Shown here in pieces: positions 1 to 64,000 of a DNA stretch of 64,000 bases (position 1 is its first letter; each line of letters starts with the position of its first letter). A program made the position numbers and the translations under genes. A model generated the notes under the pieces. That model made no database searches, was not told the DNA's origin, and worked only from the letters and a program-made list of their open reading frames with translations. This stretch comes from Branchiostoma floridae (Eukaryota; Chordata; Leptocardii; Amphioxiformes; Branchiostomatidae), in the NCBI RefSeq assembly GCF_000003815.2, contig NC_049980.1:24970660-25034659 (forward strand). The letters run 5' to 3'.

Positions 1-536
1 ACATTAAGTGACCACTGGACACCGTCTAGGGACATTCTGATACCCTCTTCGGCCCCTTAAGAGTTAAGTGTCTCCTAAGTGCTTCCGCTTTACCTGACAC
101 TTTGATGAAAGCACTGATATCATCGCTTATTCACCTGATGCTGAGTGACCACCTGTTTTCATACTCGGCTTTCTTCGTATTCAAGCAACTCTCAAATTGA
201 GACGTTCTCTACTCCTTCATCATGGCTCATGAGTTCTTTTGCAACTTACTACTCCTTTTCTACAATAGTTTTCGGCTAATATAATGAAAATACAATGACA
301 ATGTCGTTAGGAATGCTCGGTGTTCGCGATCAAGCTTCATTTGAATTGTCATTCGAATTAATACAAACTGCGTGTTTTCCAGTAAACATTAACCATTTTC
401 TAGGGGTCCAACTATCACTGTTTTGCGCTATCCAGCGTTAGGGCAAAAGCTCACTATAGTAACTTTGAAGAAGCTTCAATCTACTTTTTGTATTTTCAAC
501 GGTATTAAAGGAATGAACCAAAGAAACTAATTCACC

Positions 537-671
537 AAGCAGATGTAACCTTTTTTTGATGTAACCAGACCCAACCTTTTTTTAAAACCCCTTTCTATAA
601 AGAAAAATTGGGAGTAAAAGAAAGAGGTATAGAAAAGCCACAAAACATAAACCCGGTCCTTACATCTGCTT
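537..671. mobile_element. MITE with AAGCAGATGTAA terminal inverted repeats
   Basis: AAGCAGATGTAA at 537-548 is the exact inverse complement of TTACATCTGCTT at 660-671. The interior is 111 bases of T-rich, non-coding sequence. It shares its ends with the elements at 13.1, 50.0 and 55.0 kb. Confidence 0.7.
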
Positions 672-3600
672 AATGGATATCCAATAGGAGAAAACCACAG
701 TAAAAGAAAGCGTAGCGAAGGGCGAGTGTAGTCTATTACTACGTGCCCAACGTAGAATCTTCTCTGTCATCACGAAGGTTCCTGGGGTAGATAAGGCTTT
801 CCGGACCACACAGCAGTGTAATTTCCCTGCCATCTAGTCTTGATCAGATAACGTTTTTGACAGACATGGAGGATTTCGAGAAACTTTTGTGCTTCAGACC
901 TGTCAGGAATCGGGGTTCGTTCCGGGTCAAGTCGCTGTGAACTTCGGTTACCCCAAGGAGGTCCAACCCCAACACAAGACTTGGCAAGGCTGCCGACGCT
1001 CAGCAACGGTATCTGATGCTGAAGTATCTGATCTATCAAAGACGTTTGTACAGCTATGACTCTGTTGTACCAAAAGCTCAGCGCTGAAACACTATCAAAT
1101 GTTCTAATATTTCACAAAGTCATCAGCCGCGACGCTAACAGCCCTATTAAACTTTAAAGGATGTTCGCGCACAGAACTTAGTTGGCGGTCCGCAAGACTT
1201 CAAGTCATACACACGGATGGCTCCATAGTTCTAGCTTCTAGTTTGATGAGTCAAATCTTCACTGTTCGCAAAAATCGTGCCGCTCCGAATTTTGTACCTT
1301 TATCTTTTATCATCTCTCCATACAATCCCTTCTGTTCTACCTCTACAAAGTCGCATATCTAACCTCGACCTCCACCAGTATTTCTTTCTCTCTTTCTGGA
1401 CAACGAACACAATCATCAGCTGGCAAGCTTTCCCTTGGACCATGGGAAAGTCGCGGGTCAGGAAAACAGAGGAAACGCGGTGTTTAGATGTTTACCAATG
1501 TTGACATCGGCAATTACACCGGGACTGCTGTGAGCGTGAAAGTGCGAAATGCACCTGTTGTCGGCATTTTTGTCACAGAAATGCAATAACTAAACAAAAT
1601 CAATATAGCTAATTAGCACAATTAGAGACGTGTTGTTACGGCAGAAGGTAATACTAACGACGGGTACGTCTTCGGATGCTTATGGCCTGCAAAATTGTGC
1701 AGCTCAAATGGTGAAAAGATGAACAGAGACGTTTCTGCATCATATCATTATTTTTACTAGCGTCTGTCATTTCTTGGCACTCAACAAAATATAGCTTTGA
1801 ACAGATTACAAAACACTTTCACGGGTCGAATATTTCGTTTTGTTGAACTGATGTAAGAAATTTTATACACGAACGTATTCAGTGGGAGTGGTAATTGAAT
1901 ACATGTAATAAATATATATGGTATCATTTTATCATCAATATGTAGTTTTTGTCTTGTATATTTCTTATTTTCATGACAAATCTACGTATTTTATGTTGTT
2001 GAACTTGTTCACTGACCGTTCAGTGTAGCTTGTATTAAACGCAGCTGTACTATAAAACAGGAAAATGCAATGCTGTCCGAAATTTTCCCAATTTTCTGCT
2101 TTTCCAGAAATTATGGGCTTTGTAACAGTCACCTGCCAGAGGACAGTTGGATATTTCCTGCGTCATTATTTCCAAATCGTGAGCACTGTCGTCTTTACGT
2201 TTTCCCACCAGTTTCTCGGGAACCGCAGATGTGTCACCATTGTTCTCGGGGCCAGGGCGATCCTCGACCCGCCATTCATGCCCTAAATTGCCGGTTCTTT
2301 CGGGCTGGGCCGAGTCAGGGCCCATTGAAGGTCTATGAATGTGAATACTCGACATATGGCCTAGTGTTGAGGGTGAATGGGGGAGGGGGCCGACCTGCGG
2401 GACGGCCCGGGTACTCCAAGAGCCATCTGCCTTGGGCCGACCGCTCTCATTGGTCGATCGACCACAAGAACAACTGACAGATGTACGGTCCATGTTTTTT
2501 TGCAATACGTGGGAAAATCCTCGACTCTGTCAGCACGAACAAAAGCTGTTTTCCTTGATGTTAGACTTAACTTATCACAGCAGACAACAACCTCGCCCAG
2601 GCCACTCGGCTATTGTGATTTTTGTTCATGATCTTGCAAGTCACATCTACCATTGCCAACACAAAAGACGTCTCAAACAGCAAATGTCAATCATCTATTC
2701 ATACACGTTGGCGATTAAAGGAAATTTTATGCATAATTTACGATATTTTGTCGTGTCCGATCCTGTTTCTATGGAAAAGCGGTACACAACAGGTTGAACG
2801 CATAAAAGAGCACTATCATGTTTCATAACGTGCGCCAGAGAGCTGTGGACAAAAGACAGAAATTGATTAAAGACGTTGGCGGCATGCAATACTGTATATT
2901 TGAGTATTGTATGAGGGTTGAAAATAGAATTTGACTGTTTTCAGCTATTTTCATGTTGTTTTGTGACCTTCTGTTGTTTCCTTTAAATGAGAACAGCCTA
3001 ATTGCATTTTTACTATCTTAATTCGGGAAGAACATTTACAAAGGGGATCAGGTGTTTTATTTGCTGATTGCAATTATCTAGATAGGCTGTGACGCCACTG
3101 CCCCTCCCCTTCGTAGAAAACAAGTGACTTCGTAAACCATTATCCACTGATGCGCAAGGTCACCTCTGTGGGATTATTTTTCATCATTTGTTTCCACACC
3201 AGCTTTTCCTATTTTGAGGATTTCTCCTTCCATCATCCACATCCAACCGCGTATCAGGTTACTTTCCAAGCAGAGGATGGGCTCAAGGCTTCAAGCTTGT
3301 TTCTAACGTCTTTTAGACGTTTTTAATAGTTTTTGTTGTTAAAATAGAAAGCTCGATGAAAATGTCTTTGTCAGCTGTGATTTTTATCTTCAGAGGCGAT
3401 GTTTGATACTAGCTATCTGCTAGACTGCTTCATCTCTGTCTTTGTCCTTTATATATTTTTTGTCACAGTGATTGGTAAAATTTAAGACAATGCCTCAAAA
3501 TACGTAAAAACAGTCCGGAATCGAACCGTTGTTTGGAGAGTGGTCTCAGGTTTCAGACCGACAGGTTGGCTCACTGGTGGCTAGTGGTTGCGAGAGGGAC

Positions 3601-6600
3601 ACGCCTCGTTCCCAATGGACCCTTGACTACTATTCTACCTTTGTGGCGGCATCTGTTCGCGATGACATGGACTCATAAACAGCACATTTGCCTTGACGAG
3701 CTTTACCTTTTCGATCGCTTAAGAACACCCCTGTCTTTTTCAGTTCAAGCGGTAAAACTGTACAAAGGGTCGTAATGCGACTTGTGAAACTTCCTCACAA
3801 AGTACCATTTGGCTTTGAAATGTACATAAAATGAAAATAAAGGGTGATTATTTTAGGTTTAGCTGAAAGCAGCAGGTTGGGAACCATTTGAGTAATTCAA
3901 TGTTCCCATGCAGGGATTCCCAGGGGACTTGTTAGGGTACATAATTGGTCCGTAAGAGGTTTTCCCGGCGTCGACTTACGACCAGATGGGTTTGGGATCG
4001 GTTTTGTTGGGTCCTGAGAGATTTACTGCGCGCTAACTTGAACAGACGGTGTTTTTCAGCAAGGCTAGGGGATGATTAGCAGCTAAAAACTGTGAGAAAT
4101 ACATAAACCCCGTGGACGTGGTATTTGTGCGTTGTTGTGTGATAAATTGAAAGCAGGAAGAAGCCAGTCAAAGGCTCAAACAAACTTCTCAAAACATCTA
4201 AATTGGACAATGTTTTCTTGAGGTACTTTCTCGATGTAAGGGCGAAGGTTGGGGACCGAATATATTCAAAGGAAATTCGATTATTGGGAAATCGAAAACA
4301 TATTGCAGTCAGAGGACCGTCGAGTAACTCAACAACACATACGAGAGTGGTTTCCGTCCTCTCGGTAGATGTTCAGCCTTCGGCATGTCCGAAACTCATG
4401 TCTGTGACACAGCGACAGATGGGAATTAATTGTCGACATTAGCAGCAGATCGTCCCTACTATTGGTGATTATCAATAGACAAACAGGCGATGACAATGGA
4501 AACTGGTGGATTATGCTGGGCAATCAGCAGACAAATTCCATTAGACAGACGGGCGCCAGCACCATGCGGGAATGTACAATGTAGGAAACGTAATGTCGAC
4601 AAAAAGTGTTTTGTCTTCTGCTCTGGACGTCACCATCACTACATTTCTAAGATAATATAAGTACAATGTGACCCGTCAACCACCAATTGCTCATAGTCGA
4701 GTCTTTTGTTAGCATTTCCGTGAGGCCAGCGGCACATTTTCAGTACTCATGAGTATGAGTCAACGTTTTACAATGTAGAAAACACGATACTGTCAAATAG
4801 CACTGCCATCTGGAAAGAGACAATGTCACCATTCTGTCCAGAGGTCTGATTTGAAGATCTGTTCTGGTTTGGTACATGTGTATTGAAAATGTTTATAAAA
4901 CTGTACTATTATAAGATCCAATGGAATTACTCACTCCCCTCATGCAGCAACCGGTTAGTTACCATGCTGCCTTTATTATCGAATCCCGGCGGTTTTACGT
5001 GGCCTGGACCTGACCAAAGAAACGTATCCTGAAAGATCCTGGAAAGCAGGCCGAATGAAACAAAACGTGACAAAGTCCCGGTGACTGGTGATCATATCAC
5101 AAGAGCACAGCGTCATCAGTTCACAGGTTTTCACCTGTGTGAGTTTTTCACGAGATACTCATTAAAGAGCAGTGATGGGCGGACTGCACCTCCGGGGGAT
5201 TGCTTGGAAGAAATTGTTCCGTTCTGGTCGGAAAATCCCGCATCCGCTCTCAGCCCATCCGACAGGTGGTGGGCGTGTGGGAACGGCGGACGCTCTGCCG
5301 CTCGGGTGTTGGGCTGTTTACTCAAAACCACAAGCAGATGGTTGGAAGAAACAACACAGCTTCTATTGCTAAGAACCCCACATGGCATGAAAGCTAAGGT
5401 TCCCACACTCTAGATAATGACCGTTTCAATTGAAATCCGTTTCTAGTTGTACACCCAGGAATCCCAAAGCAAAGAACACGCTTGCGTCGTATTCAGTTTC
5501 GATAGTTTCAGGCGCTGCAGTCCTAACAAAAGTTAGTTCTAATTCTTGTTGTACCAGATATCGTTCGTTCATTACAACAACACAACACAACTCAACACAA
5601 CGGGATCAAAAGCGATGCGTAAATACTGTTTAATGATAATATAACTTTAAAGAGCCTATCCATATATTCTCGCGGGAATTGTCGTCCTTCAGGGATATTT
5701 GACCACACTCTTCTGATTCCTAACGATAACATTGTTGTATTCACAACAATAACATGTGTAACCCATCCTAGTATCGTTTGCACGATCGGCCTCACACATT
5801 GTCGAATGGCAATACACACATCATGGCTCATGTGCACCAGAATCGCACAAGAATCCGGATGGACACCGTATCGAGTATTTGCAAATCTTGGTAAGAAACT
5901 TTGAAGTTAACTGCGGCAGTTTTCAATTGAAAAGCAGATCTTTGCAAACACTGTCAGAGAACGCGGAGAAGCGTACACTGCGCTATCTCTTGTTCCCCCA
6001 CAGGTGACCAGTTGTCATGATGATAACAATCCGTGACAAAGCGCGTCCAGGGCAACTTCCCCGGGTATCTTCGGCATCTCCGGGAAATGACGTGGCTCAA
6101 TGGATCGGAGCATTGGCGCAAAACGGTCCTATTCTTATCCACGAGTGGGCTCTTCAATACAAACTCCTGCAGGTGTGCCGACAATCACATGATTCAGCGC
6201 CTCGTGGGATAAAGTAGACTACGAAGCAAAACGGACCTTCGAATGAAGTCATTATCATGGCAAATTTCAGGCGCAAGATTTGCTCGGATTGGATAATGAT
6301 GACGAAAATGTTTATTTTGCACTCAGCCAGGAATGATGCGTATTGTTATCCGCTTCAGCTGTGTTTATTTCTGGACGCCTTCATTAGCAACGACGTGATA
6401 ACGACCGTGAAAATGGCGGATTAGTCGACGATTATCTTGCAAAGGAACGCGTTTGTTTTGTTGAAAGGGTGTATAAAATATTCATAACATATTATTATAA
6501 CTGACACTGTACAAAGAAAACACCCTCTGTTGTTAATAGAGCTAGACGATACAATCAAAAACAGTACACCAGTTGGAAAACATATGAAAAATAGGCCTCA

Positions 6601-9600
6601 CGTCAAAGTTTCGACTGTATTTCGTAACACGACCGACATCTGAAAAGATTGGTCACAGATGGCAGAGTATGAGGAAAAAATACCAGAGCCGCGAAAGAGA
6701 AAACTGCAAGAATATTGTTGTACATGATGATTTGGCGACATGACAATCATCAGCACCTGTGGGCGCAAGTAAAGTAAAAGCTATTTCTTGGGCCTGTGGT
6801 CATGTGAGAACATTGGTGACGTCTGCTCCCCAAACTAGGGGTGTGGGAAGGAATTGTGCTAGGAAATCACCTTTTTGTCATACATTACCCCCTCTTTAAT
6901 CGAAATCCTTTGTCACTATTCTGTACATCACCCAACAGTGTCATTGGGGTTCTTGGTGAAAAAAGCTGCCCCCAGTGGCGTCCTGTCCCGGGCATCTGGC
7001 TTCCCCAAAATGCCCTCTAACAGCAGTAAACGGTTACTAATAACCTCCAAACGACCCAATTTCGCGGAAAATTGGCCATATAGGTTCCTCCTGAGAAATG
7101 CCAAATAACGTCGGACGCAAATTGTGGCAGATGTGAACATAAGAACAAATCTTGCGGCTCTGAGAACAGATGTAGCAATTTGCCTGACAAAAGCTCGTGT
7201 CTGTGGGAACAGTTGATAATGGGACGTCGCCTCCCGCTGCCCCATCTGCTCAGAAAAGATGCTCCGTCATTTCGTCCACATTTCCCACAGCGAGAAACCT
7301 CGATAATCACAGAACATGCATACGTCTTAGGGGAACCTGCAGGTGTTGGCTGGTACATGTAGATGGCAACATCAGCTTTTAACACCCCAGAGAATTAACA
7401 GGGAGGTGTTAATAAGGCAGGTCAATGGGGGAGCAATGACGGTGTAAAAACTTGTAAAGTTGTAAAATGATCGGTAAATTGTCGATAATGGGGAAACAAT
7501 TAAAATGGGTGGGTGCGTGTTGGTCAATTGGCCAAAGTCGAGACAAAGCAAGCGATGAGCTTACAATAGTATGCGTTAATCAAGCAGATGTATGGCATCT
7601 GTGTACCCGTAACTTTTTCTTTGTATGTCTTCTGAGTTGTGCGTTTCTTCAATTTTGCCCTCTCTTTTTTTAATACAAAGGGAGAGGTCATCTCAGGTCA
7701 ACATGTTGACCCTTGGCAGAAGTCTTTTTCCACTCACCGAACAGAAACTCCAGAATGAATCATTCGTGCGCTTGACCGTGTTGTACATTCTTTAATATGT
7801 TAGAATACGCTCATTTGTGTAGACACTGTTCATTGAAAACCTTTCCATTCTTCTTCCAAGACACACCAGGAGTTCTACGGTTTTCCAGCGACCCGGAGTC
7901 TGATAGAGACTAAATCACTAAAGTGACAGGTTGTACTTGGCCAAAACGACACGAAATTCAAAACCATGCATACGAAATATTGCTTACGATACAGAGAGCT
8001 CTTGTGCCTCGTAGTGTACAAGAGCAAAGTGGGGACTCATTGTCATGTATTGAAGCGTGACATTTGAAGTACCCGTAAGGCGATAACAGAGAAGGTAAGA
8101 TAATTTGTTTTCTTTCCGAAAGTTGCATTGTTCTACGATCTTTAGAAGTACTTCTAATTCCGTCGTGAGAGTAGAGTTTCCAGCGGTGAACTTCTGTGCC
8201 ATATCACAAGATAATTGTATTTGTCACGTTACTTCAGACCAGTGGAAGTTAGGAGGATCAAAGGAAATTTACGAAGCAAAAATGGGATTCAGTTTTCAAT
8301 TGAGGAATGATGCCTTATAAACATACCAAGATAAGCAATGAAAATGTTGCTGCATCACCATGCACTGTAGTGTGGGTTGCTTTCTTTTCTATTTATACAA
8401 ATGTTTAAAAGTTAGAAAGTCGCTCTCTCAGAAGTGAATGTGGAGCTCACACACCCACTAGAGAAGGTTATGCTTTCTTTGGTCTGCGTCCTACAACAAA
8501 AGCAACGAGAAAATGTTTTGAAAAGGCATCTTGTGATTGGCACTGCTGAACTTGAGTTGCCCTCTCTCTAAAGCCACTTCCGTTTCGCATCTTTAAGTCT
8601 TTTAGCCCCATCTCCCTAGTTTCCAGCCCCTCGAGCTCACAGTGACACCACCCGCCCTCTCTCCTGACAGGATTAGCCTATCTCGCTGTCCACTTCACTT
8701 CAGCAGTCAACATGTGCACACAACTCGTCTGGGTGTGACGTCCCATGGACCAAGGAAAGCCATTGATCGCTTCCTATCCATTCAACATGAAGGGGCACTC
8801 AAGAGCACTCTGGAGATGGGGATTGCCTTGGAGGGGGAGAGCCGTTAATAGGAGGAATGATTAACCTAGCCCACTAGATTAGTATTTGGTTCTAAACTGA
8901 TCCTAACCCAAGCTCTCGAAACAGCAACAACGTACATCTCTACTGTTGACAACAAACAGCGTAACTTATCACAATATTTGTACTGTTGCAAATATCAACA
9001 TGACACATTTGGGATGAAAAATCGTCAAAGAAAGATAATTTGGTTTTGTTAATCTTGCCTCCTGTTACAGGAGGCATTTTCGTGAGGGGACCAGCAGGAA
9101 GGTCGAGCCATGCACCTGTGACAATAAAGCAGGTGAACCCAATTACCAAAATTCCATGGGACCTGGACGGAAAAACACCATTGTGCACCCCCTCTCCATC
9201 CTACAATCCCTCTCACAGCTGCACAGCTGACACAACTGTTATTGTGAAGTTTTTCTGCTGTGATTTCTGTGCATTATGTTTCTTTGTACACCAATGCTAG
9301 CATAGCTGTGCTGTTGTTCAGACACTCAATGTCAGTGTATCCTTGTTTGGGAATGATTATGGCTCTTGCCAGTGGATGAAATCACCACACATAAGCTGTT
9401 CTTGCTATCACAATCTTGTAAAGGTGAATAGCACTCTGCAGAAAATACCATCAAACACCACTCCAAAACTGCTTTCATTATTTTTTTGCAAAAAAGTAGC
9501 GATTTCAGTCATGGGACGGTACAGAAACTGGGCATCAGGATTGCATTGGAAGATCAATGTATTACTTTTTCCTACCTATCTCTGGCTATATGATTTCCAT

Positions 9601-12600
9601 AATGCCTTCTCAGACCGGCCCAAAGCCATGCAAAAGTGCTCAGTACATCAGCTAAACATCTATTTGACACATCCTCACAGACCTCCAACCTCACAGACAT
9701 AAGATGAGTTACAATCAGTCTGTACTACAGTACAGTATACATGTATATACCCGTATATACCCCTGGGCGTTGAAGGCTAATAGAGGCACTGAGGATCAGT
9801 CCAGATCTGTTGTACAACATATCTTCATTGTCAGGAGCCATGTGTAAATCAGACCAACATGTCAGCACATTTGGTAAAGGTTTAATCCCTGCGGATCAAA
9901 AGACAAGTTTACATTTTAATCGTCCTTTCACAGTTGACCCTTCTCAAGCACAGATCAATCAGATGGCCTGAGGGGAAGAGGGCTTTAGAGATCAGTGAGA
10001 TCATCAGCCTTAAACAAGTTAGTGCAAGGAGGTCCTTGCTTTGAGCATGTAGGAAGTATGAAATCCCACCTGTTTCCCCCACACAGAAAACTCTCTTATT
10101 TGATTGGAAACCCAGTGAGGTGCCTAGAATTTGGTCTTAAGTCCCTATACAGAGACAAAAAATGTATCAGCATAGACCACTGTTGTTTGTATATCATTAT
10201 TGATATACATTTTGATGTGAGAGTTAAGATATACAAGAGATCCGATAAAATCAATGCCTTACATTGTAAGTTTGGTCTCTTCTGCCGTTTAGTAAAGTTT
10301 AAAGAAATAAATGACATATATGCAAACAGTTAGAGAGTTACAAAGAAGGGCCACATCAAAGCTGGAAGAAGCCTCCCTCATCCAGACCACCTCTGTTCCT
10401 TTGTTGTGTCACCTGTCATAATATCTGCGGGGGCAACAGGTGAAGGGAAAAACCACACAGGTGAAATCCTCATGGTGCCGACTCTGAATAGGTGGGGTGG
10501 ACCAGGGGATTGGGGTTAGGTGACACTAATAGAAATCAAACTTCCATTGGACAACTTCTAATTAGACAATATATGTTTAATTGTTACTGGTACTGCCATT
10601 GTATTCTAAGTAATTTATGCATTTTTTTTTCTTTAGATTGTAAAACAATTCTAAACCTTCTCCTGGTCACTGTTAGTATGCCAAGGGTGAAAGTTGTGTC
10701 TGTGTTGTCTTTGCACACATCCATAGTTTGAATTCTTTGGTTTGTCCCCACCTTCCATTCAGAATCAAGTGCGTGATGCAACAGCATCACATGTATGTAG
10801 ACTTATAATAGCATGTAGAAAGAGGCAATGACCTGTTTGAGTTATTTGATCCTCTAGCTTGTGTATTCGGTGTATCTGACAATAAGATAGATGTATTTGT
10901 GTATATCTAACATTATGTGTATTGATGTAACGTTACATGAATAGTATTAATTAATAGTTTTTATGTCTAAAATTGAAAAGTGTGCTGCAAATGAACAGTA
11001 GATAAGCCTGAAGGTTTGCATATCGAGTGTCTGTTGATTCCTTTGCTCTGTAGCAAGTTTGTATGTTTTCTCTTTACAAACTATAGTATAATGTTATGGT
11101 AACTATGGTCTAAACACAACTTGAATGAGTGTTCGCACTTCCCGTCTCCACTGCCACAGAAAGGCTTTAGGTGAGAACAGCGCGGTGTAGGGTGTCGTAC
11201 CACGCATGTTTTCGGAACCAGGCATGAATAGGGTGTTTAGACTACACCTGCAACACCTGTGCTCACCTGGCGGGCAGGTAAACCCAGGGTGTGTTTGACA
11301 ACGGCAAATAGGTGGTCAGGTTGGTCCATTAGCAGTGTTTACTTGGATGGACACACGTCGGATATCAATCTGTTAAAGGTCACTTATACCACGTACATGT
11401 ACTGTAAAAACCAGGTGGATTCAGTTTTACGAGGGCGAGTTTCTTCTCCATGAATGCTGCCAGTACTTACACTAGTTATAAGACCAATCAGTACTGTAGG
11501 CGCACAGTGTGTGTTATGTGTGGTAAGATTTAGTAAATAGTACTTCAGTATTGTAACTGACGTACCAGCGAAGCAGTTGGTACCTGCCGTGATTGAAGTA
11601 AACTTTTAGTAACACATTTTGATTTTCATAACAGTATCATACTTGTATAAACTGATAATATCACAGCTTAATATTTGCTTAAAAAGTTATCTTCAGTGAT
11701 CATTATAGCACCTTATATTCAGTTTTTAGTACTTTACAGCCTGAATGACATTTTCTGTGATTTGATGATGATCTACGGTAATGAAGTCTTTAAGTTACTG
11801 AAACATAATTTGGCACCTGTAGTTTAGTCCCTCACCTCTAAATACTGAAGAAAAAGAAGTACCAAAAGACGTTATCTCCTGGTGGATCCACAACAACCTT
11901 CTAGTTAGTTACTAAGATGATCTTACATCCTTGACAAATGTCAGTAACTGTTAGACACCAAGGTTTATTTCCTTCTACATTCCAGCACTGATCAGGACAA
12001 TAGTACAGGAATTTGGCCTTGGCAGTTTGTGCCGCCAACTGCGACCTTATTCTTTTGAAAAGATCGCAAAAAGCCTTCAGAGCCCAAAATGTCCTGATAA
12101 GTGTGTTAGAGCAATCACTTCTCGCTGATGTAAATCAAATCAGACGCTAATTGAAGGAGTCCAGGGGGCAAAAGCAGCCTTATCTGAGTGGCCATTCTTC
12201 AGCCTGTTTGCCCGCACTGCCATTTACCTGCTAAGTGCTCCTGACTCTGCTTTGTGGCTCCCACTATTTATTTGGTATTGTTAGAAGAACATGTTGACTA
12301 CACTTGTTGAGAAGGTCTACAGATTGTCACTAAGATTTTGAGAGCCAAAGAAAATCTACCACATAGCTTTTATTCCTTTTATGTCTATATCATGTGATAC
12401 TGATATAAGACTCTACTAGGCTACCCAATATATACCTCTAGCCAAATCAAACTACAGCATCACAACATATAATAGAATTTGCTACAGTCAAACTTGCATG
12501 TCATTGTTTTCTTTCTACTACTCACAGTGACATACTCAAATCTTAGCTCTGTTCAATACTGTTGAAAGGGCTCCACTTTGAGTGCCCTCTGCAGGCAATG

Positions 12601-12966
12601 TGTGAGCTATAAGTTGGAAATATGTCCTTATCAACCATTGAAGTGTTTACATAGCTGGATCAAGCATAGAAAATAGTAATAGTAAAGACAGTGTGCAAAA
12701 GTGGAATACAAAATGCTATTACTAACTATCCTCAATAGAAGCAACAGGTGTTTTCAGTTGAATATCTCAAAGCTGATTATGGTCTTTTAAAGTGTTATGC
12801 TACCCCTTCATGCAGGGAAGAAGTCAATTACATGTATTTGAATTGGCAAACTCCCAGATTCCAAGCAAAGTTCAAACAATTAAACATTTTGAGTCTGTTT
12901 ATTTCTTCACCAACAAAATTGGCTTGTCACTGCCAATGTTCTCCAAAGAACAGAAAAAAGCAACAC

Positions 12967-12996
12967 ATAAGTTATGTTTTGCAAAACATAACTTAT
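12967..12996. repeat. 30-bp perfect palindrome
   Basis: The two halves ATAAGTTATGTTTTG and its exact inverse complement meet between 12981 and 12982. ACTTAT words continue to the right. No coding or repeat context explains it. Confidence 0.9.
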
Positions 12997-13128
12997 ATTA
13001 ACTTATGGCAACCTGTAGTGACACCTGATGGTTGTTGCTACCATTTGTGTGGCATTTTCCCCACAAATACAATGTAGATCTTGTCATCAAGTACAAATCC
13101 ACTTGTGTTTGCATAAGACTAGTTCTAC

Positions 13129-13283
13129 TACTCTCCAAGCAGAAGGCTCCGGCTGTTTTTTTTTACATTTTTTAAAGGTGTATCTATTGGTCTTCCTATC
13201 GACTGTGAGACCAAGCTGTACAAAATAGAACGCCCAATAAAAATGCTTAACAATGTAAAAAAACAGCGTCTGCTTGGAGAGTA
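13129..13283. mobile_element. 155-bp MITE with 9-bp target duplication
   Basis: The ends are TACTCTCCAAGCAGA (left) and TCTGCTTGGAGAGTA (right). Inverted similarity extends about 33 bases inward through GCTGTTTTTTTACATT, with an 8-base insertion in the left arm. It is flanked by exact direct copies of TAGTTCTAC at 13120-13128 and 13284-13292. A 9-bp duplication fits Mutator-like elements; no transposase is present. Confidence 0.88.
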
Positions 13284-16200
13284 TAGTTCTACTTCAGTGG
13301 ATACCCCAAGTTCAACGCTCTTTCTATCTTTCTAAGTTGGAATATACACAACATGCATCATGACACCTGAAAGCTGGCCTCCAGCAGTCTGATCCACATC
13401 TTAAACAACAGTTCAACCTTGTACATTCCAAACCAACCTTGTCATGGGAACTATAGCCTTCTTAAGTAAGGTCACTGAGGATCTACACTGGCACGAGCAG
13501 TCCCTCATCAGGCCAAAACAAAGAAGCTCTTTTTGTTCTTATTTTCCTCACAAGTTGCAAAAAGGGTAGCCACAAGAGGAAAAAGCTTTACTACAAATGC
13601 TATTTTGTAAATCTACATGTTGAATTCAATCTATCTGTCTTCCCTTCCAGGGTAATCCTATAAGGCCTCTTAGTTATATTCTTGGTGATGCGACAAGTCC
13701 TTAAACACTTCTCAATGCATCTTCAAGTGCTCGGTAGGGTCGGGTAACACTGTCTATGTCTGGATGTCTTCACTGCTCCTGTGTACTTAACACCTGCTCC
13801 AGCCCATTAACACCTGAGGTACACACCTGTCTGGCCACACACCTGTCCGGCCAGGTGCCTTATCTCCTGACCTATCTGCCCTGGCATTTGATCCCCTGTT
13901 GTGAGCAGGACACTAGTAACGGATCTCACTTCAGCATGTCCCAGGTCCAACACTTCAAGGACTCAAGTAGTACTTTCTACACAACCCTGCAAACCTTGGG
14001 TGGGAATGACCAAGCCCTATGTACTAAATATCCTATTTCTTGTCCTACTTTTCTATTTCAGGAATGATGATGTATTACACTCAGAGAAGTGGCTCACATC
14101 ATACACATCTATACAATAAGTCATTTTCATTTCATGATGGTTGGGTATTTATACAGGACTATCTATGTACAAATATGATACATCTTAGACTGTGTTTTAA
14201 CAAAATAGAAGAACATTTTTTCAGGTACAGGTCTTCTTCTTTCGTTTGAGGCTTGAAAACTCAAGGAAGTTAATCTTACATGGCCCAAAGACCTGTACCT
14301 CATTCTCCTTTACAGAGTTGAATCTGTGTTGTGCTCTTGGACACGAGGTCAAATCTGCTATAAAGAAGAATGATACACCAGTACCTTGACCCAATACAGT
14401 CTATTGGATCATGAGAAGTTCCTGAAACACATAACGTTACCTATATGATATCCATAGCACAGAAAGGGACATTTGACAAAAGAGCAAGTCTGTGGTAATA
14501 AACATTTATCCTGCTCCAAATCAAAGATTCTGGCAAATTCATGGTATCAAGAAGTCTTTATGACTTGTGTACACTTAAATGAACACCTACCACGTGGTCA
14601 GTTCTACAGGGGAAGTTGAGATAAAGGGCTTCCTAAATGAGTGAAAATTCCTTGGAAGTCAGCACCTCTGACACCAGGTGTGCCCCACCTGTGAGTTAGG
14701 CTGTTGTAGTGGGGCACAAGTGTTTTACAACACCACAGCAACACAACCATTCCTGACACATTACAACTCCCAGGTGTAAGACTACAGTATATGTAACTTA
14801 GAAGTGCTTGTAACACAGTATGTGTAACCTAGAACTAGCAATCACTGCGACTGGTAGATGTTTCCTTTTGGTGGACTGATTGTGAGCGACACAGGGTTTC
14901 TCTAATGAATCCAGAGGTGAGGACAAACGTTAGTAGTAGACATGAATGCCATCACACACTCTCGCGGACACATTCCAGAACACATGGTTATAATACATGA
15001 AACACAGGTGGTGTGGGGCTCAAGTCCCGCATTGCCCTGCCGTCCCGCCCCATTCGCTCACCCATGCACAAACACGCCACTCGAGCCACTTTGTCAGTGT
15101 GTGCGGGTTGCAAACCACTGTTTGCCCACGGCATGTGTGCCATTGTTTGCCCCGCCAGCCTGGCGCCAGTCTTGTCAGCCAGATAATCACTCAGCAAATC
15201 ATGGTGTTTTAAAGGCTTCTGATTGAATACGGCGTGTCATTGCACCTATTAACCTCTCACTGGTCCCCGCGGAGGCCGTCCGGCCGCGGGAGGAGGCAGA
15301 GCACACCTGTCCTAAGGTTGGGTTACAGAAAAACAGGGGAAATTCACAATAACAAGATGAAAGTCCTGACCGAACAAAGGCGAAAGTGTGGAGACAGTCA
15401 GGGAAAGGTGGCGTAGCTATGGAGAAGTTAGAAAGCTTGGCGCCAGACCAAAGTGGCGCTGCGCACCTGTGCACTTCTCAGGTGCTAGCATACCTAGAGA
15501 TGAGCAGTCCACTCAAAAAGACTGTAAAAAGCCACTTATGCTTTACCCTTTCAGAGCAAACCAAGCTAAAATGATCATGCCTGAGTACCTGAAAGAGGTG
15601 TGAATGTGCTTGCCAATCTTATCTTTTGTCCTGCTCAAAATGTTTGGAAGAGAGGAAAAAATTAAACTGTATTAGTAAAGCCCCATAACAAGTGTTGTAA
15701 AAAGATGGAAGTAAGTACAAAGGCAGTTTATTTGAGATGATAAATAGTTAATCTGTCTAACATGTGAAAGGGAATTGGCCGTTTTGCAACCATTTGAACT
15801 ATCATTCAAACTACTAATAGGACCTACCCTGTTGATAGCACAGTTAAGTACATGTAACACACCTTTGATGTCTTAGTAATCAATTCAAGTTCAGACCAAT
15901 GAATGGTATTTTTGCTGGAATTTTTTTAGAAGTATAATGTTATCCTTTTTCAGTTTTGACTGAAGTAGAAAATTTTTTGTCACTGGAATGACAAAAGTTA
16001 GATAACAATATTTAATTTGGGAATTTAACCTGCTCCCAACTTATGCAAAATGTTTATCTATCTGTTATTGTTCCAAATATAGAAATAAGGTCAGTTAATT
16101 TTGTTTTGTTGCCCGATGTCCACTTTCTCAACCATTGCAGCTGTATGGTCTTATCTCAATGACTGGCTTTGCCAAGACACAGCAGTTCAATACTTCAGGT

Positions 16201-17570
16201 GTGCCAGGGTATACTTTAGGTAGGGATGTGGAGAGCAGCATTCCCTTGGGAATGGTAAAAAAAATTCCCTAACAATACTTAATAGGACTAAAATATCAGC
16301 ATAAAGTTATCTTTCTACATGGCTCATTGCTCAAGTTCCTTTTCTATCATTCTTACTATTCATTACTTTAATACATTGCTGTTTAGTAGTACTCTATATA
16401 AGTTTTGATTCTTATCAGTGACCCCTCCCTCCCCTCAGCCATGTGGAATTGTGGTCAGAAGGTCTGAACAAGCCACCAAGACTTTGACTTCACTTTGACT
16501 CTTTCACAAGTGCTTCTTTGACATCTCTTTTTTTTCAGTCAGTAGCTTTTTCCAACTACAGAGGTATCTACACCTCTACTGTATAGTCCTTATTCTTATA
16601 TTTCACAGAAAATTGAATTGTTTATGGCCTGCTTTGTATGAATGAACCTGAACTAACTGGTGCAGCCATGCTGTACCTGCAGTTCCACAGGAGATGACAA
16701 ATTACACTCTGGTCGGTGGAAGTCATGAGTGCTGTCATCATGGCTTGGGAAAACTCTGCCAAAAGGATTCATTTGCCGGAACAGGCAGCTGTGTAAAGAC
16801 TTGAGACTACCAGAGATAATAGGGGATATTTAATCAATGGAGAAAGAACATATGAGGTCAGGGAAATTAAAGTTGATTTTTTAAAGAATAGGAGATAATG
16901 TCCCCTAGCAGCCACTTACAGAGCACATTTATCACACAAAGTGATGTTTTTGTCCTGGTCATAAATGACATCAATTTCTTAAATGTGATGAACGTATTAG
17001 ATGATGATTGGTTCTATCAATGTGTTGGTACAGCCATGCACATCTTTGTAGTGATGCTCACTGCTTATCACTGTGGAAGTAGACATGTAAACAATTCTGC
17101 ACTTTAAAAAAAAGTTGGAAAAAATAAACTAGAGCCATTCATCTGCTTGGAGATAAGGAGTTAAAGAAACAAACCATCCTACAAGTTAATACAAATACCT
17201 GCCATCTGCCCTTATGTTTCTTTCTTGTGTCCCCACATGGTCACAGTTGTATGGTTAAGTGTGGCATTTTGCTCAGCTGTATTGGTCAGACAACAGCAGG
17301 GTCATCTCAGTCCATATCACAGTTTTTTTCCAACACAGCTGCCAGGAGGGACAGGCAGCAGCACAAAAGATGTATTGTCTTGATTAGAAAACTTTTATTT
17401 ATCAACAAACACTAAAGACAAACTGAGAGAACTTTCTGCATACAGCATTGCACAAGTTTGTCAAATAAGGTATCTTCATCTTTATTTTTGATTTATTACA
17501 AATGGGCAAGGAAGGAAATTTGCAATTTCTATTTACGACTGCAATTTTTTTTTCTCTCTGCACTTTTGTG

Positions 17571-17686
17571 TAGCCTGGGTACCATCTGTATTCTACTAGG
17601 GCTCCTTACACTCGCTACCCTTAAAAGTATTTTTTATGGTAGCGAGTGTAAGGAGCCCCGGTAGAATACGGATGGTACCCAGGCTA
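17571..17686. mobile_element. 116-bp foldback MITE (TAGCC..GGCTA) with 8-bp target duplication
   Basis: The 49-base arms 17571-17619 and 17638-17686 pair with three mismatches around an 18-base loop. The ends read TAGCCTGGGTACCATC and its inverse. CTTTTGTG is duplicated exactly at 17563-17570 and 17687-17694. Eight-base duplications are typical of hAT-type elements. The whole unit would fold as a long hairpin RNA. Confidence 0.9.
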
Positions 17687-19705
17687 CTTTTGTGTCAATT
17701 TCCTCTTTAAGATTTACCAGAAGAGCGATTCTCCCTTGCCTTGTCAATAAAAACTAGGTAATTCTATGCTATTGAACAGAAAAATATAGCAAAACAGGGA
17801 GAATGGCTCTCCTGAAGATATTCACAGATTCACAATCAAGTATGACTGATTATTGATAGCAATCTATCCTACTAAATACTTCTAACAGTCATTTCACTGC
17901 TCAGTTGGTAATTATTTGATGAGCTGCATGAAAAACAGTGTTCTGGGATGTTTCCTGGCTGTAGGCACTTCATTATGGGGTAGCTGGGAAGATAAGAGAA
18001 GCGGTATCTAATAGATCAAAAGAAAGGAAACATACAAACTTGCAGGTCTAGACACATTTGGCATTGAACAGCTGCATTAAGATATCATTGGTTCAGCAAT
18101 GTTTATAGCAGCTGATTTCGGAGGCAGAAAAATGTCCCTACTTTGAAGTTGGGTAATTTGTAAGTGACTGAGTGCATATCTCTAACTTGGGTACCTGACT
18201 TTTTAGCTTTACTCCCCGCTCTCTCACTCGTTTTCTTATCCAAAAGTGAAGGAGAGAGCTGTGTAAAGCTAACAAAGCTGGCAAACAAGCTACCATATCA
18301 CAAGTACATAGCAGCTGTAGGATTTTGATTGTCTGAAACCAACTGTGATGGTGCTCATTCGTTGTTCTAGTTGGCTGTCTACAACCGGGTTGTATGTCTC
18401 TGTAACTCAGCAAACTGGCACTTGACTGGCACCTGATTAAGTATTCACCATTCTTTCATGTGTATTGAAAAACATTGTATGACATGAAATAAAAAGGTGT
18501 CATCAAGTCAGAAGCGTTTTTTATGATTCAAATCATATTTAGAACAATAAATGTTGCTATACTTGTCTATGATTTTTGGCAAACATATGCTGAAGCTTTT
18601 CAACACAATCATGTGATGCACAAAAGTTCAGATTTGAGAAGTTAAATCCTATCTGATGTTAAACTTATTGACTAGAAAATGAGTCTTGATAGCTTGTCGC
18701 TTTGATGAATGGCACCAAAGATTGAACTGGCTGTCTTTGACATTGAAATGCATTAATCCATCGACACACAAATTGTAGTGAATATAAGTCGAGACATTTC
18801 ACAATTATGCAGTGTTGCAGCCCACTCAGCATTTTCGAGGTGTCAGCTTTTGATTCTTTTCACACCAAGTCACTAGGCATCTAACAACCTTCATGCTGGT
18901 ATATGTTAGATCTATAACATTACTACATGTATTGGCTAGTTAGGCAGCCCTCATGCATCTGTATGTCTAACAAATGAATAAAGTGAATGTCATATACTTA
19001 CAATAAACTCTCATAATAATACCTGGGCTAGTAATCTAATGTAGGACGGCATTACAATGACAATGATCTTTCGAAAATGATCTTTATTTGCATGTTCTTG
19101 CCCATATGGGCTAAATGCAGTAGTTACATAAAATGTTTCTATAAAGAATCTTTACAGTGTCAGTGGGAATGATGTCATCAAAAAAAGGTCTTAAAAACCT
19201 GGATATCTGAACTGTGCATACCTGGGGTTTCTCACTAATATTTCATTAGTGGAAGTTTTCTTTTTAATGTGGTAAATTAGGTGTCACTGTGTTGAAAGTC
19301 ATTTGCCTTTGGGCCTAGCATTCGAAGTTCTTAAACTCACTGCCTTAATGGACTGAGAATGCTGCTCAGTTGGGATGATGACGGCCCGCAGGATTGGGGC
19401 CTAAGCTGCTGATCCCTTAGTTACAGCTGTAAAGCTCCATGTGGTAGGTAACATTTGGGCTATTAGTGTCTACAAGAACTTACAAGATGCATCACAGTTG
19501 GTACAAGAATGAACCATCCAATGAAGAAGAGAGGACTGGAAAGTGAAATGAAAGTAAAATGTGGATAAAAGATGGGTGGACAGACAGATACTAAAGGAAA
19601 ATGCACAAAATAGTTATAAAGATGGAAAGACAATAACTTCATGAAAAAGACTTAAAACTGATACCATACAAAGAGTGGGAGTAGGGAGTATAACCAGGAA
19701 TGAAT

Positions 19706-19710
<5 letters not shown>

Positions 19711-19766
<56 letters not shown>
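19711..19766. repeat. (GA)28 microsatellite
   Basis: 56 bases of uninterrupted GA. It produces an artificial Ser-Leu repeat frame on the minus strand. Confidence 0.99.
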
Positions 19767-19768
<2 letters not shown>

Positions 19769-22700
19769 AAGTAACTGATAGTGACAAGTGATGGAGGATT
19801 TTGTTATGAGCAGATGAAGTACAGTTGCACGCATGCTAAAATAATGTTGCACTACCGAACATTACAAACCTTCCCAAGGCAATAATTCAACTCACATTTC
19901 TTCTTAGCTTGAGAGAAATCACAGACGTACATGAGGACCTTTGTAGATCGGGGTTATGAGTGTTCGTTTGACACTGTTTTGCATTTATCCAGCTATTTAC
20001 CCAGTCTGGGAACAGAGGAAAGCCCTGCACTTCCAGGTACAGCCCAGTTTCCCCTCAAGTGTCTCTCTTAATTTACTCAAGCAATGACAGCTGCTATGAG
20101 TTGGTTCTGACATTGAAACTGATGGACTGTCACGGTGGGAGGGCTGGAGTGGGAGGGTCAGGAGGTTTGTTTGTGGCAGATAGAAACTGATGATATACTA
20201 TTGTACAGTGTCAAGGGGAAGGGTTCCAGTGCCATTACCCCATGATATTCTTTTATATGAAGACAAAGATGAGAAGGGATTCTGTTTCCTCTATACAGCA
20301 TTCTATAAACATGTGCAAGTGACCACCCTGGTCTACCTGGCCAATGTGACCACTTTTTTGTGGTCCCTTTATAGACTCTACATCATTTTTCCTATTGACA
20401 CAAGCATTTCAATAGTGACCACTTGTCCCAAGAGACCAGATTAATTTTATCAAGTTGTCTTCTTGGGCAGTTTTGACTGGGGTGCATTGAAGTCACTTTA
20501 CTTTGACACAGTCTTCTTCTTCTTCGTGTCATCACTGCACTTGACACAGTAACATGTATTGACTACAAGGATAATTAATACAAAGGTAACAAGGGTATTG
20601 ATAAGGACGGTAATAAACAGATCAAATTTCACCATAGTGTAATAGTGCCTTCATTACTCTGAACATGAGTCAATTTTCCCCTCCCATCTTGACCTTGCCA
20701 TGCATGAAAGGGAGGGTAGATGTTTACTGGAAGCTGGCAGTACCCCCATCAGTCCACTGGACAGGTCACACCTGTTCATGGGAGCAGCAGGTCACTAATG
20801 TCTGCCCCTCCTCCCTAGCCAGTCTGGAGCCAGGCTAATGCTAAACACAACAGCCAGGCTCAAACTTTAAGTATGACTCAAGGAGATGAACTTGAAAGCA
20901 TTTGGAAGGACACAGGAAGTGGCAATGTTTTGTAAGTGGAGCACCGCTGGCTACCCGGGCTAGTCTACACCTGCTAGAGAGTTCAGCAGGAAGTTAACCA
21001 CTGCCCCGCCCCTCCAGCCAGCCTGGAGCCAGCCTAATACTAAAACAACAGTGATACCAAGAAGGCTGGAAGTTTTCAGTAGGAAGGGATCACCCCATTC
21101 ATACATACAGGGGGTTGCTTTCACCTCTGTCAAGAAATTTTGTTTCATATCATCTCAGATATACAGATTTTCTTGGCACACGGCATGGCTTTTGTTTGCT
21201 GGAGGTTTTACAGCACTTGATTATGGGACTGGCATTTTGCAGCGAATATTTTGGCCAAAGCTATCACTGGTATGTTCTGAGGAAAAGAATGGGGACACCT
21301 CCCCAGATCTGCGTGTCTATTTAGAGATGGGCTAAACAAGTGTCCTGATCAGAAAAATGCACACCTGTGTTATTGTCTCAGGAAGTAGCTTGGGGAGCCT
21401 CAGACTGACTGGCTCCAGTGTAAATGCTAGCACAACAAAGTGCTTAGAACTTAAAGGATGATTTAAGAAGGGTAGGAAGGAAGGCTAAATGCAGCTGTAG
21501 AGAGGACACCACCTAATTTTACTTGACAAGTTGTGGACAAAAAAAAGGAAAGTTTACCATGTGTTGTACTGTCTGTCTATGCAGATCATTCCAAAGTCAC
21601 CACCCAAATGCCATAAATGTAGATTATTAGCCTCAATCCATAGCACTTGCTGATTAATTTTTCATTTGATTTGTCATTATGTACGTATACGTCTGTCCAA
21701 TTGAATTGCTATTTTCAAAGGGTCAGTTTCAGACAATGTTAAAAAGCTATAACTTAATGAGAAAACTGTATGTATACAAGATGCAAGATTAAAAATTAAT
21801 GTTATATGTTGACTATGGGGGCATGGGTGACCATTTTCATCGAATAGCAACTTTGGCAATTCCTGGAAGTCACTCCTGTTAATGTTAAGGTCTTCCTATC
21901 AAAAAGATTGTCCACTTTGAGATAATCATGATTGGAGACACTCAAGATCCCTTTAAGTTCAAGGCTTTATTTGCAAAACCATGAAGTTTTGTCCCTGTCT
22001 CAAGTTCCTTGTGACTAGGCCTTATGGAGCCAAGTTGGCACCACTGTAATGCTAAGAATAACATATTATGTAGGGACTTCGGTGAAACACTTTCAGATGA
22101 AGATGTTTTACAGACTCACCTCTTTCAGAGAGGGGGTATCAAACAAGCTCCACCTCCTGGTCAGAGTAAGACCTGCCATCATCACCCAGGGCAAACCATT
22201 GAGATGGAGGGGTGGCATGACAAGGACTCAGTTTTGATGAACATATCATAGAGGCAAAGGGTTTATGTCATTGATTACACTATAGACAATCTGGATTTTG
22301 ATTGAATATATTATTCATCAGATGCAGATTAACATTATTATTTGTGCTGTTGTTAAAAGCTAATGTAAAGTTTTTCTTTACAAATAGTAATGGTATTAGA
22401 ATCAGATGACATTTTGGACATGATATGTTTTTTTAATACATGTACTAAGTATCTAGTGAGGTGTGTAAAAATTTGCTGGCTTGTGCGTGACCCGGAAACA
22501 GTCTGGCATTCAGGCCACATTGGTCTGGACAACAACTTGTGGGATGGTGCACATGAAAATGTCTTTCCCCAGGACAGAGGTCTTGATATCTCCCCAGTGA
22601 AGCATAAATATACAGCATTTCAGCCCCCATCTGGAGAAAGTGGATGTTCCCATCTGTTGTCTAGACATGAAGGCAAGAAGGCACTGTTGGTGAGATGCTC

Positions 22701-25700
22701 TTGGTGAGCATCTTCTTGTTCCATTGCAGCTGTGCATGGCCATCAACATGGTCAATGTTTATATTTGTATTCACTCCTGTAATGTTACAGTTTCGTGGAA
22801 GTGAAAAAGTATAATCCACGAATAGTGTTTCTGGTAGGCTTTGGTTTTCAGGACATTGGAGTACTTCTACCTGGAAACTTTTTTGAAAGAAATGATGGAG
22901 ACAACAGAGGTGAGACAATGTTTACTCTCAGACTCTCAGTGCACTTTATGTCAGTGCTATGATTTCAAATGCTTCTACTGTCGGAAATGAGAAATTTAGA
23001 CAGGAACTGATATTTTACTGGAATGATTTGAATGCAAGACACAGTCACTGCACTGCATAAAACAGTTGAGTCATGTTTGGATGGTGGATCAGTGACAATC
23101 TTACATCTCCATCTTCAATTACCCATACCAAGGTCCAGTAATGATTTCTACATAAACTTGCTTATGCAGCATATGTAAAAGTCAAGTCAACATTCAAGGA
23201 GATGGGTACAGAGGTGGGACCTTGTTCACAAGCCCACAGGGAAAAGCATTTAACTGCCCAACTTAACCACGGACAGCCTGCTGATGAGTGTCATGTGAAA
23301 TACAACTTTAGGTCCTGGAAGTGAAGATTTGAGTAACTGCAGTAATGTTAACTGTTTGGACAACTCCTCCAGATGTCAAATTGCAGTAGACAGACATGTA
23401 CTTGAGTGGGGATTACACATGTTACATGTAGCAAGGGGAAACAAACAGAGGAGTGGAAACACAGCCCCACCTGGGGAGGGGGGCCCTGAGCCCACATGTG
23501 CTGTCTAGACTTGCTGGCTACATGGAGGTTTACACAGAAAACATGCTCAAATCTGGAGAGGGAGGATTCATTGCAGGTGGGGACCAGGATGGGTCACCTG
23601 ATGGGAGTTGTGTATGTTATATAACCCCCATATTTTACTGCAGTCCCTTGAGCCACAAATGGTATTTGAGGAGGTCATCAACATGAAATAGGCTAAGCAT
23701 GTTTCATTTGCAAGTAGTCACTTCTATGTCCCTTGAGGACGGAAATGTTGGTTTTATATCAAGCTTATGTAAAGAACATAAAAGAACATGTTGTTCAAAA
23801 GACAGTTGATTGACAGTTGAAAGCAAACCTTGGCCAATGTTTGGTACCTTTTGTGGAAGAGAGCAAGTTAACCCCAGTTAGCAATCCCATGATATATTCT
23901 CCAAGACCTACATGTATTACAGCTGATGTCTGCAGTTCATATTCTTCTTCCAGATTTGGCTTCTTTCTACTGACCATTATGACCAATTACTAGATTATAT
24001 TGCTGACTGTCTTGTTCTGAATTAGCTTTTCAGGTAGACTATTGTTTGACAGTACACTTTGACAGCATGACAGAGCTAGTTATAATGATAATTATTTTTT
24101 TAGCTATTCATCCCTCTTTCAAATGAGAGAACTTACTGCTATTTCAGGACAAACAAATACAAAAAAGCATGAGATAGACGCTATTAAATATTTTTCAATT
24201 GGCATTTTACAGCAGATTCACAAACAGATGAGCCAGCTAACAGTAGCACAAATCTTGTGCTGTTTTTAAAACATTTTACACTTACTTTCAACTGTCAATA
24301 GAGCCCCTGTGGTGACTGACTCCATAAACCCACAAGGAGTCAATTATAGGGTGCAGTAATTACAGGCCACTTTCACACCTGGGGTTTACTGAGAGTGTAA
24401 ATTATACACTCTTTAGTCTAACAAGAAAGGCGATGACCCAGACTTCTTACTAAATGTAAAAAAAATGTCCAAGTGGAAAAACAAAGATAATGCTACATAA
24501 AATGTTGTCAATTTTTTAAGTAATGAGCAACAGATTCTAAATTTGGACTGTCGCCAAATAAATCTTCTGTCCAATTTAATGACAGGCTGTTATTTGATTA
24601 TGCACACAGTGCCAGACAGTCAAAGACTCAGAGTACTATACTGTACATCACAAAAATGGTTCACACTCATTCTAACATGGCAATGGGTTGACTGATACTG
24701 TCTAGTTTATAGTCCTGGACAAGGTTAAATTAGATTGTACCAACATAGTCACAACAAGTCATAACAGCTAATAGAGGCACAGAACAATTTCAATAACAAT
24801 CATCTGTTGACCACCAAGGCAGGTCACAAGGAGCCTGCTTTTAGACTGTTTGATTGATAAGATAGAATTCCAGTAGCACCTGTGAACAGTGTGATGAGCA
24901 GGCAGTAGTGATAGCATCAGGGCACTTGTCAAGGGGATTTCCTGATAATTGATGACTCCACCACAGATGAAATGTTCTCAGTGATATCTACCATGTGCCT
25001 GGGAACACTTCATGCAGGAATTTGAGGAAAACACCTACTTGGACATTTTGTTGGACAGTAAAGGTTGAGAGTTGGCATCTGAGTCTGCTTGAGTTAAGTG
25101 ATGTGGAATTCTGGCAGTCCAGCCATTCTCTGGCAAGGTATTCCCACTATTTGACTGATTTCTTTGACATGTTTTTTTTTTATAAAATGAAAATGTGTCT
25201 GCCATTTTCCTTTCTAGACTGAACAGAGGTCTGTTGGAGATATGATGCATCAAACAAGCACTTACTGAAATCCTTTCTTGTGCTAAATCTGGTGATGACA
25301 CCCATACACTGCGTGTCACTTCTCAAAGGAGTTCTCATGGTCAAAGGTTATGACCTAACTGTTAACACATGACTGTGAAATGCCAGTCTTCATGCAGTGT
25401 TCAGCAGTACTACTGGAATGCACATGCATCTCTAATAAAGAATTTCTTATTCCTTACCTTTGATAATTAATATTTTATTCTTTAACAGTTATGTTCAATA
25501 TGAATCAACTCAACTCAACTACATCATCATTTATTGTCCAGCATCATCTTCAGTGGATGTAAAGTGTAATGCTAGGGGAAATCTGTGACTCTATGTATAT
25601 TATTATACACTATCTCCCTGTAATTTCATGGGCACAGCATGCCTTTAGAAAACTTCACACCTGCACTGATAATATCTCTACTGGACGACTCCCCAGGGGC

Positions 25701-28700
25701 CTAGTCTGTACCTACTGACATTTACCGGAGATCCTATCTGTCCTGTAGGGAAATGCAAAGGCTTTTCCACTATGATTACAGGACACCATAACCTTTTTGA
25801 AGTTCCCCAGTGGAATGGAAGTAATAAAATGTTAATATTCACTTCAGCCAAAAACAAAGGAAGGTTTCCTAAATATGTAATTAAAGTAGCTTTTAAGATG
25901 AAATGATTTTTTGTTATTCTGTGTAGATCCACATTGGTTAACCACACATTTATGATCATCTGTCAAAGTGGAAGGTTTGATGTGAACTTAATATAATAAT
26001 GAGCTGCCAAACTGTAACGTTAAACTTTATTCCTGTAATAAATATTTGGCCCAAATGCCACAGGTATACAAGTGTGTATCGTGATTATTAGCTCAAGATA
26101 TAATCATAGCATAAACGTGTGTAGAGTAGAGTAGAAAGGTCTGAGCCAGGTAGGAGTTTTTGAAAATTTTACTCCAGTTTTGGCTGCTCTTCCATTCAGC
26201 TGTGTAGAATATGTTGGAAATGATAAATCCCCTAGTATGACTGTGAGTTAAGCTGAACATTCCACTCATTATTCAGACATTTCATCTCCCAGCATGATTA
26301 TGTACAAATATGACAACAATAATCCTAAAATGATAACCTTTCACTCTCAAGAACTGTACAGTCTGAAGCTGACAAGCTCATAGATGCTTGGCTCCATGTC
26401 ATCCATGAAGACTGTGAAACTTCCCAGAGGTGCCAATCACTACTAGTAATCAGAGATGGTTCATAGCAATATTTCAGGCTCAATATTATTTATACCACAT
26501 TGTAAATATTGGAGAGAAGGAAAGTCACCATCGCTGATTCACCACCTTGATCTGGTGCACCCCTACTTGTAGCTGACCAATGGTTTCTCCCAGCTGTCAT
26601 CCAGCACACCTGCACAGAGATAAGATCTGGGCTCTTCCCTGAGGACCAAGTACAGAGGTGGGAGGACACACTAAAGATGTTATCTGGGTCCTAATGGCAG
26701 GGTGCTGATAAGACCTGCAACTGGGCTGAACTAATACAGGTCTGGCATGCCAATAGACTTGAAAACACCTGACGGTGACACTGTGCGCCCAGTACATAGG
26801 AACTTATCTGGGAGACCATTGGTGCTTTGTTTTTTGTTCAATTCTTCAACTTTCCTATGAACTTTTCCTTTTTTGCCCATTTACCCAATGCTGACTCACA
26901 ATGTCACACTTGTTGACCAATTTGTATCATTCAATGTATGAGATAACTTGTGCTGTTGTTCTTTGTACTGACCTTTGATGAAGACTCTGTAATGCCAGCA
27001 TGAAAATGTCACTGTCCTGAACTGAACCACCCTTTCTGGGCTCAGCTGTCACAATCAGATTTTCATTCACTACACTCTGTACTTTGTCCAGAGATGCATT
27101 TTGAAACTGGTGCCAAACAAGTCAGTTATTCATGCTCATTTGGGTATGGGGTCATGCAATTTTGCCTTAATCCACACTTGTGAACAGACCTTTATAATTT
27201 TTGTGCATTTTTCGGTGGACAAGATTGAAGGGACTGGTCTGGACCTCACTTTTCACCCACTGGAATATTGCGAAAAATGCATAGGGGGCCTCAAACTTCC
27301 TGTAAACAGGCACTACTGCTCTGGTCATCTTCATGAACTGCCCAGGCACTTCTTACATGGGGCACCTAAGTTTGCAGGTGTGCTGGTTGTCTGACCAACC
27401 TGTCAATCAAACGGCTGCCTGAGGGAGAGAGCCAGACTCTCTGTCGCCAGTGAGCTAACTGCCTACACTCTCACACATGTCAGGGCTTATTACTACCCAC
27501 TGAGGCTGATTACCAGGTCAAATCTGCCCTGCCCCAAAATTACACACCACACACAGCCTCAAGAAATAACAAGGATACCTCCACACAGCTGTGCGTTCAG
27601 TTTGTTTTGCGACATTTTAAAGGAAGTCTATAGAAACCATGGGAAACTTCAGTTTTTTGACAAGATGGCCAAGTTACTCTGACGTCACTATGTGAATGCA
27701 GTTGTAAAAGAGACCATTCTATGTGTGAACAAATATATAATGGCTAATATGTTATAGTTTAGCAGAAGTATGTAAAATTACATGTATAAGAATTTCTAAG
27801 TTGGTTGGTGTTTTTAAAGACTTGAAGGAGACAATGTAATGTTAACATTGATTAACAACGTTACATGTTGTTGTTAAGAGATGTGACTTTTTTGCAGTGC
27901 TTCAGGTGCATATATGTCAAGCTTTCTAGCTATAGTAGTTCCTTTATTTCTTATCATGCATTGAACTTGAGCAAAAATATTTTCTATGCCAACTTCACTT
28001 TGACAACCTCTATTGAATTCATACTGATTCATAAATCATAACCGCCTACAGTGGAAAAGTTGCAGGTATACTAAAGTAACCAAGGAGCTTTCATCAATGC
28101 GCCTTGGTATAACACTAACGTTACCTGCAAAAGTCCTTCAAGTAAAGAGTTGCCACAGCTCTATATATTTGAGATCTAAAAGTTCACATTTATGTCATCA
28201 AATGATGTAATGTAAGTAGCTTAAGAAATTATGAAAATTCCATCCCAAATGGCAAACGTTGGGTGTATCCAGGTATCTCAACCATGATCTGAAGATTGGA
28301 TGCGACAGTCTGTGCCTGGAGCGCTGCGTGATACTGAGCAGTGTTGGCCCAGGTGCAGGCAGGACAGACTGTCATATTACCTGGGAACCTCTCAGGTGTG
28401 GTCATCATTAGCAAAATACAGGTATGTATGAGCAAACTTTAATAGGGGATGGATGGCACATGGCCTGACTTGAATGAAGGAGCAAGCTGAATCTTTTCCC
28501 ACATGAACTAACAATACAACACTACAAACACAAGTGTGTGCTGTATATTACTTGTTGACAAAATACACATTGCTATCCTTAAAATGATCTGAAAACATAG
28601 AAAAACAAACTTTGAGTGATTGGCTAAGAGTAAAATGTTGATAAATGGTACTAGTTATGTCAACAAAGTCTTTGTGACTCTCACAACACAGAATAGTTTG

Positions 28701-29099
28701 AGATAGTATCAAACATTTCACATTCTACAGGTGCCACACAAAATATCACTTCCTGCTATTGTATGCTGAGTAGTTTAAACAAATTGCTTTACCTAACACA
28801 TAACATTATCATTACTCTGTCAAGCTGCATACCTATAAGTAGATATATTTATATAGACACATTTGCCCCACATATAATGCTGTGCAACAGCTGCGAGGTT
28901 CTTTATTGTAGATGCTCTAACGATTATTTCTACCCAACCTATGACTTTATGACTACCCAACCTATGCTACAACGTTACATATCTTCACCCACTTAAAGTT
29001 ATGGAATAATGATTAGTCATTACAAATTATGATGTGACAGGACAGGTCACAGAATCTTCCCAACAAATGTTACAACAACAAATATCATCCATGTAGCCT

Positions 29100-29174
29100 T
29101 AGCCTGGATCCCAGACCCCAGCCCGATCTCAATAGATATTTTTGAGATCAGGCTGGGGTCTGGTATTCAGGCTA
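29100..29174. mobile_element. 75-bp foldback MITE nested in the end of another
   Basis: The 32-base arms 29100-29131 and 29143-29174 pair with three mismatches, with ends TAGCCTG..CAGGCTA. The exact 8-bp duplication TGTAGCCT lies at 29092-29099 and 29175-29182. The duplicated target itself contains the first six bases of the neighbouring element, so this copy inserted into an older family member. Confidence 0.88.
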
Positions 29175-29176
29175 TG

Positions 29177-29293
29177 TAGCCTGGGTGCCATCCTAGTAAC
29201 TGGGGCTCCCACACTCCCCCTACCAACTATAATGGTCTAGTATTGTTGGAGCCCTAGTAGATCTTTGTAAACAGCAAGATGGCACCTGGGCTA
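29177..29293. mobile_element. 117-bp TAGCC..GGCTA MITE, host of the nested insertion
   Basis: It starts TAGCCTGGGTGCCATC and ends with the near-inverse AGATGGCACCTGGGCTA. The arms also share GGGCTCC/GGAGCCC-type inner words, as in the 17.6-kb element. Its left edge was split by the 75-bp insertion, and no outer target duplication was detected. Confidence 0.75.
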
Positions 29294-32200
29294 GGCCAGA
29301 AATGAGATCCAGTTATCATTACACACTCCCATACAGTTCCCACAGGTATACATGACAACATATGGCTACAGCTAATCAACGAAGTCTGGCAGCTCCTGTC
29401 CTTGAAGCAACTTTGACCATAATGGAGTTATTCCTTGGGTTGCTGCCCTGGAGAGATGAGCCAATTTGTAGGTGTTGAGGGACAAGGATGGTAGCAAGGT
29501 AGTAGGCTGATGGTACACACCTGCAGAGATATCAACCAGGTTAAGAAGAACAGATATTGGCAAGTTGGTGCCACTGATTTTTCTCCAAAAAAGTTTAAGT
29601 GTCTTCCTTCTTCTTTAGGTCTTTATTTCAGTTCCCCTCTAAAATTGTGTGAGGAACTGATAATGTTACATTTGTACCTAATTCATAAAGCTCTATATCT
29701 TGGTATGTAACACAACGTCCCTATAGTCCTGTTTTGGTTTATCAATACCTTTTGCATGCATTGTTGTAGCACAAACCCCATCTATGTCTCTGGCAACTTT
29801 TGAACACTTCTGTCTGACACACTTCTGGCCCCAGTAATGTCAGTAATGGTAGTTTTGGTTGCTCCATCTGTTTTGTAACATGTCAGTCCCTCCCTTATCT
29901 CCACTCCTTCCTGACAGAGGGAGTAATTACACTAACCACTTTGGCCTGTTTTATATCCCATGGACAACAGGTCAGGTCATCCACTCTTAAACTATAGGGG
30001 ATCATTTTTCCTGACGAAACCCTTAATTTGTGCTGGTAAGTGGCTCTGTTGTGGTTGACACACCTGTTTTCATACCTGTGTGTTAACAACCATCTTCCTG
30101 TGCTCTGTGCTCAGCGGCATATCAAATTTGTAATTTCCACGGGTGTACGGTTAAAAACACACCATTAGGCCAGTAGAAATGTTAGATATCCAAACTTTTA
30201 TTGCATGTGCTTGAGTTGTAAAAGTAGAGAAAGATGGTTACTAAGCTACTGGAAGACATAAAAATGTACCATGAATTGATTCAAAATGGATGACCATGTC
30301 TCCAACTACAGTACCTCAGGGTGCTTCAAAAGAGCAAAATTGTTCCACCCCAGGCAGATAGATTTATCCTAGGCTCATCAAGGGCTTTTAATCACTGAAG
30401 ACTTGATCCTTGCAGGACATTAAGGTATATTAAAGATGAAGTCTTCTAATGATTCGGAGGAACACAGAAGTTATGGGAGTGGATCACCGGCCAAAGACTG
30501 TAATCATCAGGTAGGAAACATTAGACGCAAGTTCATCGCACCCCCACCCTTTCACAGCACAAAAGCATCCCTCTGCTGCCTGTCTGAGTAAACCATTATC
30601 CATTAATCATCTTGTGACAACATAATATCTCTGTGACTCTCCCTCAGAGCCCTGTAGGCACCTGGCTGCCTGCTGACGTCTCCACACCTGTGGTGCGATC
30701 CTCAGGTGTGGGTCGTTAAGGACAATTAGGAGGCATACCTTAATTAAGATCCCATTGACAGAACAGAAAGGGACAGTTTACTGAACCTAAAATGCCCTCA
30801 GTCATTTGTCATATGCCTGCTGACACACCAGGTGGGGAGCACAGTTGAACAACTTGTTACGACTGTTACAGTCAGCAATATTTCAACGTTCATAGTCATT
30901 CATACTGTGTTTTATTTATGTTTCAATTTTACACCTAACCTCCTGCTTTGCTTCTTTAATTTTACCCCCTTATCCATGGATTAGTTTAATGAAATTTAGT
31001 CCCTTTTAATTCTCACACTTACCAAGGAGATTAAAAAATTACCACTCTTTTAATGAGTAGACTTGTATTATCCAAGTCAGCTCCTTTTTCAAAAGTGTAT
31101 TTTTTTCGAATAAAAAGGGACAAAAGTGAGGAATGATCATCACGCATTCATGGCATCACACCTGTGGAGGCACTTTCACACAGCCAATTACACCACCATG
31201 TACACTATTATATAAATGCCCAGTTCTTCAAGGTCTACTGTTCTTTTTGTATCATTCTTCAAAGTCATTTTAAATAGCTGTCTAGACATGTAATATCATG
31301 CTATTTGTTTATATGTGTTGACTTTATGGTTTCAAAATGATTATTATCAAAGCTGATCACAAAGATTGTTGCACTGGATCTTTATTCTATTTCACTCCAG
31401 TTTGGGCCATAATGTTACATGTAGCTTGAGAGACATGCTACAACTTACAAGGTCAATCTTTATAATTAAAACTGCACAACTGTACAATATGACACAGAAA
31501 GTTTGTTTAATTTGATAAAGGAAACACTCTAAGGTCTTACTATAAAAAGCTGTACCTAAACACTTGAGTTAACTTAGCTGACAAGAAATATCCTTCCCCC
31601 ATGACATTGGTACATCCCTGCAGCGCACCTGTGTGAGCCTGACATCTGAGGGTCGCCAGGGTGACAGATAATAGCCAGCACTTTAATCATAGGTCAATCA
31701 TAACAAAGGGTCCTTCTAACAATAGAAACACTGAAGAAGAAAATTGGGCAATTCTCATTCCTCATGCCCGAAACATAACAATGCATAAAAGCTGGTCCTG
31801 AATGTAAATATGTTGTCTGTGGGTTTTGTCATTTGTTAGGGCCAAATCATGCTCTGGTCTAAAATAACCACAGCTTTTCTTGATGTGAGAGTCATGTAAT
31901 AAAGATGTTAGTTTATTGAAAAAGGAATAAGACACATTTGTAATCTCCAAGCAGATGTTGGGTTGGAGAATTGTTTTCTGACTCTCTGCTCAAGCTCCCT
32001 GGCCCAAGGGAGGACAGTGATGAATACCCTCTTACAAAAATTAAAAGAAGCTTCCAAATTTCCTTACTTCACTTCTAACATTATCGTCTTTTGGTATGAA
32101 AAGGTATTGTTTTCTTACTTATTGCACACATTCAAAGATGATATCTTTAGGAGCAGGTGAGAAAAACTGGCTGTGTAAAAGAAAATTGTTATGTCCTTTT

Positions 32201-32798
32201 GGACCACCTGTCTGATTATCCTTTCATACATGTATGTGGTTAAAAGTTATTCTCCAAGCAGAGGATGGGGTGGGGGTAGTAGTGGCCGGGATTTCTCACA
32301 GTAACATGATTTGTATGGTTTAAAAAGCTCCAACAGTGCTATCAGTATTAAGTTGATACTTTAAGCCAATGCAGCTGCCACGCAGTGGTACAATCTAGGA
32401 GCAACCTGGTAATGCCCACCCACCCTTCCTCTGAAACAGCTTATTAGCAGGTGGTAGGGCCAGCTATAGGGTGAGTGACTTTCTTTCATGTGATATTGGG
32501 GTAATTCTATTAAATAGACTGTTATTCTCTTATTTTTCATGTATTGCATCACATTTGAGATGGTTAGACATAGAGATGCAAAGTGTATCTATTCTACCAT
32601 CTTTGTAAGTACAAACATGCTTTCTTACCACATCTGCATGTGTCCTGAGACTGACCATACCAGGTGCCTCATAGTAATTTCAACTAATTAGTGGTTGCCA
32701 CTTAATTATCTCAAATTGAACATGTTATTGATACAAACAGTACACTCCCTGTGGTCAGCCCCCACCCTGCTGTGAAGACACCCCACATTTCTCAGCTG
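29294..32798. other. Gene-free stretch
   Basis: Two solo AAGCAGA-family ends (31943, 32254) are present. Nothing else is supported. Confidence 0.55.
31943..31958. repeat. Solo AAGCAGA-family terminus
   Basis: ATCTCCAAGCAGATGT without a visible partner end. Similar solo ends lie at 3266-3281 and 32254-32269 (both CCAAGCAGAGGATGGG), 7582-7592, 17141-17154 (inverse) and 35975-35988. Confidence 0.4.
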
Positions 32799-35660
32799 GA
32801 CTACTGAACCCTCTTTATACCTGCTCCCGCCATGTTTGTATTGTTCCTTTCTTTTCTGAAAATGACTGTCACCTTCTTAACACTGCACGAAACGAAAGAT
32901 TTCCACGAGTTCCCAACATTGTGCACGATGGTGAAACTTGACGTGTCCTCACCGTGGGCACAGGTTTCCACGTACCGCCTGTTCCCGCGTGCCCCTACAA
33001 TGAAAATCTGTGCGCACGATAGGGCACGCGAAGAGTCCACGCGTCCCACTGTTGCACACTTCCCGTGTTGAACAATTATCGTTAACAAAGGAGGGCTGAG
33101 AAGGGTCTGATAATTTACTTATGTGAATTGCCAAGTAAAAATACCCAGAACGCTTGCCACATTTCGGTCTGTACTTGTGGGAAAATCAATAATGAAACCG
33201 ACGCCAACAGTACGCGAAATAAGATTTGCAACACAGTCGTGCCGCGAAACAAGCAAACTACTTTACCTCTATTTACAGATAACGTGTAAGATAAAAGTCA
33301 CTAGTGAAACAACATATTCCCGATTTCTGTAACTAAACATATGAATTGTTTTCTATGCAACATTACATGAATTGATTGTCATCTAGGCTTTAACCTGGAG
33401 TGCGGCGCCTATCAATAGATAGATTCTATTAGATCGAAAGTGTTGTTTTTTGGTCGGTCGGCTTTGTTTATACAGTATATCAACGCCGCATTTCGACACT
33501 ATGTTGGATCTGCATTGTACTGACTCCTTGTTAGTAAAAGTTTGAATCGATTTTTTTCGACAAAGATATTTAGGTTATGGAGAACTTCAATATTTGTATA
33601 GTTCACTCTCACAGTGTAATTTTTGGTTTATATCGGTAATATGGAGATTGTCTGCCTGGCTTGGTTTTTGGTTGAATATTGAGGGGCGGAAGTTTGACCC
33701 GCCATGTAGTTGAATACTAATCAACTCAGCAAATTTCTGTCACAAGTGGGTACTACCGACCATTAAAGTCAAGCATTAAAGCAAGGTGAAAAGCAAGAAG
33801 GTTAACTACTGGACTTCCACAAGCACCCCTGCCCTAATACACATTTCATTGTTTTGTTTTGAAAACATGGCGCCCCGACGCGCGTGTCTCATAGCCTCCG
33901 TCGCAGGCTACGAGGAGGGTTGGATTTTATTTTATGGGGGCTGGTTCGCGATTTTCAATGTTGACTAATGCCAAGAAAGTACGTTTGCCATGGAAGGGAG
34001 TTAAGCGGGGGCCATATACACAGGGTGTAGTTGGTCGATAATCTTAAATGTATCTTTTTTGTGTTGTTGGTTGGTAAACGTAGGCTTTCAGCAGACACAA
34101 ATGCGAGTTGTATATTTAGTAAAACAATGATATCGATACACAAGAAAAGCTCAAGCTTCCTGTAGTACTTGTAGAACGCAGGGCATTATGTACAAACTCC
34201 TTGATGTGACATACAGTATACACAAATAGTATATACAACGAGTTATTGTGTCTGTTTGTATTCAAATACCCACCGAAGTAGCCAATCGTATTTCACACAT
34301 GAGGTGGGTGTTTGAAAATGAGGACCAATCAACACACGTGTCCCAATTTTCAAACCTGTGACGGTTGTCATTTCAAATCTTCTCATTCAGAGAGCTTTTA
34401 CGCTGCGCAACCGGCCGATAGCTAGTGTTTGATCGCACGACAAACAGCGCAGGTAAACTTATTGAGAGCTTGGGAATGATTCTACGTCAAGACCGGACAT
34501 TATCTTGCCATCGAATTGAATTCCACTGCTAGTGCCATGGGACCAAATTCTACTTTCAGAGCAACGACTGGCTTCCTGACTATTACCCAGTCTACCGAGG
34601 CTCGGGCGGGCTCTCTGTGGGTGGGGTGTGGTGATCCCCGCCGCTCGTATCGCCAGACGCGCCCCTGCCTGATATCTCAACGTGGTACACAAGTTTCTGT
34701 CCGGTCGGCTTGGGTGATTTGGAGTTCCTTCGGCTCCGTGGAGGCCCTACATGTTTCACGATGGAATGGATACCACATACAGTTACGTGACTTGCACGTC
34801 CACGCATGGAATTCTGCAACGACGATGTGATAAATGCATATTACTCTTGACTAGCAACTGTTTGTCTAAAAGGACACTTGGACATCATAGTGTACAGAGC
34901 AGGAATGCTGAATTCAAGAGACCTACAGGAATTTACTGTCATCAAACTTGGAGCGACTGCACAGTGGAGCAAGGACAACGTTTACAACGTCCTTGAGTGG
35001 AGCGACTGCGGATAACAGCCCCAAAACAACAGGACGGTGGCTAGTTGGGTAGCCCTGGCTGTGTGTTCTGAACAGCCAAACCAATAAATAAATAAATGAC
35101 GGTGGACCGAGGAATCTTTGGAAGCCAAAGGAGCGACGACACTAAGTACTTAATATGAAGGAACGCGTCAGGAGCGGTCGAATCTAAAAAAAAAATAAAA
35201 CGAAAAATAACGAAAGATAATTCACCATTCAGAACGAATAAAAGCAAACACACTATATACAGGGGAAGGGAAAAGCTGGGAGGGTAAATTTTTGGGCTGG
35301 GAAAGCCCGTGGCAGTGAAAATGACGCCTCTTTTAATGACAAAGAGTGTAATTACGGCGCAGTCGAGGCCCGGGGAGATAATTAGGTGATAATTAGCCGC
35401 CAAATTATGCACCAGTCATTTGCGAACAAAAGCATACGTCATTAGTTTCCACGCGTACGCACAACTGTACTAAGGTGGCACAGCTAGTGCACACGGGTTT
35501 CCACAGGAAGGGCACGTAATGCACACGCAAGTGGTCCGTTTACTCGGATTTGCACAGGTGCCCCATATAGGGGCACGTCACGTTCGCACAGTGGGCACCC
35601 GTTGAAACTCGTGGAAACTCTGAATTTACTTGCATGTGTACACGGGTTTGCACAGCGGAA
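32799..35660. other. CpG/CACG-rich region with promoter-like segments, no proven gene
   Basis: 32,880-33,060 and 35,480-35,660 are rich in CACG words and share inverted copies of a GTTGRRAACTCGTGGAAA-like sequence (32899-32918 and 35601-35620). On the minus strand near 32,836 an ATGGCGGGAGCAG is followed by a possible donor GTATAAAG. At 34,300-34,460 there is a CCAAT word, an ACACGTGT E-box region and a possible donor GTAAAC (34453). 34,536-34,770 has coding-like composition in one frame, broken by a TGA. Confidence 0.35.
33891..33909. repeat. Short TAGCCT..AGGCTA hairpin
   Basis: TAGCCTCCGTCGCAGGCTA is a hairpin with the terminal hexamers of the foldback MITE family. The following sequence (to about 33958) shares TTCGCGATTTT with the SoxF intron 3 element, suggesting a degraded family member. 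Confidence 0.4.
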
Positions 35661-36219
35661 ATCTGCCTTTTCGTGCAGTGTAAACAGCTTTTCTATCATG
35701 AGATAATGCCTATTAACACAAGATTGAAGAGTGTTAATTGCAGTTTTCTAAGTAATGAAAGTGTGATTTTGAGCCTTCTTTATACATTTGTACTACTGCT
35801 AATTAAAAGGTTTGCCATGAAATACTATTTTCATTCATCTTCCATGTTACATATCTTATATGAATCAGTATATGTAACATTATACCCATGTTTAAACAGA
35901 ATGTTTGTGTGGTTTATGGGGATGGACTGTTTAACAAAAGATATGGAGATGTTATTGAGGAGGGCAGTGTAAAACTCCAAGCAGATGTCGAGAGTGTACA
36001 TCATGACACTTTTTTTCTCTGTGTGGGTTTGTTCAAAGCAAGGCCATTTGACCTCCTCTAGGCAATGAACTAAGTTGATGGGTGGTGGAAATTATCATGC
36101 AAGGAGATAGCAGTCAGCATTGGTTCTTAAGGCTTGGGAAACAGTTATCATCGCGAGAGTCCCATAGTCACAAAGTTCCAAATTCGTTCATGTGCCACCA
36201 ATCTTGTGCCCTTCGGAAA

Positions 36220-36400
36220 GGCACTTTACACAACATTCCTCACTTCACTCAGGTGAAAATGAAAATAGCTTTGGTTAGGGCTGTTCCTCGGATGGAGGTC
36301 CCCTATTTGATAATAGTCACACCTCAAGCACGTTAAAGAACCCCCCGCACTTATTGAAAAGAGTAGTGTCCTTCCCGGTGAGAGTACCGTTCAGTACAAA
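36220..36400. repeat. SINE-like interspersed repeat
   Basis: The stretch with CGGAAAGGCACTTTACACA, GGAGGTCCCCTATTTGATA and ACGTTAAAGAACC resembles a repeat I recall as common in invertebrate genomes. No second copy is in this window, so the call rests on recall of the word pattern. Confidence 0.3.
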
Positions 36401-36448
36401 CCTGGTGTGTTACACCTTAAGGCAGTTTACCGGGTATGCAAAAACAAA

Positions 36449-36595
36449 CTAACAAAATTTCCTCCTGAGCATCATTCTCACTTTGTAATCCATTGACTTG
36501 TTGGTTCCCTCTGTGCCTCCTTGGATGGTAATTCTCTTCCCAGCCTGATCGATGCTGACAAGTCTTGGATGGAGAGCAGAGTATAGGTTGGAAGG
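36449..36595 (-). pseudogene. Short coding-like segment, unidentified
   Basis: After a possible acceptor TTTCCACAG, an open frame reads PSNLYSALHPRLVSIDQAGK, then RITIQGGTEG and MDYKVRMMLRRKFC, then a stop. The amino-acid composition is protein-like, but no partner exon or family is recognised. It could be a lone terminal exon or a repeat-derived fragment. Confidence 0.2.
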
Positions 36596-38225
36596 CTGTG
36601 GAAATGTCCTTGCCATAGTTGGAAGGAAAATGTTTAAGATATTCAGGCAAGGAGAGGTTTTTGTTGCCAGTGCAAGCACAGGTTCAGAACCTTCTGCAAA
36701 CTACAATACATCAGAGGCCTCTGAGCCTATTTCATTTTTGTATATTCTTTTTACATTATCATGATTAGAAAACTTAATAATGAATTATAGATGAAGATTG
36801 CAAGGTGCAGTCATTGGAAAGATGTGCAGTACAGATAACAAAAATTATTTGATACTGAGAATTGTGTTGCTGGTCTGAAGTAAGAACTCAAGTCATCAGT
36901 ACGATAATCAATGTTCTTCAATGAACACCATTGTTGTTTCAAAACAATTAGACGTAAATATTTGATGCACACGATCCAGAGAGATATCTTGTAATTCTCT
37001 GTCAACAGCAGGTCGGAAAAATTGTGGTTGATCGCCAGGTCAATGGATGTCATCTTTACCCTTGACTGGGAGAGAAAGTGAGGCAGCTGTCCCATGCTAT
37101 CCCTGTCCCGTCTCTCGCGGAATCTCGCTTGACCATCCCTGCAATTAACGATCTTTACCCCGCCTTTGATGCCGGAGTGAAGACCACAGATGAGCGCGGT
37201 CGCCAACAGGTATTTTTAGGCCCCGGACGATGCACCAAATTTTCAGGGATAATTTAATATCGTGCAGTTGTGCTGCCCCTTTCTGCACCACACAAATAAG
37301 GCCCACACACTTGGTACTATCAGTACTACCCTGGATAAGCTGAATAAATCACATAGCTCTGCCTAATTCTGGCAAAGGGCATTGAACATTTTTCCCCCAA
37401 ACAATATCAAAAGTTGCCCAGAAGAAGCACAATGCTACCTAGTGGTATGTATGAAAGGTGAAGTGCATCTATGGGAGAGTGTATCAATAGATACTGCAGC
37501 AGGGAGTCCTGCACATCTCCCATTTGTCCAATTGGAATTCAAATATTTGGGTAGGCATTTTGCGGCACATGTGCAAGACCAAAAACATATCTCCCCATCC
37601 ATCCAGCTATAATTAGGGAGAACACATGTTGTCTTGCTATGGGTGGCTCAACACTGATGACTGATGTCCAAGCTCATGTTTGGGACAGGTGGGAAGTGCC
37701 GAGTTATTTTCATCCCTGCAAAGCAGCTACACTTTGGTGGAAAACACACACATTTCTTCAGGTTTAAAGTCTTAGCTGCTAACATGAGAGAGTGGGGAGG
37801 ATAGGTGGTTATGAAAGGTCGTGATAGGGTATGGGAGGAATGTCAATATTGATGTGAGATGGGGATCCCCGGGGTCCGCATGGGGCTGCTGCTATACTGC
37901 GTAATGTCCAGAACGGGCTAAGTAGCAAACACTAAAACAACACTTTGTTCAAACGAAAGATCAGCCCCTAAAAACTTAAACAATCTTGCAAGTGACAGTC
38001 CCTCATTGTAGAAGGCTATTGAAAAGAATTCCTTAATTGTCAAGTTTAAACCCCATGTGAATCCCCATTTCTGCCACCCCTCAACATGAATGACATAACT
38101 GTGGCATCTCTCCTTACACTCATGTCTGAGTGATGCCACAACAAGGTCTCTTTCCCCTCCAGCAGAGCAATTGATAGGAAGACCTTCACATTGAAGAGCC
38201 TCCAATATAATAATAATAATCACCA

Positions 38226-38289
38226 GGTGTATTTTGCCAGCCAGTAGGTACCCAAATTATGAGTAATGAGGCTGATTAACGTGGTCGAG
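38226..38289. repeat. Dispersed repeat copy shared with 50056-50119
   Basis: The 64 bases starting GGTGTATTTTGCCA and ending ACGTGGTCGAG match the 50-kb element with about three substitutions. Here the AAGCAGA ends are absent, so the inner segment is a repeat in its own right. Confidence 0.8.
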
Positions 38290-41200
38290 TATCTAAGCAA
38301 ACCCTTAGAGATGTGCTTTACAGTGTTCTTTAAAAATCTAAGTACAGGACAACAACAAGGTACTAGTAATACTTCAGCCTGGGCTCTTACTCCCACATCA
38401 TGCCGAAATTGGTAACATTTCCAATGAGTTTTATCGGCTGCTTGGTTTCTTATTATATGCTTGATATGTATATTCAATAGCAAAACCACCTTAGCAGCCC
38501 ATAAGATTTACATCCTCCAGGTTCTTTTCCCCTCTCCTTCTTTCCTTGAGTATTAAAAGATGAATGGATGCAGGAGCCCATCCTGACAGTCTGCATCCAG
38601 GTCCCACACTGTTCCTCATGTTTTTAGTTACTCCAACATTCCACTGGGCAAGTGTTTCAGTCAATCTCCACACCAGGAAATTTTTCTACAGCAAATCTCA
38701 CAGGTTCAACATTGAGCAACATTGTCAGGGAATTGTTTTCTATTATAAGAATAGAAACAGATTGAGTGTCACTAGTACCCACTACTCAACCTTTTAATAA
38801 GTCAATCTAGTGCCACTCACACATTACAGGCTCTAGCACATGTGGATATATTTTAAAACAGTCAGTGAGCCAATTCTAACATCCGCTCGCTGATCAGACA
38901 GTTTTTGGGAAAGTCTGTTTGAATGGAAGACAGACAACCAGGTGGACAGACCTACGCCAGCTTTGAGCAGATGGACTAATTACAAAGTAGACATATATAA
39001 ATGTCAACATGACAGTACTCTCGATCAAGCATGACACTGTAAGGATAGATGCCTCCTCATACATGGGGCTGTGACAATTGATAACCCCACATGACAACCA
39101 ACCAGAGACCTCCTACTGGCAAGTATCGTTATTCTTCTATATTGGATATCAACACTGCTGGCTCTGCTGTCCGCTGTCACGTAGCTCACAATTGCAAGTC
39201 AAAATTATTGTGAAAGTAACTAATATCATCATTGCATGACTGCACATTCAACCTGGGGACTTGGATTGCTTACCGCTGTGCATGGCAGAGCTTATTTGCT
39301 CATTTAATTGCTATTCAATGCATCATTGACTCATGAAATTTATAACTGCAAAATCATCTGTCATTGACTTTTTGTGCTACACAGGAATCAAGTACATGTG
39401 CGTCACTCATGATAGGGTTGAAATGCAAACATGGTGGTATTATACAGGTTAATACTGAATAGTTATTACACAAATACATGTATCTAAGCTTGATAAACAT
39501 GAACAAGTTAAGGTCACTCAACTTGCATAGTAAGTTTAATAACCCCAGGCGCTCTGAACACGTATATAGTACAAATGCTCAGAATTTGTGCCATCTACTC
39601 AAGAACAGATGCAGGCATATTTTTCCCAGCTATTTGCAGGGTGATATAAGATGGCGGGTGCACAGCCTTATCAGGCTGGGAAGAAAGTGCACATGTAGCA
39701 AATGCTGTGTGAGATACCCACATAATGAGCCCAAATAAACCCTATGACTTCCAGCACTGATAACAGAAATGTGGGGGCACAACTGTGGCAAACAAACAGT
39801 GCATTTTCCATGCTATATGGTACGCATATCACAAGATATTTCTTCCAATAATTCTCCCAACATAAAGAAATCATTTACGGACTTTTGGAAGATTTTTTTT
39901 TGTTACAAGAAATCATATAGTCTAACTTCTAAGGATTAATTGTTGCCCATTTTTCCTAAGCTGCTTGCATCTACTTTCATTGACTTTCATTGACTTTCAA
40001 CATTTCAGTTTTCCCTCAGTTTGATATATATGGTGTGGCAATTTGTTAGAGTAAGTCTGGATCTAGACGAAAACTAGAAATGATATTACCGGGTAGAAAG
40101 AAAGATAACAGCAATCATTGTCAGAGTGGACAGCTTAGCTATGTTCCAACATCTACATACCATTATTCTCAATTGTCATCATATTAAACAATAGCTGTCA
40201 AACACTATATACATGTATATGGTTTATATATTAACTACACAAAAACTGCGATCATTAGTCGCAATTAGATAGACAATCACAGTTAAACACAAACAAGATA
40301 CAATATACAGATGGGTGTGGATGGTTTGGCATGTCATCCTTGACTCTCACAGCTGTGTGGTCTTGCCACTACAAAAGGCTAACCTATGTCCGCAATGTCG
40401 AAAAATATAGTAAGAAATGTGACCTCATTGAGAAAATAGATGCGATAGAGATGGGAGAGGACCAATGAAGATGGAGATGTACAGATGGGCACAAGAAGAA
40501 AACAGGGCTGGGCAGTAAACATGTGAATGATCCCGCCCATCTGTCTGTAAAGCCAACAGGTGCATGACTATTTTAGAGTGAGAGTGCAATAACGCCACCT
40601 AGCTGTTCATGTCAAAACTGCATTAACGTACATTCAGGGGCCCTCATTGCAAGACAGCATCTTCATCTTTGAGTCCTGTGGCCTCTACTGGTAAGAAATA
40701 GTGACTTCAGATGGAATTGTAACCTTTGCGAGGAGTACAAAGCCTGATTTGGTGCTTGATTGACAGGAATAGCTAAGATTTCAGCGAGATATTCTGAGAG
40801 GTTTACGAGACTAATTGGGCACATGAATGTCAAAGCTGTCAAACAGATCAGCGACAGTTGTTGCTCGGTTACTATTGCTGGGCATATAAAGCATAGCATA
40901 GCTATAGATCATAGCTGGGGGTAGGCATAATGACCTCGAGTGGTATGTATAATGGCAAAATTGTCACCTCTTTATTTCTCTGATTGTTCAGAGGGCACCA
41001 GCAATAAAACATGTTTCTTCTTGTGCATGCTAAAATATTAGATGTAGTTGCCACAAAACACAACTGAATTGTTAGAATAAGAAGCATTGCCATAGTTTTC
41101 TCGCTAACCTTGTAATGACCTTGACCAATGGCAAGACTTCAAAGAGATTTTCTATAATGGGTAGAGAAAACCTTAAATCAATCTGGAAGAAAAATGCTAA

Positions 41201-41483
41201 ATTGCTTCCATGCTGTCTTGCAAACACTAACCAAACTTCTATGCTATACAGCGAAGAAAATCAATGGAAACTGTGTGTACAGCACATTCTTCACATTTCC
41301 TTTATTGTGTCATAGTTAACGGAATATTCTGGTTTACATCATGGTGTCGTGGCTTTATGGTTCTGCCCATCTTGTCCAATATTAGGACATTTGACACAGT
41401 TTTGCTTTCTTTCCAACTTTCACAGTTTCTGAGTCATTACTATTGATGCCATAAAGGACTTCACTTATATTCTTGGCCTTTAG

Positions 41484-41789
41484 GGAGCCTCTGTTTGAGA
41501 GGAAGTACTTCAGGTATGCACAGGTAAATGGTATGCTCTGCCACAAAAATATTATGTAATGAGTTGCCATGTGTATTTAAGAAATGGAAACTACAACACC
41601 ATAGAGGCAAATCTTCTGTTTTCTGCTCTGACAGTTGCACTAAATAAAGTATATGGAATAGATGTCTCAACCTGTTACAAAGTGAATCAGCCCACAAAGG
41701 TGTTGTTGGAATGTCCATCTATAAAGTCAAGGCTGTTTTTCGCCAAACAAATTGTGAAGCAAGTATTCAGACTTGAAAGGATGCAATAA
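41484..41789 (+). CDS. Candidate last two exons of an unidentified gene
   Basis: After acceptor CTTTAG, 41484-41513 codes EPLFERKYF and two bases of Arg. A 68-base GT..AG intron (41514-41581) then joins in frame to 41582-41789, giving RNGNYNTIEANLLFSAL through FRLERMQ and a stop. The stop TAA overlaps a poly(A) signal AATAAA (41785-41790). Codon use and composition look coding and I recognise no family. The gene would converge tail-to-tail on HM13. Upstream exons were not found; a TE or pseudogene remnant is possible. Confidence 0.3.
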
Positions 41790-42198
41790 ATAACTTTGTC
41801 CATACTGTAAATTATGATTTAAGCTATGTGACTTTTGGTCATTACCTCCACACTAACAATGTTCAAAGCTGCTGATATCTAGGATAAGTACAACAAAGAA
41901 AAGAAAGAACCTCAAAAACTAACGAATGTAGTACATTTATATGTGTATCTACAGTTATAATTCTTGTGTATATGTAATCAAAACTAAAGTTGCCGTGCCC
42001 CCTTGAAGATAGTGGTATCATCTTCTCTTTCATGACTTAGAGTACTGATCTAGACAATACCATTGTATCCAAAGGAGGGTTTTCTACGATACTTATTGCC
42101 TCCCCCTAAGGAAAGGATTTCCAACTAAATATTACCTTCCTCTCAGTGAAACCTTTGGAATCTACCTGTCCAGGGAGGCATGTCTCTCCCTTTTTTGC

Positions 42199-42283
42199 TC
42201 ATTTGTCTTTTTTCACTTCCTGTTTCCCTTCCTTGTCATTGGCAGTTCCTTCAGCGGTTTTCTCTTCTGGACTGTCCTCATAG
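42199..42283 (-). CDS. HM13: HM13 exon 12: cytosolic tail and stop
   Basis: Completes Gly354 and codes YEDSPEEKTAEG through EVKKDK, then TGA. The highly charged tail ends KKDK, which fits the KKXX retrieval signal of ER membrane proteins; the human protein ends KKEK. Acceptor CTGTCTCAG. Confidence 0.93.
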
Positions 42284-45200
42284 CTGAGACAGAAAAGAAC
42301 TGTCGGTTAAAACATGTTTTTGTTTTTTCAAACTGATACGCGCTGGTAGGGTTAGCTCAGGAGAAAGTATACCGTAACAGTATTGAAGAAATACCCATTT
42401 TGTTAGAAAAAAAATTACAACAAAGGTTGCAAATTATTAGGTTACATTTAAATTTCAATAGTTTTATAAACAAATCAATTCATACGATAGATGCCATTAT
42501 GAAACACTCGATGAAGGAGAACTTGCAAGGCAGTGCACAAGCACCATCTAGCATTTCACTGCAAAAGTGCAGCTAATCTGACTCACCCAGACATCTGCAC
42601 TAGCTCCCCCTTCACAAGTGCCACAAACAGTGGTGCCCCCACACAGGCAGGCACCAGGTACAGCAGGGCAGGCTGTGGAAGATGAGCCAAAACATCAGAA
42701 AACGCTGCTCAAAATGTACTTCTTAGCAGAAAAACGATGGGTAGAGTGAAGAGAGAGGGTGATAATGGCTGGCCCCAAATATGTATGACCAAAATTCATG
42801 GAAGATGTCAAAGACATGAACATTATGGTCTTAGGTATGGTGTCTCATTTGAATACTGAGAGGCTAAAATAATCATGCTACTGTCTGATAGTAAGTCCTG
42901 TTAATCATCAATGCAAGCATGTGATAATCTTATGTTAGGTAAAGTTAAGCTTACTTTGTTTAACAAGCAATCGGCAACCGTGTTTTACTGAGCATTTGTT
43001 TGGCTGTATATCAAAAAGCTAATATTTGATAAAACTTAAATCAAAATTGAGGGAACTATGCTTTGTTTTAATCTCGAAACTCCAGCGCCCTCAAACAAAC
43101 CATTGAGTTGCTCAAGCTGACAAGGAGAGACCAGTGCTGTTGCCAATCTCACCTGTGCATGCTTGAAGACGTGCATGATGAATATTGTGACCAGCAGGCC
43201 AACGAAGTAGGCGATGAAACTGCAGTAGAAATACAGCTTGCTGTCCTTCTTCAGGCTGTGGGGAGGGCACATGGATGTAAGTGGAGGAGGTTACTGCTAA
43301 ACTGGTTGGTGCCGCCTTATTTCAAAACCTTTTTTTTTAAACTAAAATATTTCAGAATGTGAATTAGAGTTTGTTACTTTGTGGTGTTAAAAAGTATTCT
43401 TATAACACACTACAAAAATTAAAGGATGCGAATTAGAATTTGTTACTTTTTGATGCCTAAAAGTATCATTGTGACATACTATACAAAAACTGTGAAATTA
43501 CAACTTGTTGTCTTCTGCAATCACCAATTTTATTCCGCAAAATGCAGTTTGCACAACAAACAAACATGTATCAGGGACACCCAAAGTGTGACAATTTCCC
43601 TTTCTGCACTCACCTGACATCAAAACGGAGTAGCAAAGCTATAAATATGCCTGCAACAAAGAGATAGACAATTCAGCATGACATATCAACAATACATATC
43701 TTGGAATAACTTCACAAGTACAGTATCAAAATATATGTATTAATAGAATACAACTGTAATTTTTTTTCCAGTAATAATTCTCATCTGCTACTTTCAGAAG
43801 TGTCCAAGTTAGTGGTCTGAGGTTACCTCTGGGTTTCCAGCTGACCCTGCGCATGAAAAGCAGCATCCTTACCAATCACACCGCACAGGGACATTACTAA
43901 ATTACCACATGTGCACACACACACACCCCTTCCTCCACTATCCTGGAATGACAATATCCCCCACCCCCGTGTACACTAAAACACACCCAGTAACTTTCTA
44001 GCGAGGACAGGTCAACGACAATTACTACGGTGTGAATAGCCCGAATGAGTGGCGGGCCATTGTCACCCTGTCTATCATGTAAATGTCATAAACACACACC
44101 AAGCAGGCACTGTGCGGAAGTTCACACAAACAATTGATCTATATAACCTCCTTCTTCTATTTATAACGGTTAAAAAGTTAACGTGGACCTGTTTTTACGA
44201 TGACCAAAAGGTGAAGAGACTAAAGAAATCTTACGACTTCAGAAGTTTTTGAAATGATAGACCCGCAACAATTTTTGTCTCGTATTATCACGCGCTCCGT
44301 CAGTTTAGTTGTATTAGCACACCTATACACATCGTAATGTATCTTGGCGTAGTGGATTAACGATTAGACTTTTTAACTAATGATCTCGGGTTCGAATCCA
44401 AGTTGGTGTACTTTCTTTTTTTTCGATGATATTTCACTATTTATCACTTATACGATCGTTCATATTGAAATTTTGATTTCATAAGGGTTTGCTTCTTGTG
44501 TTCATTTCATACTAACCTTCTTGATACTATCTATTTGCACTATTACAGTGTGTATTTATTGACATATATTGGAGTGATATATGGTAGTTTATTGTTGAAA
44601 CATTACAGATCTGGCGGTATGGTTTACAAACATGTATTCGCAACTCGTCTGAGAAAAGGAAACAAATGAAAGAGAGACCTTGCAGACAATCCTAGTTAAA
44701 TGGGCACAATATACAGTCTTCATACATACCTTGTAGCGGTATTTCGAAAATTGAACGCAAAAGAATCATGGTACGCAGTTCTAACTCAGTACAAGTAAGA
44801 ATGTGACTTTATTGCATTAGGAAATATAACGTTTGACTCCAAATAACTAGCAAACTATTGAAAGAAAAGGGTCGACGAAAAATCGCTAATCAACAGACAA
44901 TTGGCGTGAACTATTCATCCCTGTCCCTCGCGTGCCACTAGACCAATACGTGGTAATTGGGTACTTTGCATGTGAAGGGATCGTGTCCTCGCTAGAAATC
45001 TACTGGTTGTGTTTTAGTAACGAGCCCCCACCCCCCCTAGTTCTACTCTACCCTACCCTACCCACTCATACCCCTTTCTCCACTGACCTGGAATGACGAT
45101 ATCTCCCAGCCCCAGCATGGCAAAGTTGTTGGCCTCCAGCCCTTTCTCCAGGATGTCCTGTGGGAACACCACTGCAGGGAAGGGAACAGAAATGATCTGT

Positions 45201-48200
45201 CAGTAAGCAGGTGTGCCAAGTCTCCATGTAGCTGGTAAAACAATTCTGTTCTACAGTTATTGTATATAACAAAGGGTAGTTAAAGTGGTCAAGAAATTCA
45301 TAAAAGAAAAGCGCACTGTAGTATTGCGGTTTGTCGGAAAGTGTGAACTCTGGGTGATGGAACAACAATGAACTGCCAAGTCTCTAGGTAAAGTTAAACC
45401 GACATGCTTTTATCTTCTGGAACACTCCCAAACTGATGTAGGCACATGCTACAAAAAAAAAACAACTCCCAATCTTTTAAAAGTCATGTCTAATCATAAG
45501 AGACAAACCCTGCCCAAACATGTATAGCATACCAGATGAGCTGATCTGGTTGGACAGCAGGTTTTCTCAGACAGTTTTACTTTTACTTACACTTGATTGG
45601 TGCCTCAAAGGACTTGGCTACTGACACCATGACGTTAGTGCCGAAGACCTGGGACGAACCAAACACCTGTATGAGACAAACATGCGCAACATAAGTGAGC
45701 AGAAAATGAAGCAAAACAACACGAACACCAACAGTTCTGATCATCATCATATCTTATCGCTCCATCTCTGTATCCAGCAGCAGGCTGCCTCTTCTGATGA
45801 TTAGAGGCTACATAGAATTACACGCATTGCAGATACTTATTGTATCCAAAAATGTCATATGCATGACAAACTGCAGTAGATGAGCAAATTGAGACAATTA
45901 TCAACAAGGCAAATTGATGGTCTCCAAAGCTAGTTACCACAATGTCCATGGCTATCACTACTGCTCATTTATGATATGGAAGATGTGTCACAGGCTGACA
46001 GTCAGGTACAACCTTGTCCCAAACAATAATCTATCTACATATGTTTAACAGGATTGATTGATCTGAAACAGAGAAACATTTTACCAAAGCTTTACAAACT
46101 ACCACCGACAAAACGTCTGCATAGCTTGTTCCTGATATTCCTCAGACTTACCCAGAATATGTCATAAATGAAGAGTCCCCCCAACAATATGCACCCCATG
46201 GTGACTTACCCAGAAAATGTCATAAATGAAGAGTCCCCCCCAACAATATGCACCCCGTGGTGACTTACCCAGAATATGTCATAAATGAAGAGTCACCCCA
46301 ACAATATGCACCCAGTGGTGACTTACCCAGAATATGTCATAAATGAAGAGTCCCCCCAACAACATGCACCCCGTGGTGACTTACCCAGAATATGACATAA
46401 ATGAAGAGTCCCCCCAACAATATGCACTCCATGATGACTTACCCAGAATATGTCATAAATGAAGAGTCCCCCCAACAATATGCACCCATGGTGACTTTAA
46501 CCAGAATATGTCATAAATGAAGAGTCCCCCCAACAATATGCACCAATGGTGACTTACCCAGAATATGTCATAAATGAAGAGTCCTCCCAACAATATGCAC
46601 TCCATGGTGACTTACCCAGAATATGTCATAAATGAAGAGTCCCCCCAACAATATGCACCCAGTGGTGACGCTGTTCAGCTGCAGTAGCTCGACACCGTTC
46701 AGGGCAAACGCCAGCCCAAACAGGTTATTGGCCACCCAGTGCTGCAAGCAACAGGAAAACAAAAATCAACAAACAAAACCCTTAAAATCAAATCCACTTT
46801 TTTCACTCACACAATCACTCCATTAACTTTGCCATGGCATATTTAAGGGGTCCTTTTTTCTTCACATGTAATTTGTTGCCAATTATCACATTTAAGTATA
46901 TCTATACACAAGCCGTGACAATAGTATAAAACTATCTTTTGTCAGATTTTAGCATGGCAACTAATCCTTCAAAGGAAAAAGTATATATATTCAGAGTCAA
47001 TGCTGAAGTTATGTCTTAGACCCACTCAATTAATGTAAAATAACCAATTCAGTAGAAAGGTTATCAAAACCAGTTTTCCATGTACTGACCTTCTTCATGA
47101 GATACCAGACTCCAATGGCTGTACAGATGCCCAGACACACCAGGTCCTTACGGTCAAAGTGGTAGTCCATCAATTCTACAGAGATAATAAATTGCACATT
47201 GGTTAAATAGCACACAACAGTATAGTGTACAAGTTTCAAATTACCTACAAATAAATGTAAATCCAAACGTTAACAATAGAGAACATGGGTAGTGAGAAGT
47301 TATCTAAGGCTAGATAAACCTTTACCTTCCTCCTTGTCTGGCTTCCCCTGAGCAAACTTCAGGTGGTAGTCTTGGTTGGGGAAGGAGGCAGGAATCAGGG
47401 CATTTACCACTGGGCTGTACAGAAATAAAAATGCACTTCATACAGGGTAGTAAAGAGTTAACACAACCTACCACTAATCACCTTCTATGACTAGTGATTT
47501 TCTTTGGCATACAGTAGAAATTTCTTTTTTGTTCACCTATCAACAATATCAAACAAAACTCACATTATTCTTACACATATAAACTATAACAGTAATTATG
47601 GTAATCCAATTAAGAACCAAGACGTACCTTAAGATGTGTGCAAGTGCCAAGACTCCCAGGAAGAAGAAGTAGAAGGCAAGGAGCAGGTTGATGTACTCCT
47701 TGGAAAAGATCTGGAACATATCACAAGAAACAGGCAATATAAATTGTAATGAAGAGAAGGAGGCCACAGCACTCAATTTAGGAACAGCTCACAGTGCTGT
47801 TGGTAATCTGTCTTTCTCTAGTTCCAAGCATATGCTGTATACTTTGCTATCTTACACTGTGTTACACATTGGCCACGAGCTTATTGGGCCTACTCCTCAA
47901 CGACCTGACCAGCAGAGGGGCTGCTAGAAGCTAGATTTAGTCAAGCTACTTTCCTGCTGCATCTTTCATCTGTAATATTTATGGAAATATTGTAACCTCT
48001 CAAATTTTGTGAATGCATGTCATCTTACCTGGAAGAACATGTAGAGCCCAAAGAGGGTACAGCTGGCAATGATGGGGAACATGGCAGCATCCTTACTGGT
48101 CATGGTCTCCCCCTTCTCCCCAGACTCCTGTAATAACAGAAACAGACAGGACTCTCACCAGATGATTATTATTATAAAATACACATGAAAGACAATCTAG

Positions 48201-49711
48201 AGTCCATTCCAAGACACCGTGCGGATGTTTGTGGCCATTGTTTAGAATTGATTTTAAAGATTTGTAATTATATGTCTAGGACATTTGATACTTCAGAAAT
48301 ATTTCTAACACTGTTTCAACTTTATAAATATTTCCCTGGTCCCGTAAAACTTTAGAAATATTCATCGTGTGGAATTGGATACTTCTAATGGTTTCTAAAT
48401 AATGATAACAGCATTCTACCATTATTTACCATTTTCTACCATTTTTTGTAAATGGTTCAGTGGGCTGGGAAGATAGCAATTCACACATCCTTGCAAAGTA
48501 TGGTTGGGTGCCATGTAACAATGGCCCACCACAAAGGATCCACCAGTGCCCAGCAGTGAAATCTAAAAATATACAGATACAACAATGGGGCTTACTTTTA
48601 TGGGGGCAATAAACTAATTTAACCATTTGGCGAGGTTTACCATTTTTTTGTAAATATTTGTAAACATCAAATAATCACACAGAGGTTTCACAATTATTCT
48701 AAATAAAGATATTTTTGTACAGTTACTTTCAAAATGTTTCTAAAATATTCAAAGGAATTCAAATATATGAGTACTTTCTCAGTCAATTTTTTAAAAATAA
48801 TTTAATTATTGTGGCTCAGATATTCTTTTATTCAAAATAATTCAGACTAATTATAAATATCGCCTAAAAACCCTCATGGTGTCTTGGAATGGACTCTACT
48901 CACTTTTGGATACAGTCCAAATCAAACATGTGGAACATATGCTGTTTTTTCTTGCCTTTTCTCCTTACTCAACAAAGACATGTACATCTTGCCAAGATCG
49001 CGACAATTTCGTTTCTACCTGAATACAGAAATCCCTACACTACAGACATTTCGCATTTTCACGCTCTTCAACCTGTACACGCTCTTGACCAATCAGCGCC
49101 CGCCCAGTTGCATGCTGATGACGACTTCCGGTTTTGTGCCAAGAAACACAATCTTCATCTTGCCAAGACGCAGACAACTTGAGGCCCCAGACCAAACTCA
49201 TTTTGTAGCATTCGGCACAATCAAATCAACCATACTATTTAGCATGACACAAAGGAAACCAAACAGAGCGTAGTCGTCACCATATGGTTCGTATTTGCTT
49301 CAGCAACACGCATAGACCAGGAAAATTTCGAAAGACGCACAGACTTGCAACGAAAAAAAGGGGTAAAATCCATAACCTAACGCACCTCTTACGGTTTGAA
49401 GACTTGTAAATACTAGCTAGGAATACTAAAATAAAGACTACTCTTATCAAACCGCGACGAGAAAGACTACTGGCGTAAAACCCATACAACAAAATTGATA
49501 CCTTTTGTTCCTTATGGTACCTGACCGAACGAAAAGCGCCCACAAATATGGGTATGAGCGCCATCACCACCAGACTGCTGTACGCTACAGCCATCCCCTC
49601 GGGGGTGGACGGCACTCTGGCCGTGCCGTTGACGGCCTCCGTCCCGTTCATGGTTTCGTTCAGGGCCGCAGCCGCCTCCGAAGCCACATTTTCTGCCACA
49701 CTGTCCGCCAT
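42199..49711 (-). CDS. HM13: Signal peptide peptidase (minor histocompatibility antigen H13), complete 12-exon gene
   Basis: Encodes a multipass ER intramembrane aspartyl protease (family A22B) that cleaves signal-peptide remnants inside the membrane. Coding exons, 5' to 3' on the minus strand: 49711-49502, 48127-48029, 47710-47628, 47414-47326, 47175-47090, 46741-46616, 45648-45591, 45171-45088, 43650-43614, 43255-43153, 42672-42587, 42283-42199. All introns are GT..AG and the reading phases join without a break into 381 codons plus TGA; human HM13 has 377. Visible hallmarks are PSTPEG before TM1, the YD motif (Asp228), LGLGD (Asp274), QPALLY (the PAL motif, 326-328) and a C-terminal KKDK that fits KKXX ER retrieval. 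Three N-glycosylation sequons (N18, N22, N28) lie in the N-terminal tail. The initiator ATG sits in a YY1-type motif. A TATAAA on the minus strand at 41941-41936 is a weak poly(A)-signal candidate. Introns 1, 6 and 8 carry unusual repeats, described separately. Confidence 0.96.
42587..42672 (-). CDS. HM13: HM13 exon 11 (PAL motif, TM9)
   Basis: Codes residues 326-353, PALLYLVPACVGAPLFVALV then KGELVQMS. The PAL motif shapes the active site in this protease family. Acceptor TTCCACAG, donor TCTGG followed by GTGAGT. Confidence 0.95.
43153..43255 (-). CDS. HM13: HM13 exon 10 (TM8)
   Basis: Completes Ser291 and codes residues 292-325: LKKDSKLYFYCSFIAYFVG through IMHVFKHAQ. The final Gln begins the QPALLY motif. 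Acceptor CCCCACAG, donor CAG followed by GTGAGA, phase 0. Confidence 0.95.
43614..43650 (-). CDS. HM13: HM13 exon 9 (micro-exon)
   Basis: A 37-base exon completing Gly279 and coding IFIALLLRFDV (280-290). Acceptor TTGTTGCAG, donor CAG followed by GTGAGT. Human HM13 has GIFIALLLRFDIS at this place. Confidence 0.94.
43922..43969 (-). pseudogene. Decayed copy of HM13 exon 8 3' end and donor region in intron 8
   Basis: On the plus strand about 48 bases match 45066-45113 with roughly seven differences. On the minus strand the copy reads as TGVGDIVIPG where the real exon has LGLGDIVIPG, so the GxGD codons survive. The donor GTCAGT has become GATAGT and cannot be spliced conventionally. Upstream of the copy the frame soon meets a stop, so it is a fragment and not an alternative exon. 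Confidence 0.75.
43975..45018. mobile_element. About 1-kb element with 35-bp terminal inverted repeats in HM13 intron 8
   Basis: The left end 43975-44009 (starting ACTAAAACACA, ending GCGAGGACA) is the inverse complement of 44984-45018 with three mismatches in 35. The inside has no long reading frame, so this is a non-autonomous element. It contains a tRNA-like stretch at 44339-44411. I could not find a target-site duplication. One flank is the intron just past exon 8; the other is the exon 8-like fragment. Confidence 0.7.
44339..44411 (+). repeat. tRNA-like sequence (pseudogene or SINE head)
   Basis: An A-box-like TGGCGTAGTGG (44345-44355) and a perfect B box GGTTCGAATCC (44389-44399) are spaced as in a tRNA. 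An ATTAG/CTAAT stem encloses a T-rich loop resembling a Lys-TTT anticodon arm. The T stem does not pair beyond the B-box core and the anticodon loop is nine bases, so a functional tRNA is unlikely. Confidence 0.4.
45088..45171 (-). CDS. HM13: HM13 exon 8: TM7 with second catalytic aspartate (GLGD)
   Basis: Completes Leu251 and codes residues 252-278: VFPQDILEKGLEANNFAM then LGLGDIVIP. Asp274 of GLGD is the second active-site residue. The donor is CCAG followed by GTCAGT, phase 1. A mutated copy of the exon's 3' end lies in the following intron at 43922-43969. Confidence 0.95.
45591..45648 (-). CDS. HM13: HM13 exon 7
   Basis: Codes residues 232-250 (VFGTNVMVSVAKSFEAPIK) plus the first base of Leu251. 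The acceptor TTCGTCCCAG at 45650/45649 gives the exact family sequence FWVFGTNV. A second AG 18 nt upstream (exon start 45666) would insert VFGSSQ in frame. The donor is AAGT followed by GTAAGT. Confidence 0.9.
46147..46669 (-). repeat. Nine-copy 58-bp tandem array of the exon 6 3' end plus splice donor
   Basis: Nine head-to-tail units of 57-59 bp begin at 46147, 46205, 46264, 46322, 46380, 46438, 46495, 46553 and 46611. The last (46611-46669) is the functional end of HM13 exon 6. Each unit on the minus strand contains the codons for CILLGGLFIYDIFW followed by a donor-like GTAAGTCACC. Units differ by scattered substitutions; one donor (46495) reads GTTAAAG. The true intron sequence GTAAGTCTGAGG appears only after the last unit, so the array grew by repeating exon plus donor. 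The repeat edge is a shared GTC. Confidence 0.93.
46616..46741 (-). CDS. HM13: HM13 exon 6: TM6 with first catalytic aspartate (YD)
   Basis: Codes residues 190-231: HWVANNLFGLAFALNGVELL through GGLFIYDIFW. Tyr227-Asp228 is the YD active-site motif of presenilin/SPP-type proteases. The donor is TTCTGG followed by GTAAGTC. Its last 51 bases plus 7 intron bases are the unit of the downstream nine-copy array. Only this first donor preserves the frame, because reading on to the second copy meets a stop. Confidence 0.95.
47090..47175 (-). CDS. HM13: HM13 exon 5
   Basis: Completes Glu161 and codes residues 162-189. It contains DRKDLVCLGICTAIGVWYL, a membrane segment close to human DTKDLVCLGLSSIVGVWYL. 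The donor is AAG followed by GTCAGT, phase 0. Confidence 0.95.
47326..47414 (-). CDS. HM13: HM13 exon 4
   Basis: Completes Ser131 and codes to residue 160: SPVVNALIPASFPNQDYH, then a charged GKPDKEE stretch. The PASFPN core is conserved in vertebrate HM13. The donor is GAAG followed by GTAAAG, phase 1. Confidence 0.94.
47628..47710 (-). CDS. HM13: HM13 exon 3 (TM3)
   Basis: Codes residues 104-130 plus two bases of Ser131. The IFSKEYINLLLAFYFFFLG segment matches the family's IFSQEYINLLLSMYFF. The donor is AAG followed by GTACGT, phase 2. Confidence 0.95.
48029..48127 (-). CDS. HM13: HM13 exon 2
   Basis: Codes residues 71-103: ESGEKGETMTSKDAAMFP, then a TM2 stretch ending GLYMFFQ. The acceptor is TTATTACAG and the donor is CAG followed by GTAAGA. 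TMTSKDAAMFPIIASCTL lines up with the conserved ETITSRDAARFPIIASCTL segment of vertebrate signal peptide peptidase. Confidence 0.95.
48198..48898. mobile_element. 701-bp terminal-inverted-repeat element in HM13 intron 1
   Basis: The ends are inverted copies of TAGAGTCCATTCCAAGACACC at 48198-48218 and 48878-48898 (21 of 21), extending a few bases with mismatches. The interior is AT-rich, with repeated AAATATTT(C/G) and TACCATTTT-type words and no coding potential. The TA at each extreme could be a TA target duplication, as in Tc1/mariner-like MITEs, but that is inference. Confidence 0.7.
49502..49711 (-). CDS. HM13: HM13 exon 1: start, luminal N-tail and TM1
   Basis: Codes residues 1-70. It starts MADSVAEN, carries the NET, NGT and NGT sequons, then PSTPEGMAVAYSS and a hydrophobic TM1 (about residues 42-60), and ends RSVRYHKEQK. 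The donor is AAAAG followed by GTATCA, phase 0, chosen because it joins exon 2 in frame. An upstream CAG/GTACCA donor would not keep the frame. Confidence 0.93.
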
Positions 49712-49741
49712 CTTGGGGAAGGAATGAGCGAGACCAATTGG
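49704..49741 (-). promoter_or_regulatory. HM13 core promoter: YY1-type motif over the start codon and CCAAT box
   Basis: On the minus strand the sequence reads CCAAGATGGCGGAC across the initiator ATG (49714-49704 for AAGATGGCGGA). This is the classic YY1-binding element often found over the start region of TATA-less housekeeping genes. A palindromic CCAATTGG lies just upstream at 49734-49741. No TATA box is visible. The role is inferred from the motifs. Confidence 0.5.
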
Positions 49742-50003
49742 AAAGGAGGGGAAGAGCTGTTATTAAAATGGATTATTCGAAAGTTATCAATTCCATAACC
49801 ACATTCCAATAAACAAAATAATAAGACTATCAATAAAATATGCAAACTTTTGTAGTTATTTACATACGTTTTTGTATATATGCAAGAAAAATAATGTATT
49901 TTTAAAAGACAAATTTTGTCACCCCCAAATAAATTTGAATATACTGTTCCAAAAAGTAGTGACGACATAGATGCAAGTACGCCACATACTGGTGGGAAGT
50001 GCC

Positions 50004-50216
50004 AATCTTCAAGCAGATGTAAACGGGTTCTTTAAACCATTAATATATATCATCTGGTGTATTTTGCCAACCAGTAGGTACCCAAAGTATGAGTAATGAG
50101 GCTGTTTAACGTGGTCGAGGTACCTCCTCGAGCACGGGACCCAGAACACTGAGTAGTTAGTGTAGCAAAAACAGCGATGATGAGTCAGATCATATGCTTA
50201 CATCTGCTTGGAGATT
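50004..50216. mobile_element. 213-bp AAGCAGATGTAA-ended element containing a dispersed repeat
   Basis: The ends AATCTTCAAGCAGATGTAA (50004-50022) and TTACATCTGCTTGGAGATT (50198-50216) are near-perfect inverse copies. Inside, 50056-50119 matches 38226-38289 at about 61 of 64 positions. Further inside is a CGTGGTCGAGG..CTCCTCGAGCACG hairpin. Confidence 0.75.
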
Positions 50217-51354
50217 AGGCTTAACGTATGCCTTTTGCTGAATTTTTTTGGTCACCCCAAGGAATTTTTATACTAGCATATAACTTCCTTGGTTTATACC
50301 CACATCAACTCGCGTTCCCCCAAGGAGGTTATCTCTATATAACCTCATTGCGTTCCCCTACATTAGAAAACTCATTTGTTAAGATTTAGAATTTTTTCTC
50401 TCTTTAATTACTGTCGGGGATTTAAATTGATGTATGATATGAAACATCAAACTAACATTTTTACAGTAAATGTTGGTGGCATTATGGCATCACAAATAAA
50501 AACACCGGCAGCATATTGCATATTCCGTTGTGAGATTAATCAAGAATACTTACTAGTACTTTGTTCAAGGAGGTTATATCAGATTATATCAGATGCTATA
50601 ACCTGTTTACTTTGTTCCTTCCTTTGACTTAGTTGAGAGTGGTCTTTGTCCTAGGGGGTAAGGCAGTGAAGGCACTGTTTCTCCTGTCAAAAACGTCATC
50701 CTGCGGGAAAATTGCAAACTGCAGAATACGAGGCGGTGGCCTTTTCCACTTCACCACAAAGATCGGACTGGTCACTGTAGCGTTACCCGTCAGCGAGCGT
50801 CCATTTTGCTGCACAGGACAATGCTAAGTCTTAGTTAGTGTGGATACGTATATGCTTGCCATATCTTGTCGTGAGATCGCGTATTGTCATGTGCTGGACA
50901 TATTTTCTAATGTTGACATTCCTGAAACAAGTAAAGAAATGAATTAAACCACATGTCTGCTTGAAAACGACGTCAATTTGTCTTGACTTTGACTTTATTC
51001 AGATTGCAACAGGGACACTGATACAAACTGGACACTGGACAGCTAACTGATATTGTTACCACATACTTACTACTTACTGGATACTTGGTGAGGTCTTCCC
51101 AGGGTTGTGCTGAGTAGTCTGCATCAAGGCGACGTCTCCACATACATATAGATATTCGATTTGTCAAATCAATATTAATAGGTCGGTGGATTAATTTCTC
51201 ATAAATATTTTCTAAAATGAAATGAAATGAAACCACATTAAAAGGTATTGTGTGATCACATTAAAACGTACGTAGCAAGGATTCGCACGATTGAAACATT
51301 AGATGTACCGTTAGCCGTTGTCAACTTTATTTGTAGATCTACCACACCTTTTTT

Positions 51355-51367
51355 GGGGGGGGGGGGG
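51355..51367. repeat. G13 homopolymer
   Basis: Thirteen consecutive G, upstream of the SoxF region. Length is likely variable or sequencing-sensitive. Confidence 0.95.
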
Positions 51368-52675
51368 TAGAGAACCTAGCCTATGCTGAAAACCGCTTAT
51401 CAGAGCCCCGTTGCTCCAAGAAGTCCGCGATGAAGGCTAAACGGTGCAGTCGGAAAAGCTGACTAGTGATGGAACCGCACAGCGCACCCATGGATTGCTT
51501 TCATTCGACCAATATTAATTATGATGGAAGAAGATGTAAACTACGTAAATGCTGACAAACCTTTTTACAAATGTTTGCACTGGACATCTGCAACGGACAC
51601 ATGTTTGTTGACAACAGTTGGGAAAAATTCCAGAGATTATCAACATGACAGAGACAAATTGTCGATGTGGTTAGTACAACACAAAACAAGATCTCTATCG
51701 AGTGGATAAACCTGTTGACTGAGCTGTAACGCAAAGTAAGCACGCAGGGGGGATTTGTAGATTCGGCTGGGAGAAAACACCAAGTTTTGATAGGAAAATT
51801 AGGGCGATTAACGCCTCGTTTCACGGTGATTTTAGGATTGGCTCTAATTTTCTAAGAAAGTCATGAAAACCAAACAGTCAGGCGCCGGACGGAGTCGAGT
51901 GCTCTTATCCGTAATACCACCCTGGATGAGAGTAGATTCAAGTGAAGGATGGAGTATGAGGCTGAGGCCGAAACAGTATCTAAATGGAACTTATTAGCGC
52001 GTTCATGGTTTTCTGTGCTCCAGTGTACATTTCCAACGTAGTACTAAGTAACTTTACATGTACAAGTTATGTCGTAAAAGAACAGGTGTGATGGTGAATA
52101 TGTGTGTACCTCTGCCATGCAGGTTACGTATCAAGAGAAGAAGACATGATCAAGATACTGAAGTAGCCGTTTGGCTACCAATTCTCTATTGATTACGGAG
52201 GTAGTCAGCAGGGAGAAGATTTGATTAGAATAGAGAGGAGTTCGTTTTTTCCACAAAACCTATGGTTAGTTAGTGACCTTGGGTACAAATTCTTAGATTC
52301 CTTAGGCCTGCGGGCTTTCTTTGGCTTATCATGTGCTGCTCGTCAGACGGTCTGTAACGATTGGCTATGATAGATTGGGTGTAGCATCACAGGACATGTT
52401 TTGAGGGAAGAATGTAGCGTTTTTCTCTGACTGACCCGTCGTCAGAGGGTGGCCAGTGATTGCTCGGAAAGCTGAGCAATCTTCAAACCTCCATACCGCT
52501 GGCCTCTTTTGTTGGAACGCTCGAGCATACTATGAAGGCTACCAGTCTTCTGTCACAACTTTTGCTCGGAGATGAAGGTCGTGGTTTATCAAACGCCGCA
52601 ACTCCCTAGGGCACACAACACCTGTCATGTTTAGGCCTCACGAAGGAGTCTCAGTTGGTGGGACAGTCTCCCTTC

Positions 52676-52946
52676 TATAAAACACCTGATTGAGTTTCTT
52701 TTCTTCTCACACAAGTTGACGGCAATCAATTTACAGTACCATGAGACGTGGAAGACCTACAAGTCAGGCCTTCATTACCGAACGGAGATTATCCCTAGCA
52801 GTGGTGCCATGGACTGGTAGGGGTCGGTCTGGCGTGTCACTGCTACTGATGGGGATCTTCACACTTAGCGTTCACGCCTGGCGACATGTCTCCGGACCCT
52901 ACGGCTTCGAACGGCATATAGCGATTCAACTGGGAGCCATTACTAA
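52676..52946 (+). CDS. Candidate first exon of an unidentified gene (TATA, Inr, ATG, donor)
   Basis: TATAAAA at 52676-52682 is followed at the right distance by an initiator-like TCTCACAC (52705-52712). A 5' leader of about 30 bases follows, then ATG at 52741 with A at -3. The frame runs 68 codons, and at 52946 a strong donor GTAAGT follows. The predicted N-terminus is basic, then has a hydrophobic GVSLLLMGIFTLSVHAW (about residues 31-47), which fits a type II membrane anchor or a late signal peptide. I recognise no family. A possible acceptor at 53398 would give an immediate stop, so the next exon is not identified. Without splicing the frame ends at TAA 52948-52950. Confidence 0.35.
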
Positions 52947-54988
52947 GTAAGTAGGGAAAGAATCAGCGACAACGGACAGAACAGCAAAAACATATCATGC
53001 ACACGAATTTAAAGTTGACATAGTACAATGAAAAAGCTAGTACGGATCCACGTCCCATTTGCAGTGAATATTACATAGGAGTCATGCAACAGGTCTATGG
53101 TTTGTTATACTTCTTATATCATATAATAACGGGACAAAATTAATTTCTAACTTTGGAAGACCAAATACATATCCACCAGGTCTCATCATAGAACCGTATC
53201 GATGATCTTGTCGACTTTCAGGAGCTTCAAGCTTTCTGTCCGACTCCTCATTGACGATCACTTAAGCCACTGGTTAGCACCTCGTTTTACGGTGATAATA
53301 GGATTTTTTTTACCATACGAGGCATGACAAGATCCTATCGGTACTGATTCGCCTACATGACGCCACTTGTTTTCCCTCAATCTCATGAATTATTACAGAT
53401 AGAGAAGTCAATTCCCTGGTCTGTCTGTGTTAGAGAGGTGCAACTCAACTGTGCAAGACACCACATTCAGTGTTCAAAGGTAGTAAATCGCCTGGATGAT
53501 GGTTTCTATGAGATGAAATTATTAAAAGACTCAAAAAGAAAGACGTAGAGACTGATGTTGCCCACGAATGCTTTAAAGTTGGAGGGACTTGCAACTAGTG
53601 TCCATGGCGTAGATTCGACTGTGTAGGATTATTTCTTTCAACCGGTCCTCCATAGGAAAGCGATAAAAGTGTGCTTTAGCGTATAACATAATCTTTTACT
53701 GACACAAGAAACGTACAGTGAGTTTCGTAAGGCCAGTCTCCAACATCTATGCATACAGTGGATACGAAAGAAGGAACAAACGGTAGAGACGACATACGAA
53801 AACTACATCACCGCGTGCAACAGCAAGAACAGGATTCACCAAATCTTTTGTTTTGCTACATACGAAATCTCTTTGTATTGTTTGCTGAGATACTTGTAAA
53901 CACAAAGTGTTGAGGTAATGGAATGGCATAACAAGGCATAAGCTGCTTACCACAGAAGGAGCATGTAAGTGGATGCAGTCAATGCTTCCAAAAAGGTTCT
54001 GTGGTCGACTTAGCAGTGTAATCTGTCTGGTTTTCTATGCTATAATTATTAAAATAAAACATTTTGTGTGCGCCCTACCCTGTATGGTTTTGCTACAATC
54101 ATAAACTCCATTGCATAAACTCCATAGCAACTCAGTATTTGAAAATGAGAACTGAGAAAATGTTAACAGACGGGTGCAGAGTATTTCTAATAGTTGGCAT
54201 GGTGATGAATGTGTGCTCGAGAAAAGAAGGTGGACTCGGTTAATTAAGAAATCGCGCTAATTGGGCAAGCATGTGACGATTTTATAGTAGTCATGTAATG
54301 TGCCATTTTATTTTCGTACAACATTGTAGGAGACATGTACTGCCTCCCTTATCATAGATGAAGTCAACTCGTGCGGTCGTATTTGACCTTGTACATAGTG
54401 CAAGGACTCCCCATCAATATTGCCTTACACTGTTTATTACTAGTCTCCTTCCTTTATTTCCTTTGATGGAAGATTGTCAAAAATATGCGAAGATGGGACA
54501 AAATCATATCTACATAAGCTGTTCGCTACAGCAAATGATTTTTTTTTAAATCAGCATGAGGACGTTTCAGAGGTCACTATGATCTTTATGTGATCTGTAA
54601 ACATAACCTTTGGCTCGTTTAACTATTTAGACAACTGCTATTATTTAACTAATCATTCGCTAACACAGCTAGCCACATTTCTATAACGTCCTATGCATCA
54701 CTCACAGCTAGGATTCAGTTGAAACATTAACCTACCACCTGAAATCTGATTCAAGGACTCGTGTAACATATCCGTAATTCTGCACTAATGGTGGTCCGGT
54801 CGACATGGATGTAAATGCCTTGTTGTCTTAGCCCGGTCTCCTGTGGAGTACGTGTTCGTGGTGTTTGTTCTACGGGACCGAGTGGTTGTACCCCCGCAGG
54901 TAAAGCCGCCAGACCTGTCCGGACCCGCGGTCCCGTTGACGCCTCCCTAATGCCACTACACCTGCCCCTCGAGTTAGCTGTAATCCAT

Positions 54989-55127
54989 AATCTTCAAGCA
55001 GATGTAGGGTCGGGCTCACTGTTTTATATGTGATGTTTCAGAAGTTTGTGCGTCTTTACAGTGGTTTTCTGAGTTATTGACGTAGGCAGCACACATAGAA
55101 CACAGACCTTAGATCTGCTTGAAGGTT
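54989..55127. mobile_element. 139-bp element with TCTTCAAGCAGAT-type inverted ends
   Basis: AATCTTCAAGCAGATGTAGG (54989-55008) is matched in inverse by CCTTAGATCTGCTTGAAGGTT (55107-55127) with a few mismatches. Non-coding interior. Same family as the elements at 0.5, 13.1 and 50.0 kb. Confidence 0.65.
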
Positions 55128-55532
55128 ATCCCATCCAAATGTGCCTGTTGTCTGTTATGACGAATTGTTAGAAACATAACAGTAACGAGTACATGGAAGC
55201 AACTTCTAAGGTTACTTAAATGCCCAAGCAAGAAAGGAAGCGTCCCTTCGCTATATGTATAGATTGACCAAAGTCATTGCATTAAAGCATGTTGCAGACC
55301 GTTGAAAAATCAGTATCCTTATCCAGTATCAGTATCAGTATATATAACGTTTTGTCTCCTATAGAGCTACATATAATAGTTACATGTAACTAATGACTAA
55401 TGTAACTTATAGAACATTTTACGAAGTCACAGTGTGCAGTGCTTCCTAATATAGTATCCATTCCATCCAATGCCAAAGGAAGCCGAATGTAGGAAAAAAT
55501 GCAATGTAGTGTAGTATTCCTTCGTACAAACG

Positions 55533-55552
55533 TGACCTTGTAGTCAAGGTCA
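55533..55552. promoter_or_regulatory. Inverted nuclear-receptor half-sites (TGACCTTG-4-CAAGGTCA)
   Basis: Two perfect CAAGGTCA elements (extended SF-1/ERR-type half-sites) face each other across four bases, about 2.2 kb upstream of SoxF. Receptor binding is an inference. Confidence 0.3.
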
Positions 55553-57508
55553 TGATGACAACATGTCTGATGCAGCTGTCAGCTGACTTTTTCGTGATCT
55601 GTGCAATGACAATGTCGCAAATACGAGCAATTTTGACCATTCAGTCTGTTGCTTTACAGATTGCCTTATTCAAAATATTTCCACTTTAACGCTGTGATAT
55701 TGCTTAGGTTGCCTTTAACATTAACCTCATTGAACATGGAGGCCTTATTGAGATGAAAAGCATGGGCGATATGATCATGGGACAAACACACAAGGTCTTA
55801 CACCCGTTTCCACCGGAGACTGCGACCACCGAGCAACCAAAGATTTGACAGATGGCTCAGCGAATTTCTGGGATTATTTCTACGTTTTCTGTGCCTTGTT
55901 GTCTTTTAAACCATTCTTTTTACAGCTTGCATAATACTCTTATCATCAAATGAAGGATCACACACATCCAATTTTGGTCGCTGTACTGTCGCTGGAAAGG
56001 GGCCTTACATATAGATCATGATGTCCTTGATGTAATGTAGCCTGACCTGAAGGTTCAACCTTGACTTGAGCCTTGTCATGCCGATAGATGACTTATTTGT
56101 ACAACATCTGCCTGACTCCAGTAACTAGGCTGATCAAAAACAAATCATAACTGTTACTTGAAGAAATTATTTTTCAACGAAATGGGTTGTTATACATGTG
56201 TATATGCAACGTTAGGTTCTAAACTTCCTCTTGTGTTAACGTCTAAAGTGTAGTACAGTATTTATATCTGAATATCAAGAATCAACATGGTTAGAAGTTC
56301 GAGGTAAATTACAATTCTGATAACAAGCCATTTTTACAATCAGGAGCTATGCATACAATGTTGAATATAACTGTCTAAAGACTAAAAGACATTTGATAGA
56401 ATTATCGTAATACCTGATTTGTGACCAATCTTGCATTGTTGTATTAGACTTTGTCCTGTTATGGCCCCAAATGGGCCTATGTTATGTGTATCTATCTTGT
56501 GTCTTGTCGATTTATAGATTTTCAACATGAAAACGTCCCCAACCCAATAAAAAACAAACAAACGCAAACATAAAACATTTCAACATGAAAGTAATGATTG
56601 AGAGTGTGTAAATCTAGCTCTGTTCTCGTCGTATCTTGTGTCCATATATAGATACGGTATCGCATCGGGTGACTAACTCACCCTACATGTTCCGATAAAC
56701 TTGTCTGTGATTAACAAATTGACAAGTTACGTTTTCTCAAGCTGCTCAGTAACTCCATATTACATGTATCGTAGTAACACATGGCAGCCATATAAATTGG
56801 CTGATATTGCGGCGAAGAGGAAAATGCCTCTCAGGCTTATTGCCCATTTCTGTACCACCGTACAGTCGGGTGGTAGAAGCCCCTCTACCGCCCTTGGCTG
56901 GGGCGGCTAGAGGTGCATGTAGATGTGTTGAACGATGGCAGAGGGTTGACTTATCTTTTATGCAAGCAAATGTCGTTTGCAACTTTTAGGCCGCTTTATG
57001 GCAACAAATGTAATTCCATTATGCTATTAGGGTTCGATTTTCGATTTTTTCGGCTATCAGTACATCATTCTGCATCCTTGGTAGTCTGTCTCATCTGTAA
57101 CGTTAGTCACATATTTCTCGTACCTACAAAAACGGTGTTATAAGTGGCAATTATGTCAATCAGTTGCAATCTATGTTGCAATCACCATAAGTGGCAACAC
57201 AATTATGATATCAAGAAACAAAACAGAATGTTGTCAGAAATAATCAACAGACACAAAGGAATGTTTCTTTATGTTTGTTTTCTGATCAACGCGCCTCTCG
57301 GCTTTGCGTGCCTGCGTCCCAAGGAAAAAGATAGAAATAGGCACCAGTGGAGACCTTTAGCTAGATGTAAACCATCAAAAGTAATCTGCTAAACATTGTT
57401 GAAAGCTGAAGTCACCTTTAGGGTTTCAGAACAGCTCAGTTTTGACATGTTTTGAAACAGGAGAGGACAAAAATAAAACCGTGTTGAAAATAATCTGAAA
57501 TTCACGGT

Positions 57509-57660
57509 CACGTGCCATCGCGGCAGGAAACTCCGCTTGATTGACAGCTAGGGGACGTTTAACTCCTGGTGGGCGGAGCTACATGACGCGCGCCGGCTTG
57601 TGATTGGCTGGAAGTGAGATAAGAGCGGTGTGATTACGTAAGTATTTAGGATCAGCTGTT
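57509..57660 (+). promoter_or_regulatory. SoxF proximal promoter
   Basis: A dense motif cluster lies 125-275 bases before the start codon: E-box CACGTG (57509-57514), GC box GGGCGG (57571-57576), inverted CCAAT (ATTGG 57603-57607), ETS core GGAAGT (57610-57615), GATAAG (57618-57623), the perfect palindrome TTACGTAA (57634-57641, PAR-bZIP/NFIL3 type) and E-box CAGCTG (57653-57658). ETS plus GATA fits the vascular/haematopoietic regulation known for vertebrate SoxF genes. Function is inferred from the motifs alone. Confidence 0.45.
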
Positions 57661-57784
57661 CAAAACCGCGCAGTCTGCAGAAATCACTGCCGAGTAGTGC
57701 GTGTTGTTTGGTAGTGGTACTTGAACTCACACTGCTGGGCAAAAAATCACGCAAGTCAGGTCTGTGAAGACATCAGGACAGAAG

Positions 57785-58025
57785 ATGAACCCGACCCTAG
57801 GTGTGATGTCCAACGCGCTGCGGAGGATACCGGACCCGCAGCAGGACAGCCAGCCCTACAAGTGGCTCGAGAAGACGAAGTCGGACGGGGCCTCCGGGCG
57901 GACCCGGCGGGAGCAGAGGATCCGCCGCCCGATGAACGCTTTTATGGTGTGGGCCCGCACCGAGAGGAAGCGATTGGCCCACGAAAAGCCTGACCTGCAC
58001 AACGCCGAACTCAGCAAGATCCTTG
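57785..58025 (+). CDS. SoxF: SoxF exon 1: N-terminus and first part of HMG box
   Basis: Codes residues 1-80 plus the first base of Gly81. It starts [10 protein letters not shown]; the box begins near Arg45 with [20 protein letters not shown] and continues to SKIL. The donor is CTTG followed by GTAAGT, phase 1. An intron inside the box at this Gly is a known SoxF-class position. Confidence 0.94.
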
Positions 58026-61000
58026 GTAAGTCTCCAACTTTCTGTGCTAACGATCTTTTTTTCAAACAGTAAACCGCCATGCCACTTTTAATAGATTTAT
58101 ACAACTGAGGTTTTATCATGATTTATACTCGACGTCCTGCAATGTTGGTAGGACATGCCGGTTCTTACAACCGGAAAAGACTTAATTTGACATGAACGAA
58201 GTGATGTTGTATTTAGCACTGATCTAACATCTGTGAAGCTATGCTGTTAAAATTAGAAATCTTTGTAGAAGTTTCTTTTACCGCAAACACGTTAGTGCAT
58301 GAGGTCTGCGTCCCGCTGATATTGTGCACCCAGGGAAGCCATTTATTGCGATTGATAGCTTCACCCCGCCAAGCCTGTTACGGGTCAGTAATTAAGATGA
58401 TATCGTAAAGGTGTATGCCTGTACGGGCAGATACCCAACCCAGGGGTCACCCGTGGGTCATTCCCCCTGTAAAGTTTGGACGATTTACCGACAGGTTTGG
58501 TGAGCAAACTTTGCACAGTCTATTCCGTAACAACCTGTTGAGCGGAAAGCCTAAGATAAAATTAATCCCCTCGTCAACCCCACATGCACGCCTTCAAGTC
58601 CCGCAGTACGGCGTTTCTTCAGCTAAACCCAGTCTGGAGTAGACACATGTCTGCATCAGTATTGCATGGTTTAGTAGGACAGAAATCTAACGTGTGATTT
58701 ACGATTTATCATATGTCAATCGCGAATCCACAAAACAGTATCAGGATAAGCATGTTCGTTTCCAAAGGTCACTTTTTCATCACAGTTCGTCGATAATTTG
58801 TCGGACGACCGTGCTCGTGATGTGGTCGATTTCTTTAGTATGATTTAAGGTATCATGGCTTTTATTTCATGTTCCTACAGATTGGTTGATTACGTTACAT
58901 ATTCAAGAGTGCATGACCCCAGTGTGTACATTTGTGATCAACCTGTGCAAACTTGATTTGTGAACACGTCTTTACATGACCAACAAGCCATTATGTTTTC
59001 TGTGTATAACATAGATGCTCATCAATCGTCTTGATTCTCGATAAACCCCTTGGTTGAAACCTTTCTTCTTCAGTGCCCCCCCCCCCCCCCCAAAAAAGAA
59101 AGAAGTCGGAAGGAGGTTATAAAACTGTAGAAGATTCAAGTGTTTAATGATGTTGTTATGCTGCATTACTAGCTAACGTATGCAACATTCATGGCCCTCT
59201 GGATTGGTCTCGGCAAAAGGGAAACACATAAATATTTTCTTTGCTTAGTATTGTCTCCTTTCCCATTCAAAAAAGTATTCATCTGTAGAATCGCATAAGG
59301 ATTGTGGTGCTGCATGTGTCTGAAATAAGCGCAGTTGGCCTTTTACCTGTTAGCACACCGTGCAACAGTTGTCCTTGGGCCCGTACCGAGGTCACGGGAA
59401 TGGTTGGCGGGATGGGGAGTCGGCAAGGTGCCGTCCAGCACCATGCACCTGTTAACTTTACTAACGTTACATGATTCTCGGAGAAAATACTAGTACTGTA
59501 CTACACACGAATGGGACATTTTATAGACTAAACGTTACCAAATCATAACAGTTTTATTCAGTCAGGTGACATGAAATGAAGAGAAATGGACAGTTCGGTT
59601 TATTTTGTCCTACAAAACAGCTCGTGCCAAGATTCTGTTTTTACCCGCATGATGCCTGATGGCACGCACATATCTGGCTGACTGCCAGGAAGTCAATCTT
59701 ACTAAACACGCCAAACATTGAAACAAGCCGCTAACATGTTGTTTTTCTCTTGTTTGACAACAGGGACGTCTCAAGTAAGTCCAATGTTTTAAAAAATGAC
59801 GGTTCGGTCATGATAGGAATGCCAGATTTAATCTAACGTTTTAAAATGTATTTTGCATTAAAGTGACTATCGTCATACATGTACCAAACGTGTGGCCACC
59901 ACTTAGGCAGGTCGGGCACTTCTATACTATACTATTCACACTTTACCAAGAAGAATCGTGACTACCACAGTACCAGTTGATCACAAAAAAAGTCGGTAAA
60001 AGTCAAAAGGACCAAGTTTTGTCAAGGTCAGTGTTGTCCAAATGCAGCAGAGAGGTGGGTTCGAATCAGAGGCTAGGTTGTGTCATCGCGCGCACGCGAG
60101 GATCGGGACATGAACTTTGTATGTAAACTTGTCAGGTCGTGTAGGAAGGGGTCACTAAGGGGTTACAAGATAACAGGGTCCACCTGATACCAGATGATGA
60201 GCTACTTTATGAGGGTATTAAAGGGAGAAAATGTTTTTAAATGTTGTTTTTCCAAAAACATGTAATTGGGTCTCGTCAGGTTCAACGACTTTTCAAAATA
60301 ATTAACATTTCATGAAAAATCTACTATTACGTTTGGTTGCCTTGCAGTACCCGCGTTCCTACGCTTGACTTGAGAAAGAAACTTTGTCCCCAACCCCATG
60401 CGTATTCTCTGTCCCGGGGGTCGACTGTCGGTCAAGTTTCTGGCGAGGTCACGCCGATTCTAGTTTGCATACGAAGATGGACAAATGATAAGCACGCAAA
60501 AAGTCACCATAAGTTCATCGTTCCCCAAGCGTAACTCCATCCATGGTCCTCTTCTGGAGTCGTACCCGGTTTCAGAAAATCTACGTTATAACTTATGTAA
60601 GAATCGAAACGTTGAAATCCTTTCTATCTCAGAGCCATCGGTGCGTGAAAAGGAACATGATGTTTGATAAAAACGGTGTGATGAAACGAAAACGTCTGTA
60701 CGAAAACGTGCGGGTCAAAACTAACAGAAAACCTACCTACCTTTCCCATGGCGGGAATCTATGCGTGCAAGAGTCTAACATAGCTCTAGGAGCCCCCACA
60801 CAAAACATGTAGATTTATCCCCATCCTTTTAAATTAATTCTCATTACATGGTTTACAGCAACAAAAGGGTTAATCTCCCGGGGCTTATCGTTAATTAATC
60901 CTGGTTGACTCCGCCTTTTGTTTACCCATTGCACCCAGGCAAGGCTGGTCATGAAATCAATCATCCCTGTCGTAATCTCGCCCCACGGTCTGTCATGGCG

Positions 61001-64000
61001 GGCGGCAACTGCGTCACAAACTGTTACGTCCTTAGAACCACTCAGAAATATCTCAATATAACTCCTTAGCTAGTTTTCTCTCTCTTTCCTTCTGTGTGTG
61101 TCAAGGCTGGGTTTATCAGTCACAGACACTTAGTATTTCATCCACGACGCTCCTGTATACCACCCCTGTGTTGTTTTGGTTTCTCCTTATTTAATCTATG
61201 ACTGGCCCTGGTCTCTGTGCGACGAGACTAGGGGGCCGTCGTCTACTATCAAGGGAGATAACATCTGCGTGGGAAACTTAATTACGTGGAGAACCCAGCC
61301 TTTTGGCCTTCCCCATGAGTAAAACTATATAGAAATATGGGTTTATTATGTTTTAGACTCTTCGCCGAGCAGAAAGATCCACCTTGCGTCATATTTGGCT
61401 CGGCGCCATTTGTTTGCAGTGTGCCCTGGAAAGGCGACGGAGTCATCTATATTGATCAGGAATAAGCAAACACGCTCTGTAATCAAATATAACAAATAAG
61501 TCACAGCGCTCAGGTGGAAAATAAATAAATACGTCGGCAAAGTTACACAAATTGATACGCAGCACCGATCACAACAGGAAACGGCTGACTGACGTGTTAT
61601 CTCAACTTCCTGACCAAATCTAAGATTTGATAGAGAGAAAGGGACATTGTAAGAAAGGCGAAATGAGAACATGGGAAAAAACGAAGTAGAAAGAAAGAAA
61701 GTTAAGATACAGAAAGTTATCGCTGACCATGAACATTTCATTGTTTTTCTGCAGGTAAAACGTGGCGCAGTCTGACGACGTCACAGAAACAGCCGTTCGT
61801 TGAAGAGGCAGAACGGATCAGAGTTCAGCATATGCAGGTAAAGGTTTTCTTCACTCACGCACTCACTCACGCACTCACTCACTCACTCACTCACTCTCTC
61901 ACTCACTCACTCACTCACTCACGCACTTACTCACTCAGACTCTTGTTCACTCACTCAATCAAACAACATTTTCTCACTCACCTTCACTAACGCTCACATT
62001 CATTCTTTCATTCATTCATTCAATCAATCACTCACAAAGTCGATCAATTTTCAACCTCCTTGATTTGACCAAGGACATATAACGTCCTTGATTTTACTTT
62101 AATGATTTTGTCATGCACGGCAAATCAAGGGCAGACGATCTTGAACCATTCCGCTGTCTAATATTGCCGACATGATTATATGGGTCACAGACTCACAGTG
62201 CAGTGTTTAACCATGTCAGTTGATATCCATAAAACTGTTGCGGAAGCAGACAAGTTGGTTCCTACGTTGTAAATCTGAACGGTTTCCTGTACATATAAAC
62301 GGCGCCACGGCTGCCCACCCAGAGCTGGTACTGTCATGATTTACTCTCCCTGACTGTCGAACACTCTACTTTACACCCGCAGGACCATCCCGACTACAAG
62401 TACAGGCCGCGCAGGCGCAAACAGGCCAAACGTGTGTGCAAAAGAGTCGACACGGGACTGACCCTGTCTGGGCTTGCGCACAAGTTCGGACTGTCTCCAC
62501 CCCCCTCCTCATCGTCATCGTCCAGTGGACCGACGACACAGAGTAAGTAAATACTTCATCAGTTCTGACATAGTTCATAAGGTTTCATACTGTATGAAAC
62601 CTTATGAACTATGTCAGAGCTGATTACTTTTGTACATGTGTCCAAGTCCAAGATGATATAGCGCATCTAGCCTTCGCGATCGGCTTCGGAGACTTCTTGG
62701 AGCCCGGGCATTTATAGTGTGGGGGAGCGCTGATTCGCGATTTTAAACATAGGCTAGACAAGTCTTCTCTGCCTTCTCTTGTACCGGGGGATATTGTTTG
62801 CCACCAGGCGGTCTCTTCAGAATTAAACACTTGAAGACACAAACACTGAAGGAATCTAGGTTATTGGTGTATCCAATGATTTTTTTTCATATCGTCTGAT
62901 GTATATTTCACCTACATGATTATTTTTTTTTTAAATGCAACATATACTAGTATCCTAAGACTTATTTTGTCTTTCTGTCCTAAACAGGTAGCCTGGGCAC
63001 CCCAGATTCCACCCCCACTAACAGCCCCACCCCAGATGCGGTGAGCGTCAAGTCCGAGCCCGCCTCCATGGACTCCCCGCCCCGAGTGGAGTCAGCCTCG
63101 CCCCTGCAGAACCTGGCCAAGCTCACCTCCAACACCACACGCTTCCCAGCCGGTACGGAGTTATAAACATTTTACGCCAATAACATGTTAAATATGCATA
63201 TATAACTAATGTGACGCGTAATGAACCAATCCGTAAAAGTCATCTTGCAATGTTATTGAACTGCTATGGTCACCGGAATGAGAGAAATAGTAACTCCTGA
63301 TAGATCTATATCATCATCATCATCGTCATCATCACAGTCCTTTTCGTCGCTATTTTTACTGCCGAGACAGATCTATATACTAGTCTATTTGTTGTTTGGT
63401 CGCGCACTTTATGCCTAGAGATGGTCCATATTGCGAACTCCTTATGTATTGAAACAAAGCCTGAAGAATCCTCTCTAGTATCAACAGTCTTTAAAGCAAT
63501 GAACATTAGCCTCCAATAACTAAACCATCCATCTATTACAGATAAGAGGCTCCTGTCTAACGACTGCCTTCCCGGCGGGCTGCCGACCCCGGAGATGTCC
63601 CCTCTCGACGCGCGGGACGACGACGTGTTCTTCCCGCCGGACTTCAAGTGGGACGTGGGTCGCGTGGGCAGGGAGGCGACCATGAGACCTGCGGACCGCC
63701 CGTCCAGCAGTGGAAACCTGCCGCCCACCACCCTGACGCTGCCAAAGCCTGGTAAAGTTCAACGCAGCCTGTCTGTTGCCGAGCAGACAGCCGCCAATGC
63801 CGGCAGGTGTCAGACCCCAACGCGTGCACGCAGCTCTTCCACCGGAGACTTCCCCGCCACATCCACGGTAGCATCCTCAATGTCCTCGGGCATCGCCACC
63901 CAGTCCGCCGTCAGACAGCCTCCTCAGTACCGTAGCGAGCTCCACGCGCTGGTCAGCAGCCCTTATCCCGTCTCTATGTGGTACAGCAACGGTGGAGACT
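57785..64000 (+). CDS. SoxF: SoxF-group HMG-box transcription factor (Sox7/17/18 orthologue), 3' end beyond window
   Basis: A nuclear DNA-binding regulator of the SoxF class, whose vertebrate members act in endoderm, vascular and lymphatic development. Visible exons: 57785-58025, 61755-61837, 62383-62542, 62988-63152 and 63542-64000 (open at the window edge). Phases join without a break into 369 codons so far. The HMG box covers about residues 45-123, with [35 protein letters not shown] and [10 protein letters not shown]. These words, and [11 protein letters not shown] at 229-239, are diagnostic of SoxF. The start is the ATG at 57785 (GAAG before ATG, A at -3). The in-frame GTG upstream at 57764 is not a normal initiator. 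The HMG box is cut by two introns, after SKIL-G and after VQHMQ. A Ser-rich stretch and SVKSEP follow the box. The C-terminal beta-catenin-binding motif known in SoxF proteins should lie downstream and cannot be seen. Confidence 0.95.
59076..59091. repeat. C16 homopolymer in SoxF intron 1
   Basis: Sixteen consecutive C followed by an A run. Its length is uncertain in most read types. Confidence 0.95.
60851..60925 (+). promoter_or_regulatory. Candidate enhancer cluster in SoxF intron 1
   Basis: Within 75 bases there are AACAAAAGGG (60860-60869) and its near-inverse CCTTTTGTTTAC (60914-60925), both HMG-box type (SOX/TCF-like). There is also a FOX site TGTTTAC (60919-60925), the homeodomain palindrome TTAATTAA (60891-60898), an Otx-type TAATCC (60896-60901) and a GATA-type TTATC. 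It is AT-rich among GC-richer flanks. The enhancer call is a motif-based inference. Confidence 0.3.
61755..61837 (+). CDS. SoxF: SoxF exon 2: middle of HMG box
   Basis: An 83-base exon completing Gly81 and coding residues 82-108: [17 protein letters not shown] then [10 protein letters not shown]. Acceptor TTTCTGCAG, donor CAG followed by GTAAAG, phase 0. An ACTC-repeat tract begins about 13 bases into the next intron. Confidence 0.94.
61851..61936. repeat. ACTC/CACT microsatellite in SoxF intron 2
   Basis: Imperfect tetranucleotide repeats of ACTC with CG and CTCT interruptions begin just after the exon 2 donor and trail into CATT and AATC repeats to about 62030. Confidence 0.9.
62383..62542 (+). 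CDS. SoxF: SoxF exon 3: end of HMG box, nuclear-localisation basic region, Ser run
   Basis: Codes residues 109-161 plus one base of Ser162. [20 protein letters not shown] completes the box and supplies the C-terminal basic cluster. [14 protein letters not shown] and a seven-Ser run follow. Acceptor CACCCGCAG; donor CAGA followed by GTAAGT. A 27-bp perfect hairpin starts 22 bases after the exon. Confidence 0.92.
62564..62618. repeat. 27-bp perfect inverted repeat in SoxF intron 3
   Basis: The arms 62564-62590 and 62592-62618 are exact inverse complements around a single base at 62591. Weaker pairing continues outward on both sides to about 62558 and 62624. It begins 22 bases after the exon 3 splice donor. 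Confidence 0.95.
62668..62756. mobile_element. TAGCCT..AGGCTA-ended short element in SoxF intron 3
   Basis: It begins TAGCCT (62668) and ends AGGCTA (62756), the terminal hexamers of the hairpin MITEs at 17.6 and 29.1 kb. Its inner TTCGCGATTTT word also occurs at 33.95 kb beside another TAGCCT..AGGCTA hairpin. No target duplication was found. Confidence 0.45.
62988..63152 (+). CDS. SoxF: SoxF exon 4
   Basis: Completes Ser162, codes residues 163-216, then the first base of Asp217: [16 protein letters not shown], then [16 protein letters not shown]. It is rich in Pro, Ser and Thr, consistent with a flexible regulatory segment. Acceptor CCTAAACAG, donor GCCG followed by GTACGG, phase 1. Confidence 0.88.
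63542..64000 (+). CDS. SoxF: SoxF exon 5, truncated by the window edge
   Basis: Completes Asp217 and stays open for 152 further codons to the last base. It carries [11 protein letters not shown], a SoxF-specific motif, then an acidic/aromatic [13 protein letters not shown] patch and a Ser/Thr-rich tail. CCTG/GTAAAG near 63752 resembles a donor, but the frame stays open through it, so I treat the exon as continuous. The last codons read MWYSNGGD. Confidence 0.92.

Follow-up and report, generated by a model that had tools for sequence, protein, structure and literature searches.

We analysed a 64-kb window (the whole stretch of DNA considered here) from the lancelet Branchiostoma floridae and rebuilt within it a gene for signal peptide peptidase on the minus strand. 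The coding region, reconstructed with AG/GT boundaries, forms a single open frame of 381 amino acids across 12 exons (Table 1). Its translation matches the Pfam family Peptidase_A22B (PF04258) with an E-value of 7.6e-96, and among sequences of solved structures there is one distinct match, to the SPPL2A chain 9k92_A (signal peptide peptidase-like 2A, 2.2e-18). The translation contains YD, GLGD and QPALLYLVP, and we take YD, GLGD and PAL to be the signal peptide peptidase motifs known by these names. As judged from the profile match and these motifs, the host gene is a signal peptide peptidase of the A22B type, in agreement with the original prediction; by way of the human protein, we take it to be HM13 and not an SPPL gene. 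The terminal codons of exon 6 encode FIYDIFW, and thus the YD motif, and the exon is followed by an intron of 967 nt. At the 3' end of this intron two CAG sites lie 18 nt apart (45649..45667). Splicing to the upstream site would insert six residues in frame (VFGSSQ) directly behind the exon with the YD motif, for a protein of 387 amino acids. A duplicated acceptor was also considered at this end of the intron, but we propose no more than a possible alternative acceptor.

Elsewhere in the window, an HMG-box exon on the plus strand (57725..58069) matches PF00505 with an E-value of 1.9e-10; it was the only match among five open frames given to Pfam, drawn from 299 frames of at least 60 amino acids. 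This exon resembles a Sox gene and, like the intron-rich SPP gene, would suit an animal source. A 79-bp direct repeat flanks HM13 (38211..38289 and 50041..50119, 90% identical), and a local direct repeat is found at 20802..20853 and 21001..21051 (85% over 52 bp). Three imperfect palindromes, located at 17570..17687 (118 bp, 90%), 29100..29174 (75 bp, 87%) and 62558..62624 (67 bp, 96%), are perhaps foldback elements. Across the 64 kb, there were no Rfam matches at gathering thresholds and none from ARAGORN run with the bacterial code.

Table 1. Features of HM13 and of the repeats at its exon-intron boundaries (positions within the window)
Feature	Position	Strand	Basis
HM13 / signal peptide peptidase coding region, 12 exons, 381 aa	42199..49711	-	Rebuilt gene model; profile and structure-sequence matches
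HM13 exon 6, 126 nt, encodes YD motif	46616..46741	-	Gene model, intact 381-aa frame, AG/GT boundaries
HM13 intron 6, 967 nt, first part consists of repeat copies	45649..46615	-	
Unit 1: true exon 6 end plus GTAA; authentic donor, first intron base 46615	46612..46669	-	
Unit 2: donor intact at 46557; carries first premature stop on read-through	46554..46611	-	
Unit 3: donor broken, GGTTAAAGT	46496..46553	-	
Unit 4: donor intact at 46442	46439..46495	-	
Unit 5: donor intact at 46384	46381..46438	-	
Unit 6: donor intact at 46326	46323..46380	-	
Unit 7: donor intact at 46268	46265..46322	-	
Unit 8: donor intact at 46209	46206..46264	-	
Unit 9: donor intact at 46151, then unique intron sequence GTCTGAGG	46148..46205	-	
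Exon 8 donor boundary (end of GLGD-motif exon and intron start), source of second boundary duplication	45060..45113	-	83% identity over 54 bp to intron 8 copy
Decayed exon 8 donor-boundary copy in intron 8, donor lost (GGATAG for GGTCAG)	43915..43968	-	

The boundary between exon 6 and intron 6 is repeated in tandem. Tandem Repeats Finder places a repeat of period 58 at 46145..46669, with 9.1 copies, 93% matches and a score of 906. Cut at each GTC, the array resolves on the minus strand into nine units, from 46669 to 46148, of 58, 58, 58, 57, 58, 58, 58, 59 and 58 bp, whose mean pairwise identity is 93.6%. Each unit, cut in this way, consists of 54 exon and 4 intron bases and so spans the exon 6 donor boundary; unit 1 is the genuine exon end, and units 2 to 9 all lie within intron 6. 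The duplicated stretch is bounded on either side by GTC, which makes the phase of the unit ambiguous (51+7 or 54+4) and lets every joint rebuild the donor GTAAGTC, save where it is mutated in unit 3. The original prediction had described the unit as 51 exon bases, including the YD codons, plus 7 intron bases with the donor; this is the same 58-mer. It had also placed the ancestral intron past the last unit only, and both GTAAGTCTGAGG and the unique intron sequence GTCTGAGG are indeed found after unit 9 alone. The further suggestion of a microhomology-primed origin at the shared GTC holds in part. The sequence fits a segment flanked by two GTC sites having been duplicated in tandem, but this is weakly diagnostic: at least 3 bp are common to both ends in 6.8% of sampled 58-bp segments of the window, and the terminal GTC therefore mildly favours microhomology, as weak evidence.

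We compared the donors of the nine units and their consequences for the reading frame. Eight of them are intact and share the 8-mer GGGTAAGT, whereas unit 3 reads GGTTAAAGT, so that the nine near-identical donors originally proposed come down to nine units with eight intact donors. The 8-mer occurs eight times in the 64-kb window, both strands together, and all eight occurrences lie in the array; the shorter GTAAGT is found at 41 sites on both strands, 8 of them within the array. Among the eight intact donors only donor 1 keeps the frame in our gene model, giving the 381-residue protein, as had been predicted. The remaining seven lead to an identical premature stop after the tail VSHHGVHIVGRTLHL, and not after the VSHHGVHIVGR given before; retention of intron 6 yields the same stop. 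Use of the later donors would extend exon 6 from its normal 126 nt to 184, 299, 357, 415, 473, 532 or 590 nt, and the new exon 6-7 junction would lie 13 to 419 nt downstream of the premature stop. RNA structure was also considered as a feature that could single out donor 1, but it decides nothing, since two accessibility measures from predicted local RNA folding disagree: of the eight intact donors, donor 1 is the least likely to present a fully unpaired 9-mer (0.0027 vs 0.0058-0.0216) and ranks second in mean single-base openness (0.575, range 0.408-0.641).

Divergence among the nine units is unevenly distributed. Thirteen of 60 alignment columns vary, and columns 8-11 (4 of the 60) account for 66 of 138 pairwise differences. 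This hotspot corresponds to a CACTGGG/CACGGGG/CATGGGG stretch, for which the CpG and the G run present in some units are a plausible cause. Outside the hotspot we counted by hand nine changes in units 2 to 9, two of which fall in the ten donor columns, against an expectation of 1.6. This low-powered test, in which even zero changes would have given P = 0.17, shows no visible excess of conservation in the extra donors over the remainder of the unit. All nine units are distinct, the smallest pairwise difference being 1.

Self-comparison of the window detected a second boundary duplication in HM13, in which the donor boundary of exon 8 has a copy in intron 8 (Table 1). The presence of this second, decayed copy suggests that boundary duplications recur. 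The segment between the two copies has 35-bp inverted ends (45018..44984 and 44009..43975) that are 91% identical. Bounded by these ends, the stretch 43975..45018 (~1.04 kb) in intron 8 has the appearance of an inserted element, and no clear target-site duplication was seen for it by eye. When 54-bp stretches were compared at E up to 1e-3, a same-strand copy elsewhere in HM13 was found for 2 of 11 donors (those of exons 6 and 8) and for 0 of 11 acceptors, a comparison that was made after the repeats had been seen and is descriptive only. Random 54-mers of HM13 have such a copy in 146 of 1500 cases; outside the array zone the count is 42 of 1388, of which 25 belong to the duplication at exon 8 and 17 to a repeat within intron 9. 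Self-comparison also shows a local direct repeat in intron 9, at 43341..43418 and 43409..43489 (77% over 81 bp). Exons 6 and 8, both with copied donors, also both carry catalytic motifs; with two cases, we treat this as coincidence.

Repeats of this kind have been described in lancelets. The sections of PMC3087553 drawn on here report that intron-exon boundaries of amphioxus globin genes, 5' as well as 3', carry minisatellite-like duplications, and give "mirages" as the name of such repeats found earlier in the Adh3 genes of B. floridae and B. lanceolatum. Unit lengths are 10-72 bp in Adh3, and 150-160 and 157 bp in the globins; the BflGb6 mirage differs between two haplotypes (6 and 3 units), the Adh3 mirage is somatically unstable, and one globin mirage was seemingly misassembled in the draft genome (PMC3087553, same sections). 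That text also mentions similar structures at other amphioxus loci, with reference to papers on microsomal retinol dehydrogenase and on an amphioxus presenilin gene. It takes Adh3 data and globin RT-PCR to suggest that regular splicing is undisturbed, and notes that splice signals retained in the repeats could act as cryptic sites. In the corresponding parts of PMC3902484, lancelet PGBD5 contains 60-bp and 108-bp repeats that overlap splice sites; two versions of the locus differ in their copy numbers, which are 2 or 7 and 3 or 6. Mirages in Adh and troponin C (TnC) are cited there as being without aberrant mRNAs. Annotators had called most of two PGBD5 repeats exon, with neither EST nor mRNA support, and the authors dropped this exon; normal splicing of PGBD5 itself is their own inference (PMC3902484, same parts).

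As far as these excerpts go, the HM13 array is like the mirages of Adh3, BflGb6, BflGb9, troponin C and PGBD5 in that tandem units span a boundary and many of them keep the splice signal, here GTAAGT in eight of nine units. Its unit length falls within the Adh3 range and close to the 60-bp repeat of PGBD5, and its nine units compare with 6 and 3 in BflGb6 and with 2 or 7 and 3 or 6 in PGBD5 (PMC3087553, PMC3902484, in part). HM13/SPP would be a new gene for this class. A boundary array in HM13 is unreported in the titles and abstract openings that we searched on mirages, amphioxus minisatellites, intron gain, duplicated splice sites and Branchiostoma signal peptide peptidase, a scope outside which most subscription papers lie; a search on competing identical 5' splice sites returned no match. 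The model of Rogers, as cited in the sections of PMC3087553 at hand, holds that introns are gained when AG/GT proto-splice sites are duplicated in tandem. Both cases involve a splice signal copied within a gene, but the HM13 array copies donors, and no acceptor copy, new intron or exon is evident.

It is very probable that the array is a near-neutral mirage minisatellite in HM13, with the first donor used always or nearly always. Its origin would be a tandem duplication of a short segment straddling the junction of exon 6 and intron 6, after which the copies would have expanded and changed in number through slippage or unequal exchange. Being intronic, they would be removed together with the intron once the splicing machinery has chosen donor 1, and the array, probably harmless, may differ in length from one haplotype to another. 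Occasional splicing from a later donor would introduce a premature stop, and the resulting mRNA would presumably be degraded. The mirage reading is supported by the boundary-spanning unit with GTC at both ends, by unique intron sequence only after the last unit, by the intact 381-residue SPP frame from donor 1 and by extra donors that are not spared mutation; the lancelet precedents argue for it as well (PMC3087553 and PMC3902484, in the parts cited), as does the decayed copy in intron 8, which is expected if duplications recur and decay. We infer the use of donor 1 from the intact frame and from the mirages of other genes. Against this, the predicted RNA accessibility of donor 1 is mixed, retained splice signals could by analogy be cryptic sites (PMC3087553), and an exon was once called in the PGBD5 repeats (PMC3902484); our confidence is tempered because normal splicing in the precedents, as far as those texts were available, is partly inference.

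The original prediction saw in the array a donor decoy or poison-splicing switch, by which regulated use of later donors would give frameshifted, degraded transcripts and thus lower SPP output. Seven extra intact donors sharing one 8-mer, the same early stop from all seven and several exon junctions downstream of that stop would suit such a device, and a premature stop upon later donor use is what poison-exon or unproductive-splicing regulation would produce. However, any unit whose length is not a multiple of three can be expected to cause a premature stop, the donor of unit 3 is dead, and the extra donors, unlike elements of poison-exon regulation, are without visible conservation, the donor columns not being depleted of mutations (2 of 9, with the low power stated above). 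Lancelet mirages are moreover reported, in the parts of PMC3087553 and PMC3902484 cited, as not disturbing regular splicing. We thus find the switch unsupported and consider it very unlikely. U1-binding donors can also protect an intron from premature polyadenylation. The extra donors might in this manner shield intron 6, or they might strengthen the definition of exon 6, and the absence of GGGTAAGT elsewhere in the window, together with the concentration of 8 of the 41 GTAAGT sites in the array, would agree with a helping role. According to the part of PMC8724738 consulted, the 5' splice site that closes an exon can have a stimulating effect on the 3' splice site preceding it. The true donor, however, judged by eye, already matches the consensus strongly, and the additional ones are not specially conserved in our low-power test, which leaves a helper function extremely unlikely.

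The repeat count, or even the whole array, could have been made by the assembly, as the apparently misassembled globin mirage (PMC3087553, in part) and the differing PGBD5 counts in two locus versions (PMC3902484, in part) illustrate. One would expect a false repeat that arose out of a single unit to consist of identical copies, whereas the nine units all differ; the count may still be wrong, but we regard an artefact as highly improbable. It also appears quite unlikely that the array is a copy-number-variable regulator, whose several U1 docking sites beside the catalytic exon would tune the amount of productive SPP mRNA, and that the duplications at the donors of exons 6 and 8 reflect a donor-specific process tied to transcription or splicing.

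As a near-neutral mirage, the HM13 array would be a nine-unit addition to a class of lancelet repeats that is peculiar and has been little followed. It represents a natural test of how the spliceosome chooses one donor among eight that have the same 8-mer. Boundary duplications in HM13 fall on donors and not on acceptors (2 of 11 against 0 of 11), and whether this pattern is valid genome-wide is testable.
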